A DNA stretch of 64,000 bases from Verrucomicrobiales bacterium. Lineage in GTDB: Bacteria > Verrucomicrobiota > Verrucomicrobiia > Verrucomicrobiales > DEV007. Below the pieces are notes generated by a model that had not been told where the DNA came from, made no database searches, and worked only from the letters and a program-made list of their open reading frames with translations. A program made the position numbers and the translations under genes. Below are positions 1 through 64,000 of the stretch, piece after piece. The stretch lies in assembly GCA_028047635.1 (NCBI GenBank), contig JAOFXR010000004.1, forward strand, positions 1-64,000, given 5' to 3'. How positions within the stretch are numbered: position 1 is the first letter of the stretch; each line of letters opens with the position of its first letter.

Positions 1-1001
1 AAGCCAGATTTTGAAGGGGTCAACTACTTCTCTTAAGATTTTATAGAAAAGTCGATCTGCTTCACGCAGGGATGCGGCACCCCCCCCCTGACGCACCCAG
101 TGGATAGAAGCGAGGCAAACCGTTGCTTTCATCGCCCTTGAATCGACAAGCAACAAGCAACACGACTAACTGACAGTGAGGGAGTAGATATCGAAATACC
201 GTGATTATACAATCGTCCTGGAATCATCCAGCTTTCTAACGACTGGCTCAGATATTAAGCTCTTGCCCTCCTTTAATGCAGATTTAAAAGAGTTCATAAA
301 ATTAGAAAGAGTCGAAAAATCCCGTCCTGCAGTAAGGGGCTTTTACAGCAACCTCAATTAATCCCTCAGGGCCGACGTGAGCGGTCAGAGCAGAGGTATT
401 CCCTCCGCCCTTAACTTTTGCTCCCCGAGCCTCGCTCTTTCACCCGCTATATTGAGCCTGAGGGGCCCTACCATCACTCTTGGCGGAAATCCAAAATTCC
501 GCCTCAGTCTTTGCTACCTGGATCAGTCTTGAGCTCACACCCACCCCTGATCTAGATGGGTCGGGCGCCTTCCCAATCAAACGGGACTATTAGTTCAGCT
601 CATTCATTATCCCTTTCATCCGCCTTATGAAATCTGCGACGCCTCAGGGCACTCTTCCGAAAGATCAGTGGTTTCGCCGGGATTCCCCTTTAAATCGAAG
701 AACGAACCGGCCGAGGCAGGAACTCAATTCCCCGCCCTCTCCAGACGCCACCCGGCTCCGCGTCCTTGAAAAATTTCGTGATCTTCAAAGACCTCATCAA
801 ATCTACCCCGGTTAGGATGTACTGGTTGATCCATTTTGAACCTCCAATCCCAATGGGGCGATCCGCGGCCCTCCTTTTTACTCACGATTTTTTAATTGGC
901 CCCAACTCCGCAGGGACGCGTACCTGAAGAAACGCCTTTAATCCCCGTATTTACGTTACTTTGCCCTTTGTGGCGAATCGGCTTATGTTTTCAGCCTTCT
1001 T

Positions 1002-2174
1002 ATGATCCAGCGCTCAATCCCCATCACATTTCAGCACCGCGTCGCCTTCACGCATGGAGCATTTGATGTAAAAAACCATGCCCTCCGTGATTTGGTAGCA
1101 GACGCTTGCGAGCTGGGAGGTGCGTCCAAAGTTCTGATCCTTCTCGACGAAGGCGCAGCCGCATCGAATCCGGAACTGGAGAATCAAATATCAACGTATT
1201 TTGCAAAACACGCCGACACGCTCACTCTTGTTGGCCCTCCCCTGAAATTGCAAGGTGGAGAGCCCTGCAAAAACGATTGGAGTCTTGTGGAGAAAATATG
1301 GCAGGCCATCGAGTTCCATAAAGTCTGCCGCCACTCCTATATCGTAGCCATTGGGGGAGGGGCCTTCCTTGATCTCGCCGGATTCGGAGCTTCTACGGCA
1401 CATCGGGGAATACGTCTCATTAGAATGCCAACAACAACCCTGAGCCAGGGAGATGGCGGGGTCGGCGTGAAGAACGGGGTCAATTTCTTTAATAAGAAGA
1501 ACTGGATCGGAACTTTCTCGGTTCCATTTGCGATCGTGAACGATCTCGACTTCATCGCAAGCCTTCCCACCCGCGCCTGCCGTGATGGAATTATTGAAGC
1601 AATCAAAGTCGCTCTTATTCGCGACCGGAGTTTCTACGAGTTCATCCTCGAGCACGCGACTTCACTGGGCCGCCTCGAAAAGCACCCACTTGAGATGACG
1701 ATCCGCCGAAGCGCCGAAAATCATGTTGATCATATCGCGACGAGCGGCGATCCTTTCGAATACGGATCTGCAAGACCGCTTGATTTCGGACATTGGGTTG
1801 CCCACAAACTGGAGCAAATTTCGAATTTCCAAGTGAGCCATGGAGAAGCGGTCGCTATCGGAATGGCCGTGGACATCCTTTATTCGGTTGAGATTGGACT
1901 CCTCGATCAAAATACGGCTGAAGAGATTCTCGCTCTCGTCGAGACCGTAGGGTTCTCTATTTGGTCCCCTTTTCTCGAGGAAAAAGAAGGCGGTCGCCCC
2001 GTCGTTCTTGCCGGGCTTGAGGAATTCCGCGAGCACCTCGGTGGAAAACTGACGATCACGCTCGTTCCTGAAATCGGAGAGAAAGTCGAAGTGAACGAGA
2101 TGGATGAGGCTGCCATCCTCCGGGCGATGACAGTGCTTCAAAAGCGTGCCGGCATCCCGGTAAGCCAGAGCTGA
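1002..2174 (+). CDS. eboD: 3-dehydroquinate synthase-like sugar phosphate cyclase, EboD-like
   Basis: 390-aa ORF with the DHQS-type GGGAFLDLAGFGAS and GDGGVGVKNGVNFFNKKNWIGTF motifs, HIATSGDPFEYGSARPLDFGHW and HGEAVAIGMA; resembles EboD rather than AroB. Confidence 0.75.
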   Translation: MIQRSIPITFQHRVAFTHGAFDVKNHALRDLVADACELGGASKVLILLDEGAAASNPELENQISTYFAKHADTLTLVGPPLKLQGGEPCKNDWSLVEKIWQAIEFHKVCRHSYIVAIGGGAFLDLAGFGASTAHRGIRLIRMPTTTLSQGDGGVGVKNGVNFFNKKNWIGTFSVPFAIVNDLDFIASLPTRACRDGIIEAIKVALIRDRSFYEFILEHATSLGRLEKHPLEMTIRRSAENHVDHIATSGDPFEYGSARPLDFGHWVAHKLEQISNFQVSHGEAVAIGMAVDILYSVEIGLLDQNTAEEILALVETVGFSIWSPFLEEKEGGRPVVLAGLEEFREHLGGKLTITLVPEIGEKVEVNEMDEAAILRAMTVLQKRAGIPVSQS

Positions 2175-2206
2175 TCAGAAACTAATACATCAAAGCGGGA
2201 AGACAC

Positions 2207-2241
2207 AAAAAAGCCCTCCGGCAGAACCGGAAGGCTTTTAC
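2207..2241. terminator. Bidirectional rho-independent terminator
   Basis: AAAAAAGCCCTCCGG-cagaa-CCGGAAGGCTTTT hairpin flanked by A-run and T-run, between convergent genes. Confidence 0.8.
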
Positions 2242-2260
2242 TTAAGGGGTTTCCTCCCAA

Positions 2261-2704
2261 TTATGGGATTCGAAGCGTCTGGCCGGGGTGAATTGTATCA
2301 CTGCTAAGACCGTTAGCGCTTTTGATCGCAGCCACTGAAGTATTATGCTTCAAGCTGATTCGATAGAGATTTTCGCCGCCAGCCACGGTATGTGAAGCCG
2401 AAGATGATCCGCCGCTCGAAGCGTAGGGATTCGATGCAGCAGGAGCGTTGTATCCACCTGCAGCAGGAGCTGAAGGGAGCGCAGGTGTCGTCACTGCGGG
2501 CGGAGTGTATGTGCTCTCACTGTATGTCGGGTAGGCTGAAGAAGACGCCGTACTGGAGTAATCAGAAGCGCTGCTGTTGGATGCAGAGCCGTTTGTTCCG
2601 TAGTAGGGATTAGAGGTAGCGACCGTGTTCTTTCCGCTGCCGTTGGTTTTGCAGGAAGTGGTAAGAAGTGCCAGCCCGAGAGGTAAGAGTATAAAATATT
2701 TCAT
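2261..2704 (-). CDS. LysM-domain lipoprotein
   Basis: Lipoprotein signal MKYFILLPLGLALLTTSC, Ser/Tyr/Pro/Asn-rich linker, C-terminal LysM (HTVAGGENLYRISLKHNTSVAAIKSANGLSSDTIHPGQTLRIP); start trimmed from the ORF track. Confidence 0.85.
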   Translation of the reverse strand: MKYFILLPLGLALLTTSCKTNGSGKNTVATSNPYYGTNGSASNSSASDYSSTASSSAYPTYSESTYTPPAVTTPALPSAPAAGGYNAPAASNPYASSGGSSSASHTVAGGENLYRISLKHNTSVAAIKSANGLSSDTIHPGQTLRIP

Positions 2705-2912
2705 GGTTTGAGAGTAAATAAACAATAACAGCTCCGAAATATAAGGAAAACTTAACTAAATTACAAGAACTTTTTAAAACTATTGGTATTTTTTTTAGAC
2801 CCATCCCCTCTTGAATTGATTTTCGGATCGAAAAAGTTCACTGAATTTCTCTTTCGTCGATTTCACCTTGCGTCAGTTCCCGTAGGTGATAATGCTGCGA
2901 TAACGAATACTT

Positions 2913-4451
2913 ATGAGCATTTCCCGCGCACTCATCTCTGTCTCGGACAAGGCAGGTCTCGAAGACTTTGCAAAAGGTCTGAACAAGCACAATATCGAAA
3001 TCCTTTCGACTGGTGGAACCGCCAAGTTCATCGCTGAGCTGGGTATCCCCGTCACTGAGGTCTCCGATTTCACTGGTTTCCCTGAGCTTTTTGACGGTCG
3101 TGTCAAAACACTGCACCCCAAGATTCATGGAGGTCTCCTCCACCGTCGTGACATTGACGAGCACGTTGAGCAGGCAAAGAAGAACGGGATTCTCCCCATC
3201 GATTTGGTTGTCGTAAACCTTTACCCGTTCGAAGAAACCGTCGCCAAAGAAGGCGTCACACGCGATGAGGCGATCGAGCAAATCGACATCGGTGGGCCAA
3301 GCATGCTTCGTTCTGCTGCCAAAAACCACTCCGCAGTAACCGTCGTCGTTGACCCTGACGACTACCAAGTGGTCCTGGACGAGCTCGATGAGCACGAAGG
3401 AAAGACTACCCTGAAAAACCGCGAGCGTCTTGCCATCAAAGTATTCCAGCGCACCGCAGCCTATGACGCCGCGATCGCCTCGCACTTGAACAATATTCAG
3501 GAAACAGAGAGTTCCTTCTCAATCAGCCTGCCTCTTTCTCAGGAGCTTCGTTATGGTGAGAACCCTCACCAGGACGCTTCTCTTTTCGGTAACTTCGCCG
3601 ATTACTTCAAACAACTTCAAGGTAAAGGCCTCAGTTACACCAATGTGATTGATATTGGAGGCGCTGCCGAGCTCATCCTTGAATTCCGTCGCCCCGCCGT
3701 AGCGATTCTCAAACACACCAACCCATGCGGAGTTGGCGCTGATGAGAGCGATCTCCGCGCAGCCTGGGAAAAAGCCTTTGAAACAGACCGCCAGGCTCCC
3801 TTTGGTGGCGTTATCGTTTGCAACCGTCCTCTGGGAATTGGATTGGCTCGCGTCATCTCCGAGATTTTCACGGACGTAATTATTGCTCCTGAATTTGAAA
3901 CCGATGCTCGTGCGCTTCTCCAGAAGAAGAAAAATCTTCGCCTCATTCAGATGCACGAGGCATTCAAAGAAACCCTCGATGATCCTATCATTCGTTCAGC
4001 TCCGGGTGGGCTTCTCGTTATGGATCACGACAAGAAGGCTCTAGGCCTCGATGACATCGAGCAAAAGGTCGTCACGCAACGCCCTCCTACCGCAGAAGAG
4101 ATCGAAGCGATGCGATTTGGCTGGAGAGTTGTGAAGCATGTAAAATCAAATGCGATCGTCTTTGCCTCCAGTGACCGGACTCTCGCGATTGGTGCCGGTC
4201 AAATGTCGCGCGTTGATTCCTGCCGACTTGCGACCTGGAAAGCCGAACAGGCAGGACTCAGCCTTAAAGGCTCGGTTGTTGCCAGTGATGCCATGTTCCC
4301 CTTCCATGACGGCCTCACGTTTGCTCTTCAAGCAGGTGCCACCGCAGCGATTCAGCCAGGCGGTTCGATTCGTGATGAAGAAGTCATCAAGGCGGCAAAC
4401 GAGCATGACGCAGCAATGGTCTTCACAGGCCACCGTCACTTCCTCCATTGA
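2913..4451 (+). CDS. purH: Bifunctional AICAR transformylase/IMP cyclohydrolase
   Basis: 512-aa ORF; ALISVSDKAGLEDFAKGL, STGGTAKFIAE, DGRVKTLHPKIHGGLL, LRYGENPHQDA, KHTNPCG, full length. Confidence 0.95.
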   Translation: MSISRALISVSDKAGLEDFAKGLNKHNIEILSTGGTAKFIAELGIPVTEVSDFTGFPELFDGRVKTLHPKIHGGLLHRRDIDEHVEQAKKNGILPIDLVVVNLYPFEETVAKEGVTRDEAIEQIDIGGPSMLRSAAKNHSAVTVVVDPDDYQVVLDELDEHEGKTTLKNRERLAIKVFQRTAAYDAAIASHLNNIQETESSFSISLPLSQELRYGENPHQDASLFGNFADYFKQLQGKGLSYTNVIDIGGAAELILEFRRPAVAILKHTNPCGVGADESDLRAAWEKAFETDRQAPFGGVIVCNRPLGIGLARVISEIFTDVIIAPEFETDARALLQKKKNLRLIQMHEAFKETLDDPIIRSAPGGLLVMDHDKKALGLDDIEQKVVTQRPPTAEEIEAMRFGWRVVKHVKSNAIVFASSDRTLAIGAGQMSRVDSCRLATWKAEQAGLSLKGSVVASDAMFPFHDGLTFALQAGATAAIQPGGSIRDEEVIKAANEHDAAMVFTGHRHFLH

Positions 4452-4531
4452 TCCGAAGCGTGGAGATCACGCGAAAGAAATAGTACGGAACTCATGGTGA
4501 CGGACGCCTCTGCCCTTGCTACTTTGAATCA

Positions 4532-5542
4532 ATGGCGATCGACTGGGAGATTTTAGGAAAGCGGGGCGAGGACAATGCACTGCTCGTGACGATCGATACG
4601 GGGCAGTCGCAGGAGCACTTACTCTTCGATTGCGGAGAAGGCTGTCTTTCCACCGTGCGCATCTCCACGATTCAATCGATAGAGCACCTCTTCTTTTCCC
4701 ATTTTCACATGGATCATGTGTCAGGCTTCGACACATTTTTTCGGCACAACTACAATCGTCCGAACGGCAGCGTGAATATTTGGGGGCCGCCAGGCACCAT
4801 TGATGTGATGAGCCATCGCTTCCGCGGTTTCTCCTGGAACCTTCATCACGATCAACCCGGTGAGTGGCTTGTTCACGAATTCTCTGATACGGATTTGGCA
4901 AAGAGCCGTTTCCTTACCCGGGAAGCCTTTGACACAAACGAAGTGCTTCCCCTCCAACCAAGAGTGAAAGATCAACCCGATCTAAAGGCTGAGTCATTCA
5001 CCTTGAAAAGAATTCTGCTTCCGCATGGAAACATTCCCTCAGTCGGCTACTCATTGCGGGAAAATGAAAAGCGGAATATCGATCCTGCCGCCTTACAAGA
5101 GATTGGACTTCGGCCCGGCGAATGGCTTCAAGCGCTCACGGATGAATCTCTGAACAACGACACAAAATTGACAATTGATGGCAAGGATTGCGAGCTGGGG
5201 CAGCTAAGATCAAAGCTCCTCGAAACAAAACCCGGGGAGTCTCTCGCTTACCTCACTGATTTCCGGGTTATTCCCGATAGCCCTCAATGGCACGAGCTTG
5301 TCGACTGGTTGAAAGAAACGGATACCCTTGTGTGTGAATGTCAGTATCGAAATGCGGATCACATTTTAGCGGAGCGAAACGGCCATATGACAACCGGTTT
5401 AGTCGGACAACTCGCCCGTGAGGCAGGAGTAAAACAGCTAGTGCTGCACCATCTCTCCCGTCGCTATGAAGAAGCAGAATGGGATGAAATGAGGCTCGAG
5501 GTGAAAGCAGAATTTCCACGCACTTCGATCCCGGCGAATTGA
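4532..5542 (+). CDS. MBL-fold metallo-hydrolase (RNase Z-like)
   Basis: HFHMDHVSGFDTFF metal-binding motif, LAYLTDFR and HMTTGLVGQLAREAGVKQLVLHHLSRRY C-terminal metal ligands. Confidence 0.8.
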   Translation: MAIDWEILGKRGEDNALLVTIDTGQSQEHLLFDCGEGCLSTVRISTIQSIEHLFFSHFHMDHVSGFDTFFRHNYNRPNGSVNIWGPPGTIDVMSHRFRGFSWNLHHDQPGEWLVHEFSDTDLAKSRFLTREAFDTNEVLPLQPRVKDQPDLKAESFTLKRILLPHGNIPSVGYSLRENEKRNIDPAALQEIGLRPGEWLQALTDESLNNDTKLTIDGKDCELGQLRSKLLETKPGESLAYLTDFRVIPDSPQWHELVDWLKETDTLVCECQYRNADHILAERNGHMTTGLVGQLAREAGVKQLVLHHLSRRYEEAEWDEMRLEVKAEFPRTSIPAN

Positions 5543-5548
5543 TCCCAA

Positions 5549-6106
5549 TTAATACCAGAGTCGCCCCTCAGTCGAGTGCGAAAGAGACCGAGCTAGCTGC
5601 AGCGCAGCAAAGATCTTAAAATCAACGTTCTTACCTTCAGCCAGTCGGTCGCGACACCAATTGGTGACATCGCCCTGATGGACATAGTGAACTTTGATAT
5701 TCTCCCCGCCGACACCACCACCTTCTGTCATTTTGGTGAGACCAGTGGCATAAAAAATTGTCGATTTCTCATCCGTCATACCGGCAGACGAGGTGCCCTC
5801 CATTAAAGAGGTCCAATTTTTCGCCACATAACCGGTCTCCTCTTTCAGCTCACGCTTGGCAGCAACCACGAGGGGCTCTTCTTCCTGCAGGGGGATATCG
5901 CCCGCTAACCCTGCCGGTAACTCTATCACATTGCGCCCCACCGGCGGTCGGAACTGCTCTACAAGAATGATGCGCTTGTCATCCGTCAGCGCTAAAATCG
6001 CGACACACGCCTTCGCGTTGGAACGGCTCACATACTCCCAGCCTTTTTCAGTCCGGAAGTAACTGAGAAATCGCCCCTCGTGAAGAAGTTCGTCGGAATC
6101 TGACAT
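5549..6106 (-). CDS. Nudix hydrolase (ADP-ribose pyrophosphatase-like)
   Basis: Nudix box GLAGDIPLQEEEPLVVAAKRELKEETGYV. Confidence 0.85.
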   Translation of the reverse strand: MSDSDELLHEGRFLSYFRTEKGWEYVSRSNAKACVAILALTDDKRIILVEQFRPPVGRNVIELPAGLAGDIPLQEEEPLVVAAKRELKEETGYVAKNWTSLMEGTSSAGMTDEKSTIFYATGLTKMTEGGGVGGENIKVHYVHQGDVTNWCRDRLAEGKNVDFKIFAALQLARSLSHSTEGRLWY

Positions 6107-6130
6107 ATACCAGCGTGTGAACTTGTTAAG

Positions 6131-7201
6131 TTACTGGCGGGAGGTGGTAAGAGTCACCATATCTTTATCAAAGCTGACGTTAGCCATGGTCTGGAGAACT
6201 TGATACTCGTCCAAAAACGAAGCTCGCATCCGGATGAACATCTCAATCACCGGCTTCACGTTGCGTGTGCTGAGATTGATTTTCCCGAGGGTCCAACCAT
6301 CCGAGCGGAAGCTTAGCCCTCCCCGGAAAGACTCCGATTTAACCTTGCTGGACATCGTCACAGGAATACCAAAAATCTCCCGCTCAATCAAAAACTCTGC
6401 CTGATCTTTGGAAAAATCCGCATAAATCCCTTTGAATTGAACGAGCGCTCCCAGCGGACCACCTTGTGAACCTTCGATTCGCTGATTCAAATACTGATTC
6501 ACTTCAGCCTCAGTAAAAGTGACCTTACCTTCTCTGTCGGTCATTAACTTCTGCGCCTCTGAGAGAAGATTGCGGGGTTCACCGCTCGCCATAGGCGAAA
6601 CAGGGTATCCCTTAACACTTCCCATCTCTTTCGGGAGAATGATCATAGCGACTACTGCAACCATGCCTAAAGCCACCATCGTCATAAAGACAGTCATCAT
6701 CGAAATGCCATCTCCACTGGGCTTGTAATTGGTAGGACGCTTATAAGCAGGGCGTCCACGACCGCTGGTAGTAGCAGGACGACGACCTTTCACCCGATGC
6801 CCCACTGTAGGCTTCCGGGCGGGGGCAGCAGGCGTCGAGGCAGGAGCAGGCTCAGGACCAGTGTCATACACTCCCGCCGCCGGAGTAATCGCAGGAGGTG
6901 GTGGCGGAGCAGTTTCTCCCTGAGCTTGATTCGGATCGACGTAAGCCTGACTCGGATCGACGTAAGCCTGATTCGGATCGACGTAAGCTTGATTTGGATC
7001 GACGTAAGCTTGATTTGGATCCCCGTAAGCCTGGTTCTCTTCAGCTAACGCCTGTCCCGGATCGTAAGTCTCAACAGGTTCCTCGTATGGTATCTCTTCG
7101 GGAACGGGCTCCGCAGGAGCCGCTTCGTTTGCCGGATCTGCTGGCGCAGCTCCTTCCTGTTCCCTTCTCGGAGAGGTTTTTTTTCTGCGATGGGGTTTCA
7201 T
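6131..7201 (-). CDS. Hypothetical membrane-anchored protein with DPNQAYV repeats
   Basis: Pro/Ala-rich N-terminus with 7-aa tandem repeats, a single TM segment (MMTVFMTMVALGMVAVVAMIIL), then a soluble C-terminal domain. Confidence 0.7.
   Translation of the reverse strand: MKPHRRKKTSPRREQEGAAPADPANEAAPAEPVPEEIPYEEPVETYDPGQALAEENQAYGDPNQAYVDPNQAYVDPNQAYVDPSQAYVDPNQAQGETAPPPPPAITPAAGVYDTGPEPAPASTPAAPARKPTVGHRVKGRRPATTSGRGRPAYKRPTNYKPSGDGISMMTVFMTMVALGMVAVVAMIILPKEMGSVKGYPVSPMASGEPRNLLSEAQKLMTDREGKVTFTEAEVNQYLNQRIEGSQGGPLGALVQFKGIYADFSKDQAEFLIEREIFGIPVTMSSKVKSESFRGGLSFRSDGWTLGKINLSTRNVKPVIEMFIRMRASFLDEYQVLQTMANVSFDKDMVTLTTSRQ
6924..7028. repeat. Five tandem 21-bp units (GCYTGATTCGGATCGACGTAA) in a coding sequence
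   Basis: Direct reading: five consecutive 21-bp units with a few substitutions, encoding AYVDPNQ repeats on the minus strand. Confidence 0.9.
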
Positions 7202-7219
7202 AAAATTGGGTGTTCCGTG

Positions 7220-7516
7220 TTAAGAAGTCGACTTGTCCGCCTTTTTGCCGGAATCGGATTTGCTCTTGCCTGAATCAGAAGATTTCTTTGACGCATCAGA
7301 GTCAGCTTTCTTCGCCTTGTTGTAAGAGTCGCTGCGATAATCTGTCTCGTAAAATCCTGAGCCTTTAAAAATAATTCCTGCGCCCGTTCCGAGGAGACGC
7401 TTCACTTCGCCGTCACACTCCTCAAGCGGACAATCAGTGAGCCTATCAGCCGACATGCGCTGGAAGGCTTCAAATTCGTGTCCGCATTTTTTGCACTGGT
7501 AATCGTAGTTCGGCAT
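7220..7516 (-). CDS. FmdB-family zinc ribbon protein
   Basis: MPNYDYQCKKCGHEFEAFQRMS...CPLEECDGEVKRLLG...GSGFYETDY, Ser/Lys-rich tail. Confidence 0.88.
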   Translation of the reverse strand: MPNYDYQCKKCGHEFEAFQRMSADRLTDCPLEECDGEVKRLLGTGAGIIFKGSGFYETDYRSDSYNKAKKADSDASKKSSDSGKSKSDSGKKADKSTS

Positions 7517-7620
7517 AGATATTAAGAGCGTGTCTCGCTCATGACAATATGAAGGCGGGAATCAATCCTTCAATTTGATTTTTCCGTATTTCGAGCCACC
7601 TGAAAACTCTGAAAATCACC

Positions 7621-7974
7621 ATGTTTCCGCCTACAGAAGACACCGAAATGACTCCCAATGAGCTCCAAACGCTACTTTCAAGCAATGACAGTCCTGTGTT
7701 TCGGCTCATCGACTGCCGGGAAATCGACGAATATGCGATTTGCCGAATCGAAAAAGCAGAGTTGATCCCTCTATCTCGCTTTGCCGCAGAAGCGCCGGAT
7801 AAACTCATCGAAACAGAAGAGCCTCTACCAGTGGTCGTTTATTGCCATCACGGGATACGCTCGATGAATGCCACGCTCTTTCTCAGGGACAAAGGATTAG
7901 AAAAAGTGTGGAGCCTCGCAGGCGGAATCGATCTCTGGTCTACTCAAATTGATCCCGAAGTTCCCCGCTACTGA
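7621..7974 (+). CDS. Rhodanese-like domain protein
   Basis: LIDCREIDEYAICRIEKAELIPLS, VVYCHHGIRSMNATLFLRDKGLEKVWSLAGGIDLWS (catalytic CHHGIRS); start may be 7648. Confidence 0.88.
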   Translation: MFPPTEDTEMTPNELQTLLSSNDSPVFRLIDCREIDEYAICRIEKAELIPLSRFAAEAPDKLIETEEPLPVVVYCHHGIRSMNATLFLRDKGLEKVWSLAGGIDLWSTQIDPEVPRY

Positions 7975-8104
7975 TTAGGAATCGAATCTCAAGTGGCAAT
8001 AGGCAATGCCGCAACAGGGTCAAGTCGATCATTAAACAGGGTTATATGCGCCCTGTTACCCCATAAATTCTTCGATATTATATCGTTCTACAATCAAGTC
8101 TGCG

Positions 8105-8803
8105 ATGAAACCAATTGTCCAAATTTCCCTCGATCTCACCAATATCGACGAAGCACTCGAGACCGCCGAGCTGGCGATGCGAGCGGGAGTCGACTGGCTG
8201 GAGGCCGGAACCCCGCTCATTCTCGCTGAAGGCTTGCATGGAGTTCGTGCCTTGAGAGAAGCCTTTCCAAAAGTTCCCATCGTCGCCGACCTTAAAACAA
8301 TGGACGGTGGCTATCTCGAAGCCGAAATGATGGCCAAAGCCGGTGCGACGCATGTTGTCGTTATGGCGAGAGCCCATGCCGAAACGATCAAGTGTGTCGT
8401 TCAGGCCGGAACCGATTTCGGATGCGAGGTCATGGGAGACAATTTGGGCTGCCCTGATATGGTCGCCGGAGCCAAATTCCTCGAAGACCTTGGCTGCGGA
8501 TTTGTGATTCATCACATCGGCTACGATGAACGACGCGGAATTGCCGCCGCAGGCGATCGAATGCCGAGCCCTCTTGATGATTTGAAAGCAGTCGTCGACG
8601 CGGTCAATGTTCCCGTTCAGGCCGTGGGCGGACTCAGTCTCGAAGAAGCAATCCAGTGCCCCCAATACGGAGCGCCTTTGGTCGTGCTCGGAGCGCCTTT
8701 GACAATCGATGCAGATGCCTTCAAAACCGCAGACGGCGATCTCGAAAGTTCTCTGCGCATGATTTGTGAGGCCGTTCACGCACAGGACGTCCCCGCCTTT
8801 TAG
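8105..8803 (+). CDS. HUMPS-family protein (3-hexulose-6-phosphate synthase / 3-keto-L-gulonate-6-phosphate decarboxylase-like)
   Basis: IQISLDLTNIDEALETAELAMRAGVDWLEAGTPLI, VADLKTMDGGYLEAEMMAKAGATHVVVMA, PVQAVGGLSLEEA; OMP-decarboxylase-superfamily barrel. Confidence 0.78.
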   Translation: MKPIVQISLDLTNIDEALETAELAMRAGVDWLEAGTPLILAEGLHGVRALREAFPKVPIVADLKTMDGGYLEAEMMAKAGATHVVVMARAHAETIKCVVQAGTDFGCEVMGDNLGCPDMVAGAKFLEDLGCGFVIHHIGYDERRGIAAAGDRMPSPLDDLKAVVDAVNVPVQAVGGLSLEEAIQCPQYGAPLVVLGAPLTIDADAFKTADGDLESSLRMICEAVHAQDVPAF

Positions 8804-8809
8804 AAAAAT

Positions 8810-9832
8810 ATGAGTTCTCCCGCCGTTGTTAACTTTGCCCCTGAGAAAGGGTCCGTCGAAATCCGCGAAATTGATCGTCCTGAAATCGGGCCATCTGATG
8901 TCCTCCTCGAAGTCGCCAATGTCGGAGTCTGTGGCAGCGACCTGCATCAGTGGACAGCGGATCACTCCTGGCCTGTGAATTACCCCGTCGTGCTCGGTCA
9001 TGAATTTGGTGGGCACATTATTGAAACAGGAAGCGAAGTCGAAGGCTGGAAAGAAGGAGATCGTGTCGTTTCGGAGACGGCTGCGATCATCAGTGAAAAT
9101 AACCCCATGACCAAACGGGGCCTCTACAACCTCGACCCCACTCGCAAAGGATTCGGCTATGGTGTGAACGGAGCGATGACTAAATACGTTCGCGCCCCCT
9201 CCCGCATTCTCCATCACGTGCCTGACTCGCTCCCGTTCGAACAAGCCTGCCTCACCGAGCCCTGCTGCGTCGCCTACAGCGCCGTCGTTAAAAATGCCCG
9301 CATCGAACCGGGAGATCGCGTTGTTGTTCTGGGCCCGGGAACGATCGGTATTTTATGCGCCGCGATGGCTCGCCTCTGCGGTGCGGAGGTCGCGATTGTA
9401 GGACTCGAACAGGACGCGCATCGCCTCGAAATTGCGAAGACTTATGGCTGCGACGTCATCATCGGAGATGCCGCAGAATGGGCAAAATCCCGCGACGGCC
9501 TCGGATGCGATGGAGTCATCGATGCCGCCGGAGCAAGCGCCACATTACGCATCGCTCTCGACATCGTTCGCCCCGCCGGATGGATCAGCAAAGTCGGATG
9601 GGGACCGCAGCCACTAAACTTCAGCCTCGATCCGCTCGTGCAGAAGAACGTCACTTTGCAGGGAAGCTTCAGTCACAACTGGCCCATCTGGGAACGAGTC
9701 ATCGCTTTGCTATCAAACGGTCAGCTCGACGTAAAACCCATCATCGGCGGCGTCTGGTCAATCACTGACTGGCACGAAGCGTTTGAGAAAATGCATTCAG
9801 GGGCAGTCGTGAAATCCGTCCTAAAACCCTAA
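8810..9832 (+). CDS. Zinc-dependent medium-chain alcohol/polyol dehydrogenase
   Basis: GVCGSDLHQW, LGHEFGGHIIETGSEVEGWKEGDRV, VVVLGPGTIGILCAAMARLCGA. Confidence 0.88.
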   Translation: MSSPAVVNFAPEKGSVEIREIDRPEIGPSDVLLEVANVGVCGSDLHQWTADHSWPVNYPVVLGHEFGGHIIETGSEVEGWKEGDRVVSETAAIISENNPMTKRGLYNLDPTRKGFGYGVNGAMTKYVRAPSRILHHVPDSLPFEQACLTEPCCVAYSAVVKNARIEPGDRVVVLGPGTIGILCAAMARLCGAEVAIVGLEQDAHRLEIAKTYGCDVIIGDAAEWAKSRDGLGCDGVIDAAGASATLRIALDIVRPAGWISKVGWGPQPLNFSLDPLVQKNVTLQGSFSHNWPIWERVIALLSNGQLDVKPIIGGVWSITDWHEAFEKMHSGAVVKSVLKP

Positions 9833-9844
9833 CTTTAGCAAATC

Positions 9845-10639
9845 ATGCGGCTGAAAGATAAAGTCATCATCGTCACCGGCAGTTGCACTGGCATCGGAAA
9901 AGCCATCGCGAGCCAATGTGTCGCTGAAGGCGCGCGCGTCGTCATTCATGGACTCGAACAGGATCTCGGGGAAAAAGTAGTCTCAGAATTAGGCTCCGAA
10001 AATGCCGAGCTCCATATCGAAGACTTAACCACAGAAGGTTGCCCCGAAAGACTCGTCGAACTTGCCGTCTCAAACTTTGGCAAGCTCGATGCCGTAGTCA
10101 ACAATGCAGCCATGGTGGCGTCGGGAAACATTCACACTACCGACGAAGCCTTTTTCAACCGCATCCTCGCGGTGAACACGATGGCTCCGTTCCGACTTAT
10201 TCAGTCCGCGCTCTCTCGCCTCACTGAAACAAGAGGCACCGTCCTCAATATTGGCAGCGTGAACGCCTGGAGCGGAGAACCCGACCTGCTTCCTTACAGC
10301 GTTTCCAAAGGCGCTCTGATGACGATGACACGGAACCTCGGGGACACACTCATGAGAGAAAATGGAATTCGCGTGAACCAGATCAATCCGGGCTGGGTTC
10401 TCACAGAAAACGAAGCGCAGCGCAAACGCGAGCATGGGCTCAGTGACGACTGGCCTTCTGACCTTCCTAAAGTTTACGCACCCTCGGGAAGGATTTTAAA
10501 GCCGGAAGAAATCGCCATGGCCGCGATTTACTGGCTCGCCGAAGAAAGTGGCCCCATCAGCGGGCAGGTCGTCGATCTCGAACAGCACCCTTTCATCGGA
10601 CGCAACCCACCGAAGGACAATACTACCATTCCCACCTAA
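9845..10639 (+). CDS. SDR family oxidoreductase
   Basis: KVIIVTGSCTGIGKAIA, VVNNAAM, YSVSKGALMTMTRNLG, INPGWVLTE. Confidence 0.9.
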   Translation: MRLKDKVIIVTGSCTGIGKAIASQCVAEGARVVIHGLEQDLGEKVVSELGSENAELHIEDLTTEGCPERLVELAVSNFGKLDAVVNNAAMVASGNIHTTDEAFFNRILAVNTMAPFRLIQSALSRLTETRGTVLNIGSVNAWSGEPDLLPYSVSKGALMTMTRNLGDTLMRENGIRVNQINPGWVLTENEAQRKREHGLSDDWPSDLPKVYAPSGRILKPEEIAMAAIYWLAEESGPISGQVVDLEQHPFIGRNPPKDNTTIPT

Positions 10640-11524
10640 ATGCCAAAACTAGCCGCCTTTCCCAAAGCCTACATGCAGGCGCTCTGCAAAGACGGAACCA
10701 TGACAGTTTCGGAATGGATTGCTCTCGCCGACACACTCGAAGTCGAAGGGCTCGAATGGTATGCCGGATTTCTCGAAATGGAGGATAAGAGTAATTGGCC
10801 CCGTTTCCGAAAAGAAGTCGAGGCGACCGGGCGTGTCATTCCGATGATGTGTTGCTCACCTGACTTCACCCATCCTGATTCAGAATTCCGTGCCAACGAG
10901 ATTGCGAAGCAGAAGAACTGGATAGACATGACGGAGACCCTCGGCGGCTCCTACTGCCGGGTCCTGAGCGGGCAGCGCCGTCCGGAATTAAGTATCACAG
11001 AAGGTGTCCGATTGGCAGCCGAGTCGATCGAAGCCTGCCTCCCCTACGCCGAAGAAAGAGGAATTACCCTGATCATCGAAAATCACTACAAAGACGATTT
11101 TTGGGAGTATCCCGAATTCGCCCAAAAGATGGATGTCTTCTGCGCACTCGTGGATGCCATTCAGCACTCGCACTTTGGGGTGAACTACGATCCCAGCAAC
11201 ACCTACCTCGCCGGCGAAGATCCCCTCGAGCTTTTGAAGCGGGTTTCGTCAAGAGTCGTCACGATGCATGCAAGCGACCGGTATCTAGCCGAAGGAACGA
11301 TCGAAGATCTACGCCGCGAAGAAGGTGGAGCAGAAGGCTACGCCAAGCGCCTCCGCCACGGCGAGATAGGAAAAGGCCTCAACGACTACGACGCCATTTT
11401 CTCGGAACTGAAGAGCAAGGGTTTCGATGGATGGATCAGCATCGAAGACGGCGTCGACGGCATCGATCAGCTCGCTCGGAGCGTTGCCTTTCTTCAAAAG
11501 AAAATCGCACAGCACTGGGGTTAG
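10640..11524 (+). CDS. Sugar phosphate isomerase/epimerase (TIM barrel)
   Basis: [57 protein letters not shown]; start abuts the preceding stop (TAAATG). Confidence 0.82.
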
Positions 11525-11595
11525 TTCGCCCTTACCGAAAAAAAACGACAGTATTTGTCTTGCTCGGAAGTAAGAACATCGAAGCCCGCTCCCCC

Positions 11596-13041
11596 ATGAA
11601 GCTCATTCCCCTCCTCTATCTTGCCCTCTCGATTCCCCTTTCAGGCCTCTCGAAAGACCCTAACTTTGTATTCCTCCTCGTCGATGATCTCGGCTGGGCA
11701 GATATCGGGATTAACGGAAGCACGTTCCACAAAACCCCTAACATTGATGCCTTTTCCAACACGGGAGTTCGCTTCAGTGACGGCTACGCAGCAGCATCAA
11801 TCTGCTCGCCGACCCGAGCCAGCATCCTCACAGGACGCCATCCTGTTCGCGTTAACATCACCGACTTTATTTCCGGAAATCCCAGCACCGGAAAATTTCA
11901 AAAAGTGGAAGACCGGGACAACCTTGCTCTCGAAGAAGTCACGATTGCTGAAGCGCTGAAAGAGAACGGATACAAAACCTACTTTGCAGGCAAATGGCAT
12001 CTAGGGGGCGAAGGCTACTACCCGGAAGATCAGGGCTTCGACATCAATATCGGCGGCCACACAAGCGGTAGCCCGAGAGGCGGGTATTACTCGCCTTGGA
12101 ACAACCCAAAATTGCAGCAAAAAGAAGAAGGCGAGTATCTAACCGAACGCCTCACAGCAGAGACCAATGCATTCATCGAAGCGCAGAGCAAAGAAGAGAA
12201 ACCGTTTCTCGTCTACCTCTCCTACTACAACGTGCACACCCCGATTCAGGCTTACCAAAAGCGAGTCGACGAGTATCGAAAGGCCGCTGATTTACTCGAA
12301 GGCGACACCCCGCTCCTGAAAACACGAGATGGCGTCTCACGTGGGCGTCAGGACAATCCAGAGTTGGCCTCGATGGTGGCGGCAGTTGATGACAGTGTGG
12401 GATCGATTCTCAAGAAGTTGGATGAGCTCAAAATTGCCGACAACACCGTCGTTATTTTCTTTTCTGATAACGGAGGCCTTTGCACCCGTCCACCGTCCTA
12501 CGGCGAAGGAAAGAAAAAGAAGAACCCTTCATTTTTGCCAACGGGTCCTGGCTGCAATCTGCCGCTTCGATCCGGCAAGGGCTGGCTCTACGAGGGAGGC
12601 ATTCGTGAAGCAACGATCGTGCGAGCGCCGGGCGTCACTGCCCCCGGGGGTATATGCCATTCGCCTGTCGTTAGTACTGACTTTTTCCCGACAATCCTCG
12701 AGTTGGCCGGGATCGAAGCGAAACCCGAACTTCACGTCGACGGGGAGAGCCTCGTTGATCTGTTGACGAATCCTGATCAGAAAAAAAATCGCTCACTTTA
12801 CTGGCATTACCCTCATTACCATGGCTCAGGCTGGACGCCTGGAGGCGCGATCCGAAAAGGCGACTGGAAGCTGATCGAATTCTGGGAACATGGCGATGCA
12901 CAGCTTTTCAATTTGAGCTCTGATATCGGCGAACTGAACGATCTCAGCGAGAAGCATCCGGAGAAGAAGGCAGAACTCATCAAAGATCTCGCCGACTGGC
13001 GAAATGAGATCGGAGCCGTAATGCCTGAATTAGCCGAATAG
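11596..13041 (+). CDS. Sulfatase (S1 family, arylsulfatase-like)
   Basis: Signal peptide from [31 protein letters not shown]; FGly motif [15 protein letters not shown]; start trimmed from the ORF track. Confidence 0.93.
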
Positions 13042-13052
13042 AATCCGAACGA

Positions 13053-14579
13053 CTATTTCACTCTGAACGTTTTCTCGTAATGAGGCATCGTGTTCTTGGT
13101 CCAGGTATCGAGGGCTGCTTTGGTATCGTGCCACTTCGGTTCCTGATGCGTTTGGCTCCACTGTAGCCCTTCGGCGACCATAGAATTGAGTAACTCGACG
13201 TGCTCCTTCGAGACATCATCACTCTCTGAGAAATCAGTCGTCACATCGTAGATCTTCCACGAACTCAGATTCTTGCGGTAAGCCTTCAAATTGCCCACGC
13301 GGATCGCGACCTCGTTTCCTGATCCATGATGGCGAAGCCAGAAGATCGGTTCGTCGGGATGGGAGTTCTTTCCCGCAAGAAAATCGCTCCAGATATCTTT
13401 CCCATCGAGCTTCTTATTTTTCGGAATCTTCGCCCCGGCGAGACCGGCAAAAGTGGGATAGAAATCCAGGGCCAGAACCGGATGATCAAACACATCCCCG
13501 GCGGGCACCTTCTCCGGCCAGTGCATGAACATGGGAACACGAATCCCACCCTCGTGCGCCGATCCTTTATCATCCTGAAGCGGCGCATTGCTGGCGGCCT
13601 GTAGAATCTTCCCACCGTTGTCGCTCATGAAAACGATCAGGGTTTCCTCCATGATCGAATCGTCTGCATTTCCGTCTCCGTTGGGATCCTTCAGCGTGTC
13701 CACGAGTTGTTTCACTCCGCGATCCACCGCATACATCATCGCCACGTAATTCTGGCGCTTCTTGTAATCGGTAAAATTAATCCCGCTACCCGGATTCGCA
13801 GGCTTGTGATCAGGATAGAGATGCTGCAAATCTTCGGTTTTTCCGTGCAGTGGTGAATGAGGCGCGTTGTAGGCCATGTAGAGGAAAAACGGCTTAGCCT
13901 TCGCTGACTTCTTTGCAATATAATCCGCCCCTTCGTCAGACAGCATGTCAGTCAGATAAGCCCCTTCAGGAGACTTAAATGCCTCGCCGTTCCGCTCAAG
14001 GAAATACTGATAGTCATTGATCTTCGGCTCCACTTTATCAGAGATATAAGGATAGTACTGATGCCCTCCTCCCACGAAACCGTAGAACTCGTCAAAACCG
14101 CGGTTATTGGGATGAAACGGCTTGGACGAGCCCACATGCCATTTTCCAATGCAAGCCGTCGCATATCCCGCCTTTTTCAGCACCGTGCTCATGAGCATCT
14201 CGTTTTCCGGGATCCCTTTTGAATTATAATCCTCAAGGTTCTTCGACACATCAGGCAGATTTTTCTGCCCTCCGTAAGTGTGAGGCATACGGCCTGACAA
14301 CAAGGCCATCCGACTCGGGCCACAAAAAGGATGAGCCACGTAAGCCTGCTTAAAGATTGTCCCGGCTCGGGCAAGCGCATCGATATTTGGAGTCACCACA
14401 TCCGTCTCCACTCCGAACAATTCGGCATTAAAGCCCACATCCGCGTAGCCAAGATCATCAAGGAACAGGAGAACGATGTTTGGCTTTTTCGCGTCATCCT
14501 GCGCAAAACTAGCTCCACAAAAATTGATGACTACTCCTGCCAGAATCGCAGAAAGGGCGTTGTGAATCCTTTGTCTCAT
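13053..14579 (-). CDS. Sulfatase (S1 family)
   Basis: PNIVLLFLDDLGYADVG; FGly motif FCGPSRMALLSGRMPH; HEGGIRVPMFMHWP. Confidence 0.93.
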   Translation of the reverse strand: MRQRIHNALSAILAGVVINFCGASFAQDDAKKPNIVLLFLDDLGYADVGFNAELFGVETDVVTPNIDALARAGTIFKQAYVAHPFCGPSRMALLSGRMPHTYGGQKNLPDVSKNLEDYNSKGIPENEMLMSTVLKKAGYATACIGKWHVGSSKPFHPNNRGFDEFYGFVGGGHQYYPYISDKVEPKINDYQYFLERNGEAFKSPEGAYLTDMLSDEGADYIAKKSAKAKPFFLYMAYNAPHSPLHGKTEDLQHLYPDHKPANPGSGINFTDYKKRQNYVAMMYAVDRGVKQLVDTLKDPNGDGNADDSIMEETLIVFMSDNGGKILQAASNAPLQDDKGSAHEGGIRVPMFMHWPEKVPAGDVFDHPVLALDFYPTFAGLAGAKIPKNKKLDGKDIWSDFLAGKNSHPDEPIFWLRHHGSGNEVAIRVGNLKAYRKNLSSWKIYDVTTDFSESDDVSKEHVELLNSMVAEGLQWSQTHQEPKWHDTKAALDTWTKNTMPHYEKTFRVK

Positions 14580-14821
14580 CGGTGTCTCTTACTAAATCAC
14601 TTCCGAGTCATCGCAATCCTAACGGAAAAAGTTCAGTCTATCATCTTTTCCCACTCGCAGGCATTTCGGCTCCGGTATTGCAGGGTTCAGAGAAAACCCC
14701 TTCAATATCGGCAGGTTTCACGGCCTGAGGGAATAGGAAGATGAACCCACTCTGTGAACGCAGCAATCCCCGACCGGTTCAGCATCAAATCGAAACGAAT
14801 AGATCACGCCTCTCAAATTTT

Positions 14822-16360
14822 ATGAAACTATTTTCAATCCTCTTATCACTACTGGCTTCAATCGCAGCACCGGCGATCGCCGACGATCGTCCCAATGTCC
14901 TTTGGATCACAATCGAAGACTGGTCGCCCGATCTCTCTTGCTACGGAACCAAAGGCCTTCAGACCCCACACGTCGACAAGCTTGCTTCTGAAGGCATTCG
15001 CTACGAGCACGCTTTTACCACTTCCCCGGTTTGTTCGACATCGCGGTCGGCGATGATGACGGGATTTCATCAAAATTTCATCGGCGCCAATCAGCACCGC
15101 GAGCACAACAAAGAGGCTTTACCGCACGGAATAAAGCCGATCCCCCATCTCTTCGCTGAAGCGGGCTACTACACCGCACTCATGAGTAGAAAGACTGACT
15201 GTAATTTCCTTCCCACGAAAAAAGAGGAACTATTCATGGGCGCTGACTGGGCTGACCGAAGGGAAGACCAGCCTTTCTTTGCGAGAATCACTTTCGGAGG
15301 CACTCACCGTTCCTGGAACCGCGATCCCGAACGTCCCATCGCCATCGAAGACGTCGAGATCCCACCCTATTATGCCGACACTGAATTCGTTCGTCGTGAC
15401 TGGGCCAACGGACTTGAGCAAATGCAGTTGGTGGATCGCGAAGTGGGCGAACTCCTCAAGCGCCTCGATGACGAAGGGCTCCGCAACAACACGATCGTCT
15501 TCTTTATCGGAGATCACGGTCGCTGCCACATCCGCGGAAAACAATTCCTCTACGACGGGGGCATTCGCATTCCTATGATTATGCGTTGGCCCGGAAAGGT
15601 TGAACCGGCACAGGTCAGCGACGATCTCGTGATGTCGATCGACATCGGCGCAACGATTCTTGAGGCCGCTGGAATCGAAGCCCCTGTTCCGCTCCATGGA
15701 AAAAGCCTTTTCAGCGAAGAGGTTAAAAATCGCGAATACGTCTTCGCCGCACGCGATAAAATGGACGAAACTCATGACTCAATGCGTGCGATTCGCTCCA
15801 AAGATCACAAGTTGATCCTGAACCTCATGCCCGAGCGCCCCTGGTGCCAATACAACCGCTACAAGGAGGGAGCTTACCCTGTTCTAGCGGAGATGAATAT
15901 CATGAACATCAAAGGTGAACTGACACCCGAGCAGTCCGCCTTTTTCGCTCCGACCAAACCCGAAATCGAACTGTTCGATCTTCGCCAAGATCCTCATGAG
16001 GTGAACAACCTCGCCGACGATCCAAGCTATAAGGAGATCAAAGCAGAGCTACTCGCCAAACTCACTAAGTGGCGCAACGAAGTGATTCACGATCAGGGAG
16101 TCAGTGACGAGTTCCGCGCGCTCGATACCTTCCCGAAAAAACTGACCGAGCCTACCCTCGAAAAATGGGTCAACGCCAATCAGGAGAACTATGATTTTAA
16201 CACCACCGGCTGGCCCGCCTGGTATCCGACCCGAACACTCGAAGAGTGGGAAAAAGCCAGAGAGAAATGGGAGCCCTATGTGTTTCGTGGCCCTGAAGAG
16301 AAGGTAGACCGTCCTAAAATCGTAGCATCCAAGAAGAGAAATAAACCTGCTAAAAAATGA
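14822..16360 (+). CDS. Sulfatase (S1 family) with non-canonical C-S-T-S-R motif
   Basis: RPNVLWITIEDWSPDLSCYG; motif VCSTSRSAMMTG; FFIGDHGRCHIRGKQFLYDGGIRIPMIMRWPG; start trimmed to the signal peptide MKLFSILLSLLAS. Confidence 0.88.
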   Translation: MKLFSILLSLLASIAAPAIADDRPNVLWITIEDWSPDLSCYGTKGLQTPHVDKLASEGIRYEHAFTTSPVCSTSRSAMMTGFHQNFIGANQHREHNKEALPHGIKPIPHLFAEAGYYTALMSRKTDCNFLPTKKEELFMGADWADRREDQPFFARITFGGTHRSWNRDPERPIAIEDVEIPPYYADTEFVRRDWANGLEQMQLVDREVGELLKRLDDEGLRNNTIVFFIGDHGRCHIRGKQFLYDGGIRIPMIMRWPGKVEPAQVSDDLVMSIDIGATILEAAGIEAPVPLHGKSLFSEEVKNREYVFAARDKMDETHDSMRAIRSKDHKLILNLMPERPWCQYNRYKEGAYPVLAEMNIMNIKGELTPEQSAFFAPTKPEIELFDLRQDPHEVNNLADDPSYKEIKAELLAKLTKWRNEVIHDQGVSDEFRALDTFPKKLTEPTLEKWVNANQENYDFNTTGWPAWYPTRTLEEWEKAREKWEPYVFRGPEEKVDRPKIVASKKRNKPAKK

Positions 16361-17232
16361 TCACACGTAGAAACTCTATCCAACTCCTCGCCGCTGCCGC
16401 AGCGGGGTCCGCGACACGTCCCTCATGGGCTGACGAGAAACCAAAATTCCCTATCGGTGCCTGCGACTGGTCGATAAAAAAACAGCAGGATATCTCCGCC
16501 TTCGATGTTGCAGGCGAGATAGGGCTGGAAGGTTTGCAAGTCAGCTTCAGCACTCCGGATTCGGAGTTTGATCTACGAGATGCAAAAGTCCGCGAGCAAT
16601 ACTATCGAAAAGTCGACGCGACCGGCATTCAGCTGGCCTCACTCGGGATGGGCATCCTCAACAAGATGCCGCTTGCTACACATCCAGAATCGATCGACTG
16701 GGTAGACGACGTCATCGCCGTCATCGCAGCGATGAGCAAAGAGCAGCCTGACAAAGCCCCGAATATTTGCCTGCTCGCCTTCTTTGGAAAAGGAGATATC
16801 AATGGCAAACCGGAGTTGATGGATGCCGTGATCCGGAAACTCAAGACTGTCGTAAAAAAGGCGGAAGATGCCGGCGTCGTATTGGGAATTGAATCCCTCC
16901 TCTCCGCCGACGATCACCTAAAAATTATTGACGGCGTGGGCTCGAAAGCGATTCAGGTCTACTACGATTCCGCGAACTCTCTCAAAATGGAATACGACAT
17001 CTATGAAGAAGTCGTTCAGCTCGGCGCAGATCGCATCTGCCAGATTCACTGCAAAGAAAACAAAGGACTGGTTGGCGAAGGGGATGTCGACTTCGTGAAA
17101 TTCCAACAATCCCTCACTAAGACCGGTTACAAGGACTGGCTTATTATCGAAGGCTCCACTCCAAAAGGCACCGGAGTCGTTGAGGCCTATCAAAAGAACT
17201 TCGCCACTCTCAATGAAATCTTCCGAAAATGA
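16357..17232 (+). CDS. Sugar phosphate isomerase/epimerase with a Tat-like signal
   Basis: TRRNSIQLLAAAAAGSATRPSWA signal; IGLEGLQVSF, VYYDSANSLKMEYDIYEEV, ICQIHCKENKG; ATGA overlaps with both neighbours. Confidence 0.83.
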   Translation: MITRRNSIQLLAAAAAGSATRPSWADEKPKFPIGACDWSIKKQQDISAFDVAGEIGLEGLQVSFSTPDSEFDLRDAKVREQYYRKVDATGIQLASLGMGILNKMPLATHPESIDWVDDVIAVIAAMSKEQPDKAPNICLLAFFGKGDINGKPELMDAVIRKLKTVVKKAEDAGVVLGIESLLSADDHLKIIDGVGSKAIQVYYDSANSLKMEYDIYEEVVQLGADRICQIHCKENKGLVGEGDVDFVKFQQSLTKTGYKDWLIIEGSTPKGTGVVEAYQKNFATLNEIFRK

Positions 17233-18767
17233 AGAGATCTCCTATCCTCTTAATCATCGCCGTGCTGGGGGCCATCTCACTCTCACATGCGGACAAAGCG
17301 GACTCCGCAGTTAAACCCAATGTGATTCTCATCTACGCCGATGACCTCGGTATTGGAATGCTCGGATGCTACGGGCAAAAATTGGTGAAGACGCCCCACA
17401 TTGACCGGCTCGCGGCCGAGGGAATTAAATTCAACAATTACTACGGAGGGGTTTTCTGTGCCCCTGCCCGGTGGACGCTCCTAACAGGCTTACACGATGG
17501 CCGCTTTGGCGGGTGGAAACAAAATGGCGCTGGCCTTCCGATCAAACGGGACGCAGGCGATATCACGGAACAAGATTTCCAAAAGCAAATGGCCAACGTG
17601 AAGGCCAATGCTAACCCGATTGCTCCTGAAGAGATCTTTCTTGGGCAGATCGCCCAGAAGGCTGGCTATGCGACAGCCCAGTTCGGGAAATTGGACCGAG
17701 GTTTCCTGACATGGTCAGAACGAGTGCAACGCTTCGGCTGGGATTTCCATGAAGGCTACTATGATCACCAGCGGGCACACGGGTTCTATCCACCCTACCT
17801 GTGGAGGAACGGAGAACGCTTCGACCTTCTCGGCAACAAAGACCCACGTTGCGGAAAAATGAGTGAGAAAGGCGACGAGCCTGTCGGGTCTGGCGGCGAG
17901 ACCTATTCACAGAATGTATTCATCGACGGCATCCTCAAATACATCCGGGCTCATCAGGAAAAACCTTTTTTTATTTATCACTCAACGCAGCTGCCCCATG
18001 GCCCAGTCGCGATCCCGGAACTGCACCTTGATTTCGCAACCTTATCCGACCTCTCTCTCGCCGAGAAGAAGTACGCCTCGATGGTGAAGATGTTGGATGA
18101 CCATGTCGGGCTCATCATGAAAGAACTGAAGACTCTCGGGCTTGATGAAAACACCATCGTCGCGTTCACCTCTGACAATGGCCACGAACTCTACTACGGC
18201 CCCAAACCCAACTACCACCGACAGAAGTTCCCAGACGGAGGGAAGGCCAACCTCACCGACAGAAAGTGGCGCACCTCAGAATGCGAGGACGTCTTTGACG
18301 GCGCCGGAGGCAGGGCCGGAATCAAGCGATCAGGCTACCAGGGCGGAATCCAGTGCCCCATGATTGTTCGTTGGCCCGGGAAAATATCAGCGGGAACTGA
18401 AACCAATCATATGAGCGCCCACTACGATTTCATGGCTACGCTGGCTGATATCGTGGAGAGCGATTCACCGGCCGGCAAAGACAGCCTTTCCTATCTCCCC
18501 ACCCTGCTCGGAAAATCGCAGAAGCAAACACACGACTTCATTATCGTGAACAACCACTTTAATAAAATGGGGAGTTCTACGATCATCTCCAGGGATGGTT
18601 GGAAACTGGTCGAAATCGACCGGGCAAAGGATCACTTCCAACTCTACGACCTCAATACTGACAACGAAGAGCGCTACGATCTAGCTGCCAAATTTCCGGA
18701 TCGCGTGAAACAGCTCAAATCGAAACTCCTTTCCGAAATCGATTCCCCTCGTCCTGATCTCAATTAA
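17229..18767 (+). CDS. Sulfatase (S1 family)
   Basis: PNVILIYADDLGIGMLGCYG; FGly motif FCAPARWTLLTG; YQGGIQCPMIVRWPG. Confidence 0.93.
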   Translation: MKRSPILLIIAVLGAISLSHADKADSAVKPNVILIYADDLGIGMLGCYGQKLVKTPHIDRLAAEGIKFNNYYGGVFCAPARWTLLTGLHDGRFGGWKQNGAGLPIKRDAGDITEQDFQKQMANVKANANPIAPEEIFLGQIAQKAGYATAQFGKLDRGFLTWSERVQRFGWDFHEGYYDHQRAHGFYPPYLWRNGERFDLLGNKDPRCGKMSEKGDEPVGSGGETYSQNVFIDGILKYIRAHQEKPFFIYHSTQLPHGPVAIPELHLDFATLSDLSLAEKKYASMVKMLDDHVGLIMKELKTLGLDENTIVAFTSDNGHELYYGPKPNYHRQKFPDGGKANLTDRKWRTSECEDVFDGAGGRAGIKRSGYQGGIQCPMIVRWPGKISAGTETNHMSAHYDFMATLADIVESDSPAGKDSLSYLPTLLGKSQKQTHDFIIVNNHFNKMGSSTIISRDGWKLVEIDRAKDHFQLYDLNTDNEERYDLAAKFPDRVKQLKSKLLSEIDSPRPDLN

Positions 18768-18779
18768 TTTTCTCTTCCG

Positions 18780-20321
18780 ATGCCGAATTTTGCAAACCTC
18801 ATTCTCTTTCTAACCGCACTGGCGTTTGGATACTCCAATGCCGCCGAGCGTCCCAATGTTCTCATCATCATGGCCGACGACCTCGGCTATGCAGATTTGA
18901 GTTTTCTCCCTCAGTCACCCAAAGACGTCGATACCCCATCGATTGATAAACTCGCGAGTGAAGGCACCTACTTCAGCAACGCCTATGCCACCGCTCCGAT
19001 TTGCAGTCCCTCGAGATGTGGGATGATCACGGGCCGCTACCAACAGCGCTGGGGAAATTACTGGTACGGTCAGGGCGGACTTCCAAACGAGGAGACCACC
19101 CTGCCTCAGGCCCTCAATGAACTGGGTTATTTCTCCCAGAAAATTGGAAAAACACACCTCAACGGCGGCCCTGCCGAACACCCGCTCGATCATGGCTTTG
19201 CCGAGTTTCTGGGATTCATGCATCATAGCTGGGACTACATTCGATTGAGCGATAAAGACCTAGCGGCCTACAAAAAGCGCGCCGAAGGCAAATCACTGGG
19301 CATCCTCAACGTCGGCCCGCTCGAGCGTGGAAAAGGAGGCACGGCATCCTACGACAAAGGATTCACCACTGAAATTTTCACCGAGGAAGCGGTCAAGACA
19401 ATCAAAGCGGGGAAAAGCAGCGACAAGCCATTTTACATCCAGCTCGAACACAACGCGGTGCACATGCCCACTTACATCGCTGATCCTGACTATGCGCGAA
19501 AAGCAGGCTACGAGCAGCCTGTGTGGGATCGAGAAGCGGAGCATTGGGAATTTCCATTTTGGGATCCCAATGATATTAGCTGGGAAAAGTGGCACAAGAA
19601 ATGGGGCCACCTTGAAGAGATTGATGAACTGGGACGCAAGCGCTACCTCGCCAATCTCATGGCCCTCGACGACAGTGTCGGCAAATTAGTCAAGGCACTG
19701 GAAGAAACCGGACAGCGGGAGAATACCATTATCGTCTTTATCTCCGACAACGGAGGAACGATCAACACCTATTCAAACAACACTCCGCTTCGAGGCTACA
19801 AATATATGTTCGGCGAAGGTGGCGTTCGAGTGCCCATGATCATCTCCTGGCCGGGACAACTCCCTCAAAATGAAACACGCAGCGAACTGACCTCAGGTAT
19901 GGATATTTTTCCAACAGTTGTTGAGCTGGCCGGAGGTAAGTTACCGTCCAATCTTGATGGAAGAAGCCTCAGCCCAAGTCTGAAGAGTATATCAAAAGAG
20001 GCAGGCCATGACTTCCTTTTTTTCTCGGACGGGAAAGGCACCTGGAGTATCAGGGAGGGCGACTGGAAGCTGATTAGCTCTCCCGGCTGGACGCATTCCA
20101 GCTACCAACTCGATGAAGCCAATTTGGCCCATCCTGCCGAAGAGGCTACCTACCCTCCCGGAGTTGTTCTTTTCAATCTCAGCGATGACATCGGCGAAAC
20201 GACGGATCGCTCCGCCGAACACCCAGAGCGAGTCGAGAGCATGACCGCCCTTTACCAAAGCTGGCGCGAGCAGATGGGTACCTCAGTGAGAGGCAACGCA
20301 AAAAAGAAGAAAAAGCAGTGA
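18780..20321 (+). CDS. Sulfatase (S1 family)
   Basis: PNVLIIMADDLGYADL; FGly motif ICSPSRCGMITGRYQQR; GEGGVRVPMIISWPG. Confidence 0.93.
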   Translation: MPNFANLILFLTALAFGYSNAAERPNVLIIMADDLGYADLSFLPQSPKDVDTPSIDKLASEGTYFSNAYATAPICSPSRCGMITGRYQQRWGNYWYGQGGLPNEETTLPQALNELGYFSQKIGKTHLNGGPAEHPLDHGFAEFLGFMHHSWDYIRLSDKDLAAYKKRAEGKSLGILNVGPLERGKGGTASYDKGFTTEIFTEEAVKTIKAGKSSDKPFYIQLEHNAVHMPTYIADPDYARKAGYEQPVWDREAEHWEFPFWDPNDISWEKWHKKWGHLEEIDELGRKRYLANLMALDDSVGKLVKALEETGQRENTIIVFISDNGGTINTYSNNTPLRGYKYMFGEGGVRVPMIISWPGQLPQNETRSELTSGMDIFPTVVELAGGKLPSNLDGRSLSPSLKSISKEAGHDFLFFSDGKGTWSIREGDWKLISSPGWTHSSYQLDEANLAHPAEEATYPPGVVLFNLSDDIGETTDRSAEHPERVESMTALYQSWREQMGTSVRGNAKKKKKQ

Positions 20322-20363
20322 GATTGATTCCTCATTCCAAATCTCTTTTACCCTTAAACCATT

Positions 20364-23063
20364 ATGAAAAGACGAGAATTTCTTCAGCAAGCTGCCGCCG
20401 GCACAGGGGCGCTTGCCCTTTCACAAGGGCTCACCCCCAACGTGCACGGGTTAACAATAGACGGCACTGTTATTGATGACTTCACAAGAGCCGACTCCCT
20501 CTTTCACGGAGCTGAATGGGAATCATTGAATCCCGGATATTGGAAAGTGGAAAACAAGGCCCTGCGCCGCCGACTCAAAAATTACGGTGACCGGGCGAGG
20601 CGCACCGGATTCCCCTACCATTCGGAAACGCATGGGGGAAAGAAGATGGAGACGGAATACGACCCCTCGCTGCCTGTCGGAATTCTCTGGCGACGCGACT
20701 GGAAGTTAACGGGAAACTACGAGATCACTTTGCACGGAACCTTTCACGGGGAACTCCCTGATGTTCCCGAGGGTGACAAGGATACCTGGCAGATGTACCA
20801 ACCGGGCTTCGGAGTCATGGGGATCGCGATCGGTGGAAAGAACCTCTTCGAAGGCTACGGAAAGGAACGCAACACCACCATCATCGGCTGGCAGGATGAC
20901 GCAAAGTTATCAATCGTCAGAGAACCCGGAGCGGGAAAAGGAAAGGCTAAGAGGGCTGCCGCGAGGAAAGGGCCAAAAGCGATAGCGGCTCCGGAGTTAG
21001 AAACCGGCGATACTTTTACTATTTCTCTCGCCGTAAGTGAGGGAGAAAATAAAACAGCAACGCTCACCTCGACTTTCTCAGCCAATGGCGAAACTGCCAC
21101 ACTCGTTCGCACAGGTGTTCCCCGCCATCAGGCCAGTGGCTATTTTGGAGTGGCCGGACGCGGTCTGATCGATTTTTCAATCAACGGAGTCGGGATCAAT
21201 CCAGGTGAGAACGAACCGCTCGAAGTCGGATTGGCCGATTGCGCTGCCTGTTATCCGCTTGGCGATTCGCTCAAGAAAATCGATGACGCGTGGCAGGTAA
21301 AATTCGTCGGAGTATTTGCCTCGGATGGAGATCAGGCTGAAATACGCGTTTCTGATTCGGAGTCTCCCAAGGGAGGCTGGAAGTCAGTTCCGATCGCAGG
21401 AAGCGCGAAAATCGTGAACAACGCCTTTCGCCGAAACACATCGGTAGTGACAGTGACGCTGCCTTTCAATCCTGCTGACAAGAATCATTTCTACACCGTT
21501 TGGAAGGACGGAGTCGACGTTACGAATGACGCAAGAGTCGGAACGGATGCCTGTGGCCCCGGAACCGGCCTCGTTGGAGATGTGCCTTCATCAGGGTCAT
21601 ACGTTGGTAAATTGCCGCGCCTGCAAGCGCCCTACAAACTCTGCGGGCTCAGTTGCCATGCGATCACGAGCGGTTTGCAGCAGCGCACCGACGCGGGGCT
21701 TAAAATTCTCGGTGGAGGAGACGATTGGCAAGTTCGCGATCAACCGACAGTTGAAGCCTACAAGCACCTCGATGACTACGACTTTCAAGTCATGGTCTGG
21801 GAGGACGACGTCTGGTACATGGAACTCGTGCTCTATCCCCCAAGCACAGATGACGCCTACAAAGTGATTGCGAATTCCATCTTCGGTCCCACAAGTCGCT
21901 GGCAGATGATGCGGCACTGGAATGTCATCAATCCCGGCGACCACGACTACGGAATGGACGACGTCAAAGGGCCAGAGCAGATCGCGATACGCAAGCATGA
22001 CGGACTTGGGCAGGACTCCGCCTACATGCGACGAAACTTCCAGATTGTTCATCACCTTGTAACTGGTGCAGAAGAAGTCGATCCACTAGCCAACCCGAAA
22101 AAGTGGCGAGCCTGGAAAATGCCCAATCGCGATTTCACTTTCCTCATTCTCGATTCGAGACTTTGGAGAAGTTCTCAGGATACCGAGATCTGGAAGAACT
22201 GGGGATGGGAGAATGTCGAGAACGCTTACGATAGAGCCGACCCAACAAGAGCTTTGTTAGGAGAAGAGCAATTCGCGTGGCTTCAGCAAGTCATTCGCAC
22301 CGACGCTGCTCCGCTCATTTGCCTCACCGGTATCAATGCACTCCACACAATTTGGGCAGGCGCAAAAGGCGGGGAAACGGTTTTTGATCAGCGAGACCGC
22401 GTCGCAGCCGACTATGCAGGATGGGTCAAAGCCGGTGCTGATCGTGTCATCGAACTGCTCGCGGAGCGTGATGGCGTTGTCACTGTCTACGGCGACGTCC
22501 ACAATGGTAGCATCACGAAGAACTCAGAGCACCGACTGATCGAGTGCAGTTTCGGCCCAATCGGGCGATCCGGAGGACGAGATGTTGTCCCGGGCTTCGG
22601 ACCGAAAATGAAAGATTTCGATGGTCGCGAACTCGAGGTCTTCTCCTTGTATCACAAAGAATTCTCCAATCCCGATCTCGAAAGCCACGAAGAAGGCGAT
22701 CCCTTTTACTGGAATTTCCTTGAGATGGAATTTGATCCGACGAAAGCAGACCCTGAAATTGGCCTGCGAATCCGCAACATGATTGATGCTCCGAATGAGG
22801 CTCCACGAGGTGGCGGTTCTCTCGTAGAAGGCGCATCAGCGAGTGGCCGGGCATTAACGTGTCAGCTTCCTGCTATCAAAACCCTACCCAAAGCTGACGT
22901 GCGCTTTGTTCACACAGACGGCCGCCCCATCAGAGGAACCCGAAGCCGCGCCGACGGAAGTATTTCGCTGAAGGGACTGCCCGGAATTGAACCGGGAACG
23001 CAACTTATCGTTACCGCCTTTGACGGAAAACAATCCGAATCCCAGACGATTACGGTCACTTAA
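20364..23063 (+). CDS. PhoD-like phosphatase / metallophosphoesterase with an N-terminal carbohydrate-binding-like region and Tat signal
   Basis: MKRREFLQQAAAGTGALALSQG Tat signal; NPGDHDYGMDDVKG, FLILDSRLWR, VVTVYGDVHNGSI. Confidence 0.75.
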   Translation: MKRREFLQQAAAGTGALALSQGLTPNVHGLTIDGTVIDDFTRADSLFHGAEWESLNPGYWKVENKALRRRLKNYGDRARRTGFPYHSETHGGKKMETEYDPSLPVGILWRRDWKLTGNYEITLHGTFHGELPDVPEGDKDTWQMYQPGFGVMGIAIGGKNLFEGYGKERNTTIIGWQDDAKLSIVREPGAGKGKAKRAAARKGPKAIAAPELETGDTFTISLAVSEGENKTATLTSTFSANGETATLVRTGVPRHQASGYFGVAGRGLIDFSINGVGINPGENEPLEVGLADCAACYPLGDSLKKIDDAWQVKFVGVFASDGDQAEIRVSDSESPKGGWKSVPIAGSAKIVNNAFRRNTSVVTVTLPFNPADKNHFYTVWKDGVDVTNDARVGTDACGPGTGLVGDVPSSGSYVGKLPRLQAPYKLCGLSCHAITSGLQQRTDAGLKILGGGDDWQVRDQPTVEAYKHLDDYDFQVMVWEDDVWYMELVLYPPSTDDAYKVIANSIFGPTSRWQMMRHWNVINPGDHDYGMDDVKGPEQIAIRKHDGLGQDSAYMRRNFQIVHHLVTGAEEVDPLANPKKWRAWKMPNRDFTFLILDSRLWRSSQDTEIWKNWGWENVENAYDRADPTRALLGEEQFAWLQQVIRTDAAPLICLTGINALHTIWAGAKGGETVFDQRDRVAADYAGWVKAGADRVIELLAERDGVVTVYGDVHNGSITKNSEHRLIECSFGPIGRSGGRDVVPGFGPKMKDFDGRELEVFSLYHKEFSNPDLESHEEGDPFYWNFLEMEFDPTKADPEIGLRIRNMIDAPNEAPRGGGSLVEGASASGRALTCQLPAIKTLPKADVRFVHTDGRPIRGTRSRADGSISLKGLPGIEPGTQLIVTAFDGKQSESQTITVT

Positions 23064-25842
23064 CTTTAAGAACCCCGTTCATCGCCATCCAGTGGCCGGG
23101 GAATGTGCAAATGTAAGGGTAATCACCGGGCTCTGTCGGAGCTCGGAAGTGGAGAACGTGCTCCACGCCCGGATTGATCACAGGAATGTGATGAAGGACT
23201 TCCGGAAGATCGGGAACGTAGTGTTTCCTCCCCGCTTCAGGATCGTTCAGCATTTTAAAGGAAGCATCACCCACCGTCTTCGCTGCGCCTGGCTTCACAA
23301 TCACGAGGTTATGAGGCATCACGTCGGTGTTACGCAGCGTGAGGGCAATTGCCTCACCCGGCTTGGCGAGGATTTCCTTCTGTGCATATTGCAGCCCGCC
23401 AATTGCATCAACAACGACAGAGCGCTCCCCTTCCGTGACTTCGCCGGACTCCGTATTTCCAGCGGGTTCATTTTCAGGCTTTAGCACTCGCAAGGAGATC
23501 GCGGTCGGCTTGCTCTTATTCGGTTTCGCAAAACCTTCGGCCGCAAAATACTCACCGAGATACATTGGCGAACTGAAAAGATCCGTTTTGAATTCCTTTC
23601 CCTCTTCGGTAACGAGATGCATTCGAATATGATGCTGCATCACCGGCTCCATCGTCGGCATTTCAACGAAGATAGATTTTCCGTTTTCTAACAGAACCAC
23701 TGAACGTATCTCAACCGGATCGTGCCCGAGGGACTTCGGCTCTTTCACTGAAAACTCCGGTGAGCCATAGTGCTTCGCGTATTCGTAGTTCCAGGCATGA
23801 GCAAAGTAACGGGAAAGATCAGAGATGGACTTCGAATCGAGTGCGATAGCGAAATCAATACGAATACCATTTTCATGCACCTTAAATCCCGTTGGCTCAA
23901 AGACTTCATCACCGGTGTAACGGACGCGATGAAAACACCCGTCCTTGAGCGAATAGTCTCCCCAGCCATCGAGACCAACCAGATATAATTGACCGTCCTC
24001 GGGATGAAAGGCACCACGCATTGAACCCGATAGAAATTCCCCCTTGAGCGGAACGACCGCTCCTTGAGGACGTGAACCTTCCGCATCACGTAGAATGAGA
24101 TAGTGAATTCCCGAACCGTAGCTGAGTCCAATATGACTTCCTTTAAACGGCCCCCATTTATCACTCGTGACCTCAACCATTCCACCTGTTGAGTTATCGA
24201 CGCCACGTGGAATGAAGCATAAAGGCGCTGCAATGGATCCGCTTTTTCCATCCTTGGTCGGTAGCCCATAGAACTCACCTTGGTTCACTTCGATGATAGC
24301 TGAAGTCGGCGTCCAGGTTCCCTCCTGAGGAGCTACCCAAAAGTAATCGTCCGAACCTCCGATGCCCATGCAATTTCTCACGCCCCACCCTTGCAAAACG
24401 GTTTTCCGGTCCGGTCCAGTTTGCAAAATACTTTCGCGCTGAGTAAAATGGAATGATCCGTCGGCCGTGCGATGCAGCCCGAAGGTATGCGTATGGCTGC
24501 GGTCGTATCCTCCAAAATCATTGGCGTAATTCTCGTAGAAGTCCGCTTCGCCGTCACCGTTTTTGTCATGCAGTCGATAAATCTGACCACGATCGAGCAC
24601 AAAGATTCCGTCTTGATCGATATGAATCCCAACAGGCTGATTGAATCCCGTTGCGAAGCGACGCCACGTGACTGCTTCCAAACCACTATCTAATCCTGAA
24701 ACTTTCCAGATATCGCCTAACAAAGTGCAAACGAGCGCATCGCCGTTTTCAAGAAAGTCGATACCACTTAACTGCATCACGACATGATAGGGATTATCGT
24801 AAGGAACCGTGATTGTATCGACCCTGTAGCTGCTGCCCTGTGTCGCCTTACCGAGTTCACCTTTCACCTTGAGCGTTTCCTTCCAACGCCGCTCAGGTTT
24901 CCGCTCCTTGGCAAAATGCGCCAGAGCAGCCTCGTCACTCTCGCTATAATCATCAGCGGCAAATCGTATCACGACGCTGCTTCCCGCTAATACTTTTTCA
25001 ATCAACAAAGAACCTGACTCGGGACTCACAAAGGCAGACACCGTGCCACCGTGCTTCACCACGACCGCTTTCATCCCCTCCTGCTTCGGCATCGGAATCT
25101 CCAGACCTAAGGCCTCGCTTTTGAATTCGATGCGTCGGTAAAAAGCGCTATTCACGGCCCATGGTTCATCAGCGATCTCGGTTCCCTTGAGCTTGTAACT
25201 CAAAACAACACGTTTCCCGAAGCGGTAGTAGCCGAGATATTCCCCGCCCTCCGGCATCGCCGCCTTTTTCTGAAAATACCAAGGATCCCCTTCCAACTGC
25301 GCATTTCTCGACGTGCCCCAACGAAACCCCTGAAAACTAACAAACCCGCCTTCCCAAACGGACCGGTAAGACAAGCTCATCGGGTCGAAACAGGCGGACA
25401 ACTCCCGCTCATCGCCGACTCTCAAACAGATCGCCTTAAGAACCGAAGATTTTTCGTAGCGCAGCACCTGCGTGATCACCTCTCCCATTTCAGCATCGTT
25501 CCAGCGACCATCTTCGTGATTGTTCTGGTTGTGCTTTCCCCAATGTCCATGAGCCCCGCCATCGAGCCCGGGATAGGCAGGGAGAATTGCCGGAGTCTCG
25601 TTAGAACTCGACATGTAGTAATCAGCCTGACGCTGATAAAATTCGTATAGCCTCGCTTCATTCACTGTTTCACCGGAAAGTGAATAGGCCGCCCGCCCTT
25701 CTCCCGTGTCAGCGTAAGGATGCTTTTCGGGGTTGGCCACATTGCCACCCTTTTGAGCGAAGGAGCAAACAGGAAGAACCAGTATCGTCAGCAAAAGAAG
25801 CGAACCAACGGCTTGGGAATGTGTAAATCGAAGAGACATCAT
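23056..25842 (-). CDS. Beta-propeller protein with a C-terminal cupredoxin (plastocyanin/azurin-like) domain
   Basis: NPYHVVMQLSGIDFLENGDALVCTLLGDIWKV..., GQIYRLHDKNGDGEADFYENYANDFGG; C-terminus LRNTDVMPHNLVIVKPG...GDYPYICTFPGHWMAMNGVLKVK (type 1 Cu-like ligands). Confidence 0.8.
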   Translation of the reverse strand: MMSLRFTHSQAVGSLLLLTILVLPVCSFAQKGGNVANPEKHPYADTGEGRAAYSLSGETVNEARLYEFYQRQADYYMSSSNETPAILPAYPGLDGGAHGHWGKHNQNNHEDGRWNDAEMGEVITQVLRYEKSSVLKAICLRVGDERELSACFDPMSLSYRSVWEGGFVSFQGFRWGTSRNAQLEGDPWYFQKKAAMPEGGEYLGYYRFGKRVVLSYKLKGTEIADEPWAVNSAFYRRIEFKSEALGLEIPMPKQEGMKAVVVKHGGTVSAFVSPESGSLLIEKVLAGSSVVIRFAADDYSESDEAALAHFAKERKPERRWKETLKVKGELGKATQGSSYRVDTITVPYDNPYHVVMQLSGIDFLENGDALVCTLLGDIWKVSGLDSGLEAVTWRRFATGFNQPVGIHIDQDGIFVLDRGQIYRLHDKNGDGEADFYENYANDFGGYDRSHTHTFGLHRTADGSFHFTQRESILQTGPDRKTVLQGWGVRNCMGIGGSDDYFWVAPQEGTWTPTSAIIEVNQGEFYGLPTKDGKSGSIAAPLCFIPRGVDNSTGGMVEVTSDKWGPFKGSHIGLSYGSGIHYLILRDAEGSRPQGAVVPLKGEFLSGSMRGAFHPEDGQLYLVGLDGWGDYSLKDGCFHRVRYTGDEVFEPTGFKVHENGIRIDFAIALDSKSISDLSRYFAHAWNYEYAKHYGSPEFSVKEPKSLGHDPVEIRSVVLLENGKSIFVEMPTMEPVMQHHIRMHLVTEEGKEFKTDLFSSPMYLGEYFAAEGFAKPNKSKPTAISLRVLKPENEPAGNTESGEVTEGERSVVVDAIGGLQYAQKEILAKPGEAIALTLRNTDVMPHNLVIVKPGAAKTVGDASFKMLNDPEAGRKHYVPDLPEVLHHIPVINPGVEHVLHFRAPTEPGDYPYICTFPGHWMAMNGVLKVK

Positions 25843-25900
25843 GAATTCAAAACTAACAGGGTGAGGTGCATAACCCAACCCTGTTGAGTCTCAAAATCAA

Positions 25901-26335
25901 TCACTCTTCGACACGCAATTCCTTAATCCACCAATCGAGGAACTCGCGATCCGGAACTTTCTCCCCTCTTCCATTACTTACAAAATAACCGGCACCCTGC
26001 ATCACCTCCGTCACCGTTGTCGCAAACTCCGGAAGCGTTTTTTTGTCGCGGGTATCATGATGATGGCCGCCAACCGTCGTTTGATAGAGTCCCGTTTGAA
26101 ACGCAGTTCTTGAAGCGGAGCAGACCGGAGCCGTCGAAAACGCATTCGTAAAACGCGTCCCTTCTTTCGCAAGACGATCCAAATGGGGAGTCTCGACGTC
26201 AGGATAGCCATAGCATCCTAACTCAGGCCCGAGATCGTCCGATATGATCCAGACTACATTTGGTCGCTCGTCCGAGACTGCTATCAACGGAAAACCCAAC
26301 GATAACAGCAGGAGCAAGTTCTTAATCAGTGTCAT
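25901..26335 (-). pseudogene. Truncated sulfatase (N-terminal catalytic segment, 144 aa)
   Basis: RPNVVWIISDDLGPELGCYGYPDVETPHLDRLAKEG...APVCSASRTAFQTG, then stops after about 144 aa without the rest of the sulfatase fold. Confidence 0.75.
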
Positions 26336-26369
26336 GACATTTAAAGAACGAGAGTTTCGAATCTGAAAA

Positions 26370-28670
26370 CTACTCGGACTTCAACAACTGAACGGCATCA
26401 ATCGCAACATTTCCGTCCGCGCCTTCAGTGAGCACCACGACAGCTCCTTTTTGGCCCTTCTTGAAATCTTGTTTAAGAAGCGAATGAAAGCCAAATTTGA
26501 GAGTCCCTGCCTCTCTCTGATTAACGACTGTCTCTTCGACTATTTTGCCATCCACGTGAACCTGAACTTTCGTTTTCGAAGAACGATTTTCATGTGGCTG
26601 CCAGACCATCCTTACATCCCATGTTCCAGGATCGGGAACCTCAAAATTGAATCTGGCCTCGCCGCTTCTTCCATACTGATACTGGGTTCCGATGAAATCG
26701 TTGAGTCCGGTGCCACCAGTCCACTTCCCAGTTAGTTTGGCTTCATGATCATCGATAACCACTCCGTCCAATTTGCTCACACGAATGCCGCCAACCAACT
26801 CGACTTTTGTCATTTCCTCAAACTCAGCTACATCGGGATCCTTTACAAACTCATCTCCTATCGCTTCGCGTCGCATATACCCGGGAAGCTTCATCAACTC
26901 AATCAACTCAGGGAGATAACTTTCATACACATTCCGGGGACTGGTATCATGTGACTTAGCAACAGCCGCCGCCTTGCCAACAACAACTCCCATCATGCCA
27001 CCAGTCTTCATGACGCGCACCGTACCGAGAGCTTCATGAGTCACACTGACATTTCGGCCCGCCATGAACAGGTTGTCAATATTGCGGCTATAGAAGCAGC
27101 GATAGGGAACGGGGTAGCCAACATTCCGATCAACTGCGCGATCATGATGCGCGTAGGAAATGAACGGGTTGTCAGCATACTTGCCGATGTATTGCTCCTT
27201 CGGATAGTGAAGATCAATGGACCAGGTCGTGAGAACGGACGCATCGTCAAACTCGCGACCAGAAGTTATATCGTCTGCCGTCAGGACGACATCGCCGAGC
27301 AACTGAGTCGTCTCGCGCGTGCCCCCTACGTAAGCCATCCATTCCAGAGAAGCATTCTTGTGATTCGCACCGGTAAGGTCGTAACGATCATAGGCGTCGC
27401 TATTTTTGATCGCGTTCCAGGCACCAAAGTTGGCGCGCAGATTCCAGTCACGAATCAGCTCAAGATCGTCGAGTGGGTGCTTGTCGTAACCGCTCTCCCA
27501 AAACCACTCTGCATGACCTTTGCGAGGATAAGGGAAACCTTTCTCGTCGAGATCCAGCGCCCATGGCGTTTCGGGGAAACTCTGTGGCTCGCCTTTGTCA
27601 TACCAAGTCCACATATTGCTCATTCCCATGCGACCTCCGTCGATCATCGTGTTGTCTGCTCCGGCCTTGATCCCGAGGTATCCATGCCCCGTGGAATCAC
27701 AGAAATAAGGAGCTTTAAATTCACGAATTCTTCCCGAGCTTGTCTCAAGCGCGTGGACTGATTGAATGGTGCTTCCGTCCATGACGACGTCAAAAGCGTG
27801 ATGCCCGAGGAAGAGTGTAAGATTCTTCTCCGCGCGGACGAGAGCTTCTTTGTGCGCGTCACCGAACTCCTCATAGGTCCCCGGAGAAGCCTTCGCGTGG
27901 TCTTCCAGTTCGCGAATGATATCACCAATTGGGTAGAGACCGCCCGGAGTGTTCCCTTTGGCCCAGACTCGAATCTCAGAGCTACCATTACCACCAAGAA
28001 CCTCTCGATTCTGAATCAAAGCAGTCTTAATTCCCATACGAGCAGCAGCAACTGCTCCACACATACCGGCATAACCACCGCCAACAAAAACGACATCATA
28101 TTCCCCTGCGTCCTCCGCCTTCTCAGGGAGCCCGAGAGCAGTGCGACGCCACGCGGGAAGCACTTCACTGGAATTATCAGGAGCCTCAGCACCTTGAGAA
28201 AGGACAATCGCATCACAACGTCCGTTGAAACCAGTCAGGTCTTTAAGGCGGATTTCGGTTTCACCTGCTGCCAATTCGATTTCGCCACCATCCTGCCAAT
28301 GCCACTTCGCGCCTTCGGTTCCGAATTCTGTTTCGAGCGTTTCGCCACCTATCGCTATTTGAAAGCGACCGGGTGTACCGGGAGCTTCCCAATGAGCGAC
28401 CCAGTCTTTAGTCCGCGCCCAGACTCGATATTTCCCTGACTCTTTCACTGTTACCTTAGTGACAGCATCCTCAACCGGCTTTCCAAGGCCGTGAGCGATG
28501 AGGTAGGGAGAACCCATGATCTCGATAAACTGGGTATCAAGCTTCCATCCACCGTGAGCATCGAATGCTTCGGCTTCGATTAAAATAGTGTCGGCTGCTT
28601 TTGCAAAGCCACCAAAGCTGGCGATCGCAAGTCCGAGACAGGCTATCAAGGTTTTATTTATTAGGGTCAT
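26370..28670 (-). CDS. FAD-dependent oxidoreductase with flanking carbohydrate-binding-like domains
   Basis: EYDVVFVGGGYAGMCGAVAAARMGIKTALIQNREVLGGNGSSEIRVW; DNLFMAGRNVSVTHEALGTVRVMKTGGMMGVVVGKAA; start trimmed to the signal peptide MTLINKTLIACLGLAIAS. Confidence 0.85.
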   Translation of the reverse strand: MTLINKTLIACLGLAIASFGGFAKAADTILIEAEAFDAHGGWKLDTQFIEIMGSPYLIAHGLGKPVEDAVTKVTVKESGKYRVWARTKDWVAHWEAPGTPGRFQIAIGGETLETEFGTEGAKWHWQDGGEIELAAGETEIRLKDLTGFNGRCDAIVLSQGAEAPDNSSEVLPAWRRTALGLPEKAEDAGEYDVVFVGGGYAGMCGAVAAARMGIKTALIQNREVLGGNGSSEIRVWAKGNTPGGLYPIGDIIRELEDHAKASPGTYEEFGDAHKEALVRAEKNLTLFLGHHAFDVVMDGSTIQSVHALETSSGRIREFKAPYFCDSTGHGYLGIKAGADNTMIDGGRMGMSNMWTWYDKGEPQSFPETPWALDLDEKGFPYPRKGHAEWFWESGYDKHPLDDLELIRDWNLRANFGAWNAIKNSDAYDRYDLTGANHKNASLEWMAYVGGTRETTQLLGDVVLTADDITSGREFDDASVLTTWSIDLHYPKEQYIGKYADNPFISYAHHDRAVDRNVGYPVPYRCFYSRNIDNLFMAGRNVSVTHEALGTVRVMKTGGMMGVVVGKAAAVAKSHDTSPRNVYESYLPELIELMKLPGYMRREAIGDEFVKDPDVAEFEEMTKVELVGGIRVSKLDGVVIDDHEAKLTGKWTGGTGLNDFIGTQYQYGRSGEARFNFEVPDPGTWDVRMVWQPHENRSSKTKVQVHVDGKIVEETVVNQREAGTLKFGFHSLLKQDFKKGQKGAVVVLTEGADGNVAIDAVQLLKSE

Positions 28671-30009
28671 GATCTGAGTTGGGGTTTTGGTAAAGTTCAA
28701 GAATCGGGCCTGAAGCCTCGGGATGAGAATCGTTCGCGAAAGTATGCACCAGGCCGCCCCGCTCGAGTTCAGCGGTCTCACGAATGAGGAGAAGGCTCAC
28801 ATTGTTCGGTGCATTCGCTTTTATGAAAGCCACAAACTCGGGAGTATCGATTCCAAACGTTCCCCGCTTTTGGCTCCTCGGAATTTCAAACGCACCCAGC
28901 AGTTCACAATCTTCAGGTTTTAGAATTGTTCCCCAGGCAGGCTTTAATTGTTCCGCTCTGAGAGGCTCCCCTGCTTTGCCGTAGACGAGAAACCGATTAC
29001 TCACTGGAAGATGCGCTGCAAATCCGATTCCGGCAGGTACCAAATTCAATCGTAGCCGCGCCGCCGTGTAGGACTCGAGATTCTGCTCCGAAAGATCAAA
29101 ACTAAAAAGTGAACGGCGGTCAAAGACGGTTCCTGATCGTGAGCGTTTCGCCATGAGAAAATCAGAATGGAGATACTCCGTTTCGTCATTTCCCACCACC
29201 GAGAACGCGTCAGGATTAGCGGAAATCCTCATCCGGTCACCTGATGGGGCAATTATCTTCTCAGGAAGCGGTCCGTCGATTTTCATGAGCCCTGCACCAT
29301 TGATCGTTGAGGACTGTCGACCTGACAAGTGTACCTCTTGTCCACTTGAGGGGTGGTGAACTTTAATTTCGCCTTCCAACACCTCAAACGCTGAATTCTC
29401 TTCTTCTTGATCAACTGAAACCGCAAAGCGGGTTCCGTAATCGACCGCAAATCCATCAGGGGTTTCCATGACAAACCCGATCGCCTCGTCGGGCACATCG
29501 ATTACAGCAGCACCTGAGAGCAACTTTCCTCGCATCGGAGTCTCGAGCACCAAATTAGCAGGTGCCTCCAAAACCACCTCAGCTCCGGACCGAAAGCGAA
29601 TTGTTGCCATTCCGGAAGTCAACTTCAGGCTTCCTGCAGTGAGTTCTGACCCGGGCATGGTTGGCAGAGAACTTTCCCAGGAAGCATCTTCACTGGAAAC
29701 GAGCGTAGCGACTATTTGAGGCTTGGAAAAGACAGTCCACAATGCGACTCCGAGAAAGGTCACCGCGGCGGCCATCACCAGCAACGCCCCCATCTGCGGG
29801 AATCCGATCACGTTCGAAGGCGACGTATCGCCGCCTTCATCAGACAAGCGCTCCAATGCAATCTCGCGCAACCCCGCATCAGTGCCAGCCTCGAAAATCA
29901 ATTTGCGACGCAGTGCTGGATCGTGAGCGAGAAGCTCGTCAAGCGCAGCTATTTCGTCGCCACTGGCTTCACCAATCAGATAGCGATGAATCAGTTGATC
30001 AGGCTCCAT
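28654..30009 (-). CDS. FecR-like anti-sigma/transmembrane sensor protein
   Basis: N-terminal LIGEASGDEIAALDELLAHDPALRRKL, TM segment, VDYGTRFAVSVDQEEENSAFEVLEGEIKVHHPSSGQEVHLSGRQSSTI FecR signature. Confidence 0.83.
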   Translation of the reverse strand: MEPDQLIHRYLIGEASGDEIAALDELLAHDPALRRKLIFEAGTDAGLREIALERLSDEGGDTSPSNVIGFPQMGALLVMAAAVTFLGVALWTVFSKPQIVATLVSSEDASWESSLPTMPGSELTAGSLKLTSGMATIRFRSGAEVVLEAPANLVLETPMRGKLLSGAAVIDVPDEAIGFVMETPDGFAVDYGTRFAVSVDQEEENSAFEVLEGEIKVHHPSSGQEVHLSGRQSSTINGAGLMKIDGPLPEKIIAPSGDRMRISANPDAFSVVGNDETEYLHSDFLMAKRSRSGTVFDRRSLFSFDLSEQNLESYTAARLRLNLVPAGIGFAAHLPVSNRFLVYGKAGEPLRAEQLKPAWGTILKPEDCELLGAFEIPRSQKRGTFGIDTPEFVAFIKANAPNNVSLLLIRETAELERGGLVHTFANDSHPEASGPILELYQNPNSDHDPNK

Positions 30010-30556
30010 GTCCCAACGCCCCCTTCGCTATCGATTCGTGGACGCATCCACTGAGTTTTTCCCGCAATCGTCCCAACAATTTGTAGAGAGCGTTTGCTGA
30101 TTTTCCACTCTGCTCCGCAATATCCTTCACCCGTCCTTCGCCGGAATAGGGAGCAAGAAGGAGCTCTTGATGAGGATTACTAAATTTGGCGAGACAAACC
30201 CGAAGCGCTTGCATCGCAGCCACGTGCTCTTCCGCATCCATTTCAGCTGCCTCATCCGCCAGCAACTCGAGAACACCTTCGCTGAAAACATGCCTATCCC
30301 TCCCGAGATCACGAATCGCTGAGAGGCACTTGAAGCGAACCACCACCTTCGCCCACGGGAGAAATCCCGATTCACTCTCCAGTTGAGAAAATTTCTCCCA
30401 AAGAGTCAGGCTCGATTCCTGAATCACTTCGTCGACGAGGTTCCAATTCGGCAGCAACGAACGCGAAAAAGCGCGCAAGGCTGGTTCATGCTTCATGAGA
30501 AGACGCATGAAATCGCCTTCGCTGAGCTGCTTTTGGGACTGTTCTGAATCCGCCAT
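29999..30556 (-). CDS. ECF-type sigma-70 family RNA polymerase sigma factor
   Basis: LLPNWNLVDEVIQESSLTLWEKFSQLE (region 2), ELLLAPYSGEGRVKDIAEQSGKSANALYKLLGRLREKLSGCV (region 4); overlaps the FecR-like gene by 11 bp. Confidence 0.88.
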   Translation of the reverse strand: MADSEQSQKQLSEGDFMRLLMKHEPALRAFSRSLLPNWNLVDEVIQESSLTLWEKFSQLESESGFLPWAKVVVRFKCLSAIRDLGRDRHVFSEGVLELLADEAAEMDAEEHVAAMQALRVCLAKFSNPHQELLLAPYSGEGRVKDIAEQSGKSANALYKLLGRLREKLSGCVHESIAKGALGHGA

Positions 30557-30638
30557 TCACCCCCTTATTCCATTGATAGCGCACCACCTGCCGGTTTTTT
30601 TGAACTTTTTTCCGTATACCCGACTGAAACCCAGCCGA

Positions 30639-31697
30639 TTACTTTTTCTTCTTAGGTTTAGGCTTTGGCTGCTCAACGTTGTTGTTTGCCGGAATCGGAC
30701 TTTCAAAACCGTTATACATCTCAGGCTTAACTCCTTGTGCGTAACCACCGCCACGAAAAGTATTCGGCTTATAAGGACCGACGAAACTAATAGCAGAATC
30801 GGCTTTGATCTGATCTTCCAATCCTAGCAACCAGTAGGTCGCATTTACCAGCATACGACGGTATCCATCATTCAAAATATCTTCCGAAGCGCCGTAGAGG
30901 GAGGTGAAGACCCTCCCCTTTTCGCCATTCGCCCCGGTATACTCGCGAGTCCACTCAGAAGCCATCGGAGGCTTTGTCGCATCAGGCTCGCCATCGAATT
31001 CCATACTCATGAGCGGTTGCGCCATCGTCAGGATGTTCCAGTCCTCGCCCGGTTCCGCATTGTAGCCACCGCATTGCACATGAATGTCTTTCACTCCCGT
31101 CAGAATCACGTGCCCCGCCTGTTCCGGGATGATCGTGATTCGTGTGCTCTGTTGGTGATTCTTTCCATAATGCCCCACCCAGGTTTGCCCGAGTACCTGA
31201 TGCCCGAACCCAAGCTCGTATCCCTCAACATCTGATTTGAAATCATACTTATAGTAAGGGCTGGTTTTGTCTGAGTATTTAAATCCATGCGTCGATGTCC
31301 GAAGCCCCATGACGGGTCCGCCACGATTCAAATAATCGTCGATGTGTTTCATCTGCTCATCAGGAAGCGCTTGAAACCGGGTAAAGAAGATTGCCCCATC
31401 AGCAGTGCTTAGCGCCTCGAGCCCCGGGATGTTCGACTCACCGGCCTTGATCTCTCCGTTTTCATCCAAACCAAAGAGAACCGTGCATTTGAATCCGTGA
31501 TGTTTTTCGAGGATTCGTGCCAGAGCCGGGAGCGTCTCCTCTCCCCGGTACTCGTGATCGCTCGCGATGAGTACGAGATGCTTCGCTTTCGCAACCGACG
31601 CTTCAGCCTCGGGTGGCTCTGGCTTCACGGACGCCAAGTAATATGCCCCAAACGAAGCCACTAAGAGAATGAGGATGATCGAAAGCACTTTTTTCAT
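30639..31697 (-). CDS. ThuA-like domain protein
   Basis: HLVLIASDHEYRGEETLPALARILEKHHGFKCTVLFG...GAIFFTRFQALPDEQMKHIDDYLNRGGPVMGLRTSTHGF; N-terminal TM/signal. Confidence 0.82.
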   Translation of the reverse strand: MKKVLSIILILLVASFGAYYLASVKPEPPEAEASVAKAKHLVLIASDHEYRGEETLPALARILEKHHGFKCTVLFGLDENGEIKAGESNIPGLEALSTADGAIFFTRFQALPDEQMKHIDDYLNRGGPVMGLRTSTHGFKYSDKTSPYYKYDFKSDVEGYELGFGHQVLGQTWVGHYGKNHQQSTRITIIPEQAGHVILTGVKDIHVQCGGYNAEPGEDWNILTMAQPLMSMEFDGEPDATKPPMASEWTREYTGANGEKGRVFTSLYGASEDILNDGYRRMLVNATYWLLGLEDQIKADSAISFVGPYKPNTFRGGGYAQGVKPEMYNGFESPIPANNNVEQPKPKPKKKK

Positions 31698-31711
31698 AAT
31701 GAGAGATCCTT

Positions 31712-32446
31712 TCAGACTTTTTCGTTCCCGTAAAGCGATGGTTCGTCACGCGATTGGGATTCATCCTTCGAAAGAACACTAACAATAAGCACGAAAAAGC
31801 AGAGCACGAGATTGAAGAGCGGAATCTGCAGCGCCAGAGGCAAGGAGTAAATGATCGCTGCGGCGGGGATCCATACAATCCAGACAGAGAGAAGCACCTT
31901 CGGAATATCGAACAAAAAGAAATCCCGATTCACCCCCTTCCAAAATCGCTTCCACGAAAACCCGGCATCTTTCCAGCCATAGCAAACCGCGGTGAGAGGC
32001 GCAGACCACACCGGGCAATATAGGAACTGATCGAACACCACCTTCGTCGCAACCGTCTTCCAATCGGCTCCGTCACCGAAGAGCCAGGCTTGCAGACGGT
32101 AGAGTGCATCGACTTCGATTCCCCTCGTTGACCAGTAGATCACAAAAAACAGTCCCCAGGAAAGCACTTTCCCGCTCGGAACTTTCCCTCTCCACCAGAG
32201 GTAGCAAAAAGGAATGAGCCCTCCAAAAATCGCCGTGGAAATCCCCGAGTATAAATAGCCGTAGCGAACCTTTTTCGCGATGACCCACTCAAACAGATCA
32301 CGGGTCGATGGCACGAAGTAGTAAACCAAGACCACCGCCAACCCAAAGCTCCACAGAAGAACACCAGGAACGACATTGGCCCGAGCCCCGTCAATGCTCT
32401 CGGCCCACAGCCTTCTCAAATAGGGAATCTCAGGAGACGCGGGCAT
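31712..32446 (-). CDS. Polytopic membrane protein, possibly Mpv17/PMP22-like
   Basis: Multiple hydrophobic helices; KVVFDQFLYCPVWSAPL and WIVWIPAAAIIYSLPLALQ weakly recall the Mpv17 DQ...P and WPxxQ...YxxVP regions. Confidence 0.5.
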   Translation of the reverse strand: MPASPEIPYLRRLWAESIDGARANVVPGVLLWSFGLAVVLVYYFVPSTRDLFEWVIAKKVRYGYLYSGISTAIFGGLIPFCYLWWRGKVPSGKVLSWGLFFVIYWSTRGIEVDALYRLQAWLFGDGADWKTVATKVVFDQFLYCPVWSAPLTAVCYGWKDAGFSWKRFWKGVNRDFFLFDIPKVLLSVWIVWIPAAAIIYSLPLALQIPLFNLVLCFFVLIVSVLSKDESQSRDEPSLYGNEKV

Positions 32447-32467
32447 TACTGAGGATGAGACAAAAAA

Positions 32468-33934
32468 TCAGGCACCCTTCTTTTTATCTTTCTTCCCCTT
32501 TTTCCCTTTCCCGTTCCCTTTCTTAGGAGGCTTCGGAGCCGCGTCTTCCACCGTCTCAAGAACGACAGGTTCGTCGCTCCATTCGAGAACGGCTTTGCGG
32601 CCTGTCGCCGGCCACCAGTTTTCGATGCGCTTCGCGAGGCGCTGCACTGCTTCAGGATTCGATGACGCGAGATTAGTAGTCTCGTTAGGATCTTTTCCGA
32701 GGTCGTAAAGCTGAGGCCGAAAATCCTGAGGACGATATTTCATTCCTCCCTGAGTTCCGTCGTAGGTGAGGAGTAGTTTCATCTCATCTTCGATGACCCA
32801 GCGATAGAGCAAAGAAGCCTCGGGGCGATGGATGTCTGCGATGTCGTGTGCAAAGGACTCACCTAAAAGAACGTTACGATCGATTGTGTCACCGCTTTTA
32901 AGCTCGGGCAGAAGATTGAGTCCTGGGAAATCATGCGGACCTTTGACGCCCGCTGCCGCGAGGATCGTCGGAACGATATCAATCGAAGAGCAAAGTTCGG
33001 GGCGATCCGCTGCCTCAACTGTCTCCGGCCAGCGGAACATGATAGGCGTGCGCGTTCCGCCTTCGTTAGGGCTGCGCTTGGAACGGGGCTCGTAACTTCC
33101 GGAGTCAGCCTGAATCCATCCATTGTCAGCCACATAAACAATCAGCGTATTCTCTCCGACGCCGGCCTCATCGAGATGATTCACGAGCGCTCCGCAGGTT
33201 TCATCGAACCATTCACACATCGCGTAATATTTGGCGACCTCGCCAGTAAAGCCCTTCGCGAGATACTTATCATTGAGTCGAGCCGGAGGATTGTGCGGGG
33301 TGTGCGGCAAGAAAGGCGCATACCAAAGGAAAAACGGCTTTTCATCAGTGACAGCACGATCCACAAAGTCGAAGACAGGCTCCATTCCCTCACGTCCAAT
33401 CTTCAAACCGTCATCCCCATGACGGCCACCCGGCTTGGGGTAGCCACGCGTCATCCCTTCGGTGAATCCACCACGTTCAAAAGAACCTTCCCACCATTTC
33501 CCGCTCTGGTGACTCACATAGCCTCCTTCCCCGAGCCACTTCGCAAGCGTCCCCGTTTCATCGATATGCGAAATCAACTGCTCCGCGGCAGGAACGCCCG
33601 ACTGTTTCACATGGGCGCTATTCGCAGGCGTCAAAGCCGGATCATTCCCGGTTGTTTTATTTTGATGAGAATAAAGCCCCGTCGCAATGGTCATCAACGC
33701 CGGGCGGCAAAGCGCCGTCGGCACATAAGCGCGACGGAAAAGAGCGCTTTCAGAAGAAAGCTTATCAAGATGGGGCGTCTCGATCGCTTCATGCCCCATG
33801 AAGCCGTAGTCAGTATAGCTCTGGTCGTCAGATAAAATAATGACGATGTTAGGGCGCTTATCAGCGGCTTCAACGATCGAGCCGAAGAACGAGACTGCAA
33901 GAATACCGGAAAGAATGAGGCGGGAGAAATCCAT
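32468..33934 (-). CDS. Sulfatase (S1 family) with non-canonical C-R-P-A-L motif
   Basis: PNIVIILSDDQSYTDYGFMGHE; motif LCRPALMTIATGLYSHQ; FFLWYAPFLPHTPHNPP; basic GKGKKGKKDKKKGA tail; start trimmed. Confidence 0.9.
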   Translation of the reverse strand: MDFSRLILSGILAVSFFGSIVEAADKRPNIVIILSDDQSYTDYGFMGHEAIETPHLDKLSSESALFRRAYVPTALCRPALMTIATGLYSHQNKTTGNDPALTPANSAHVKQSGVPAAEQLISHIDETGTLAKWLGEGGYVSHQSGKWWEGSFERGGFTEGMTRGYPKPGGRHGDDGLKIGREGMEPVFDFVDRAVTDEKPFFLWYAPFLPHTPHNPPARLNDKYLAKGFTGEVAKYYAMCEWFDETCGALVNHLDEAGVGENTLIVYVADNGWIQADSGSYEPRSKRSPNEGGTRTPIMFRWPETVEAADRPELCSSIDIVPTILAAAGVKGPHDFPGLNLLPELKSGDTIDRNVLLGESFAHDIADIHRPEASLLYRWVIEDEMKLLLTYDGTQGGMKYRPQDFRPQLYDLGKDPNETTNLASSNPEAVQRLAKRIENWWPATGRKAVLEWSDEPVVLETVEDAAPKPPKKGNGKGKKGKKDKKKGA

Positions 33935-34022
33935 GGAATAGAAGATCCCATCGAATCCTGTTTGTCGAAGAGGAATTAATATCCGATTCAACGCATTCGC
34001 GGAAAGAGCCGCTCCCCTTTCG

Positions 34023-36191
34023 TCACTCGCCCAGCTCACGCATCCAAACATTCCGCAAGGCGACCGGTCCGTGATTCCCCTGAATCATGATAGGCCCTTT
34101 TGCCGCTTCTTTACCCATCCCGCCGCGCGTCGGGCCAGTGCAGGTTTCATTCTCGTGAATCACGATCCCGTTCAGCTTCACTTCGAGAAAAGTCGCGTCG
34201 CTCGTTTTCTCTCCATCAGCATTGAACCTCGGCGCTTTGAATGTGATATCGAGGCTTTGCCATTCACCGGCGGGACGGCTTGCGTTTGAGATCGGAACGG
34301 AACCTTCATACCCTCGCTTCTTTTTGTCCTCTTCCGCTTCATTCCAGCGCTCGTAAATCGCGCCGCAATCGTGAACTCCTATTTCGTCGTCACTCTTGCC
34401 GTAGCTATCCAGAATCTGAACCTCGTAGCGCCCCATCACATAGATCCCTGAATTCGAACCTTCACTGACAAGAAACTCGACATGCAACTCCATGTCGCCG
34501 CATTCCTTTGTCGTCTTGAGAGCTAACCCTTTTTTCCCGGCAGGATCGAGAGCGGTGTTGTGAATCACGGCAGTGCCTTCGACAGGAGAAACAAAGAGAT
34601 TCGCTCCGTCCTCCGGATCGAGTGCGACGGCGGAAGTTACGCCCCACCCTTCGGTCGACTCCTCCAGGAAATGGGCGAGGCCCACGTTCGTTGTCACAAT
34701 CGATTCCGCATCGGAGGGGCAGGCTCTCATGCCAGGCAGCCCCGGCATGCGGAACGCCTCGACATTGTCCACCCAACCGGCAGGACGCTGCTCCCGCCCG
34801 AGTCGGCCGGCATCGCCCAACGTATCACGCGCCTCATCGGCAATCCCCATCAAGCGCTCCACGACATCCGGATGCTCAGCGGCAAGGTTGTTTGATTCCT
34901 CCTTATCCACTTCAAGATCATAAAGCTCCTGCTTTGCGAAAACGTTTCTTGTTCCGGGAGGGTGCGCCATCAGGTTGACCGGAAGATGCAGCTTCCACTT
35001 CCCAGAACGCACTGCTCGCAGTTGCGAGGTTCGGTAGTAGAAGAAGGTATCATGCGGAGACTTCACGTCCCCGTCTCCAGATAGAAGCGGCCAAACATCG
35101 AGACCATCGATCTTCCGATTCTCCGGCGGACCACTCCCTGCCAGCTTCGCAAAGGTAGGAAGAAAATCCATGCTAGTGACCAATTCCTGCGTTTCGCGAC
35201 CGGGTGCGATCTTGCCCGGCCAGCGTGCGATACAGGGCACCCGAAACCCGCCCTCGTATGCCGAACCGCCCGTTGCCCTCAGTGGCAAATTCTGACCCAC
35301 CGGCAATTCGCGACGCCCGTGAAAAGCACCATTATCGGACGTCCACACGACGAGCGTGTTTTCATCGATTCCCTCTTCCTTGAGGCACTTCATCAACGCC
35401 CCCATCGACCAGTCGAGCTCTTCAATACAGGCGCCGTAGATACCACTCTGAGAATTGTCCCGGAACGCTTGTGAAGCAAAGGCAGTCCTCGAACTTCCCG
35501 GAACCGCATGAGGAAGGTAGAGAAAAAACGGCTTCTCCTTATTCGCTTTAATATATTGAACCGCCTCTTCGGTATAGCGTTGCGTGAGCATGTTAGGATC
35601 AACCGGCGCATCAATCACCGTTTCATCTCGAACCAAAGGAACCGGAGGCCACATTTCCCCGAGACGGGGAGCCGTTGTCGCAATCATGTCTTCTGAATAC
35701 GGAACGCCGAGCCAGCCATCAAACCCCTGCGCCGTCGGAAGAAAAGGAAGCTGATCCCCGAGATGCCATTTGCCAATGCAGTGCGTGGCGTAGCCTGAGT
35801 CGCGAAGAATTTCCGCCACCGTGACTTCATCAGGGGCGAGTCCTTTCTGAGCGACCGGCTGCAAAACAACACGACGGGTTCCGCTCATCTCCATACTCAC
35901 ACGAGCTGGATAACATCCCGTCATAAACGCAGCCCTCGAAGGAGTGCAAACACTCGAGCCCACATAGAAACCGGTTAGCTTCATCCCCTCAGCCGCCATT
36001 TGATCCAGCACCGGAGTCCGGTTCACGGTCGATCCGAAACATCCCACATCGCCGTAGCCCAGATTATCAGCGACCACGAGAATGATATTCGGCCGGGGCG
36101 GTTCCGATTCAGCCTGCACAAAGCCGAAAGCTGCGAGTACCGAGAGAAAAAGAGTGAGGCGGAGAATCATGACAGGCAGATTTAAATTCAT
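34023..36191 (-). CDS. Sulfatase (S1) fused to a C-terminal DUF1080 (3-keto-disaccharide hydrolase-like) domain
   Basis: [20 protein letters not shown], FGly motif [21 protein letters not shown]-terminal [32 protein letters not shown]...[24 protein letters not shown]. Confidence 0.9.
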
Positions 36192-36302
36192 CTGTCTTCA
36201 CAAAGCAACCATTCAGCCCACGCAGATGCTGAGCGGTTAATCGGTCTTAAAAAGAGATCTCCTGAAACAAGGGGCCTGGGAACGTCGCGAAAACAGAAAC
36301 GG

Positions 36303-37640
36303 CTACAAGCCGTCGCCTGCATCCGGCTTGTTATGGTCTTTCTTCTCCGGGATTACGACTCTGCTTGAAACCATTGCTTCGCGATCATCTGTGACCGTAA
36401 AGAACCAAGCGGTGGCATTCTCCGGGGGACGTTCTGCAGTGACCGAATGCTTATCAATGGTTGCCGGATTTTTGATCCAGGTGCGACTGGCATACCACTC
36501 CCTGCCACCTCTACTCTTATCGTATGATGTGATTCCTATGTGAGAATCAGTTGTGTAGTAGAACTCTGCAGAGACCAGCGCACTCCTTGTCTCAACTCTT
36601 GCGCTCACATTCTTTACTCCAATCTCAAGAGCAGTGATTCTGGCAAGAGGCGTTCCACCGTTGAGGTGCTGATTGAGAAAGATCTCAATTGCTTTGGGAC
36701 GGTCAAATATATGGCCGTGTTTCAAATCGGGTGTGAATCGAATGTTTTTGTTCTCCACTTTGACCAATGAATAGGTCTTTGCATAACTATCCGTGCGGAA
36801 GCAATAATCTTTGCCTCCGTTAACAAAGAACATTGGCATGGTTGCCGAGCCCACGTATTGGGAAGGATCCCAGAGTTGTGCCCATTTTGCTCTGCTCTCA
36901 GGAGGCATCTTTGCAAAATCATCAAGCCAGGCACTGTTCTCATCGAGGAAGCCACAACCGTAAACGGGAACGGCGGCTTTGAAGCGGTTGTCTAATCCCG
37001 CCACGATGCAGGTCAGATAGCCACCCCAGCTGATCCCGGTAATGGCGGTCCGATCCGAATCGACTTCAGGGAATGAGCGGATCAAAGAGTGCGCGCGGAT
37101 CACCGAAGCCACTGCGTGATACGGCCACTGATCGGTGACAGGTTCATCAGTGTGCCCATAAATGACATCCATGCCCAGCCCGGGCCCCTTCTCCGAGGTC
37201 TTTCCGCCCCGGCCGTGGTCCATCGCAATCGCGGCAAACCCTCGTGAAGCCCAAAGCTTCAGCCATTCCTGGTAAACTCTACCGCCGCCGCCGTGGACGA
37301 GCACGATGGCGGGAAGATTCTTGTCTTTGGTTGGATCCCCCGCGAGTGTGCCGGGAGTGGCATAGCGTGCATGCACACGGGTTTCTTTGCCCTGGAAGGG
37401 CTCACCCTTGTAGGACAATACTCGAACTTCCCTTCCATGGTACCACTCAAACTCCGGAGGCTTGCTCAACTCTTCGAGATTCCATGGTGTTGTTTCGGGT
37501 AACGAATCCGCCCGGTGGATGGGTGTGCTCTCGGCGGCGATCGTGCCGTGCACGCTTACTGCATAGATCGCAGTCAAGACCAGTCTGAAGCTACAACCCA
37601 TTGTCCTCTTTTTGATTATCTTAGTATCCCTCTTATCCAT
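36303..37640 (-). CDS. Alpha/beta hydrolase (acetyl xylan esterase/dienelactone hydrolase-like)
   Basis: PAIVLVHGGGGRVYQEWLKLWASRGFAAIAMDHGRGG; TAITGISWGGYLTCIVAGLD nucleophile elbow. Confidence 0.82.
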   Translation of the reverse strand: MDKRDTKIIKKRTMGCSFRLVLTAIYAVSVHGTIAAESTPIHRADSLPETTPWNLEELSKPPEFEWYHGREVRVLSYKGEPFQGKETRVHARYATPGTLAGDPTKDKNLPAIVLVHGGGGRVYQEWLKLWASRGFAAIAMDHGRGGKTSEKGPGLGMDVIYGHTDEPVTDQWPYHAVASVIRAHSLIRSFPEVDSDRTAITGISWGGYLTCIVAGLDNRFKAAVPVYGCGFLDENSAWLDDFAKMPPESRAKWAQLWDPSQYVGSATMPMFFVNGGKDYCFRTDSYAKTYSLVKVENKNIRFTPDLKHGHIFDRPKAIEIFLNQHLNGGTPLARITALEIGVKNVSARVETRSALVSAEFYYTTDSHIGITSYDKSRGGREWYASRTWIKNPATIDKHSVTAERPPENATAWFFTVTDDREAMVSSRVVIPEKKDHNKPDAGDGL

Positions 37641-37699
37641 AAGGTTCGCAGTTGGGGAGGAACAGACAATTTACTAACTGAAAGGTGGCGCACTCCCTT

Positions 37700-38488
37700 T
37701 CAGCAAGAGGAGTTCTCGCTGTCCAACTCATCGATCGCCAACAACGTTCCCGCGACCGCTCCAAAGGTAGGCGCAAACATCCACCCCACGAAGGGGATCA
37801 ACATCAAAAGCACGTATCCAGCGCCCAATCCTGTTGAAATACCTTCCCGCTTCTTCATCCAGGCCATGCTCTCCGACACGGAAAACTGGCGATGCTCCAG
37901 AGGGAAATCCATGAGCCCATATCCAAGGAATCGGGCCTGGGTAAAGAATAACCCTGCTGAAGAGACAAGCGATCCAACCACTGGAATAAAATTACAAAGT
38001 AGAAATACGAGATTCAGGGAGAGTTCCTTAAACACGTTTCCAAAGTTAATCTGAATACTGCGAGCCATTGCCGCCGTAAAGGCAAGCGGCGACGTCTCAG
38101 AGTCAGAGGTTACCGCTCGATGAGTCACTTCAGCCACTTTTCCGAGTAAGGGCGAAAGCACCACGATAACGATGTGCTTGTGAGCAAACACAAACGCCGC
38201 AGCGAGAATAAGAAAAGTGAGGATGCGGATCGTCACATCGAGAGTCGTATCAAGCCATTCCCACGGAAGCGTAATCAGACCATCGAGCCACTCCGTGAGT
38301 TTTCCGGAGATTAGGTAAAACGAAAAAGCCATTCCCACACTCAGAATCAGGCTGATCAATGCCGGGAGAAGCTGCACCGGCCAAAGGCCATTTCGAAACA
38401 TCACCGGCACTACCTTGAAGTAGGCTTTCAGGCCAATGACAACTCCCGCTATAAAACTCCTTCGATTTTCGCTTGGTTGTTCTTCCAT
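37700..38488 (-). CDS. EI24/CysZ-like integral membrane protein
   Basis: Multi-TM topology; FCNFIPVVGSLVSSAGLFFTQARFLGYGLMDFPLEHRQFSVSESMAWMKKREGISTGLGAGYVLLMLIPFVGWMFAPTFGAVAGTLL. Confidence 0.75.
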   Translation of the reverse strand: MEEQPSENRRSFIAGVVIGLKAYFKVVPVMFRNGLWPVQLLPALISLILSVGMAFSFYLISGKLTEWLDGLITLPWEWLDTTLDVTIRILTFLILAAAFVFAHKHIVIVVLSPLLGKVAEVTHRAVTSDSETSPLAFTAAMARSIQINFGNVFKELSLNLVFLLCNFIPVVGSLVSSAGLFFTQARFLGYGLMDFPLEHRQFSVSESMAWMKKREGISTGLGAGYVLLMLIPFVGWMFAPTFGAVAGTLLAIDELDSENSSC

Positions 38489-38570
38489 TTTTCAGTCTGT
38501 ATCTCTCTCGCGATTTTCCGATGCTTATTAAGAGCCGATCTCTTTTTCCGACTGATAGGAACTTGCTTAT

Positions 38571-38927
38571 TTAAGGCGAAAAAGCAAACCCATGTCGAAC
38601 CGAAGAATTCGCGGGGCCTGTCCGTCTCGAAATTCCACCGCCTTCGAAAACCTCACAGACAGGAACCTTATCAAACTGGAAGGTTTGGCGTATGACTGCA
38701 CATCTTCCGTCCGTGTCGAACGTGAGTGTAAAAACGACTGGTGTATCACAGTCGTGCTGGTGGAAGTCGTTTGGGTCAGCGAGCTTCTTGTTAGCGTAAA
38801 AGGCATTGAGGACGCTGGTCTTTCCAACGTCATTCTCGCCAATGAGAACGCCCATTTTTCCGACTGCGAATTCAACACTCTTCAAGGCCCAAAAGTGCTT
38901 GATTCGGATATTTGTGATATGGGGCAT
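38571..38927 (-). pseudogene. N-terminal fragment of an OLD-family-like AAA ATPase
   Basis: MPHITNIRIKHFWALKSVEFAVGKMGVLIGENDVGKTSVLNAFYA: Walker A and N-terminal ABC/OLD-type strand order, but the ORF ends at 118 aa. Confidence 0.65.
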
Positions 38928-38960
38928 TTTTTTAACTTAACGTTCAAGGCCTGCCACCCA

Positions 38961-39431
38961 CTACTGGGGGCTCCCTTCCGGTTTTGTGTTTGAATTGTTC
39001 TCCGGCATCGACTCCGGAGCGGTAGCGGGTTGCTCAGCGCCGTCTTGTTCGCTGTTGGTTTCAGTTCTGTCGCTCGCCCTGCGGAAAGTGATCTGAACTC
39101 CCTGCTTCTCCGTTGAAGTGGCAGCAGTTTGTGAAAATAGCGCGTCGTCAATGAAGATTGTTACCTCTGAATTTCCGTTCCACGTGGCAGTGACAGAACC
39201 GCGTCCATCCAGTTTGAGGAGATTCCCAGGAATCTTGCGCAGATCCTCTTCGTTCTCTCTGAGCGAAATGTGCTTCCACCACGAAGTTGGATCATTGGCT
39301 CCTTGCAATTCTTCGACCACAGCGATGGTCTTCGTTCCGTCGGGTGACGGGGTCGAGGCCGAGTTGGTTATACTCGAATCACAAGCAACCAGCAAAAGGC
39401 ATGCTCCGAGGGTAGTTATTTGGCGCATCAT
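38961..39431 (-). CDS. Hypothetical lipoprotein
   Basis: MMRQITTLGACLLLVACDSS lipobox, small beta-type domain, low-complexity tail. Confidence 0.6.
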   Translation of the reverse strand: MMRQITTLGACLLLVACDSSITNSASTPSPDGTKTIAVVEELQGANDPTSWWKHISLRENEEDLRKIPGNLLKLDGRGSVTATWNGNSEVTIFIDDALFSQTAATSTEKQGVQITFRRASDRTETNSEQDGAEQPATAPESMPENNSNTKPEGSPQ

Positions 39432-39461
39432 TTTCTTCAGCGAACAGTATAATCTACCGCC

Positions 39462-39514
39462 GTCGCTATTGCCCTCGGGCCGGCGACAGTCGCCTGCCTG
39501 AGGGCAATAGCGAC
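39462..39514. repeat. Near-perfect 53-bp palindrome
   Basis: GTCGCTATTGCCCTC ... GAGGGCAATAGCGAC (perfect 15-bp arms) enclosing GGCGAC-a-GTCGCC. Confidence 0.85.
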
Positions 39515-39569
39515 ATTACGAGGTATAGAGCTTTGCAGCGGGTATTCGCTTGCGATGCTAACGTAACCC

Positions 39570-39591
39570 GAAAATTCGTGAAAGAATTTTC
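39570..39591. repeat. Short inverted repeat GAAAATTC-gtgaaa-GAATTTTC
   Basis: Direct reading; 8-bp perfect arms with a 6-nt spacer. Confidence 0.8.
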
Positions 39592-39739
39592 TCGTGGTTT
39601 TTCAAGAATGTAATTTCAGAGCGATTAAACTCGGTCTTTCCAAAATTACTGCGAACCACCCCAAAACGCATCCTCACCAAAAGTGCGTTTCTTGTTCGCC
39701 TTCTCAGCGATATTGCCATTTACTGTCCTTTCCTAAAAT

Positions 39740-41311
39740 ATGAGAACTTCGATCCTCTTCCTATTCGCCATCGTTTTTGCCCTGTCGGCCACGAATACCC
39801 ACGCAGCCCCGGACCCACGCGGCTCAAAGCCGAACATTATTTTCGTCCTCGCCGACGACATGGGATGGGCTCAGCCGGGATTCAACGGAGGTAAGGCATC
39901 GCTCACGCCGAATATGGACGCGCTGGCTGCCGAGGGAATGCGACTGAACGATTATTACACGCACAGCGTTTGTGCTCCGACCCGCGCGGCCTTCCTGACA
40001 GGGCGCTACGCGTTCCGCACCTGGAGCGACTGGCGCTCGGAAGACTTTGGAAAACCGAGCTACCTCGCGAAACTGGGACTTGAACTCGCTCACACGGAAT
40101 CGGGTGAAGAAACCCGCATGATTCATGCGCTCGACACAGAAGAACGCACCGTGGCTGAGGCACTACAGGACGCGGGCTATTTCACCTCGCTCATTGGAAA
40201 ATGGCACCTTGGTGAGTGGCTCCCTGAGCATCTTCCGATGGGGCAAGGATTCGAACATCAATACGGGCATTACGCCTGGGGCATCGATTACTTTAACAAG
40301 ACGATCGTCCACAACGCACCGGCGCGATTCGCCGTTTACGACTGGCACCGCAATCAAAAGCCTCTTCAAGAAGAAGGTTATGCGACCGATCTCATTGCGG
40401 CCGAAACTGAGCGCATCATCAAGAAGCAAAAAGACGACGAGCGCCCCTTCTTCATCTATGTCGCATTCAATGCGGTTCACGGACCACTGAATCCTCCTCC
40501 CGGATTTGATGGCGACAAAGATGACCCGCTCGCGATTCGCGATGCGATGCTGAAGAGCCTCGACGATGCCGTCGGGCGCATTAAAAACGCGGTTGATGAT
40601 AATGGGTTCAAAAAAGACACTCTCTTCGTTTTTTCCAACGACAACGGACCGGTCCTCGAAGAGATGAGCGCCCCGTATCGTGGCACGAAAAACACCACTT
40701 ACGAAGGTGGCGTTCGCCAGCCCGCAATCGTTCGCTGGCCCGGACACACCGAACCGGGAACGACGAAAGATGGACTCATGTTCATCACCGACTTCTTCCC
40801 CACCTTCATCTCTCTCGCCGGAGGCAGCCACGAACAGGAGCGAGCCATCGATGGAATCGACATGACGGAAATGCTTTTCGAAGGCGCTGAGAGCCCGCGC
40901 AATGAGATCATCTACGACGTCTCCGGCAGTGCGAGACTCCCTACAATTCGCAGCGGTGATTTCAAACTCATGGGAGACTTGCTTTACAATGTCGTCAAAG
41001 ATCCAGGGGAACAGACCGACGTCGCGGCAGATCATCCAGAGCTGGTGAAGGAACTCGCGGCGAAGCTGAAAGCAGCCGGAGACGAACGCCCCCCCCTTGG
41101 CGACAAGCCGATGGTGATGGACCCGCCACTTCCCTATGTCTACGGACTCGAGGAACAAGAGAACACTCCTGACTGGTTAGTAAAAGCCGTTAAAGCGGTT
41201 CGAAAGACTCAGCCTACCGAATGGGCACCCGGTGAAACGCCCTGGCCGAAAGCCCCTCAGGGAGCGAACGCCAGCAAGATGGACGGACTCAAGGACGAAG
41301 CCGCGAAGTAA
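39740..41311 (+). CDS. Sulfatase (S1 family)
   Basis: PNIIFVLADDMGWAQPG; FGly motif VCAPTRAAFLTGRYAFR; TYEGGVRQPAIVRWPG. Confidence 0.93.
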   Translation: MRTSILFLFAIVFALSATNTHAAPDPRGSKPNIIFVLADDMGWAQPGFNGGKASLTPNMDALAAEGMRLNDYYTHSVCAPTRAAFLTGRYAFRTWSDWRSEDFGKPSYLAKLGLELAHTESGEETRMIHALDTEERTVAEALQDAGYFTSLIGKWHLGEWLPEHLPMGQGFEHQYGHYAWGIDYFNKTIVHNAPARFAVYDWHRNQKPLQEEGYATDLIAAETERIIKKQKDDERPFFIYVAFNAVHGPLNPPPGFDGDKDDPLAIRDAMLKSLDDAVGRIKNAVDDNGFKKDTLFVFSNDNGPVLEEMSAPYRGTKNTTYEGGVRQPAIVRWPGHTEPGTTKDGLMFITDFFPTFISLAGGSHEQERAIDGIDMTEMLFEGAESPRNEIIYDVSGSARLPTIRSGDFKLMGDLLYNVVKDPGEQTDVAADHPELVKELAAKLKAAGDERPPLGDKPMVMDPPLPYVYGLEEQENTPDWLVKAVKAVRKTQPTEWAPGETPWPKAPQGANASKMDGLKDEAAK

Positions 41312-41347
41312 TCTCAAGCAGCGGATTCCCCACCTTCCCCTTTCGTT

Positions 41348-43078
41348 ATGCAACATTCGATTCACCTGGCAATCGTCCTAACTTTTGCTCTCTCGTTTTC
41401 CGTGCGCGGAGACGAGTCCCCGTTGGCGCCCGGCTCAACGCTAGTGCCGATCGAAGGAGAATTCGAACTCGCCGACGGTCCTGCGTGGGATGGCTGGTCG
41501 CTCACGATTCCGGATCCCTTTGCCGAAAAAGCAAAACGCTTTGTCCCCTCCAAAAACGAGTGGTCACCGAGCCTCTCCGGAAAGCGCCTCAGTGGAAGTT
41601 TCTACAATCACGGAAGTATCTACTTCGTCGACAATGGCAAAGCAACGATTCTCAAACGTGACCGCGACGGGACGCTTGAAACTATTTTTCAGATCGACCT
41701 GGAATCTGACAAAACGAGAAAACCCAATGACCTTGCCGTCGACCGTTCGGGTGGCGTCTTCTTCACCCTGACGCGGGCGGGAGAAGTTGTCTATGTTCCG
41801 AAAGACGGCGAAGGCATCGTCGTAACCGCTAATGCGAAATCCGCTAATGGCCTCATCCTGAGCCCCGACGAAAGTATCCTCTACGTCTCGGAAGCCGGGC
41901 CTAAAAACATCCTCGCCTATGACGTGGGTGACAACGGAACGCTCACCAATCGCCGCATATTTGCGAAAATGGATGACGGAGATCCCTCAGCCAAATCCGC
42001 CGACGGCATGACGATCGACCGGGCAGGTAACGTCTATTGTGCAGGCCCTGCTGACATCTGGATATGGGCTCCTGACGGAACCCTGCTCGATAAAATCAAC
42101 TGCCCCGAGCGACCCGTGAATTGCACCTTCGGAGGAAGCGATCTTCGGGATCTCTACATCACCGGCTTCGGTGGGCTCTACGTTCAACGCATGCGAATCT
42201 CCGGCGTTTCGCCACAACCTCCGGCATCGTGGTCAGAGAATGAAGCGAAGGCAAAGCCAAGCGTGACGCTTCCTGAAGGAGTCACTCCCCACCTCGATCT
42301 AACCTACGCTCAATACGGCACCCGCAAAATGCTCGCAGATATCTTTGTCCCGGGCGGCGACGGCCCTCACCCTTCCGTGGTCATTCTCCACGGAGGCGGC
42401 TGGCACAGTGGCGACAAAATGAAGTTCCGCGCGATGGGACTCGAACTGGCGAAACGCGGCTACGTCACGATGGCGGTCGCTTATCGACTCAGCGAAGAAG
42501 CCAAATTCCCCGCCAACATCCACGACTGTCATGCCGCAGTGCGCTTTCTGAGAGCGAATGCGAAGACCTACCACGCAGATCCCGATCGTATCGGCGTCGT
42601 CGGTGGCTCTGCCGGCGGTCATCTCGCAGGTTTGCTCGCCACTTCATCCGACGTCGATGCCTTGCAAGGCGATGGCGGAAATCTGGGAGTCTCTTCAGCG
42701 GTTCAGGCCGCAGTGGTCATGTCAGGCCCCATGGAGATCGCCACAGGAAATGTTGCCGAACGATCACTGATGGAGAACGCCCCGAAACCAAACGCGAGAT
42801 GGCTCTTCGGAGGCAGTATCAAAGAGGTTCCCGAACTCTACGCCCTCGCCGATGCTCATCAGAAAATTTCAAAAGACACTCCCCCGATTCTCTTTCAATA
42901 CGGAGGCACCGAAGATCCCGAAAAGGTGGCCCCTTCCGTCGCGAAACTGAAAAAGGCAGGCGTTGCCACCAAGGTCCTATCGCACTACCCCGACGGGAAA
43001 CACGGCTGCTGGAATCGCCATCCCTGGTTCATGCCCATGGTCGATGACATCGAGGCCTGGTTTAAGGAGTATTTGTAG
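41348..43078 (+). CDS. SMP-30/gluconolactonase-type propeller fused to an alpha/beta-hydrolase esterase
   Basis: N-terminal half KPNDLAVDRSGGVFFT, SADGMTIDRAGNVYCAGPADIWIW; C-terminal half VVILHGGGWHSGDKM, IGVVGGSAGGHLAGLLA, PDGKHGCWNRHPWF. Confidence 0.85.
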   Translation: MQHSIHLAIVLTFALSFSVRGDESPLAPGSTLVPIEGEFELADGPAWDGWSLTIPDPFAEKAKRFVPSKNEWSPSLSGKRLSGSFYNHGSIYFVDNGKATILKRDRDGTLETIFQIDLESDKTRKPNDLAVDRSGGVFFTLTRAGEVVYVPKDGEGIVVTANAKSANGLILSPDESILYVSEAGPKNILAYDVGDNGTLTNRRIFAKMDDGDPSAKSADGMTIDRAGNVYCAGPADIWIWAPDGTLLDKINCPERPVNCTFGGSDLRDLYITGFGGLYVQRMRISGVSPQPPASWSENEAKAKPSVTLPEGVTPHLDLTYAQYGTRKMLADIFVPGGDGPHPSVVILHGGGWHSGDKMKFRAMGLELAKRGYVTMAVAYRLSEEAKFPANIHDCHAAVRFLRANAKTYHADPDRIGVVGGSAGGHLAGLLATSSDVDALQGDGGNLGVSSAVQAAVVMSGPMEIATGNVAERSLMENAPKPNARWLFGGSIKEVPELYALADAHQKISKDTPPILFQYGGTEDPEKVAPSVAKLKKAGVATKVLSHYPDGKHGCWNRHPWFMPMVDDIEAWFKEYL

Positions 43079-43083
43079 AAGCA

Positions 43084-43743
43084 CTAGCGCTTTCTAAACT
43101 CTTGCGACAGAGGAGCCGTCCAAATGGAGAGGGAAATTGCTCCGCTTAACATCCAGGAAATAGCGTTAAAAAATCCGCCAATGGGTGACAACACCGCTGC
43201 CGGATAAAAAAGACAAGTGGACAGTCCGTAGGCGAGGATACCCGTATACAAATACTTCCCTATTATTAAACGTTTCAGCAGAAGTAATGAAGCGATACAG
43301 GAGAGGATTATGTATCCTGGATACACTTCATAGGCGATCATCCACAGGCCATCTGATAACACAAAAGAATTAAGATATTCAAAAAATTTCACTCCGGGAT
43401 CTGGATAGAAAACATCAGGGAACGCAGCGAAAATAATTAACGATGATATTTCGGCTATGACGACCCAATCGAACCAATTAGCTTTCGCCCGATCCACTTG
43501 GACTTCAATTATTGGTTCGGTCTCACTCGAAGCGGACTTTGCCCCGTTTGCCGCCACTATTTCCAGAGCCTCCTCTTGATCCTCCTCACTCACCTGGAGG
43601 CGAATCGCATTCTTTTGCCCACCAAGGAAGTTCCCTCCGAACCCATTCTCATCGAGAACAACAGAGTCAATACCATGCGAACCCAACAAGGAAGCCATGA
43701 AATAGGCATCCTCCGACTTCGTGTATGTTTGAATCGTTTTCAC
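43084..43743 (-). CDS. DUF2007-like domain protein with C-terminal TM segments
   Basis: VKTIQTYTKSEDAYFMASLLGSHGIDSVVLDENGFGGNF...AIRLQVSEEDQEEALEIV; GTG start chosen because it avoids overlap with the upstream gene. Confidence 0.7.
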   Translation of the reverse strand: MKTIQTYTKSEDAYFMASLLGSHGIDSVVLDENGFGGNFLGGQKNAIRLQVSEEDQEEALEIVAANGAKSASSETEPIIEVQVDRAKANWFDWVVIAEISSLIIFAAFPDVFYPDPGVKFFEYLNSFVLSDGLWMIAYEVYPGYIILSCIASLLLLKRLIIGKYLYTGILAYGLSTCLFYPAAVLSPIGGFFNAISWMLSGAISLSIWTAPLSQEFRKR

Positions 43744-43759
43744 AAATCTTGATCCCGCT

Positions 43760-44548
43760 TCACTTCTCAAAAATCCTCTCAAAGAACGCCCTCATCGCCT
43801 CCCACGACTTAGCATCAGCTTCCGCCTGATAGGCTGCGCCTTTTGAAGGATCATCACCGGCAAACTTCTGAGTAAAGGCATGCACGGCATCCGGGTAAGC
43901 CGTGAAAGTGTAGGCGACATTCCCACCCAGCATCTCCGAGTGAAATGCGGCGACTTCATCCACCGGGACGAAGGGATCAGCTGCCCCGTGAAGGGCGACC
44001 ACTTCACAGACGATATTCTTAGCGTCTTCCGGCGTCAGTGTACTGAGCCCACCGTGAAAGCTGACGACGCCATCAATCGCGGCGCCGCTTCTCGCCAGCT
44101 CAAGGACTCCGGTGCCTCCAAAGCAATATCCGATTGCAGCGATTTGCTCCGTATCCGTCTGCGGCAGGCCTTTCAAAATGTTCAACCCATCAGTGAGTCG
44201 AGTTCGGTAGAGCGCTCGGTCGCCTTTGTATTTCCCGGCCATCTTTCCGGACTCCGGTGGCTGAGGGCGAATTCCTTTCCCGTAAATATCCAGAGCAAAC
44301 ACGTTGTAGCCCAACCCAGCGAGCATCTTTGCCCGCATCTTTTCATAGTCGGTGAGACCGGTCCATTGATGCGATATCAGAATCGAAGGACGCTTCCCCT
44401 CGACACTGTCGTCGTAAGCGTGCCAGCCTTCACAGGTCGCGCCGGCAGATTCATACTCAATCGCAGCGCCAACGACTTCCGCCCTGACAAAACCACCAGA
44501 TAATAATAAGAGAGCACCGAGAGCGAGTGAAAATGAGATTCTTTTCAT
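43760..44548 (-). CDS. Dienelactone hydrolase family protein
   Basis: PSILISHQWTGLTDYEKMRAKMLAGLGYNVFALDIYGKG, IAAIGYCFGGTGVLELAR, YPDAVHAFTQ. Confidence 0.9.
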   Translation of the reverse strand: MKRISFSLALGALLLLSGGFVRAEVVGAAIEYESAGATCEGWHAYDDSVEGKRPSILISHQWTGLTDYEKMRAKMLAGLGYNVFALDIYGKGIRPQPPESGKMAGKYKGDRALYRTRLTDGLNILKGLPQTDTEQIAAIGYCFGGTGVLELARSGAAIDGVVSFHGGLSTLTPEDAKNIVCEVVALHGAADPFVPVDEVAAFHSEMLGGNVAYTFTAYPDAVHAFTQKFAGDDPSKGAAYQAEADAKSWEAMRAFFERIFEK

Positions 44549-44586
44549 GTGGTAAGTTACGAGATAAATATCAGAAAGGTCAGCGA

Positions 44587-45858
44587 TTATTCAAGCGTTT
44601 CCAGATAGTTCGGAATCGAAACGCCAAGATCCGATTCCCGATTCGCGACGTCATTCGCGTTAACGGGAACTTCGTTCTTTTCTGCCTCAGAAGCCGACTC
44701 GATGTATCGCCGTAACGGCGTTCTGTTGTCGTCTAGGTCAACAGGCCGCCCCGTCTTTTCTCCCAGCCAAACTTCGAGGGCATCGAGATATTGAAACCCA
44801 TCTTCCAAAGTTGGCTCAATCGAGGTTCCTTCGTTGAAATCATTCCAAGTCACTAACTGAATCATTTCCGGACCGTGCCACGAAGCCCTTTCAAAAGTGT
44901 CTTTGAACAGCGACAGCCCCGCCCCGGGAGTGACTCGACTTCCATTCCCCCAACCGTTCACTCCGCTATCATTGAATTCGGGAGAAGCCATCGTGACAAA
45001 AAACTTGAGATTCCCCTCTTCAATTCGCTTTCTCGAAGCCTCCGCAAAATGAGCGATGTGCTGCTCGTCTCTGGTGAACCACAAATACCTGCCTCCGATC
45101 GTCGGGTGATATTCTTCATCGTTGTTCTGACGCACGTAGGAGACGGGGAAAGGCAGGTCAGCAAAAATGCGTTTCCATTCCTCCGGCAGGATATTTTTTT
45201 TACCCAGTGCATCTTCGCCCCAATAGTTGAACTGAAATACTACCGGCTCATCGGCTCGCCTGAGATACCCCGGATGAGAGGCATACTTTTCAAGGAGGTA
45301 AGAAAGATCTTCTGTCGCTGTTTTCACGATCTCATCGCGAGAGCCGGGATTTCGAAACGGCGGCCAGCTGATCTTTTCCTCATAGGCGAGAGAGATTTTA
45401 ATCCCCACGGCTTCAGCGAGATCGAGCAACTTTGGAATGACATGATCGGTCTCGGATCCGGGCCCGTACCAAATCACAATCATTGCCTGAATCCCCGCTG
45501 CTTTTGCTGTCTCGAAATGATAGCGAATCACTGATTCCCGACGGGAGGTGTAAGGACCTATGAGCGGATACTTCGTCGCCGCGATGTCACGCAGTCCGTT
45601 TTCTTTTCGAGTCTCAGGAGCGTGCTGTATTGAAGCACCCTGCCAGCCCCAGTGCTTCCAACCGGTTTCCGGAGCCGAGCTTGTCTCAGGATTGTTGAAC
45701 CACGGCATATAATGCGCTGCAATCACGGGGGATTCGCCTTCGACATTCCACAATACCCTCTTAACGGCGACCTGATCTTCCCCGCAGGAAACGCCCGCAA
45801 AGAGTAACCATCCGCAAATCAGCCAACGAAAGCGGTTTTCCAAAATCTGAATTCTCAT
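44587..45858 (-). CDS. GH99/GH71-like glycoside hydrolase
   Basis: VIAAHYMPWFNNPETSSAPETGWKHWG, IGPYTSRRESVIRYHFETAKAAGIQAMIVIWYGP, MIQLVTWNDFNEGTSIEPT; start trimmed to the signal peptide. Confidence 0.75.
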   Translation of the reverse strand: MRIQILENRFRWLICGWLLFAGVSCGEDQVAVKRVLWNVEGESPVIAAHYMPWFNNPETSSAPETGWKHWGWQGASIQHAPETRKENGLRDIAATKYPLIGPYTSRRESVIRYHFETAKAAGIQAMIVIWYGPGSETDHVIPKLLDLAEAVGIKISLAYEEKISWPPFRNPGSRDEIVKTATEDLSYLLEKYASHPGYLRRADEPVVFQFNYWGEDALGKKNILPEEWKRIFADLPFPVSYVRQNNDEEYHPTIGGRYLWFTRDEQHIAHFAEASRKRIEEGNLKFFVTMASPEFNDSGVNGWGNGSRVTPGAGLSLFKDTFERASWHGPEMIQLVTWNDFNEGTSIEPTLEDGFQYLDALEVWLGEKTGRPVDLDDNRTPLRRYIESASEAEKNEVPVNANDVANRESDLGVSIPNYLETLE

Positions 45859-45934
45859 AGGATGTCGCCTTCCCCTTCGGGACAAAGCTATCTCACTCTT
45901 TATCACTTCTCTCCCTTTTCCGAAAGCGCATCAT

Positions 45935-46882
45935 ATGAATATAAAAACCATCTCACTTCTCTCGGTTTCACTGCTTCTCTTCGGAACCCCTGCCTTTGGG
46001 CAAAAGGCTGCGAAGAAACCGGCTGTCCGCGCCTACGACAAATCAGTTCCCCAACCGACACAGTCCGAAGTTCGTTACGGGGATCACGAGCGTCACGTTC
46101 TGGATTTCTGGCAGGCTAAATCCGATAACCCCACACCCGTCGCTTTTGTGATTCACGGCGGTGGCTGGTCCGGTGGAAGCAAGGAACGCCTCCATCGTTT
46201 CGCGGATCCCAATGCCCTTTTAAAAGCAGGCATTTCCGTGGTCGCGATCAACTATCGCTACGTGAAACAGGCCGGTGACATGACGCCTCCAGTGAAAGCC
46301 CCGTTGCACGATGCTGCGAGGGCGCTGCAGTTCGTGCGGAGCAAATCGACTGAGTGGAACCTGGACAGGGAACGTATCGGTGCGGCAGGTGGCTCAGCGG
46401 GTGCCTGCTCTTCGCTCTGGCTCGCCTTCCACGATGACCTCGCCGATGCCAAAAGCAGCGATCCGGTCGCAAAAGAATCCTCTCGCCTCTGGTGCGCCGC
46501 GGTGACCGGAGCGCAGACGTCACTTGAACCGGCGCAGATGAAAGAGTGGACTCCCAACAGCCGATACGGTGGACACGCCTTCGGAATCAACGGGTTTGCA
46601 GCCTTCCTTGAAAAGCGTAAAACGATCCTCCCATGGATCGAGGAATACTCCCCCTATGCCCTCGTCAGCAGTGACGATCCACCCGTTTTTCTGACCTACT
46701 CGACTCCTCCCGCCATCGGCGAAACCAAAAAGGATCCGACTCACACGTCTAACTTTGGGGTATAACTCCAAGAGCACTGCAAAGAAATTGGAGTCGCCTG
46801 CACTCTCGTTTATCCCGACGCACCAGATGGAGACGGGCAGACCGCAACCGACTTCCTCATCAAAACTCTCAACGCCAAGTGA
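45935..46882 (+). pseudogene. Alpha/beta-hydrolase (BD-FAE-like esterase) interrupted by an in-frame TAA at 46763
   Basis: VAFVIHGGGWSGGSKERL, IGAAGGSAGACSSLWLAFH; the same frame continues after TAA as LQEHCKEIGVACTLVYPDAPDGDGQTATDFLIKTLNAK-stop. Confidence 0.8.
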
Positions 46883-46990
46883 GCAATCACGGTTCCGCGA
46901 TTACTTCACATTTTCCTTATTCGATCACGAGCGGCTTAGAGGTGGAGCAAGCTCAATCTCTCAACGAACCAATTAAGATGGGATCGCTCC

Positions 46991-48295
46991 CTATTGAAAC
47001 TCGATCTGAAGACCTTCCCCCCGCCACGCTTTAGCGAGTTCTTCCTGCAACGCTTCGTAACTTCGCCCGCGAAGGAGATGCTCTTCCTGTGCCGCTTTCG
47101 CAGCCTCTCGATCACTTGAGGTCAGTGCTTTCAGGAATTCGACGAGATGAGCAGCATCCCCTTCCCCGTCGAGCCGTAAAAAATAATAGGCGAGAATGTT
47201 AGCACTGTTGTAGTTCATACCACCCGTTCCGGCAGACAACTCGCTCGCCCATTCAGAACTCGAAATATTCATAAGTTTTTCGAGATTTAACATTCGAAAC
47301 TCACGCCCGCGCCCGCGGGTTACCTCTTCTGAGATTGCCCGATTCATCGAACTAAGCTTGAAACGCCCGTTATCGTAAGTTTGCGAAGAGACAAACTCAG
47401 CAATGCCTTCGGAGAGCCAGGTAGGCATCGGAGTGGCGAGCCAACGCATCATGACCTGGTGAACGATCTCGTGAGTGAGGGTTGTGCTGCGCTTTTTCGA
47501 ATCGACGACAAATCTCGTCCCCGTGTATTCAACCCCAAGATTGGGAAGCGGCACTTTGATCATCCCGCTCATTTCATTTCCTCGCCGACGCCACGAGAAC
47601 ATACCGCCACTCCCCTCCATGCCGCCATCCTCGTAATAGTCGTCTTTAGTCATGTAAAGCCGAGTCTGATAGTAGCCGTTAGCACTGGGGCTGGGGGCAA
47701 GGCCGAGCGGCATTTGATCGACAAAGTTGTAGGAAGCCTCAAAGATTCTCGCGAATTCACGCACCACGCTGGTGGACAATTTATCAGGAGAGTGAAACTC
47801 AAAATGCGGAGTGCGATAGATGAAGTTCTCTTCCGAATCATCAGAACTCGATGAACTACCCTCCTCCTCATCATCGTCCTCATCGTCTTCACTTTCTCCC
47901 TCCTCCGGTTCAGCGCCGGGTTCCACTTCCTCAATTTGGTCTACCTCTAATTCAGCAACGACATATTGCGGCCAAACACCCAATTCGAGTTCTTCAAAAT
48001 CACCGAGAACCGGAGCGACTTTACCCGCGCGGTCCCCGTCTTTAGCAGGTTTCATTTTTTCGCCCGAACTCTTTAACCATTCTTTCGCAAAAAGCTGGTC
48101 AGCTTCCGCAAATCGTGAAAGCGGCAATTCAAACGTCCCCCGATCAGTTTTTAAAGTGACGGTATCCCCTTCAAGAGCCAGAATTTCGCCGTCGATTGAT
48201 TTGCCATCTGAGCTGGTCCATCGACGAGACTCGGCATGCGCGAACAGCGTGAAACTTGAAAGAACAAAAATAGCAAAAAGTAAGGAATGTCTCAT
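46991..48295 (-). CDS. SHD1-like N-terminal domain + DUF1570/peptidase-MA-like metalloprotease-like protein
   Basis: RRWTSSDGKSIDGEILALEGDTVTLKTDRGTFELPLSRFAEADQLF; acidic linker; TLTHEIVHQVMMRWLATPMPTWLSEGIAEFVSS (HExxH). Confidence 0.78.
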   Translation of the reverse strand: MRHSLLFAIFVLSSFTLFAHAESRRWTSSDGKSIDGEILALEGDTVTLKTDRGTFELPLSRFAEADQLFAKEWLKSSGEKMKPAKDGDRAGKVAPVLGDFEELELGVWPQYVVAELEVDQIEEVEPGAEPEEGESEDDEDDDEEEGSSSSSDDSEENFIYRTPHFEFHSPDKLSTSVVREFARIFEASYNFVDQMPLGLAPSPSANGYYQTRLYMTKDDYYEDGGMEGSGGMFSWRRRGNEMSGMIKVPLPNLGVEYTGTRFVVDSKKRSTTLTHEIVHQVMMRWLATPMPTWLSEGIAEFVSSQTYDNGRFKLSSMNRAISEEVTRGRGREFRMLNLEKLMNISSSEWASELSAGTGGMNYNSANILAYYFLRLDGEGDAAHLVEFLKALTSSDREAAKAAQEEHLLRGRSYEALQEELAKAWRGEGLQIEFQ

Positions 48296-48472
48296 CACCG
48301 CCACCATAGACGTAGACCCGCCAATTTAGCATCCTAAATATACGTTGTTTGTGCGCCTGTCTGGCCCACGAGGTAATCCTCCGCCGGAGATTTCTAAAGC
48401 ACACTATTGGGATCGCCTGGACACAAAAATGCCTCCAGCGACTACTCATCACCGAAGGCATCAAAGAATTGA

Positions 48473-49003
48473 CTACTTTTTGTCGACTTCCAACTCTTCG
48501 AGAGTCGCGGCAATCTGCTCACCATGAGACCCGGCTTTCACCCCGGTCTCCATGTGAAGAATCTTCCCGTCCTTGCCGATATAGACAGTAACACGCCCCG
48601 AGTTCTTTTTGTTTCCGCTAATGAGCCCATAATCCGTCGCGGTTTCGCGCTCAGGATCGCTCAGAATCGGATAATCAAGATCCAGTGACTCAGCAAATTT
48701 CTTATTGGTTTCCGCGTCGTCGCAACTTGCAGCGAAGTAAGCAACGTCGAACTCCCGAATCTTCTCGCCACTCTCACGGAGCGACTTGCATTCGGCTGTT
48801 CATCCACCCGTAAAGGCTTTGGGAAACCAGGCGACTACAACCGCCTGCTTCCCTTTAAAATCGGACAACTTGTAGGTCTCGCCATCGCTTCCCTCAAGGG
48901 AGAAGCCCGGCGCTTTATCACCGACTTCGAGGTCGGCTTGTGCATTGGTCGCCACAAAAGCCATTCCAAGAAGGAGGCCTGCCGCGAGGATTGTTTTTTT
49001 CAT
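48473..49003 (-). CDS. Secreted peroxiredoxin (AhpC/TSA-like); in-frame TGA at the peroxidatic Cys position, candidate selenoprotein
   Basis: MKKTILAAGLLLGMAFVATNAQADLEVGDKAPGFSLEGSDGETYKLSDFKGKQAVVVAWFPKAFTGG[TGA]TAECKSLRESGEKIREFDVAYFAASCDDAETNKKFAESLDLDYPILSDPERETATDYGLISGNKKNSGRVTVYIGKDGKILHMETGVKAGSHGEQIAATLEELEVDKK; same frame on both sides of TGA 48800-48802. Confidence 0.85.
48755..48795 (-). promoter_or_regulatory. Candidate bacterial SECIS-like stem-loop downstream of the in-frame TGA
   Basis: On the mRNA: UGA-ACAG-CCGAAU-GCAAG-UCGCU-CCGUGAGAGU-GGCGA-GAAG-AUUCGG; 6-bp outer and 5-bp inner complementary arms. Confidence 0.5.
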
Positions 49004-49113
49004 AATAAAGTTCAAGTATTGAGAGCAATCATGTCGACTACTTTAGAAGAATAGGAATTTCAAAACTAATTGTCGATCCTGTCTTGTTAACTGATCCGCG
49101 TTTTTTCTTTTTT

Positions 49114-49917
49114 CTACTCCCCCACATTCGAGCTGAGCTCATCTCTGGCGGCATCCATCAAAGGGGCAAAATCACTATTTTTCAAAAGCCGGTCAACGAT
49201 CTGACGCGCAAGCTGCTGCCCGGCTTCGCTGTCACTGGGATAGTGAACGCCGGCTATTTCGCGGTTTTGAGCGATCTGCGCGGCATCACGGATAAGTTGA
49301 TCACCTTGCTCCGGAACCAGCTCCATGAGCAAATAGGCAAGCAAATGAGCCTGTGTCGCATGCCCGCTGGGATAGGCAGGATGCCCAGGCACAACAATCG
49401 AGGGAATGATATCGGTCGCAAGATGATTTGGTCGCGCTCGGTTGAAAGAAGCCTTCATCTGAAAAACGATCAGCTCCATTTCGCGTTGCGCCGCATCAAG
49501 CATTCGTTTCGTTGCCGGGCGACTGGGAGCAGCCACCTGGATTTTACTCATCTCGAACCCACCCAGCTTCATCCCTGAAACTTTGATTTGCTGTTCGATG
49601 TCCGCTTTCTGTTTCTCAGTGCGTTGCGACTGCAGTTCTCTGAGATACGCAAGTTCTGCGGCGGTTCGTTCCGAACTGTTGTCCGGAGGGTGAGGCAACT
49701 TAATCACTTCCTTCCAGTCGCCGATGTATACAGGCGATCCTGAAAGATACTTCTTCAGCTTCGGGTCAAACGAAGCGCTATCCGTGAATTGCAGCCCATC
49801 AACCGCAGGATCCTGCCCCGCCCCTGAGAGGTGACGAATCGACTCAGAATCGCCTGCCTTGAGGCCGCCTGCCAGCAAAGTTAGAATGAAAAGAATGGTG
49901 ATTCTCATATTCCTCAA
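49114..49917 (-). CDS. PAP2 / class A acid phosphatase family protein
   Basis: KASFNRARPNHLATDIIPSIVVPGHPAYPSGHATQAHLLAYLL ... NREIAGVHYPSDSEAGQQLA. Confidence 0.9.
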   Translation of the reverse strand: MRNMRITILFILTLLAGGLKAGDSESIRHLSGAGQDPAVDGLQFTDSASFDPKLKKYLSGSPVYIGDWKEVIKLPHPPDNSSERTAAELAYLRELQSQRTEKQKADIEQQIKVSGMKLGGFEMSKIQVAAPSRPATKRMLDAAQREMELIVFQMKASFNRARPNHLATDIIPSIVVPGHPAYPSGHATQAHLLAYLLMELVPEQGDQLIRDAAQIAQNREIAGVHYPSDSEAGQQLARQIVDRLLKNSDFAPLMDAARDELSSNVGE

Positions 49918-50022
49918 TTAAACACCAGAGGCTCCGAACAATGCAATCAAAGGCTTTTGATTGCATTCATTTTTCAGGAAGGATTTGACCCGTTTGAGGT
50001 TCTCGTTTACGGGCCACATCCC

Positions 50023-50946
50023 ATGCAAAAATCCGCCAAAATTGACTTTTTCACCGTCGAGATCGCAGACTCAACTGATCTCGAAATCATTCTCAAGAAC
50101 CTCCATGCCCTTCCCGCCGATAGCGAGAAGCGGAACGAGGAAATGAATGACGACTGGGTTCGGCTCATTCGAGGGAAGATGAGTGAGGACGGCTACCTAG
50201 GTGACATCATGCGTATTTCCATGGCTCCTGCCGGGTTCCGGGGCAACCTTAGAGGGGATATCAAAGCGGTAGATCTCAATAAGGACGAAGGGATGGCGGA
50301 CTTTTCCGCTTTCTACTACGATTTCGAGACCTCCCTTCTCGTCCTGCAGCGCAATGGTAAAGGCGTCAGCGCCACTCAGCTTTCCCGCTATTTCAAACGC
50401 GTCGCTGACGTCGACGGCGAAGTTGAGATCAAGCCAGTGCTCCGGCCCACCGACTTGATGAAAGTGAAGGTCCTCCCCGTGATCCGCAAGATTCACATCG
50501 CTTCCTCCGTCGTTGATCTGATGACCACCATGGAAAATCTTGATGATCGAACCAAGCAGACCATCCTTGCTGCCGCTCAAGCCGAGTCCCCTGCCATCGA
50601 GCTAGTTCTCAAATCGGCTCGCGACAAAGGCGCGACACTCAATCAGGCCATCGCGATCGAAACCCTCGAATCATGGTTGAGAATCCACGATGACCTCTCC
50701 GATGAAGAGAACGAGATCGTTAAGAAAATTCTTATCACCGGCAAAGACGAATCAGGCGCCACCGTCGAATTTGATATGCTCAAAGACCGGATGTTTACGG
50801 TCATGAATTACCAGTGGGTCCCTGATGATAGAGAGCTCTGGGAGACACGCTCCAAGGAGATCCAAAAAGCCTGGGATCTGAACAAACCCGGCTTAAAGCA
50901 GACGATTGCTCAGCAGGAAGAGGCCGCATCGGAGGAGCAAGCGTAG
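50023..50946 (+). CDS. Hypothetical protein, DUF6731-like
   Basis: AKIDFFTVEIADSTDLEIILKNLHALPADS, DWVRLIRGKMSEDGYLGDIMRISMA, LLVLQRNGKGVSATQLSRYF; family assignment from memory of the motif pattern only. Confidence 0.5.
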   Translation: MQKSAKIDFFTVEIADSTDLEIILKNLHALPADSEKRNEEMNDDWVRLIRGKMSEDGYLGDIMRISMAPAGFRGNLRGDIKAVDLNKDEGMADFSAFYYDFETSLLVLQRNGKGVSATQLSRYFKRVADVDGEVEIKPVLRPTDLMKVKVLPVIRKIHIASSVVDLMTTMENLDDRTKQTILAAAQAESPAIELVLKSARDKGATLNQAIAIETLESWLRIHDDLSDEENEIVKKILITGKDESGATVEFDMLKDRMFTVMNYQWVPDDRELWETRSKEIQKAWDLNKPGLKQTIAQQEEAASEEQA

Positions 50947-50952
50947 AGCTGA

Positions 50953-53556
50953 TCATGTGTCCCATTTCTTGCGGACAACGGCTAACCAGTCATTTTTCGA
51001 ATCAGGTGCGGTGAGAAGTGTTTTCTTTTCACCTCGTGGAACGGCGACGGCATCACTCATCTCCCCGCCCTTACGTGGATTAAACCATTCAACGGTGAAA
51101 GCTCCTGTCGCAGCGGAAAGATCAAGTGATCGCTCTCCCCCATTAGGCAGATAAACGAGGTAAGTTTCCCCTTCTTTCGCAAAGCAATAGCCGGAATTAT
51201 CGTGCTCGGTATTTCCGATCAGCTCATCAGCGTTCAGCATCTCGCCAACGGGAATTTCTTCCTCTCTGAAAAACTGAAGGGCGATGTTACAAAAATCCCA
51301 ACTCATATCACGTGACCGCCAGTCCTCACAGATGAGATCATTCTGAGGGAGCTTATAGCCAAAGTAGTACTCAACGCCCCCAGCTCCACCCATCAGCGAT
51401 CCCCAAAGGACCATCTTCCTCGTATCATCGATACTCGGATTGTCGAAATTGTCAGGCATCCCCGGATACCCCGGGTCGGCGGGCATCCCTTCTGATGCGC
51501 TACCCGGCTCATCAAACGAAACCACCCAGGGAACGCCCGCTTCCGCCGAGGCCCGCGTCCATTTCACGATCTGCTTGTGGCAGTCCTTAATATTGCTGTT
51601 CTGCAACGAAGCGCCCCGAAGCACGGAGGCATTTCCGAGCAAAGGCCGGTAGACCTTATCCTGCTGGTCCGGGTAGGAATGCACAACGATGAGATGATCG
51701 TAAGGATCGGTATCAGCAATATAAGTCGCCATCGCCTTTTGCTCAGCGGTGGACTGTGTGTTCTCTTCCCCCAGATTCCAATTGAGCGCGAGCTGATGAC
51801 CAAACCGCGCGATCAATTCGCGGCAGTAGAGCTTTCGCTCAGGCCCTAACTCGCCGCCATCCAACGAAGTAGGAACCACTCCTCCTCCCGGCTTTTTGTG
51901 CCCCTTGCGATGGTCATCATTCTCGGTCTCCTGCATTTTAAAATGCAGATACATCCCCTTCGCGGTGGCGTGGTCGAAAACGAGGTTCCATTGATCGAGC
52001 TTTGAACAGTCGTAATGAAATTTCTCGTCCCGCGCGACAAAGGGCCAGATGTTGTCGCCGTCACCTCCTGCATTGTAGGTAAGAAACGAGAAGACATTGC
52101 AACCCTTGCCCGAGAGGTAATTAATCGCACCGATCATCCCTTTTCCTTTGCCGCCCTGCCAGACAGGATCGCCCGCACTCCAATCCTGGACGTGCTTGCT
52201 CCAGGTCTTAAGCGGGACCTTGTCAGGCTTACCGGCGACAGTTCCATCGAAGTCGACGTATCCGAGAAAAGTCTCCGGAGCATCCGCACCGGCCTTCATG
52301 AAATACTCGCCCGAACCCAGATGCTGAAGGTGATGTTTCCCCACATAGCTCAGGCGCCCTTTCCCGCGAAAGTCGCGGCCGGATTTGTCCGACGCGAGAA
52401 CAGAAAACGAACCTTTTCTCCCATCGAAAGGAGAGACCGCTTTTGACTTCACTCCGGCATCAATTGCCGCGCCTTCACCGCGACGAAAACTCACGGCATA
52501 ACTCCACTCACCTTCCAGGTCCGGAGCAAAATGAGCTCGCCACTGGTTTCCTGATTCAGACGAAGTTTCACCGGCATCACCGTCTGCGGCAAAGAAGCCG
52601 GGAACGAGATACGAAGCACCGGACTCATGGCTGAAGGTGACATCAAATCGATAATCCATAAACGGATTGGGCTTCGCATCCTTTTCATGAGCAAACGGTC
52701 CATCTAAAGTGAAGGAGATTTTGTGCCATTGCTTCATCTCTCCCGCGATCGCAACCTCGCCGGAACCGTCCTCCCCCCGCTCACTCGTGAGCGCCTTAAC
52801 TACTTCTTTCTTCGACACCGCAAAAGGAGCGGGCAAGGCACCGGATTTCACACCGCTCAACTTCGCAGGTCCTTCCGGAGCCGCAAAGTCGGGATCCGTC
52901 GTCATGAGCCATTGATCGAACTCGAAACCATCTTCGCGCATCGAAAACTGAATCGTATGTTCGCCCGCCTTATCGATATCGAGAAAAAGAATCCCGGGAA
53001 CACCCGTGTGCACCTCTTTGGTTCGCTGCTTACTTCCCCACACCCATTTATTTTTTCCGGTCCACTGCATTCGCTGACCGGACTCCGGCCAGGTGCCGTC
53101 AATACCGACATGCAATCCATTGTCTTCCGTTCCCGTCGAATGAGTGCGAGCCCAAACATAGTATTTACCCGGCTTACTGAAATGAACCCGGTAGCTGAGA
53201 ATCGCCATTTCCCCGGCCTGATTCATAAAGTTTTCACCGACGATTAGTTTTTCACCGTGATTCTTCCGGGTATCAGGAAGGATCTCCAAATAGCCGCCAC
53301 CGCTCGCTCCTGCGACATGAGGCGGATCGGCATCAGGCTTCAAACCTGAGTTCGCAGCATCAGCAGTCAGATACCAGGCCCTCACGCCGGCTTTCTCCTG
53401 ACGGGAAAAATGTTCCGCTTCAACGGCCACATAGCCATCGGCTTCCTGAACCACCAGATCGGTTTGGGCAACAGGCTCCGTCAGCGATTCAGCGAAGAGT
53501 TCGAGGTTCCCGCCAATGAAAGCGGCGAAAATAAGGAGAAACGATAAGTATTTCAT
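50953..53556 (-). CDS. DUF5060-containing putative glycoside hydrolase/carbohydrate-active protein
   Basis: Signal peptide, carbohydrate-binding-like N-terminal module, DUF5060-like W-H-I/S-F region (MKQWHKISFTLDGPFA), TIM-barrel-like region with NWNLGEENTQS, C-terminal collagen-binding-like module. Confidence 0.7.
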   Translation of the reverse strand: MKYLSFLLIFAAFIGGNLELFAESLTEPVAQTDLVVQEADGYVAVEAEHFSRQEKAGVRAWYLTADAANSGLKPDADPPHVAGASGGGYLEILPDTRKNHGEKLIVGENFMNQAGEMAILSYRVHFSKPGKYYVWARTHSTGTEDNGLHVGIDGTWPESGQRMQWTGKNKWVWGSKQRTKEVHTGVPGILFLDIDKAGEHTIQFSMREDGFEFDQWLMTTDPDFAAPEGPAKLSGVKSGALPAPFAVSKKEVVKALTSERGEDGSGEVAIAGEMKQWHKISFTLDGPFAHEKDAKPNPFMDYRFDVTFSHESGASYLVPGFFAADGDAGETSSESGNQWRAHFAPDLEGEWSYAVSFRRGEGAAIDAGVKSKAVSPFDGRKGSFSVLASDKSGRDFRGKGRLSYVGKHHLQHLGSGEYFMKAGADAPETFLGYVDFDGTVAGKPDKVPLKTWSKHVQDWSAGDPVWQGGKGKGMIGAINYLSGKGCNVFSFLTYNAGGDGDNIWPFVARDEKFHYDCSKLDQWNLVFDHATAKGMYLHFKMQETENDDHRKGHKKPGGGVVPTSLDGGELGPERKLYCRELIARFGHQLALNWNLGEENTQSTAEQKAMATYIADTDPYDHLIVVHSYPDQQDKVYRPLLGNASVLRGASLQNSNIKDCHKQIVKWTRASAEAGVPWVVSFDEPGSASEGMPADPGYPGMPDNFDNPSIDDTRKMVLWGSLMGGAGGVEYYFGYKLPQNDLICEDWRSRDMSWDFCNIALQFFREEEIPVGEMLNADELIGNTEHDNSGYCFAKEGETYLVYLPNGGERSLDLSAATGAFTVEWFNPRKGGEMSDAVAVPRGEKKTLLTAPDSKNDWLAVVRKKWDT

Positions 53557-53614
53557 AGATCGATTGATAAATTGGTTGTCGCCGTCTTCAAAAAACGATC
53601 GGACTAAACATCAA

Positions 53615-54539
53615 TCATTTGGGGGCATCCTTACTTTCTATGTAAGCTTTGGACTTGGAGGGGGCATCTAACACATTCTGTATTTCCCGTATTAAATCAT
53701 CGACTGTTTCGATCTTCTTTAATGGAACTGATAACCCCATCGAATCACCTGCAACATTAAGCATCAAAGCCGGTCGCGTTCGCACTCCATAGAGTTTAGC
53801 GACCCTGCGATTTCCGGTCATCTCATCGGTCATTGCCATCCGACTTGTCTTCGGTTCAACTCGAATCAGGCAAAGTACCAAATTTTTCCCGGCCCAACTG
53901 CGAAATTCCGGTGCATACAGTAATTTATTCTCGATCCTTGAACTGCTCGAGTCACCGATAATAATTATTGCGGTGAGACGGGGAATCTGGAGCGCCTCCG
54001 CTTCTTTTTCGGCCCTGACTATTTCAAGATACCATGTTGCCGCCCTACCTGAAAACTTCGCAGCCCTCGCGAGGGACTCTTCTATCTTACTTAAATCACC
54101 CCCATCCTTGAATTCACCCAGAAAGGCTTGATCACCTTCGCTCAAATTTGAAAGAGGCATGATAAACCGTTGATAGCTGCCCTTTCATTGAAACCGATTT
54201 TGCCATCCCGTTTCGCCATGATTACGACATCGATTTTTCTGCCACCCAGATCCTCGATAACCCGGCCAAGAGGAAAGGCGAGAGGATCGGGAGAGGTGTC
54301 TTTAACCATAGGGGGAGCTGACTCGTCTTCGCCCTCAACGGCTTTACTAACTTCAGTTTTAGCTTCAGCTTCCGCCTCAGTTTTAGCCACAGCAGAATCA
54401 GGAATCATCTCGACCTTCTCCTCTTCTTTAGAAATCGACTCCAGAGGATTTTTTTGTCTTTTTTATCAACCTTACTGAGGTCAGTGCAGCGAACCAGCGC
54501 GGCAGACAGGAGAATTATAAAATGGGGAAATACCTTCAT
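53615..54539 (-). pseudogene. SHD1-like + thioredoxin-fold lipoprotein broken by two -1 frameshifts
   Basis: Three consecutive ORF fragments: MKVFPHFIILLSAALVRCTDLSKVDKKDKK / NPLESISKEEEKVEMIPDSA...IEDLGGRKIDVVIMAKRDGKIGFNE / KGSYQRFIMPLSNLSEGDQAFLGEF...; each junction is repaired by one extra A in an A-run. Confidence 0.72.
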
Positions 54540-54639
54540 GGATGAATTGTAGCAGTGCATCATATGAAACATTAATTCGCTTCGCAATATTTTTGAGACA
54601 ATCTTCGACCGGCAATTTCGAAGTGGCGCCGATCCGGTT

Positions 54640-55620
54640 TCACGGGAGATTCCGAATTGGTTGCCTATGCCGAAAGCAAAGATGGGCACGAATGGACCTT
54701 CCCAAAACTGGGGCTTCATGAGATCGCAGGATCAAAGGACAACAATGCAATCCTGATCAACCAGCCGAGCCTGCTTCACAACTTCGTCCCCTTTTTAGAC
54801 AAGCGACCGAGCATTGCACCTGAAAAAAAATTCAAAGCGCTCGCAGGCCACCCCGGCCCGAGAGACAAACGCACTATGGAAGTCGCCGGCAAAGGGCTCT
54901 ACTCTTTTACTTCGCCCGATGGCATTCACTGAAAAAAGGGGGCCGAAGCCCATTGCGATGAACCCGAATCTCCCCGGCGAACATCTCTACACCACACAAA
55001 CCCATCCGTATTTTCGCGCTCCGCATCTCTACATCGCCCTGCCCACTCGCTACATTCTCAACCGGGGTGGCGATGGGAACGGCGCCGCCTCGGAACGTAA
55101 TGCCACAGACATTCTTTTCATGTCGACTCGCGCCGGATCCGACCACTTTGACCGCCCCTTTACCGAGGCCTTTATTCGCCCTGGACTCGATCCGAAGCGC
55201 TGGGACAATCGAGCCAATTATGTGGCTCTCAATGTTCACCCGACAGGACCCGCTGAAATGTCAATTTATCACCGCAGTGGCGATCGCTATGTGCTGAGAA
55301 CAGATGGTTTCGTCTCCGCTTATGCGGGATCAAAAACGGGGCGACTGCTAACTAAGCCCTTTCGTTTTTCGGGCGATACACTTGAGCTCAATGCCAGCAC
55401 CAGTGCCGCAGGCCAAATTCAGGTAGAGATACAGGATAGCGAGGGGAAAGCATTTCCCGGCTTTGAGTTCGAAAACAGTATTCCACTATTTGGCGACGGA
55501 ATCGCTTTGAAAGCCTCTTGGAAAAATGAGGTCTCTCTCTCCTCCCTGAAAGGAAAGACTGTGCAGCTGAAATTTTCCCTGCTGGAATGCGATCTCTACT
55601 CCTATCGATTTAAGGAATAA
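54640..55620 (+). pseudogene. 5'-truncated, interrupted remnant of a large secreted glycoside hydrolase-like protein
   Basis: GDSELVAYAESKDGHEWTFPKLGL...GLYSFTSPDGIH-TGA, then a different frame KPIAMNPNLPGEHLYTTQTHPYFRAPHLYIALPTRY...DILFMSTRAGSDHFDRPFTEAFIRPG...; no N-terminus or signal peptide. Confidence 0.65.
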
Positions 55621-55637
55621 AGAATCGCTCGGACAGC

Positions 55638-55799
55638 CTAGCAAAAATACTCACGGTTCCATTTATATCCGTACCAATAGCCGACGAGGCTGGCAACCGT
55701 GCTCAGGCCGAGTCCGGCAGCCATACCGAAAAAATTGCCAATCCAGAGACCGACCACCCCGAAGATAGTCGACACAATCATTGTAAAAATAAATCCCAT
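55638..55799 (-). CDS. Small 53-aa hydrophobic membrane protein
   Basis: MGFIFTMIVSTIFGVVGLWIGNFFGMAAGLGLSTVASLVGYWYGYKWNREYFC; below the ORF-track size cutoff. Confidence 0.55.
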   Translation of the reverse strand: MGFIFTMIVSTIFGVVGLWIGNFFGMAAGLGLSTVASLVGYWYGYKWNREYFC

Positions 55800-55864
55800 T
55801 TTCGTGCCCTAGTTTACGTTAGATTATGTAAATTATAACACAGAAACACGATGATGGAACCTTT

Positions 55865-56527
55865 TTATGCGATGATAAAAGGAGTGAACCGCTCAGGCAG
55901 GTCTGCTGACACTTCGATTTTCAGTCCTTCCACGGGATGGAAAAAAGTTAACCGCTGCGCGTGAAGCATCAGCCGGGGCTGCCCGACAAGCGCTGCGATC
56001 CGCTCCATTTCGGAGATATCACCATACAGATAGTCTCCCACAATCGGGAATCCCGCTCCCAGCAAATGCTTTCGTATTTGATGATAGCGCCCTGTCCCCG
56101 GAGCAACCGACAGAATCGAAAAAGGCTCACCCTCGATTTCAACGAGCCGCTCACGAATAAATTCGGTTCTCGCCGCACGAAAGGGCTCTCCTTCCTCTTT
56201 CTGTAGTCGTTCTTGAGAAACCCATTCCGGAGGAGTTTTCCCGGAGACCACCGCTGTGTATTTCTTACCGATCAGCTGATGATCGAATTGCTTCCTCATC
56301 TCCGCTTCAATGGCCGTGTCCAGCGCGAAGAGTATCACGCCAGAGGTCGGGCGATCGAGCCGGTGGACCGTTCCTACCCGTTGACCGATTTGATCACGCA
56401 CCACCTTCATCGCGATCTGACTATCAGGCTCGGGATCACGACCGGCATGAACCAGCATTCCCGCCGGCTTGTTGACCACGACAAGCCACTGATCCTGATA
56501 CAAAATTTCGAGAGACATGGGAGCCAA
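55865..56527 (-). CDS. RluA-family RNA pseudouridine synthase
   Basis: VVVNKPAGMLVHAGRD, VHRLDRPTSGVILFALD, GRYHQIRKHLLGAGFPIVGDYLYG. Confidence 0.92.
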   Translation of the reverse strand: MAPMSLEILYQDQWLVVVNKPAGMLVHAGRDPEPDSQIAMKVVRDQIGQRVGTVHRLDRPTSGVILFALDTAIEAEMRKQFDHQLIGKKYTAVVSGKTPPEWVSQERLQKEEGEPFRAARTEFIRERLVEIEGEPFSILSVAPGTGRYHQIRKHLLGAGFPIVGDYLYGDISEMERIAALVGQPRLMLHAQRLTFFHPVEGLKIEVSADLPERFTPFIIA

Positions 56528-56666
56528 GCTTAATTCGATTTTCTCAAAGAGCTTCGATAAATACTATTTGCCGGAAATTTCTGACTGGATTCACGCTAGA
56601 TATGGAGCCTTGCGAGGCGCCCCATTATCACAATATTGAGTTCTGTGTAAATTCAGCCTTCTCCCT

Positions 56667-59237
56667 ATGATTCAAAAAATCACCCTTCTGAACCTAATCG
56701 GCATCTTCAGCACCGCCGCGCTCAGTTGCGCTGCCGATTCTGATGCCAAACTTCCAGAGGTAGATCACGTTCCGATGCTCTCCTTTGAGGAAAGCCTGAA
56801 AACGTTTCAACTCCCTGAAGGCTATCATCTTGAACTCGTTGTCGGTGATCCCGTTATCAAAGAACCCGTCGTCTGCGCTTTCGACGGCAATGGTCGAATG
56901 TTCGTCGCCGAAATGCGCACCTACATGCAGAATGCCGATGCCACTGGTGAACAGGAACCCACTAGCTGCGTATCCCTTCACGAAGACACCAATGGTGATG
57001 GCAAGATGGACAAACACTCGATATTTATCGACGACCTTCTCCTCCCCCGGCAGATCCTGCCACTCGACGACCGGCTCCTCGTTCAGGAAACGAACACCCT
57101 CGACATCTTTTCCTACCGCGACACCGATGGAGACGGAGTCGCTGACGAGAAGGAGCTTTTCTTCGAAGGCGGCGAACGGGGTGGCAATATGGAGCATCAA
57201 CCCAGCGGCCTCATCTGGTCAATGGACAACTGGCTTTACACGACCTACAGCGCCTACCGTCTGCGTTACAATGGCAATGGCCTTACCCTCAAGGAGCCAA
57301 CCGCTCCTAACGGCGGACAATGGGGACTGACTCAGGATAATCACGGCAAGCCCTGGTATGTGAATGCGGGCGGCGAGATGGGACCGCTGAACTTCCAGCA
57401 ACCAATTGTCTACGGTCAGTTCAATGTCAGTGATCAGTTCGCAGTCGGCTACCGGGAAGTGTTTCCGTTAGTAGCGATTCCTGATGTGCAAGGAGGCGAA
57501 AAGCGTTTCCGCCCGGAAGAAAAAACGCTCAACCATTTCACCGCTACTTGTGGTGAAGAGGTATTCCGTGGGGACAGACTTCCTGAAGATATCAGGGGCG
57601 ACCTCCTCTTTTCCGAGCCGGTAGGCCGACTGATCCGTCGCAGCAAAGTGGACGTCAAGGAAGGCGTTACCTACCTCAAAAATGCCTACGACAAAGACGA
57701 GTTTATTCGCTCGACTGATCCTAATTTCCGCGCCGTCAATATGGTGACTGCCCCTGATGGCTGTCTCTACATCGTAGACATGTATCGAGGCATTATTCAG
57801 CAGGGCAACTGGACGAAACCCGGTTCCTACCTGAGAGGCGTGATCGATCAATACGGGTTTGGAAAAAATGTCGGACGTGGTCGCATTTACCGGGTCGTTC
57901 ATGATGATTTCGAACGCGGACCACAACCGAACATGCTGGACGAATCCCCGGCTGAACTCGTAGCTCATCTCGAACACCCCAATGGTTGGTGGAGAGACAC
58001 CGCTCAGAAACTTCTCATTCTCAAAGGGTATTCAAGCATCACTCCTGCGCTAGTGAAGATGGTCGACAGCAGTGAACACTATCTCGCAAAAATGCATGCG
58101 CTCTGGACGCTCGAAGGACTTGGTGCAGCTACTCCTGAAATCATCCAGGCTGCCGCGAAAGATTCTCACCCTCAGGTAAGACGAGCAGCGATTCGCGTGA
58201 GCGAAACCTTGCTCAAAGCCGGTGACGAATCTCTCGCTCCTATGGTTCGCTTCCTCGCAGGCGACGCAGACGCAGACGTAGCCGTCCAGGCAATGATGAC
58301 CGCTAAACTACTGAAATGGAAAGATCACAAAGAGCTGATCCAATCGACCATGGCATCGAACCAAACACTCGGCGTTCAGGCATTCGGAAAGCAAATGCTG
58401 ACCGGTGGACAGGCCATGCCCAAGAAACTGACTAACGAGCAGATTACCCAATACAACAAAGGTAAGGCCACCTACGGAGCCCTTTGCTTTGCCTGCCATG
58501 GGGCAGACGGAAAAGGAATGGCGCTCCCCGGCACCGAAATGACACTGGCTCCATCACTCGCTGACTCATCCATTATTTCAGGCAACCGGGAGTTGGCAGT
58601 CAAAGTGGTTCTTCATGGCCTCACCGGCCCAATAGAAGGGAAAACTTACCCCGGGGAAATGATCTCTATGGAATCGAACGGAGACGCCTGGATTGCCGAA
58701 GTGCTTTCCTACCTGAGGAACAGCTTCGGTAACAGTCTGGGATTCATTTCGGCGGGAGAAGTCGCCGACGTGCGGAAGGCCAACCAATCTAGAAAAACAC
58801 CCTGGAATCACGAAGAGCTGATGGCCTCCGTTCCACAGTCATTACCCGACAAACAGAATTGGAAGTTAAGCTCCAGCCACGGTTCCAAAGATTTGGATGG
58901 CTGCGTCGATGGAGATCTCACCACCCGATGGACGACTGGGAAAAGTATGAGCAACGGCATGTGGATTCAGGTCGAACTGCCAGAACCCGCTCTCGTTAGC
59001 GGAGTCACCTTGAATGCAGGCACCTCAAGAAGTGACTACCCACGCGGCTACAGCATCGAACTTTCGGAAGACGGGGTGAACTGGAAGAGCAAAGTCAAAA
59101 AGGGAGAAGGCAAAACTGCAATCACTCAAATAGAATTCGAAGAGGACGCAGCCAAGTTTGTAAAGATCACTCAGACCGGAGAGCACAGGCTCTACTGGTC
59201 GATTCATGATCTCGAAGTGCTGGGGAAAACGAAGTAG
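56667..59237 (+). CDS. PVC-type heme-binding CxxCH protein (propeller + HEAT + cytochrome c) with a C-terminal F5/8C-like domain
   Basis: EVDHVPMLSFEESLKTFQLPEGYHLELVVGDPVIKEPVVCAFDGNGRMFVAEMRTY; YGALCFACHGADGKGMALPG; C-terminal DGDLTTRWTTGKSMSNGMWIQVELPEPALVSGVTLN. Confidence 0.9.
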   Translation: MIQKITLLNLIGIFSTAALSCAADSDAKLPEVDHVPMLSFEESLKTFQLPEGYHLELVVGDPVIKEPVVCAFDGNGRMFVAEMRTYMQNADATGEQEPTSCVSLHEDTNGDGKMDKHSIFIDDLLLPRQILPLDDRLLVQETNTLDIFSYRDTDGDGVADEKELFFEGGERGGNMEHQPSGLIWSMDNWLYTTYSAYRLRYNGNGLTLKEPTAPNGGQWGLTQDNHGKPWYVNAGGEMGPLNFQQPIVYGQFNVSDQFAVGYREVFPLVAIPDVQGGEKRFRPEEKTLNHFTATCGEEVFRGDRLPEDIRGDLLFSEPVGRLIRRSKVDVKEGVTYLKNAYDKDEFIRSTDPNFRAVNMVTAPDGCLYIVDMYRGIIQQGNWTKPGSYLRGVIDQYGFGKNVGRGRIYRVVHDDFERGPQPNMLDESPAELVAHLEHPNGWWRDTAQKLLILKGYSSITPALVKMVDSSEHYLAKMHALWTLEGLGAATPEIIQAAAKDSHPQVRRAAIRVSETLLKAGDESLAPMVRFLAGDADADVAVQAMMTAKLLKWKDHKELIQSTMASNQTLGVQAFGKQMLTGGQAMPKKLTNEQITQYNKGKATYGALCFACHGADGKGMALPGTEMTLAPSLADSSIISGNRELAVKVVLHGLTGPIEGKTYPGEMISMESNGDAWIAEVLSYLRNSFGNSLGFISAGEVADVRKANQSRKTPWNHEELMASVPQSLPDKQNWKLSSSHGSKDLDGCVDGDLTTRWTTGKSMSNGMWIQVELPEPALVSGVTLNAGTSRSDYPRGYSIELSEDGVNWKSKVKKGEGKTAITQIEFEEDAAKFVKITQTGEHRLYWSIHDLEVLGKTK

Positions 59238-59386
59238 GCCGAAGGTTCCTCTAGTCACCCTTTCCAATCAAAGAATGGTAGGAATTGCAGCGTAAGTTGA
59301 GTTTCAATAAACTACGAACAACTTAAGTTTCTATTTGCAGGACGGCAAACCGTGCGCGAACCAAATAGACGGTTATTCAGCGCGCA

Positions 59387-60004
59387 GTGCTTCTTCTGCC
59401 ACTCTGCTTCCTCATCAGTTGCGAAACAACCGAGCCGGACAAGCGTTATCACCTCAGTTCCTACCGCGGACTGGAAACACAGTCAGGCCCACTTGGGGAT
59501 TTGGGAAATAAGGCACTCGTAAAAAAGGCTGACCCCGAAAGGATGAAGCGATACACGAAAGTGATCGTCGAAGACGTGAAGGTAATACCCTCAAAAAACA
59601 AAGATCCTAAAATTCGCAAAGCAACCCGTGAAGAAGGCGAAAAGTTGGCAGAGCAATTCGAAGATATTCTCGAAAAAGAACTGAGCAAGAGTTACGAAAT
59701 CACAAGACGACGTGGCTACAACACGCTCACGGTGAGGGCTGCGCTCACCGTGTTACGCCCAAGCAACCCTGCTTTATTTGCCGTCAATTATATGCCCTAC
59801 GCCGGCATTGCCGCATCGGCAGTGACCGCACTGAGCGAGCAAAAGGAAACCCTTGGCGCAGGAAGCACCACAGTAGAGGTTGAAGTCATCGATGCCCGAT
59901 CCCGCCGACAGCTCTATGCGATGGTCGATCAGCTCAAGGGAGGAAAGTTTCAGCCGGGCAGCCTCGAGAAGTGGGGACAAACCCAGGGAGCGATGCGCGG
60001 ATAG
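59387..60004 (+). CDS. DUF3313-like lipoprotein (GTG start; C-terminus possibly frameshifted)
   Basis: MLLLPLCFLISCETTEPDKRYHLSSYRGLE...YTKVIVEDVKVIP...SKSYEITRRRGYNTLTVRAALTVLRPSNPA...STTVEVEVIDARSRRQLYAMVDQLKGGKF. Confidence 0.7.
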   Translation: MLLLPLCFLISCETTEPDKRYHLSSYRGLETQSGPLGDLGNKALVKKADPERMKRYTKVIVEDVKVIPSKNKDPKIRKATREEGEKLAEQFEDILEKELSKSYEITRRRGYNTLTVRAALTVLRPSNPALFAVNYMPYAGIAASAVTALSEQKETLGAGSTTVEVEVIDARSRRQLYAMVDQLKGGKFQPGSLEKWGQTQGAMRG

Positions 60005-60186
60005 AGCCGAAAGATCCATCGCGAAATTAATGCAAACGCAGCCAAAGTCGGTCCCACCCGGGCAAACGCCAGCGCAAACAAGCCGGTTAAAAAAACGGTG
60101 AAGAAACCAGCCCCGGCCACTAAGAAAAATGCAACCGCGACTAAAACGCCCTTCTGGAAAAAAACGGAGAGCTAGGTCGGGAGTGA

Positions 60187-61689
60187 CTACTTAGCTTTCT
60201 TCGCAGGCTTCTTTTTTCTTTTCACCTGAGCCTTCGGCGGCTCAAGGCCGTCATCCGGCTGATTCCAAAGGCGATAAGGGTCATCGAGTCGGCGCATTTC
60301 CGAGAGGAGAAGAGCTTCCATTTCAGCAAGCTTTTCAGCGTATTCAGGATTCTCCGCGAGATCGGTCAGCGAAGCACTTCCCTGTCCGTGCTCGGCAATA
60401 AACTCGTTTGGATTCTCCGCGAGATTGAAAAGCTGAGTTTCCTGAACCTCGCCATCGAGAACATCATATTTGATCAACTTCCAGTCTCCTTTTTTCACCG
60501 CGCGCATCCCCGGCTTAGTCCCTCCGCAATAGACACCGAAAAGCGTGTCCCGAACCGTCTCCTCGGCACCCGTTAAAACAGGTTTCAGACTCTTACCCTC
60601 GACCGACGCAGGCGAGTCAACCCCCGCGAGATCGCACAAGGTCGGAAGCACATCCAGCAGGTAGGAATTGGCCTGAACGCGCGTTCCGGCTTTAATCCCG
60701 GGGCCCTTCACGATGAAAGGAACGCGCCAGGTGTGCTCGTATAGATTCTGTTTTCCCTGCAATCCATGACGTCCGATCGCCATGCCATGATCCGCCGTAT
60801 AAATGATGTAGGTGTTGTCGAGTTCCCCCATCGCCTCCAGCTTTTTTAAAACGCGATCCATTTGCTGATCAATGTTCTCATCACAGGCAAACTCGCGCCC
60901 CAACTCGTTTCGGATCGTTTGCTCATCACGGCGCTCCCAGACACCTGAAACAGCGACTTCATCCCGTAAATTCGGATGCCCGTGGTGGAAGGGGTGCTCA
61001 CCGAGATAGTTCACCGGCAGCGCAGGTTGCTTAGAATTCGCCGGGGGAAACGCTGCCTTATCCGTGTGATTTATGGCCCCGTATTTGGCGAGCAACTCAG
61101 GCGTTCCATCACGAGTGTCGTGGGGATGCGAGAATCCAAAATAGATCAAAAACGGGTCTTCATCTTTTGCGCTCTCTCTTTCATCGAGATACTCGATGAC
61201 CCGGTCGCCATGCCAGGCACTCCCTGATTCAGCCGTCCCGCCTCTTTTCGTGGCATCATGAACGACTTGAAACTTACTGTTCGCCGCGGCGTAGCTGTTT
61301 CCCTTTTTACAGGTCCGCATCGTGTCATAACCGGCCCGGTTGAAAATCTCCGCCATGACGTTTTCCTCAATGTCATCAGGGCAGTGCTTACCGTTTTGCC
61401 AATTGGGTAAATGCCAGACAGTCCGTCCCGTCATGATCATGTGCCGTGAAGGGGTGCACACCGCTCCGCTAAATGAGCCCATGTGATACGCGCCATCGAA
61501 TACCATCCCTTCAGCAGCCAACTTATCAATCGTCGGAGAATTCAAGGAGGACTCAGGATTGTAGACCTTCAAATCAAACGGAGATTGATCATCCACGAGG
61601 ACGAAAAGAAGATTCGGTCTTTCGTCTGCCACAAGAAGGCAGGGGGAGAGCATCGCCAGCGCGAGCCAGATAAAGAAAGGTCGTGTCAT
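60187..61689 (-). CDS. Sulfatase (S1 family, iduronate-2-sulfatase-like)
   Basis: PNLLFVLVDDQSPFDLKVY; FGly motif VCTPSRHMIMTGRTVWHLPN; YIIYTADHGMAIGRHGLQGKQNLYEHTWRVPFIVKGPG; start trimmed. Confidence 0.93.
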   Translation of the reverse strand: MTRPFFIWLALAMLSPCLLVADERPNLLFVLVDDQSPFDLKVYNPESSLNSPTIDKLAAEGMVFDGAYHMGSFSGAVCTPSRHMIMTGRTVWHLPNWQNGKHCPDDIEENVMAEIFNRAGYDTMRTCKKGNSYAAANSKFQVVHDATKRGGTAESGSAWHGDRVIEYLDERESAKDEDPFLIYFGFSHPHDTRDGTPELLAKYGAINHTDKAAFPPANSKQPALPVNYLGEHPFHHGHPNLRDEVAVSGVWERRDEQTIRNELGREFACDENIDQQMDRVLKKLEAMGELDNTYIIYTADHGMAIGRHGLQGKQNLYEHTWRVPFIVKGPGIKAGTRVQANSYLLDVLPTLCDLAGVDSPASVEGKSLKPVLTGAEETVRDTLFGVYCGGTKPGMRAVKKGDWKLIKYDVLDGEVQETQLFNLAENPNEFIAEHGQGSASLTDLAENPEYAEKLAEMEALLLSEMRRLDDPYRLWNQPDDGLEPPKAQVKRKKKPAKKAK

Positions 61690-61884
61690 AGTCGGTAAAT
61701 AAGGGGTTAAACAAAGTGAAGACAAGCAAAGCATAGCCTGTCTTCATCATATCATAGCCCCCGACCACACATTTCAAAGCCCACTATTCCGGAAAAAAAT
61801 CGTGTTAGATCTCAAATGGGGCAAACATCGTGACGCATTAACTGCTGAGAGAGATTCCCCCCCCCGTCGAAAAGAAATTTTCTT

Positions 61885-62247
61885 TCACAGGTCTCCCCTG
61901 CGCTGAGAAACGAACGCCCACAAAAAGAACAGCATGAACACGAAGTCATTGAGACCGTAAATACTGTAGAAAACTCCGGCGAATAGATCTCTTTCAAAAA
62001 GCGACGAAAGACGGTTTGCCGAAAGCCACTTCACCCAAACCACGACATAAACGAGCTTTTCCAGGGCAAAAATCGCCATCACCCATGAAACGTTGGAGCG
62101 AATCAAAGAGGCTGCCCCATAAGCAAGTCCCCACACTGAAATCATGATCAAACCGAAGTTCGACATCACGACCGGGTCCGCTTCGTTGATTACCTCATTG
62201 TGAACCCCTTGGAGAAAAGCAAAACGCCCCCCACATTCATTGCGCAC
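61885..62247 (-). CDS. Hypothetical membrane protein
   Basis: 120-aa ORF with 3-4 hydrophobic segments. Confidence 0.55.
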   Translation of the reverse strand: MRNECGGRFAFLQGVHNEVINEADPVVMSNFGLIMISVWGLAYGAASLIRSNVSWVMAIFALEKLVYVVVWVKWLSANRLSSLFERDLFAGVFYSIYGLNDFVFMLFFLWAFVSQRRGDL

Positions 62248-62420
62248 GCAGCGATCAATCCATTTCGAAGCAAGTTTCTGGTCATACTTGACTGGTAGAT
62301 GGTAAACTCAAAAAGGGCGAGGCGCATTGAACTAAGACTCTCCATGAAACTTAGCAGCAAGGCGGTGTGATACCGTCGTGCGCATTTCGCATGCTCGCCT
62401 ATCCGGTCAATTGCAAAAGG

Positions 62421-62879
62421 CTATCCTTTTTTTGAAACGAGATAAGCCTCCCGTTTTCCTGACTCGTATCGCTTCGCCTCCACCGCAAAGCCATTCCGAC
62501 CGGCCACATCGCGCAAAATAGCATCCCAGTTTTCCCCTGTAAATACGCCTGAGATCCGCAAAGGAGGCTCAACTCCCAACCCAAGCAGAACAGGCACTCC
62601 CGTCTTTTTCGAGAGTGTCGAAAAAACCTCACCAAGCGGTTTATCAGCGACACTCAGTTCGACACCGGGGCGAGCGTTCGTAGTCAACCTGCTCGTTCGA
62701 ATAGCGCCGCCACTGGAATCACTTTCCTCATTGTAACCATAGGCAAAGCCTTTCGCACTGATACATCCCACCTGAGAAAACGCAGAAGCGAGCAAAGCCA
62801 AACCCATCAAAGCGACTATCCACATTCCATCGCAGGAATCCGAATCGCTTGAGCGTTGGTGACTTGAATGAGCTTTCAT
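62421..62879 (-). CDS. Hypothetical lipoprotein-like protein with an STN/secretin-like domain
   Basis: VELSVADKPLGEVFSTLSKKTGVPVLLGLGVEPPLRISGVFTGENWDAILRDVAGRNGFAVEAK. Confidence 0.6.
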   Translation of the reverse strand: MKAHSSHQRSSDSDSCDGMWIVALMGLALLASAFSQVGCISAKGFAYGYNEESDSSGGAIRTSRLTTNARPGVELSVADKPLGEVFSTLSKKTGVPVLLGLGVEPPLRISGVFTGENWDAILRDVAGRNGFAVEAKRYESGKREAYLVSKKG

Positions 62880-62943
62880 GAGTTCGTTGGGGCCGGCGTC
62901 TGTTCAACAAGGATCAACATGAGCCTAAAACCCCGGGCCGGTT

Positions 62944-64000
62944 TTAGGATTCCGGCTTCTTCTTTGACTGAGAGCGTCTCCGCCTTGAATTCGAAGAACG
63001 TCGTTTTTTGGCCGGAGCTGCTGCCGCATCTCCTTTCTGTCCTTCCGGCGCGCCACCCTGAGAGGAGCGTTTCTTCTGACTATGTTGAGAGCGAGGAGGC
63101 TTCGACGCCCCCGCTTCGGTGCGTGATTTTCCGGCCGGCTTACTGGAACGTCTTTTAGGACTTGAACCGGAACCCGAACCTGATCTCCGGTCATCACGTC
63201 CCCCACTTTTTCCACGACTGCTGCGTCGTTTCTGACCAGAACCACGGCCACCTTTACTTCCGCCCCTGCCGCCTCCGCCACCTTTTGTGACGAGACGAAA
63301 GTCGACTTCCTTCTTGAAGGTATCCACTTTATCAACTTCAACATCGAGTTCGTCGCCGAGCCTAATCACCCGTTTGCTGCGACGCCCGATGACCTGAACT
63401 CTGGCAGGATCGAACTCGTAAAAGTCATCCTCGATCCGTGACAAAGGAACTAACCCTCTCATTCCCAAATCGGGAATATCAATGAAAAGTCCAAAGTTCC
63501 GAATGTCAGTGACAAGTGCCTTGTATTGCTGTGGATCACCCGCATCCATCTGAGCGAGGAGATAAGCATACATTTTGACATCCTTACTGTCCCGCTCCGC
63601 GTCTGAAGAATTTCGCTCGGTCGTCGAAATGTGCTCGGCAATCCGGGTGAGTTCCGAAACCGATGACTTCACTTTTTCGAAAAGCGTCCGATGCACAATC
63701 AAATCTGCATAACGCCGAATGGGCGAAGTGAAGTGTGCGTATTTCTCCTTGGCCAGCCCGTAGTGCCCGAGCGGCTCAACCGCGTACCGTGCCCGCATGA
63801 GCGATTTGAGAAATCCAATTTTAAGAGCAGCTCCAATCGCGATTGTCCCGAGCCGCTTCAGCAGCTTTTGGACTTCAGCTGATTTTTCAAGATTTCCGCA
63901 GGAAAGATTGTGGCTCAGCACTTCCTGACGATAATCGTAGAGGCGCTTCGGATCAGGTCTCTCGTGAATCCGGTGAATCGACGGGCGGCGCAACTTGATC
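62944..64000 (-). CDS. rnr: Ribonuclease R, C-terminal part (runs off the window edge)
   Basis: LGHYGLAKEKYAHFTSPIRRYADLIVHRTLFEKV (RNB), ALVTDIRNFGLFIDIPDLGMRGLVPLSRIEDDFYEFDPARVQVIGRRSKRVIRLGDELDVEVDKVD (S1), long basic Arg/Ser/Lys tail. Confidence 0.92.
   Translation of the reverse strand, partial: IKLRRPSIHRIHERPDPKRLYDYRQEVLSHNLSCGNLEKSAEVQKLLKRLGTIAIGAALKIGFLKSLMRARYAVEPLGHYGLAKEKYAHFTSPIRRYADLIVHRTLFEKVKSSVSELTRIAEHISTTERNSSDAERDSKDVKMYAYLLAQMDAGDPQQYKALVTDIRNFGLFIDIPDLGMRGLVPLSRIEDDFYEFDPARVQVIGRRSKRVIRLGDELDVEVDKVDTFKKEVDFRLVTKGGGGGRGGSKGGRGSGQKRRSSRGKSGGRDDRRSGSGSGSSPKRRSSKPAGKSRTEAGASKPPRSQHSQKKRSSQGGAPEGQKGDAAAAPAKKRRSSNSRRRRSQSKKKPES

Follow-up and report, generated by a model that had tools for sequence, protein, structure and literature searches.

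Introduction

In classical BCP peroxiredoxins the resolving cysteine lies five residues past the peroxidatic residue (C-x4-C), and the PrxU protein of Eubacterium acidaminophilum is of the AhpC type. Peroxiredoxins (Prx) carrying selenocysteine (Sec) in a TxxU motif have been reported as 43 sequences in the Sargasso Sea data (PMC1088965) and 253 in the GOS data (PMC2398784), and Sec-Prx is listed in a 2026 review (PMC13188914). In Table 1 of a 2006 survey, all changes recorded for Prx ran from Cys to Sec (PMC1794560).

Here we analyzed a 64,000-nucleotide stretch of a Verrucomicrobiales genome (the window), in which an apparently interrupted gene almost certainly encodes, as judged from its sequence and those of its orthologues, an exported peroxiredoxin in which a TGA at the catalytic position specifies selenocysteine.

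Results

Translated with TGA as U, the coding frame 48476–49003 on the minus strand has one TGA, at residue 68, as its sole interruption. The protein starts with MKKTILAAG, reads AWFPKAFTGG directly before the TGA and TAECKSLRES directly after it, and ends in LEVDKK followed by TAG. The following features were delineated:

48473..49003, minus strand: gene of the predicted exported Sec-peroxiredoxin; ATG at 49003, TGA (Sec68) at 48802-48800, TAG at 48475-48473; 176 residues
48935..49003, minus strand: signal-peptide-like N terminus MKKTILAAGLLLGMAFVATNAQA of 23 residues, approximate cleavage after AQA; based on the sequence, orthologue hydrophobicity and low pLDDT over residues 1-21
48800..48802, minus strand: in-frame TGA, predicted to be read as selenocysteine, at the peroxidatic residue of PKAFTGG-U; 55 TGA and 29 TGC/TGT in distinct orthologue regions
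48788..48790, minus strand: codon of Cys72, the candidate resolving cysteine (U-x3-C); invariant in all aligned TGA and Cys genes
48767..48785, minus strand: predicted bacterial SECIS, apical stem-loop GUCGCUC-CGUGA-GAGUGGC; 7 bp, 5-nt loop, conserved GUG
48755..48795, minus strand: extended lower stem of the predicted SECIS hairpin; kept in close relatives only

An earlier note on this DNA had described a frame with an in-frame TGA at the peroxidatic Cys of PxxxTxxC, and both the frame and the residues on either side of the TGA were recovered as written, with 108 codons following the TGA instead of the 109 it had counted. The truncated ORF of 67–71 residues that it expected from automated annotation corresponds to 67 residues from the ATG at 49003 and 71 from an upstream start. 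The 176-residue read-through product that it proposed matches AhpC-TSA (PF00578; E 1.9e-30, residues 27–150) across the TGA, and its orthologues carry TGA or Cys at the same codon.

Elsewhere in the window, three short frames that overlap one another and lack Pfam matches (53615-54719, minus strand) resemble the pieces of a single gene disrupted by frameshifts or by errors in assembly; they have no link to the TGA finding. Other TGA-joined frames of the window were considered as further selenoproteins and rejected, no Pfam domain extending across any of their TGAs.

An orthologue profile retrieved BCP/PrxQ structures, and an AlphaFold2 model calculated from 15 orthologues adopted a thioredoxin/peroxiredoxin fold (pLDDT 84) in which residue 68 begins the first main helix. 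The best Foldseek matches of this model were BCP/PrxQ proteins, with E values of 1e-14 to 1e-15 to BCP structures. P61, T65, C/U68 and R137 were invariant in the 15 orthologues, comprising the PxxxTxxC/U site and the conserved Arg. A hydrophobic, signal-like N-terminal stretch was detected by a hydropathy test in each of the 81 orthologues whose N terminus could be read, and the first 21 residues of the model showed low pLDDT. Together, sequence and model place the protein in the BCP/PrxQ-like group of peroxiredoxins, with predicted export. The scores stayed below the NCBIfam cut-offs for BCP (NF006960, 84 of 140 bits), PrxQ (NF053650, 70 of 260), PrxU (NF040737, 38 of 270) and the SelL-related family (NF040769, 25 of 120), and no NCBIfam model at cut-off covers the exported U-x3-C subfamily. 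Cys72 was invariant in the 81 genes of the codon comparison (53/53 TGA genes, 28/28 Cys genes). This invariant Cys lies at +4 from the peroxidatic residue (U68-C72) in all sequences, and not at +5 as in the classical BCP α2-type spacing, rendering the resolving step uncertain.

Searching 34 genomes of the genus yielded orthologues in 18, of which 13 had TGA and five TGC or TGT at codon 68. Scanning named genomes turned up 80 loci, distributed over Verrucomicrobiota, Planctomycetota and Acidobacteriota (50 TGA, 27 Cys, three unread by the pattern), some of them from the same congeners. After removal of duplicates, 84 distinct orthologue regions from the three phyla remained, with TGA in 55 and TGC/TGT in 29 at exactly codon 68, proportions that do not represent a census as the peptide patterns of the scan encode Cys in one of their two seeds. 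No codon other than TGA or Cys was found at this position among the aligned orthologues. Downstream of the TGA, Ka/Ks averaged 0.14 over 25 TGA–TGA pairs (about 0.04–0.25), values that are approximate as some Ks are near saturation; as judged from this divergence, purifying selection acts on the sequence past the TGA. Homologues with Cys or TGA at this position, which the earlier note had suggested looking for, do exist, and their catalytic Cys aligns with the TGA and not elsewhere.

In one congener (G009, L026) the orthologue has the TGA and loses its reading frame some 50 codons further on; a piece matching the C terminus is found on the same contig, 1.5 kb downstream, so that this gene looks disrupted or misassembled. 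We found no general conserved operon partner at the loci, where a second peroxiredoxin or a sulfatase adjoins some of the genes. About ten loci (L196:2406-2963 and similar) have another peroxiredoxin-like frame, of the Cys type, near the subfamily gene.

The apical stem begins 15 nt past the UGA, and the window RNA following the UGA folds better than shuffled sequences (z = -2.6 and -3.3). RNAalifold applied to 53 TGA genes independently arrived at this helix, with its 7 bp and 5-nt loop. For these genes, helix 18-24/30-36 was paired in 96.2% of cells, with both-sided changes in 29 cells at four pairs against 7.2 ± 2.1 in shuffles, and pairing collapsed with slid-partner controls, never exceeding 62.5%. 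In the 28 Cys genes the same helix was 59.7% paired, not clearly beyond shuffles, and was not predicted by RNAalifold. Since relatedness can inflate the shuffle statistics, more weight rests on the slid controls and on the difference from the Cys genes. In the CGUGA loop, G26 and U27 are nearly invariant, and the Arg76 codon that it contains is CGT in 49/51 TGA genes compared with 9/24 Cys genes (p = 6e-8); on these codon counts, the bias is a synonymous constraint tied to the TGA. The lower stem keeps every pair in the TGA genes of the close relatives G007, G029 and G012 and does not in most of the distant TGA genes. The covarying stem-loop of the TGA genes, which the Cys genes do not share as a set, has by computation the features of a bacterial SECIS.

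We built a tree of the orthologues with residue 68 masked; its support values come from a quick search, so that its deep branches are not to be trusted. The Cys gene of the closest relative, G027 (L010; 81% identical), groups as sister to the window's gene (SH-aLRT 94) and is nested among TGA genes. The Cys gene of G025 (L016) is likewise surrounded by TGA genes, in a clade with a support of 97. This nesting is most simply explained by two Sec-to-Cys switches. Both genomes keep selB, and the remnant of the SECIS is still visible, with an almost intact apical stem in G025 and a partly broken one in G027. By these comparisons, G025 and G027 represent apparent recent Sec-to-Cys switches within one genus. 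The tree as a whole requires a minimum of 12 state changes, four of which are forced by well-supported branches. The use of Cys by G027 implies that Sec is not indispensable.

The window's own genome (G000) is a metagenome-assembled genome, 63% complete. On its contig C1, selB (295 bits, cut-off 242), selA (501, cut-off 268) and selD (389, cut-off 125) exceeded the NCBIfam cut-offs, and selD is a selenoprotein gene itself, with an in-frame UGA at CAGU. The cluster (L099:5462-12589, L208:3641-4696) comprises selB, a PhnC/PhnE/PhnE-like ABC transporter and selA, with selD a few genes on. The binding protein of this phosphonate-type transporter passes TIGR04553 with 253 bits (cut-off 250); its putative role in selenate uptake is an NCBI hypothesis, supported here by its position between selA and selB.

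In this 63%-complete bin, tRNA-Sec was not found with the Rfam model, the gene DNA of the closest relative, a genus-specific covariance model or an anticodon-stem pattern, all of which yielded ordinary tRNAs only. Eighteen congeners carry a canonical tRNA-Sec of 95 nt with a UCA anticodon. Between selB and the contig end, C1 has its genes in the same order as G027, where the end of C1 falls at about position 232,400 and tRNA-Sec at 217,510, placing the syntenic tRNA-Sec position about 15 kb beyond the end of C1. tRNA-Sec was likewise not recovered from G028, which is 95% complete, and is cut by a contig end in G006 (C31:1-54) and G030 (C22:21200-21250); the two truncated copies suggest that assemblies tend to break at this locus. 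Of the machinery that the earlier note had suggested searching for, selA, selB and selD were present in the genome, and tRNA-Sec was seen in the 18 congeners and not in the bin. One congener (G002:C73) has two tRNA-Sec genes, at 119883-119977 and 120585-120679, about 600 bases apart. Outside the genus, selB exceeded the cut-off in 24/26 sampled TGA genomes compared with 13/24 Cys genomes (Fisher p = 0.003); as many Cys genomes also have selB, this co-occurrence is one-directional and the codon cannot be predicted from selB by itself.

The genus also contains a second TGA-containing family (L210:165-977; L212 and L038, minus strand), a membrane-anchored Prx-like protein of about 270 residues with the motif RGFWUPFCVSELQGL (U-x2-C), which is probably another selenoprotein.

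Discussion

A nonsense mutation, or a sequencing or assembly error in a dying gene, might be suspected for a sequence from a metagenome bin with fragmented-looking frames nearby at 53615-54719 and a congeneric orthologue, that of G009, visibly broken further downstream. Such an origin is highly improbable: TGA recurs in 55 distinct gene regions drawn from numerous separate assemblies, the covarying helix is confined to TGA genes, the Ka/Ks past the TGA is low and the only alternative codons are those for Cys. The recurrence of the same TGA together with its stem-loop bears out the earlier note, which had deemed a random nonsense mutation unlikely. The failure to recover tRNA-Sec from the bin would also agree with a selenoprotein by descent in a strain that has lost this tRNA and no longer makes the full protein, a scenario we consider very unlikely with selA, selB and selD intact, selD retaining its own UGA, the contig stopping before the syntenic tRNA position and the tRNA genes of G006 and G030 visibly cut by contig ends.

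Two further accounts concern the decoding itself. Relatives use Cys as the alternative residue, and tRNA-Cys with a UCA anticodon is known from some metagenomes, as would be expected if a tRNA-Cys(UCA)-type tRNA or near-cognate suppression decoded the UGA as cysteine. The canonical 95-nt tRNA-Sec of 18 congeners, the clustering of selA, selB and selD with a putative selenate transporter, and a conserved SECIS-like helix that a plain suppressor would not need make this reading just as improbable as a mutation or error. A general reassignment of TGA to an amino acid could draw on the one in-frame TGA that is read through and has a negligible probability, since TGA terminates 13 of the 38 long non-overlapping ORFs of the window and is therefore still an ordinary stop, and since no domain spans the TGA in the other TGA-joined frames. 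Decoding of this UGA as Sec, in a secreted peroxiredoxin as the earlier note had proposed, is well supported at the sequence level by the conservation of the codon, the SECIS-like helix and the presence of selA, selB and selD.

In the proposed mechanism, SelB would deliver Sec-tRNA to the UGA on meeting the stem-loop, allowing the ribosome to continue to 176 residues, and the signal peptide would carry the protein across the inner membrane. Sec68, activated by the Prx site residues T65 and R137, would then attack the peroxide, the resulting selenenic acid would be resolved by invariant Cys72, or possibly Cys94, with formation of a selenenylsulfide, and an exported thioredoxin-like thiol partner would recycle the enzyme. 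We infer these catalytic steps (Sec68 as peroxidase, resolution by Cys72, recycling by a partner) from the conserved residues.

The two inferred Sec-to-Cys changes within one genus contrast with the Cys-to-Sec-only record for Prx in Table 1 of the 2006 survey (PMC1794560). The orthologues form a natural series in which the benefit of Sec relative to Cys can be studied, running from UGA with SECIS, through Cys with a near-intact remnant (G025) and Cys with an eroding one (G027), to Cys with none.

A search over part of the literature found no papers on exported Sec-peroxiredoxins or a U-x3-C subfamily. TxxU Sec-peroxiredoxins are already known, and the exported U-x3-C subfamily appears to be undescribed and is without an NCBIfam name. 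That it constitutes an exported Sec-Prx subfamily across PVC and Acidobacteria, with a U-x3-C pair, undescribed as a family and with repeated Sec/Cys exchange including recent Sec-to-Cys changes with the SECIS still visible, is a tentative proposal to which we give slightly less than an even chance. If true, it would place selenium-based peroxide defence outside the cytoplasm. As routine gene callers truncate the enzyme at 67 residues or miss it, the many genomes with the family probably have more peroxide defence and selenium dependence than their annotation shows.

Compared with known systems, the protein shares a redox-active thioredoxin fold with the selenoproteins of the Prx-like thiol:disulfide oxidoreductase (UxxC) and SelL-related (NF040769) families, which have UxxC where the present protein has TxxU. 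With PrxU of Eubacterium acidaminophilum (NF040737) it has in common Sec at the peroxidatic position, and it differs by reaching 38 bits against the cut-off of 270 of this 233-position model. Its best relatives in fold and sequence are the BCP/PrxQ thiol peroxidases (NF006960; PDB 3drn, 5epf, 5iiz), from which it departs by its 84 of 140 bits, Sec in place of Cys, a candidate resolving Cys at +4 instead of +5, and predicted export. The Sec-Prx with TxxU (COG1225/PF00578) from marine metagenomes and sequenced bacteria, as described in passages of PMC1088965, PMC2398784 and PMC13188914 that do not mention export, match it in Prx fold, PxxxTxxU motif, bacterial SECIS and widespread Cys homologues. 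From the Sec-Prx as described there, the present proteins are set apart by a signal-like stretch in all readable N termini and the U-x3-C pair, with members from Verrucomicrobiota, Planctomycetota and Acidobacteriota.
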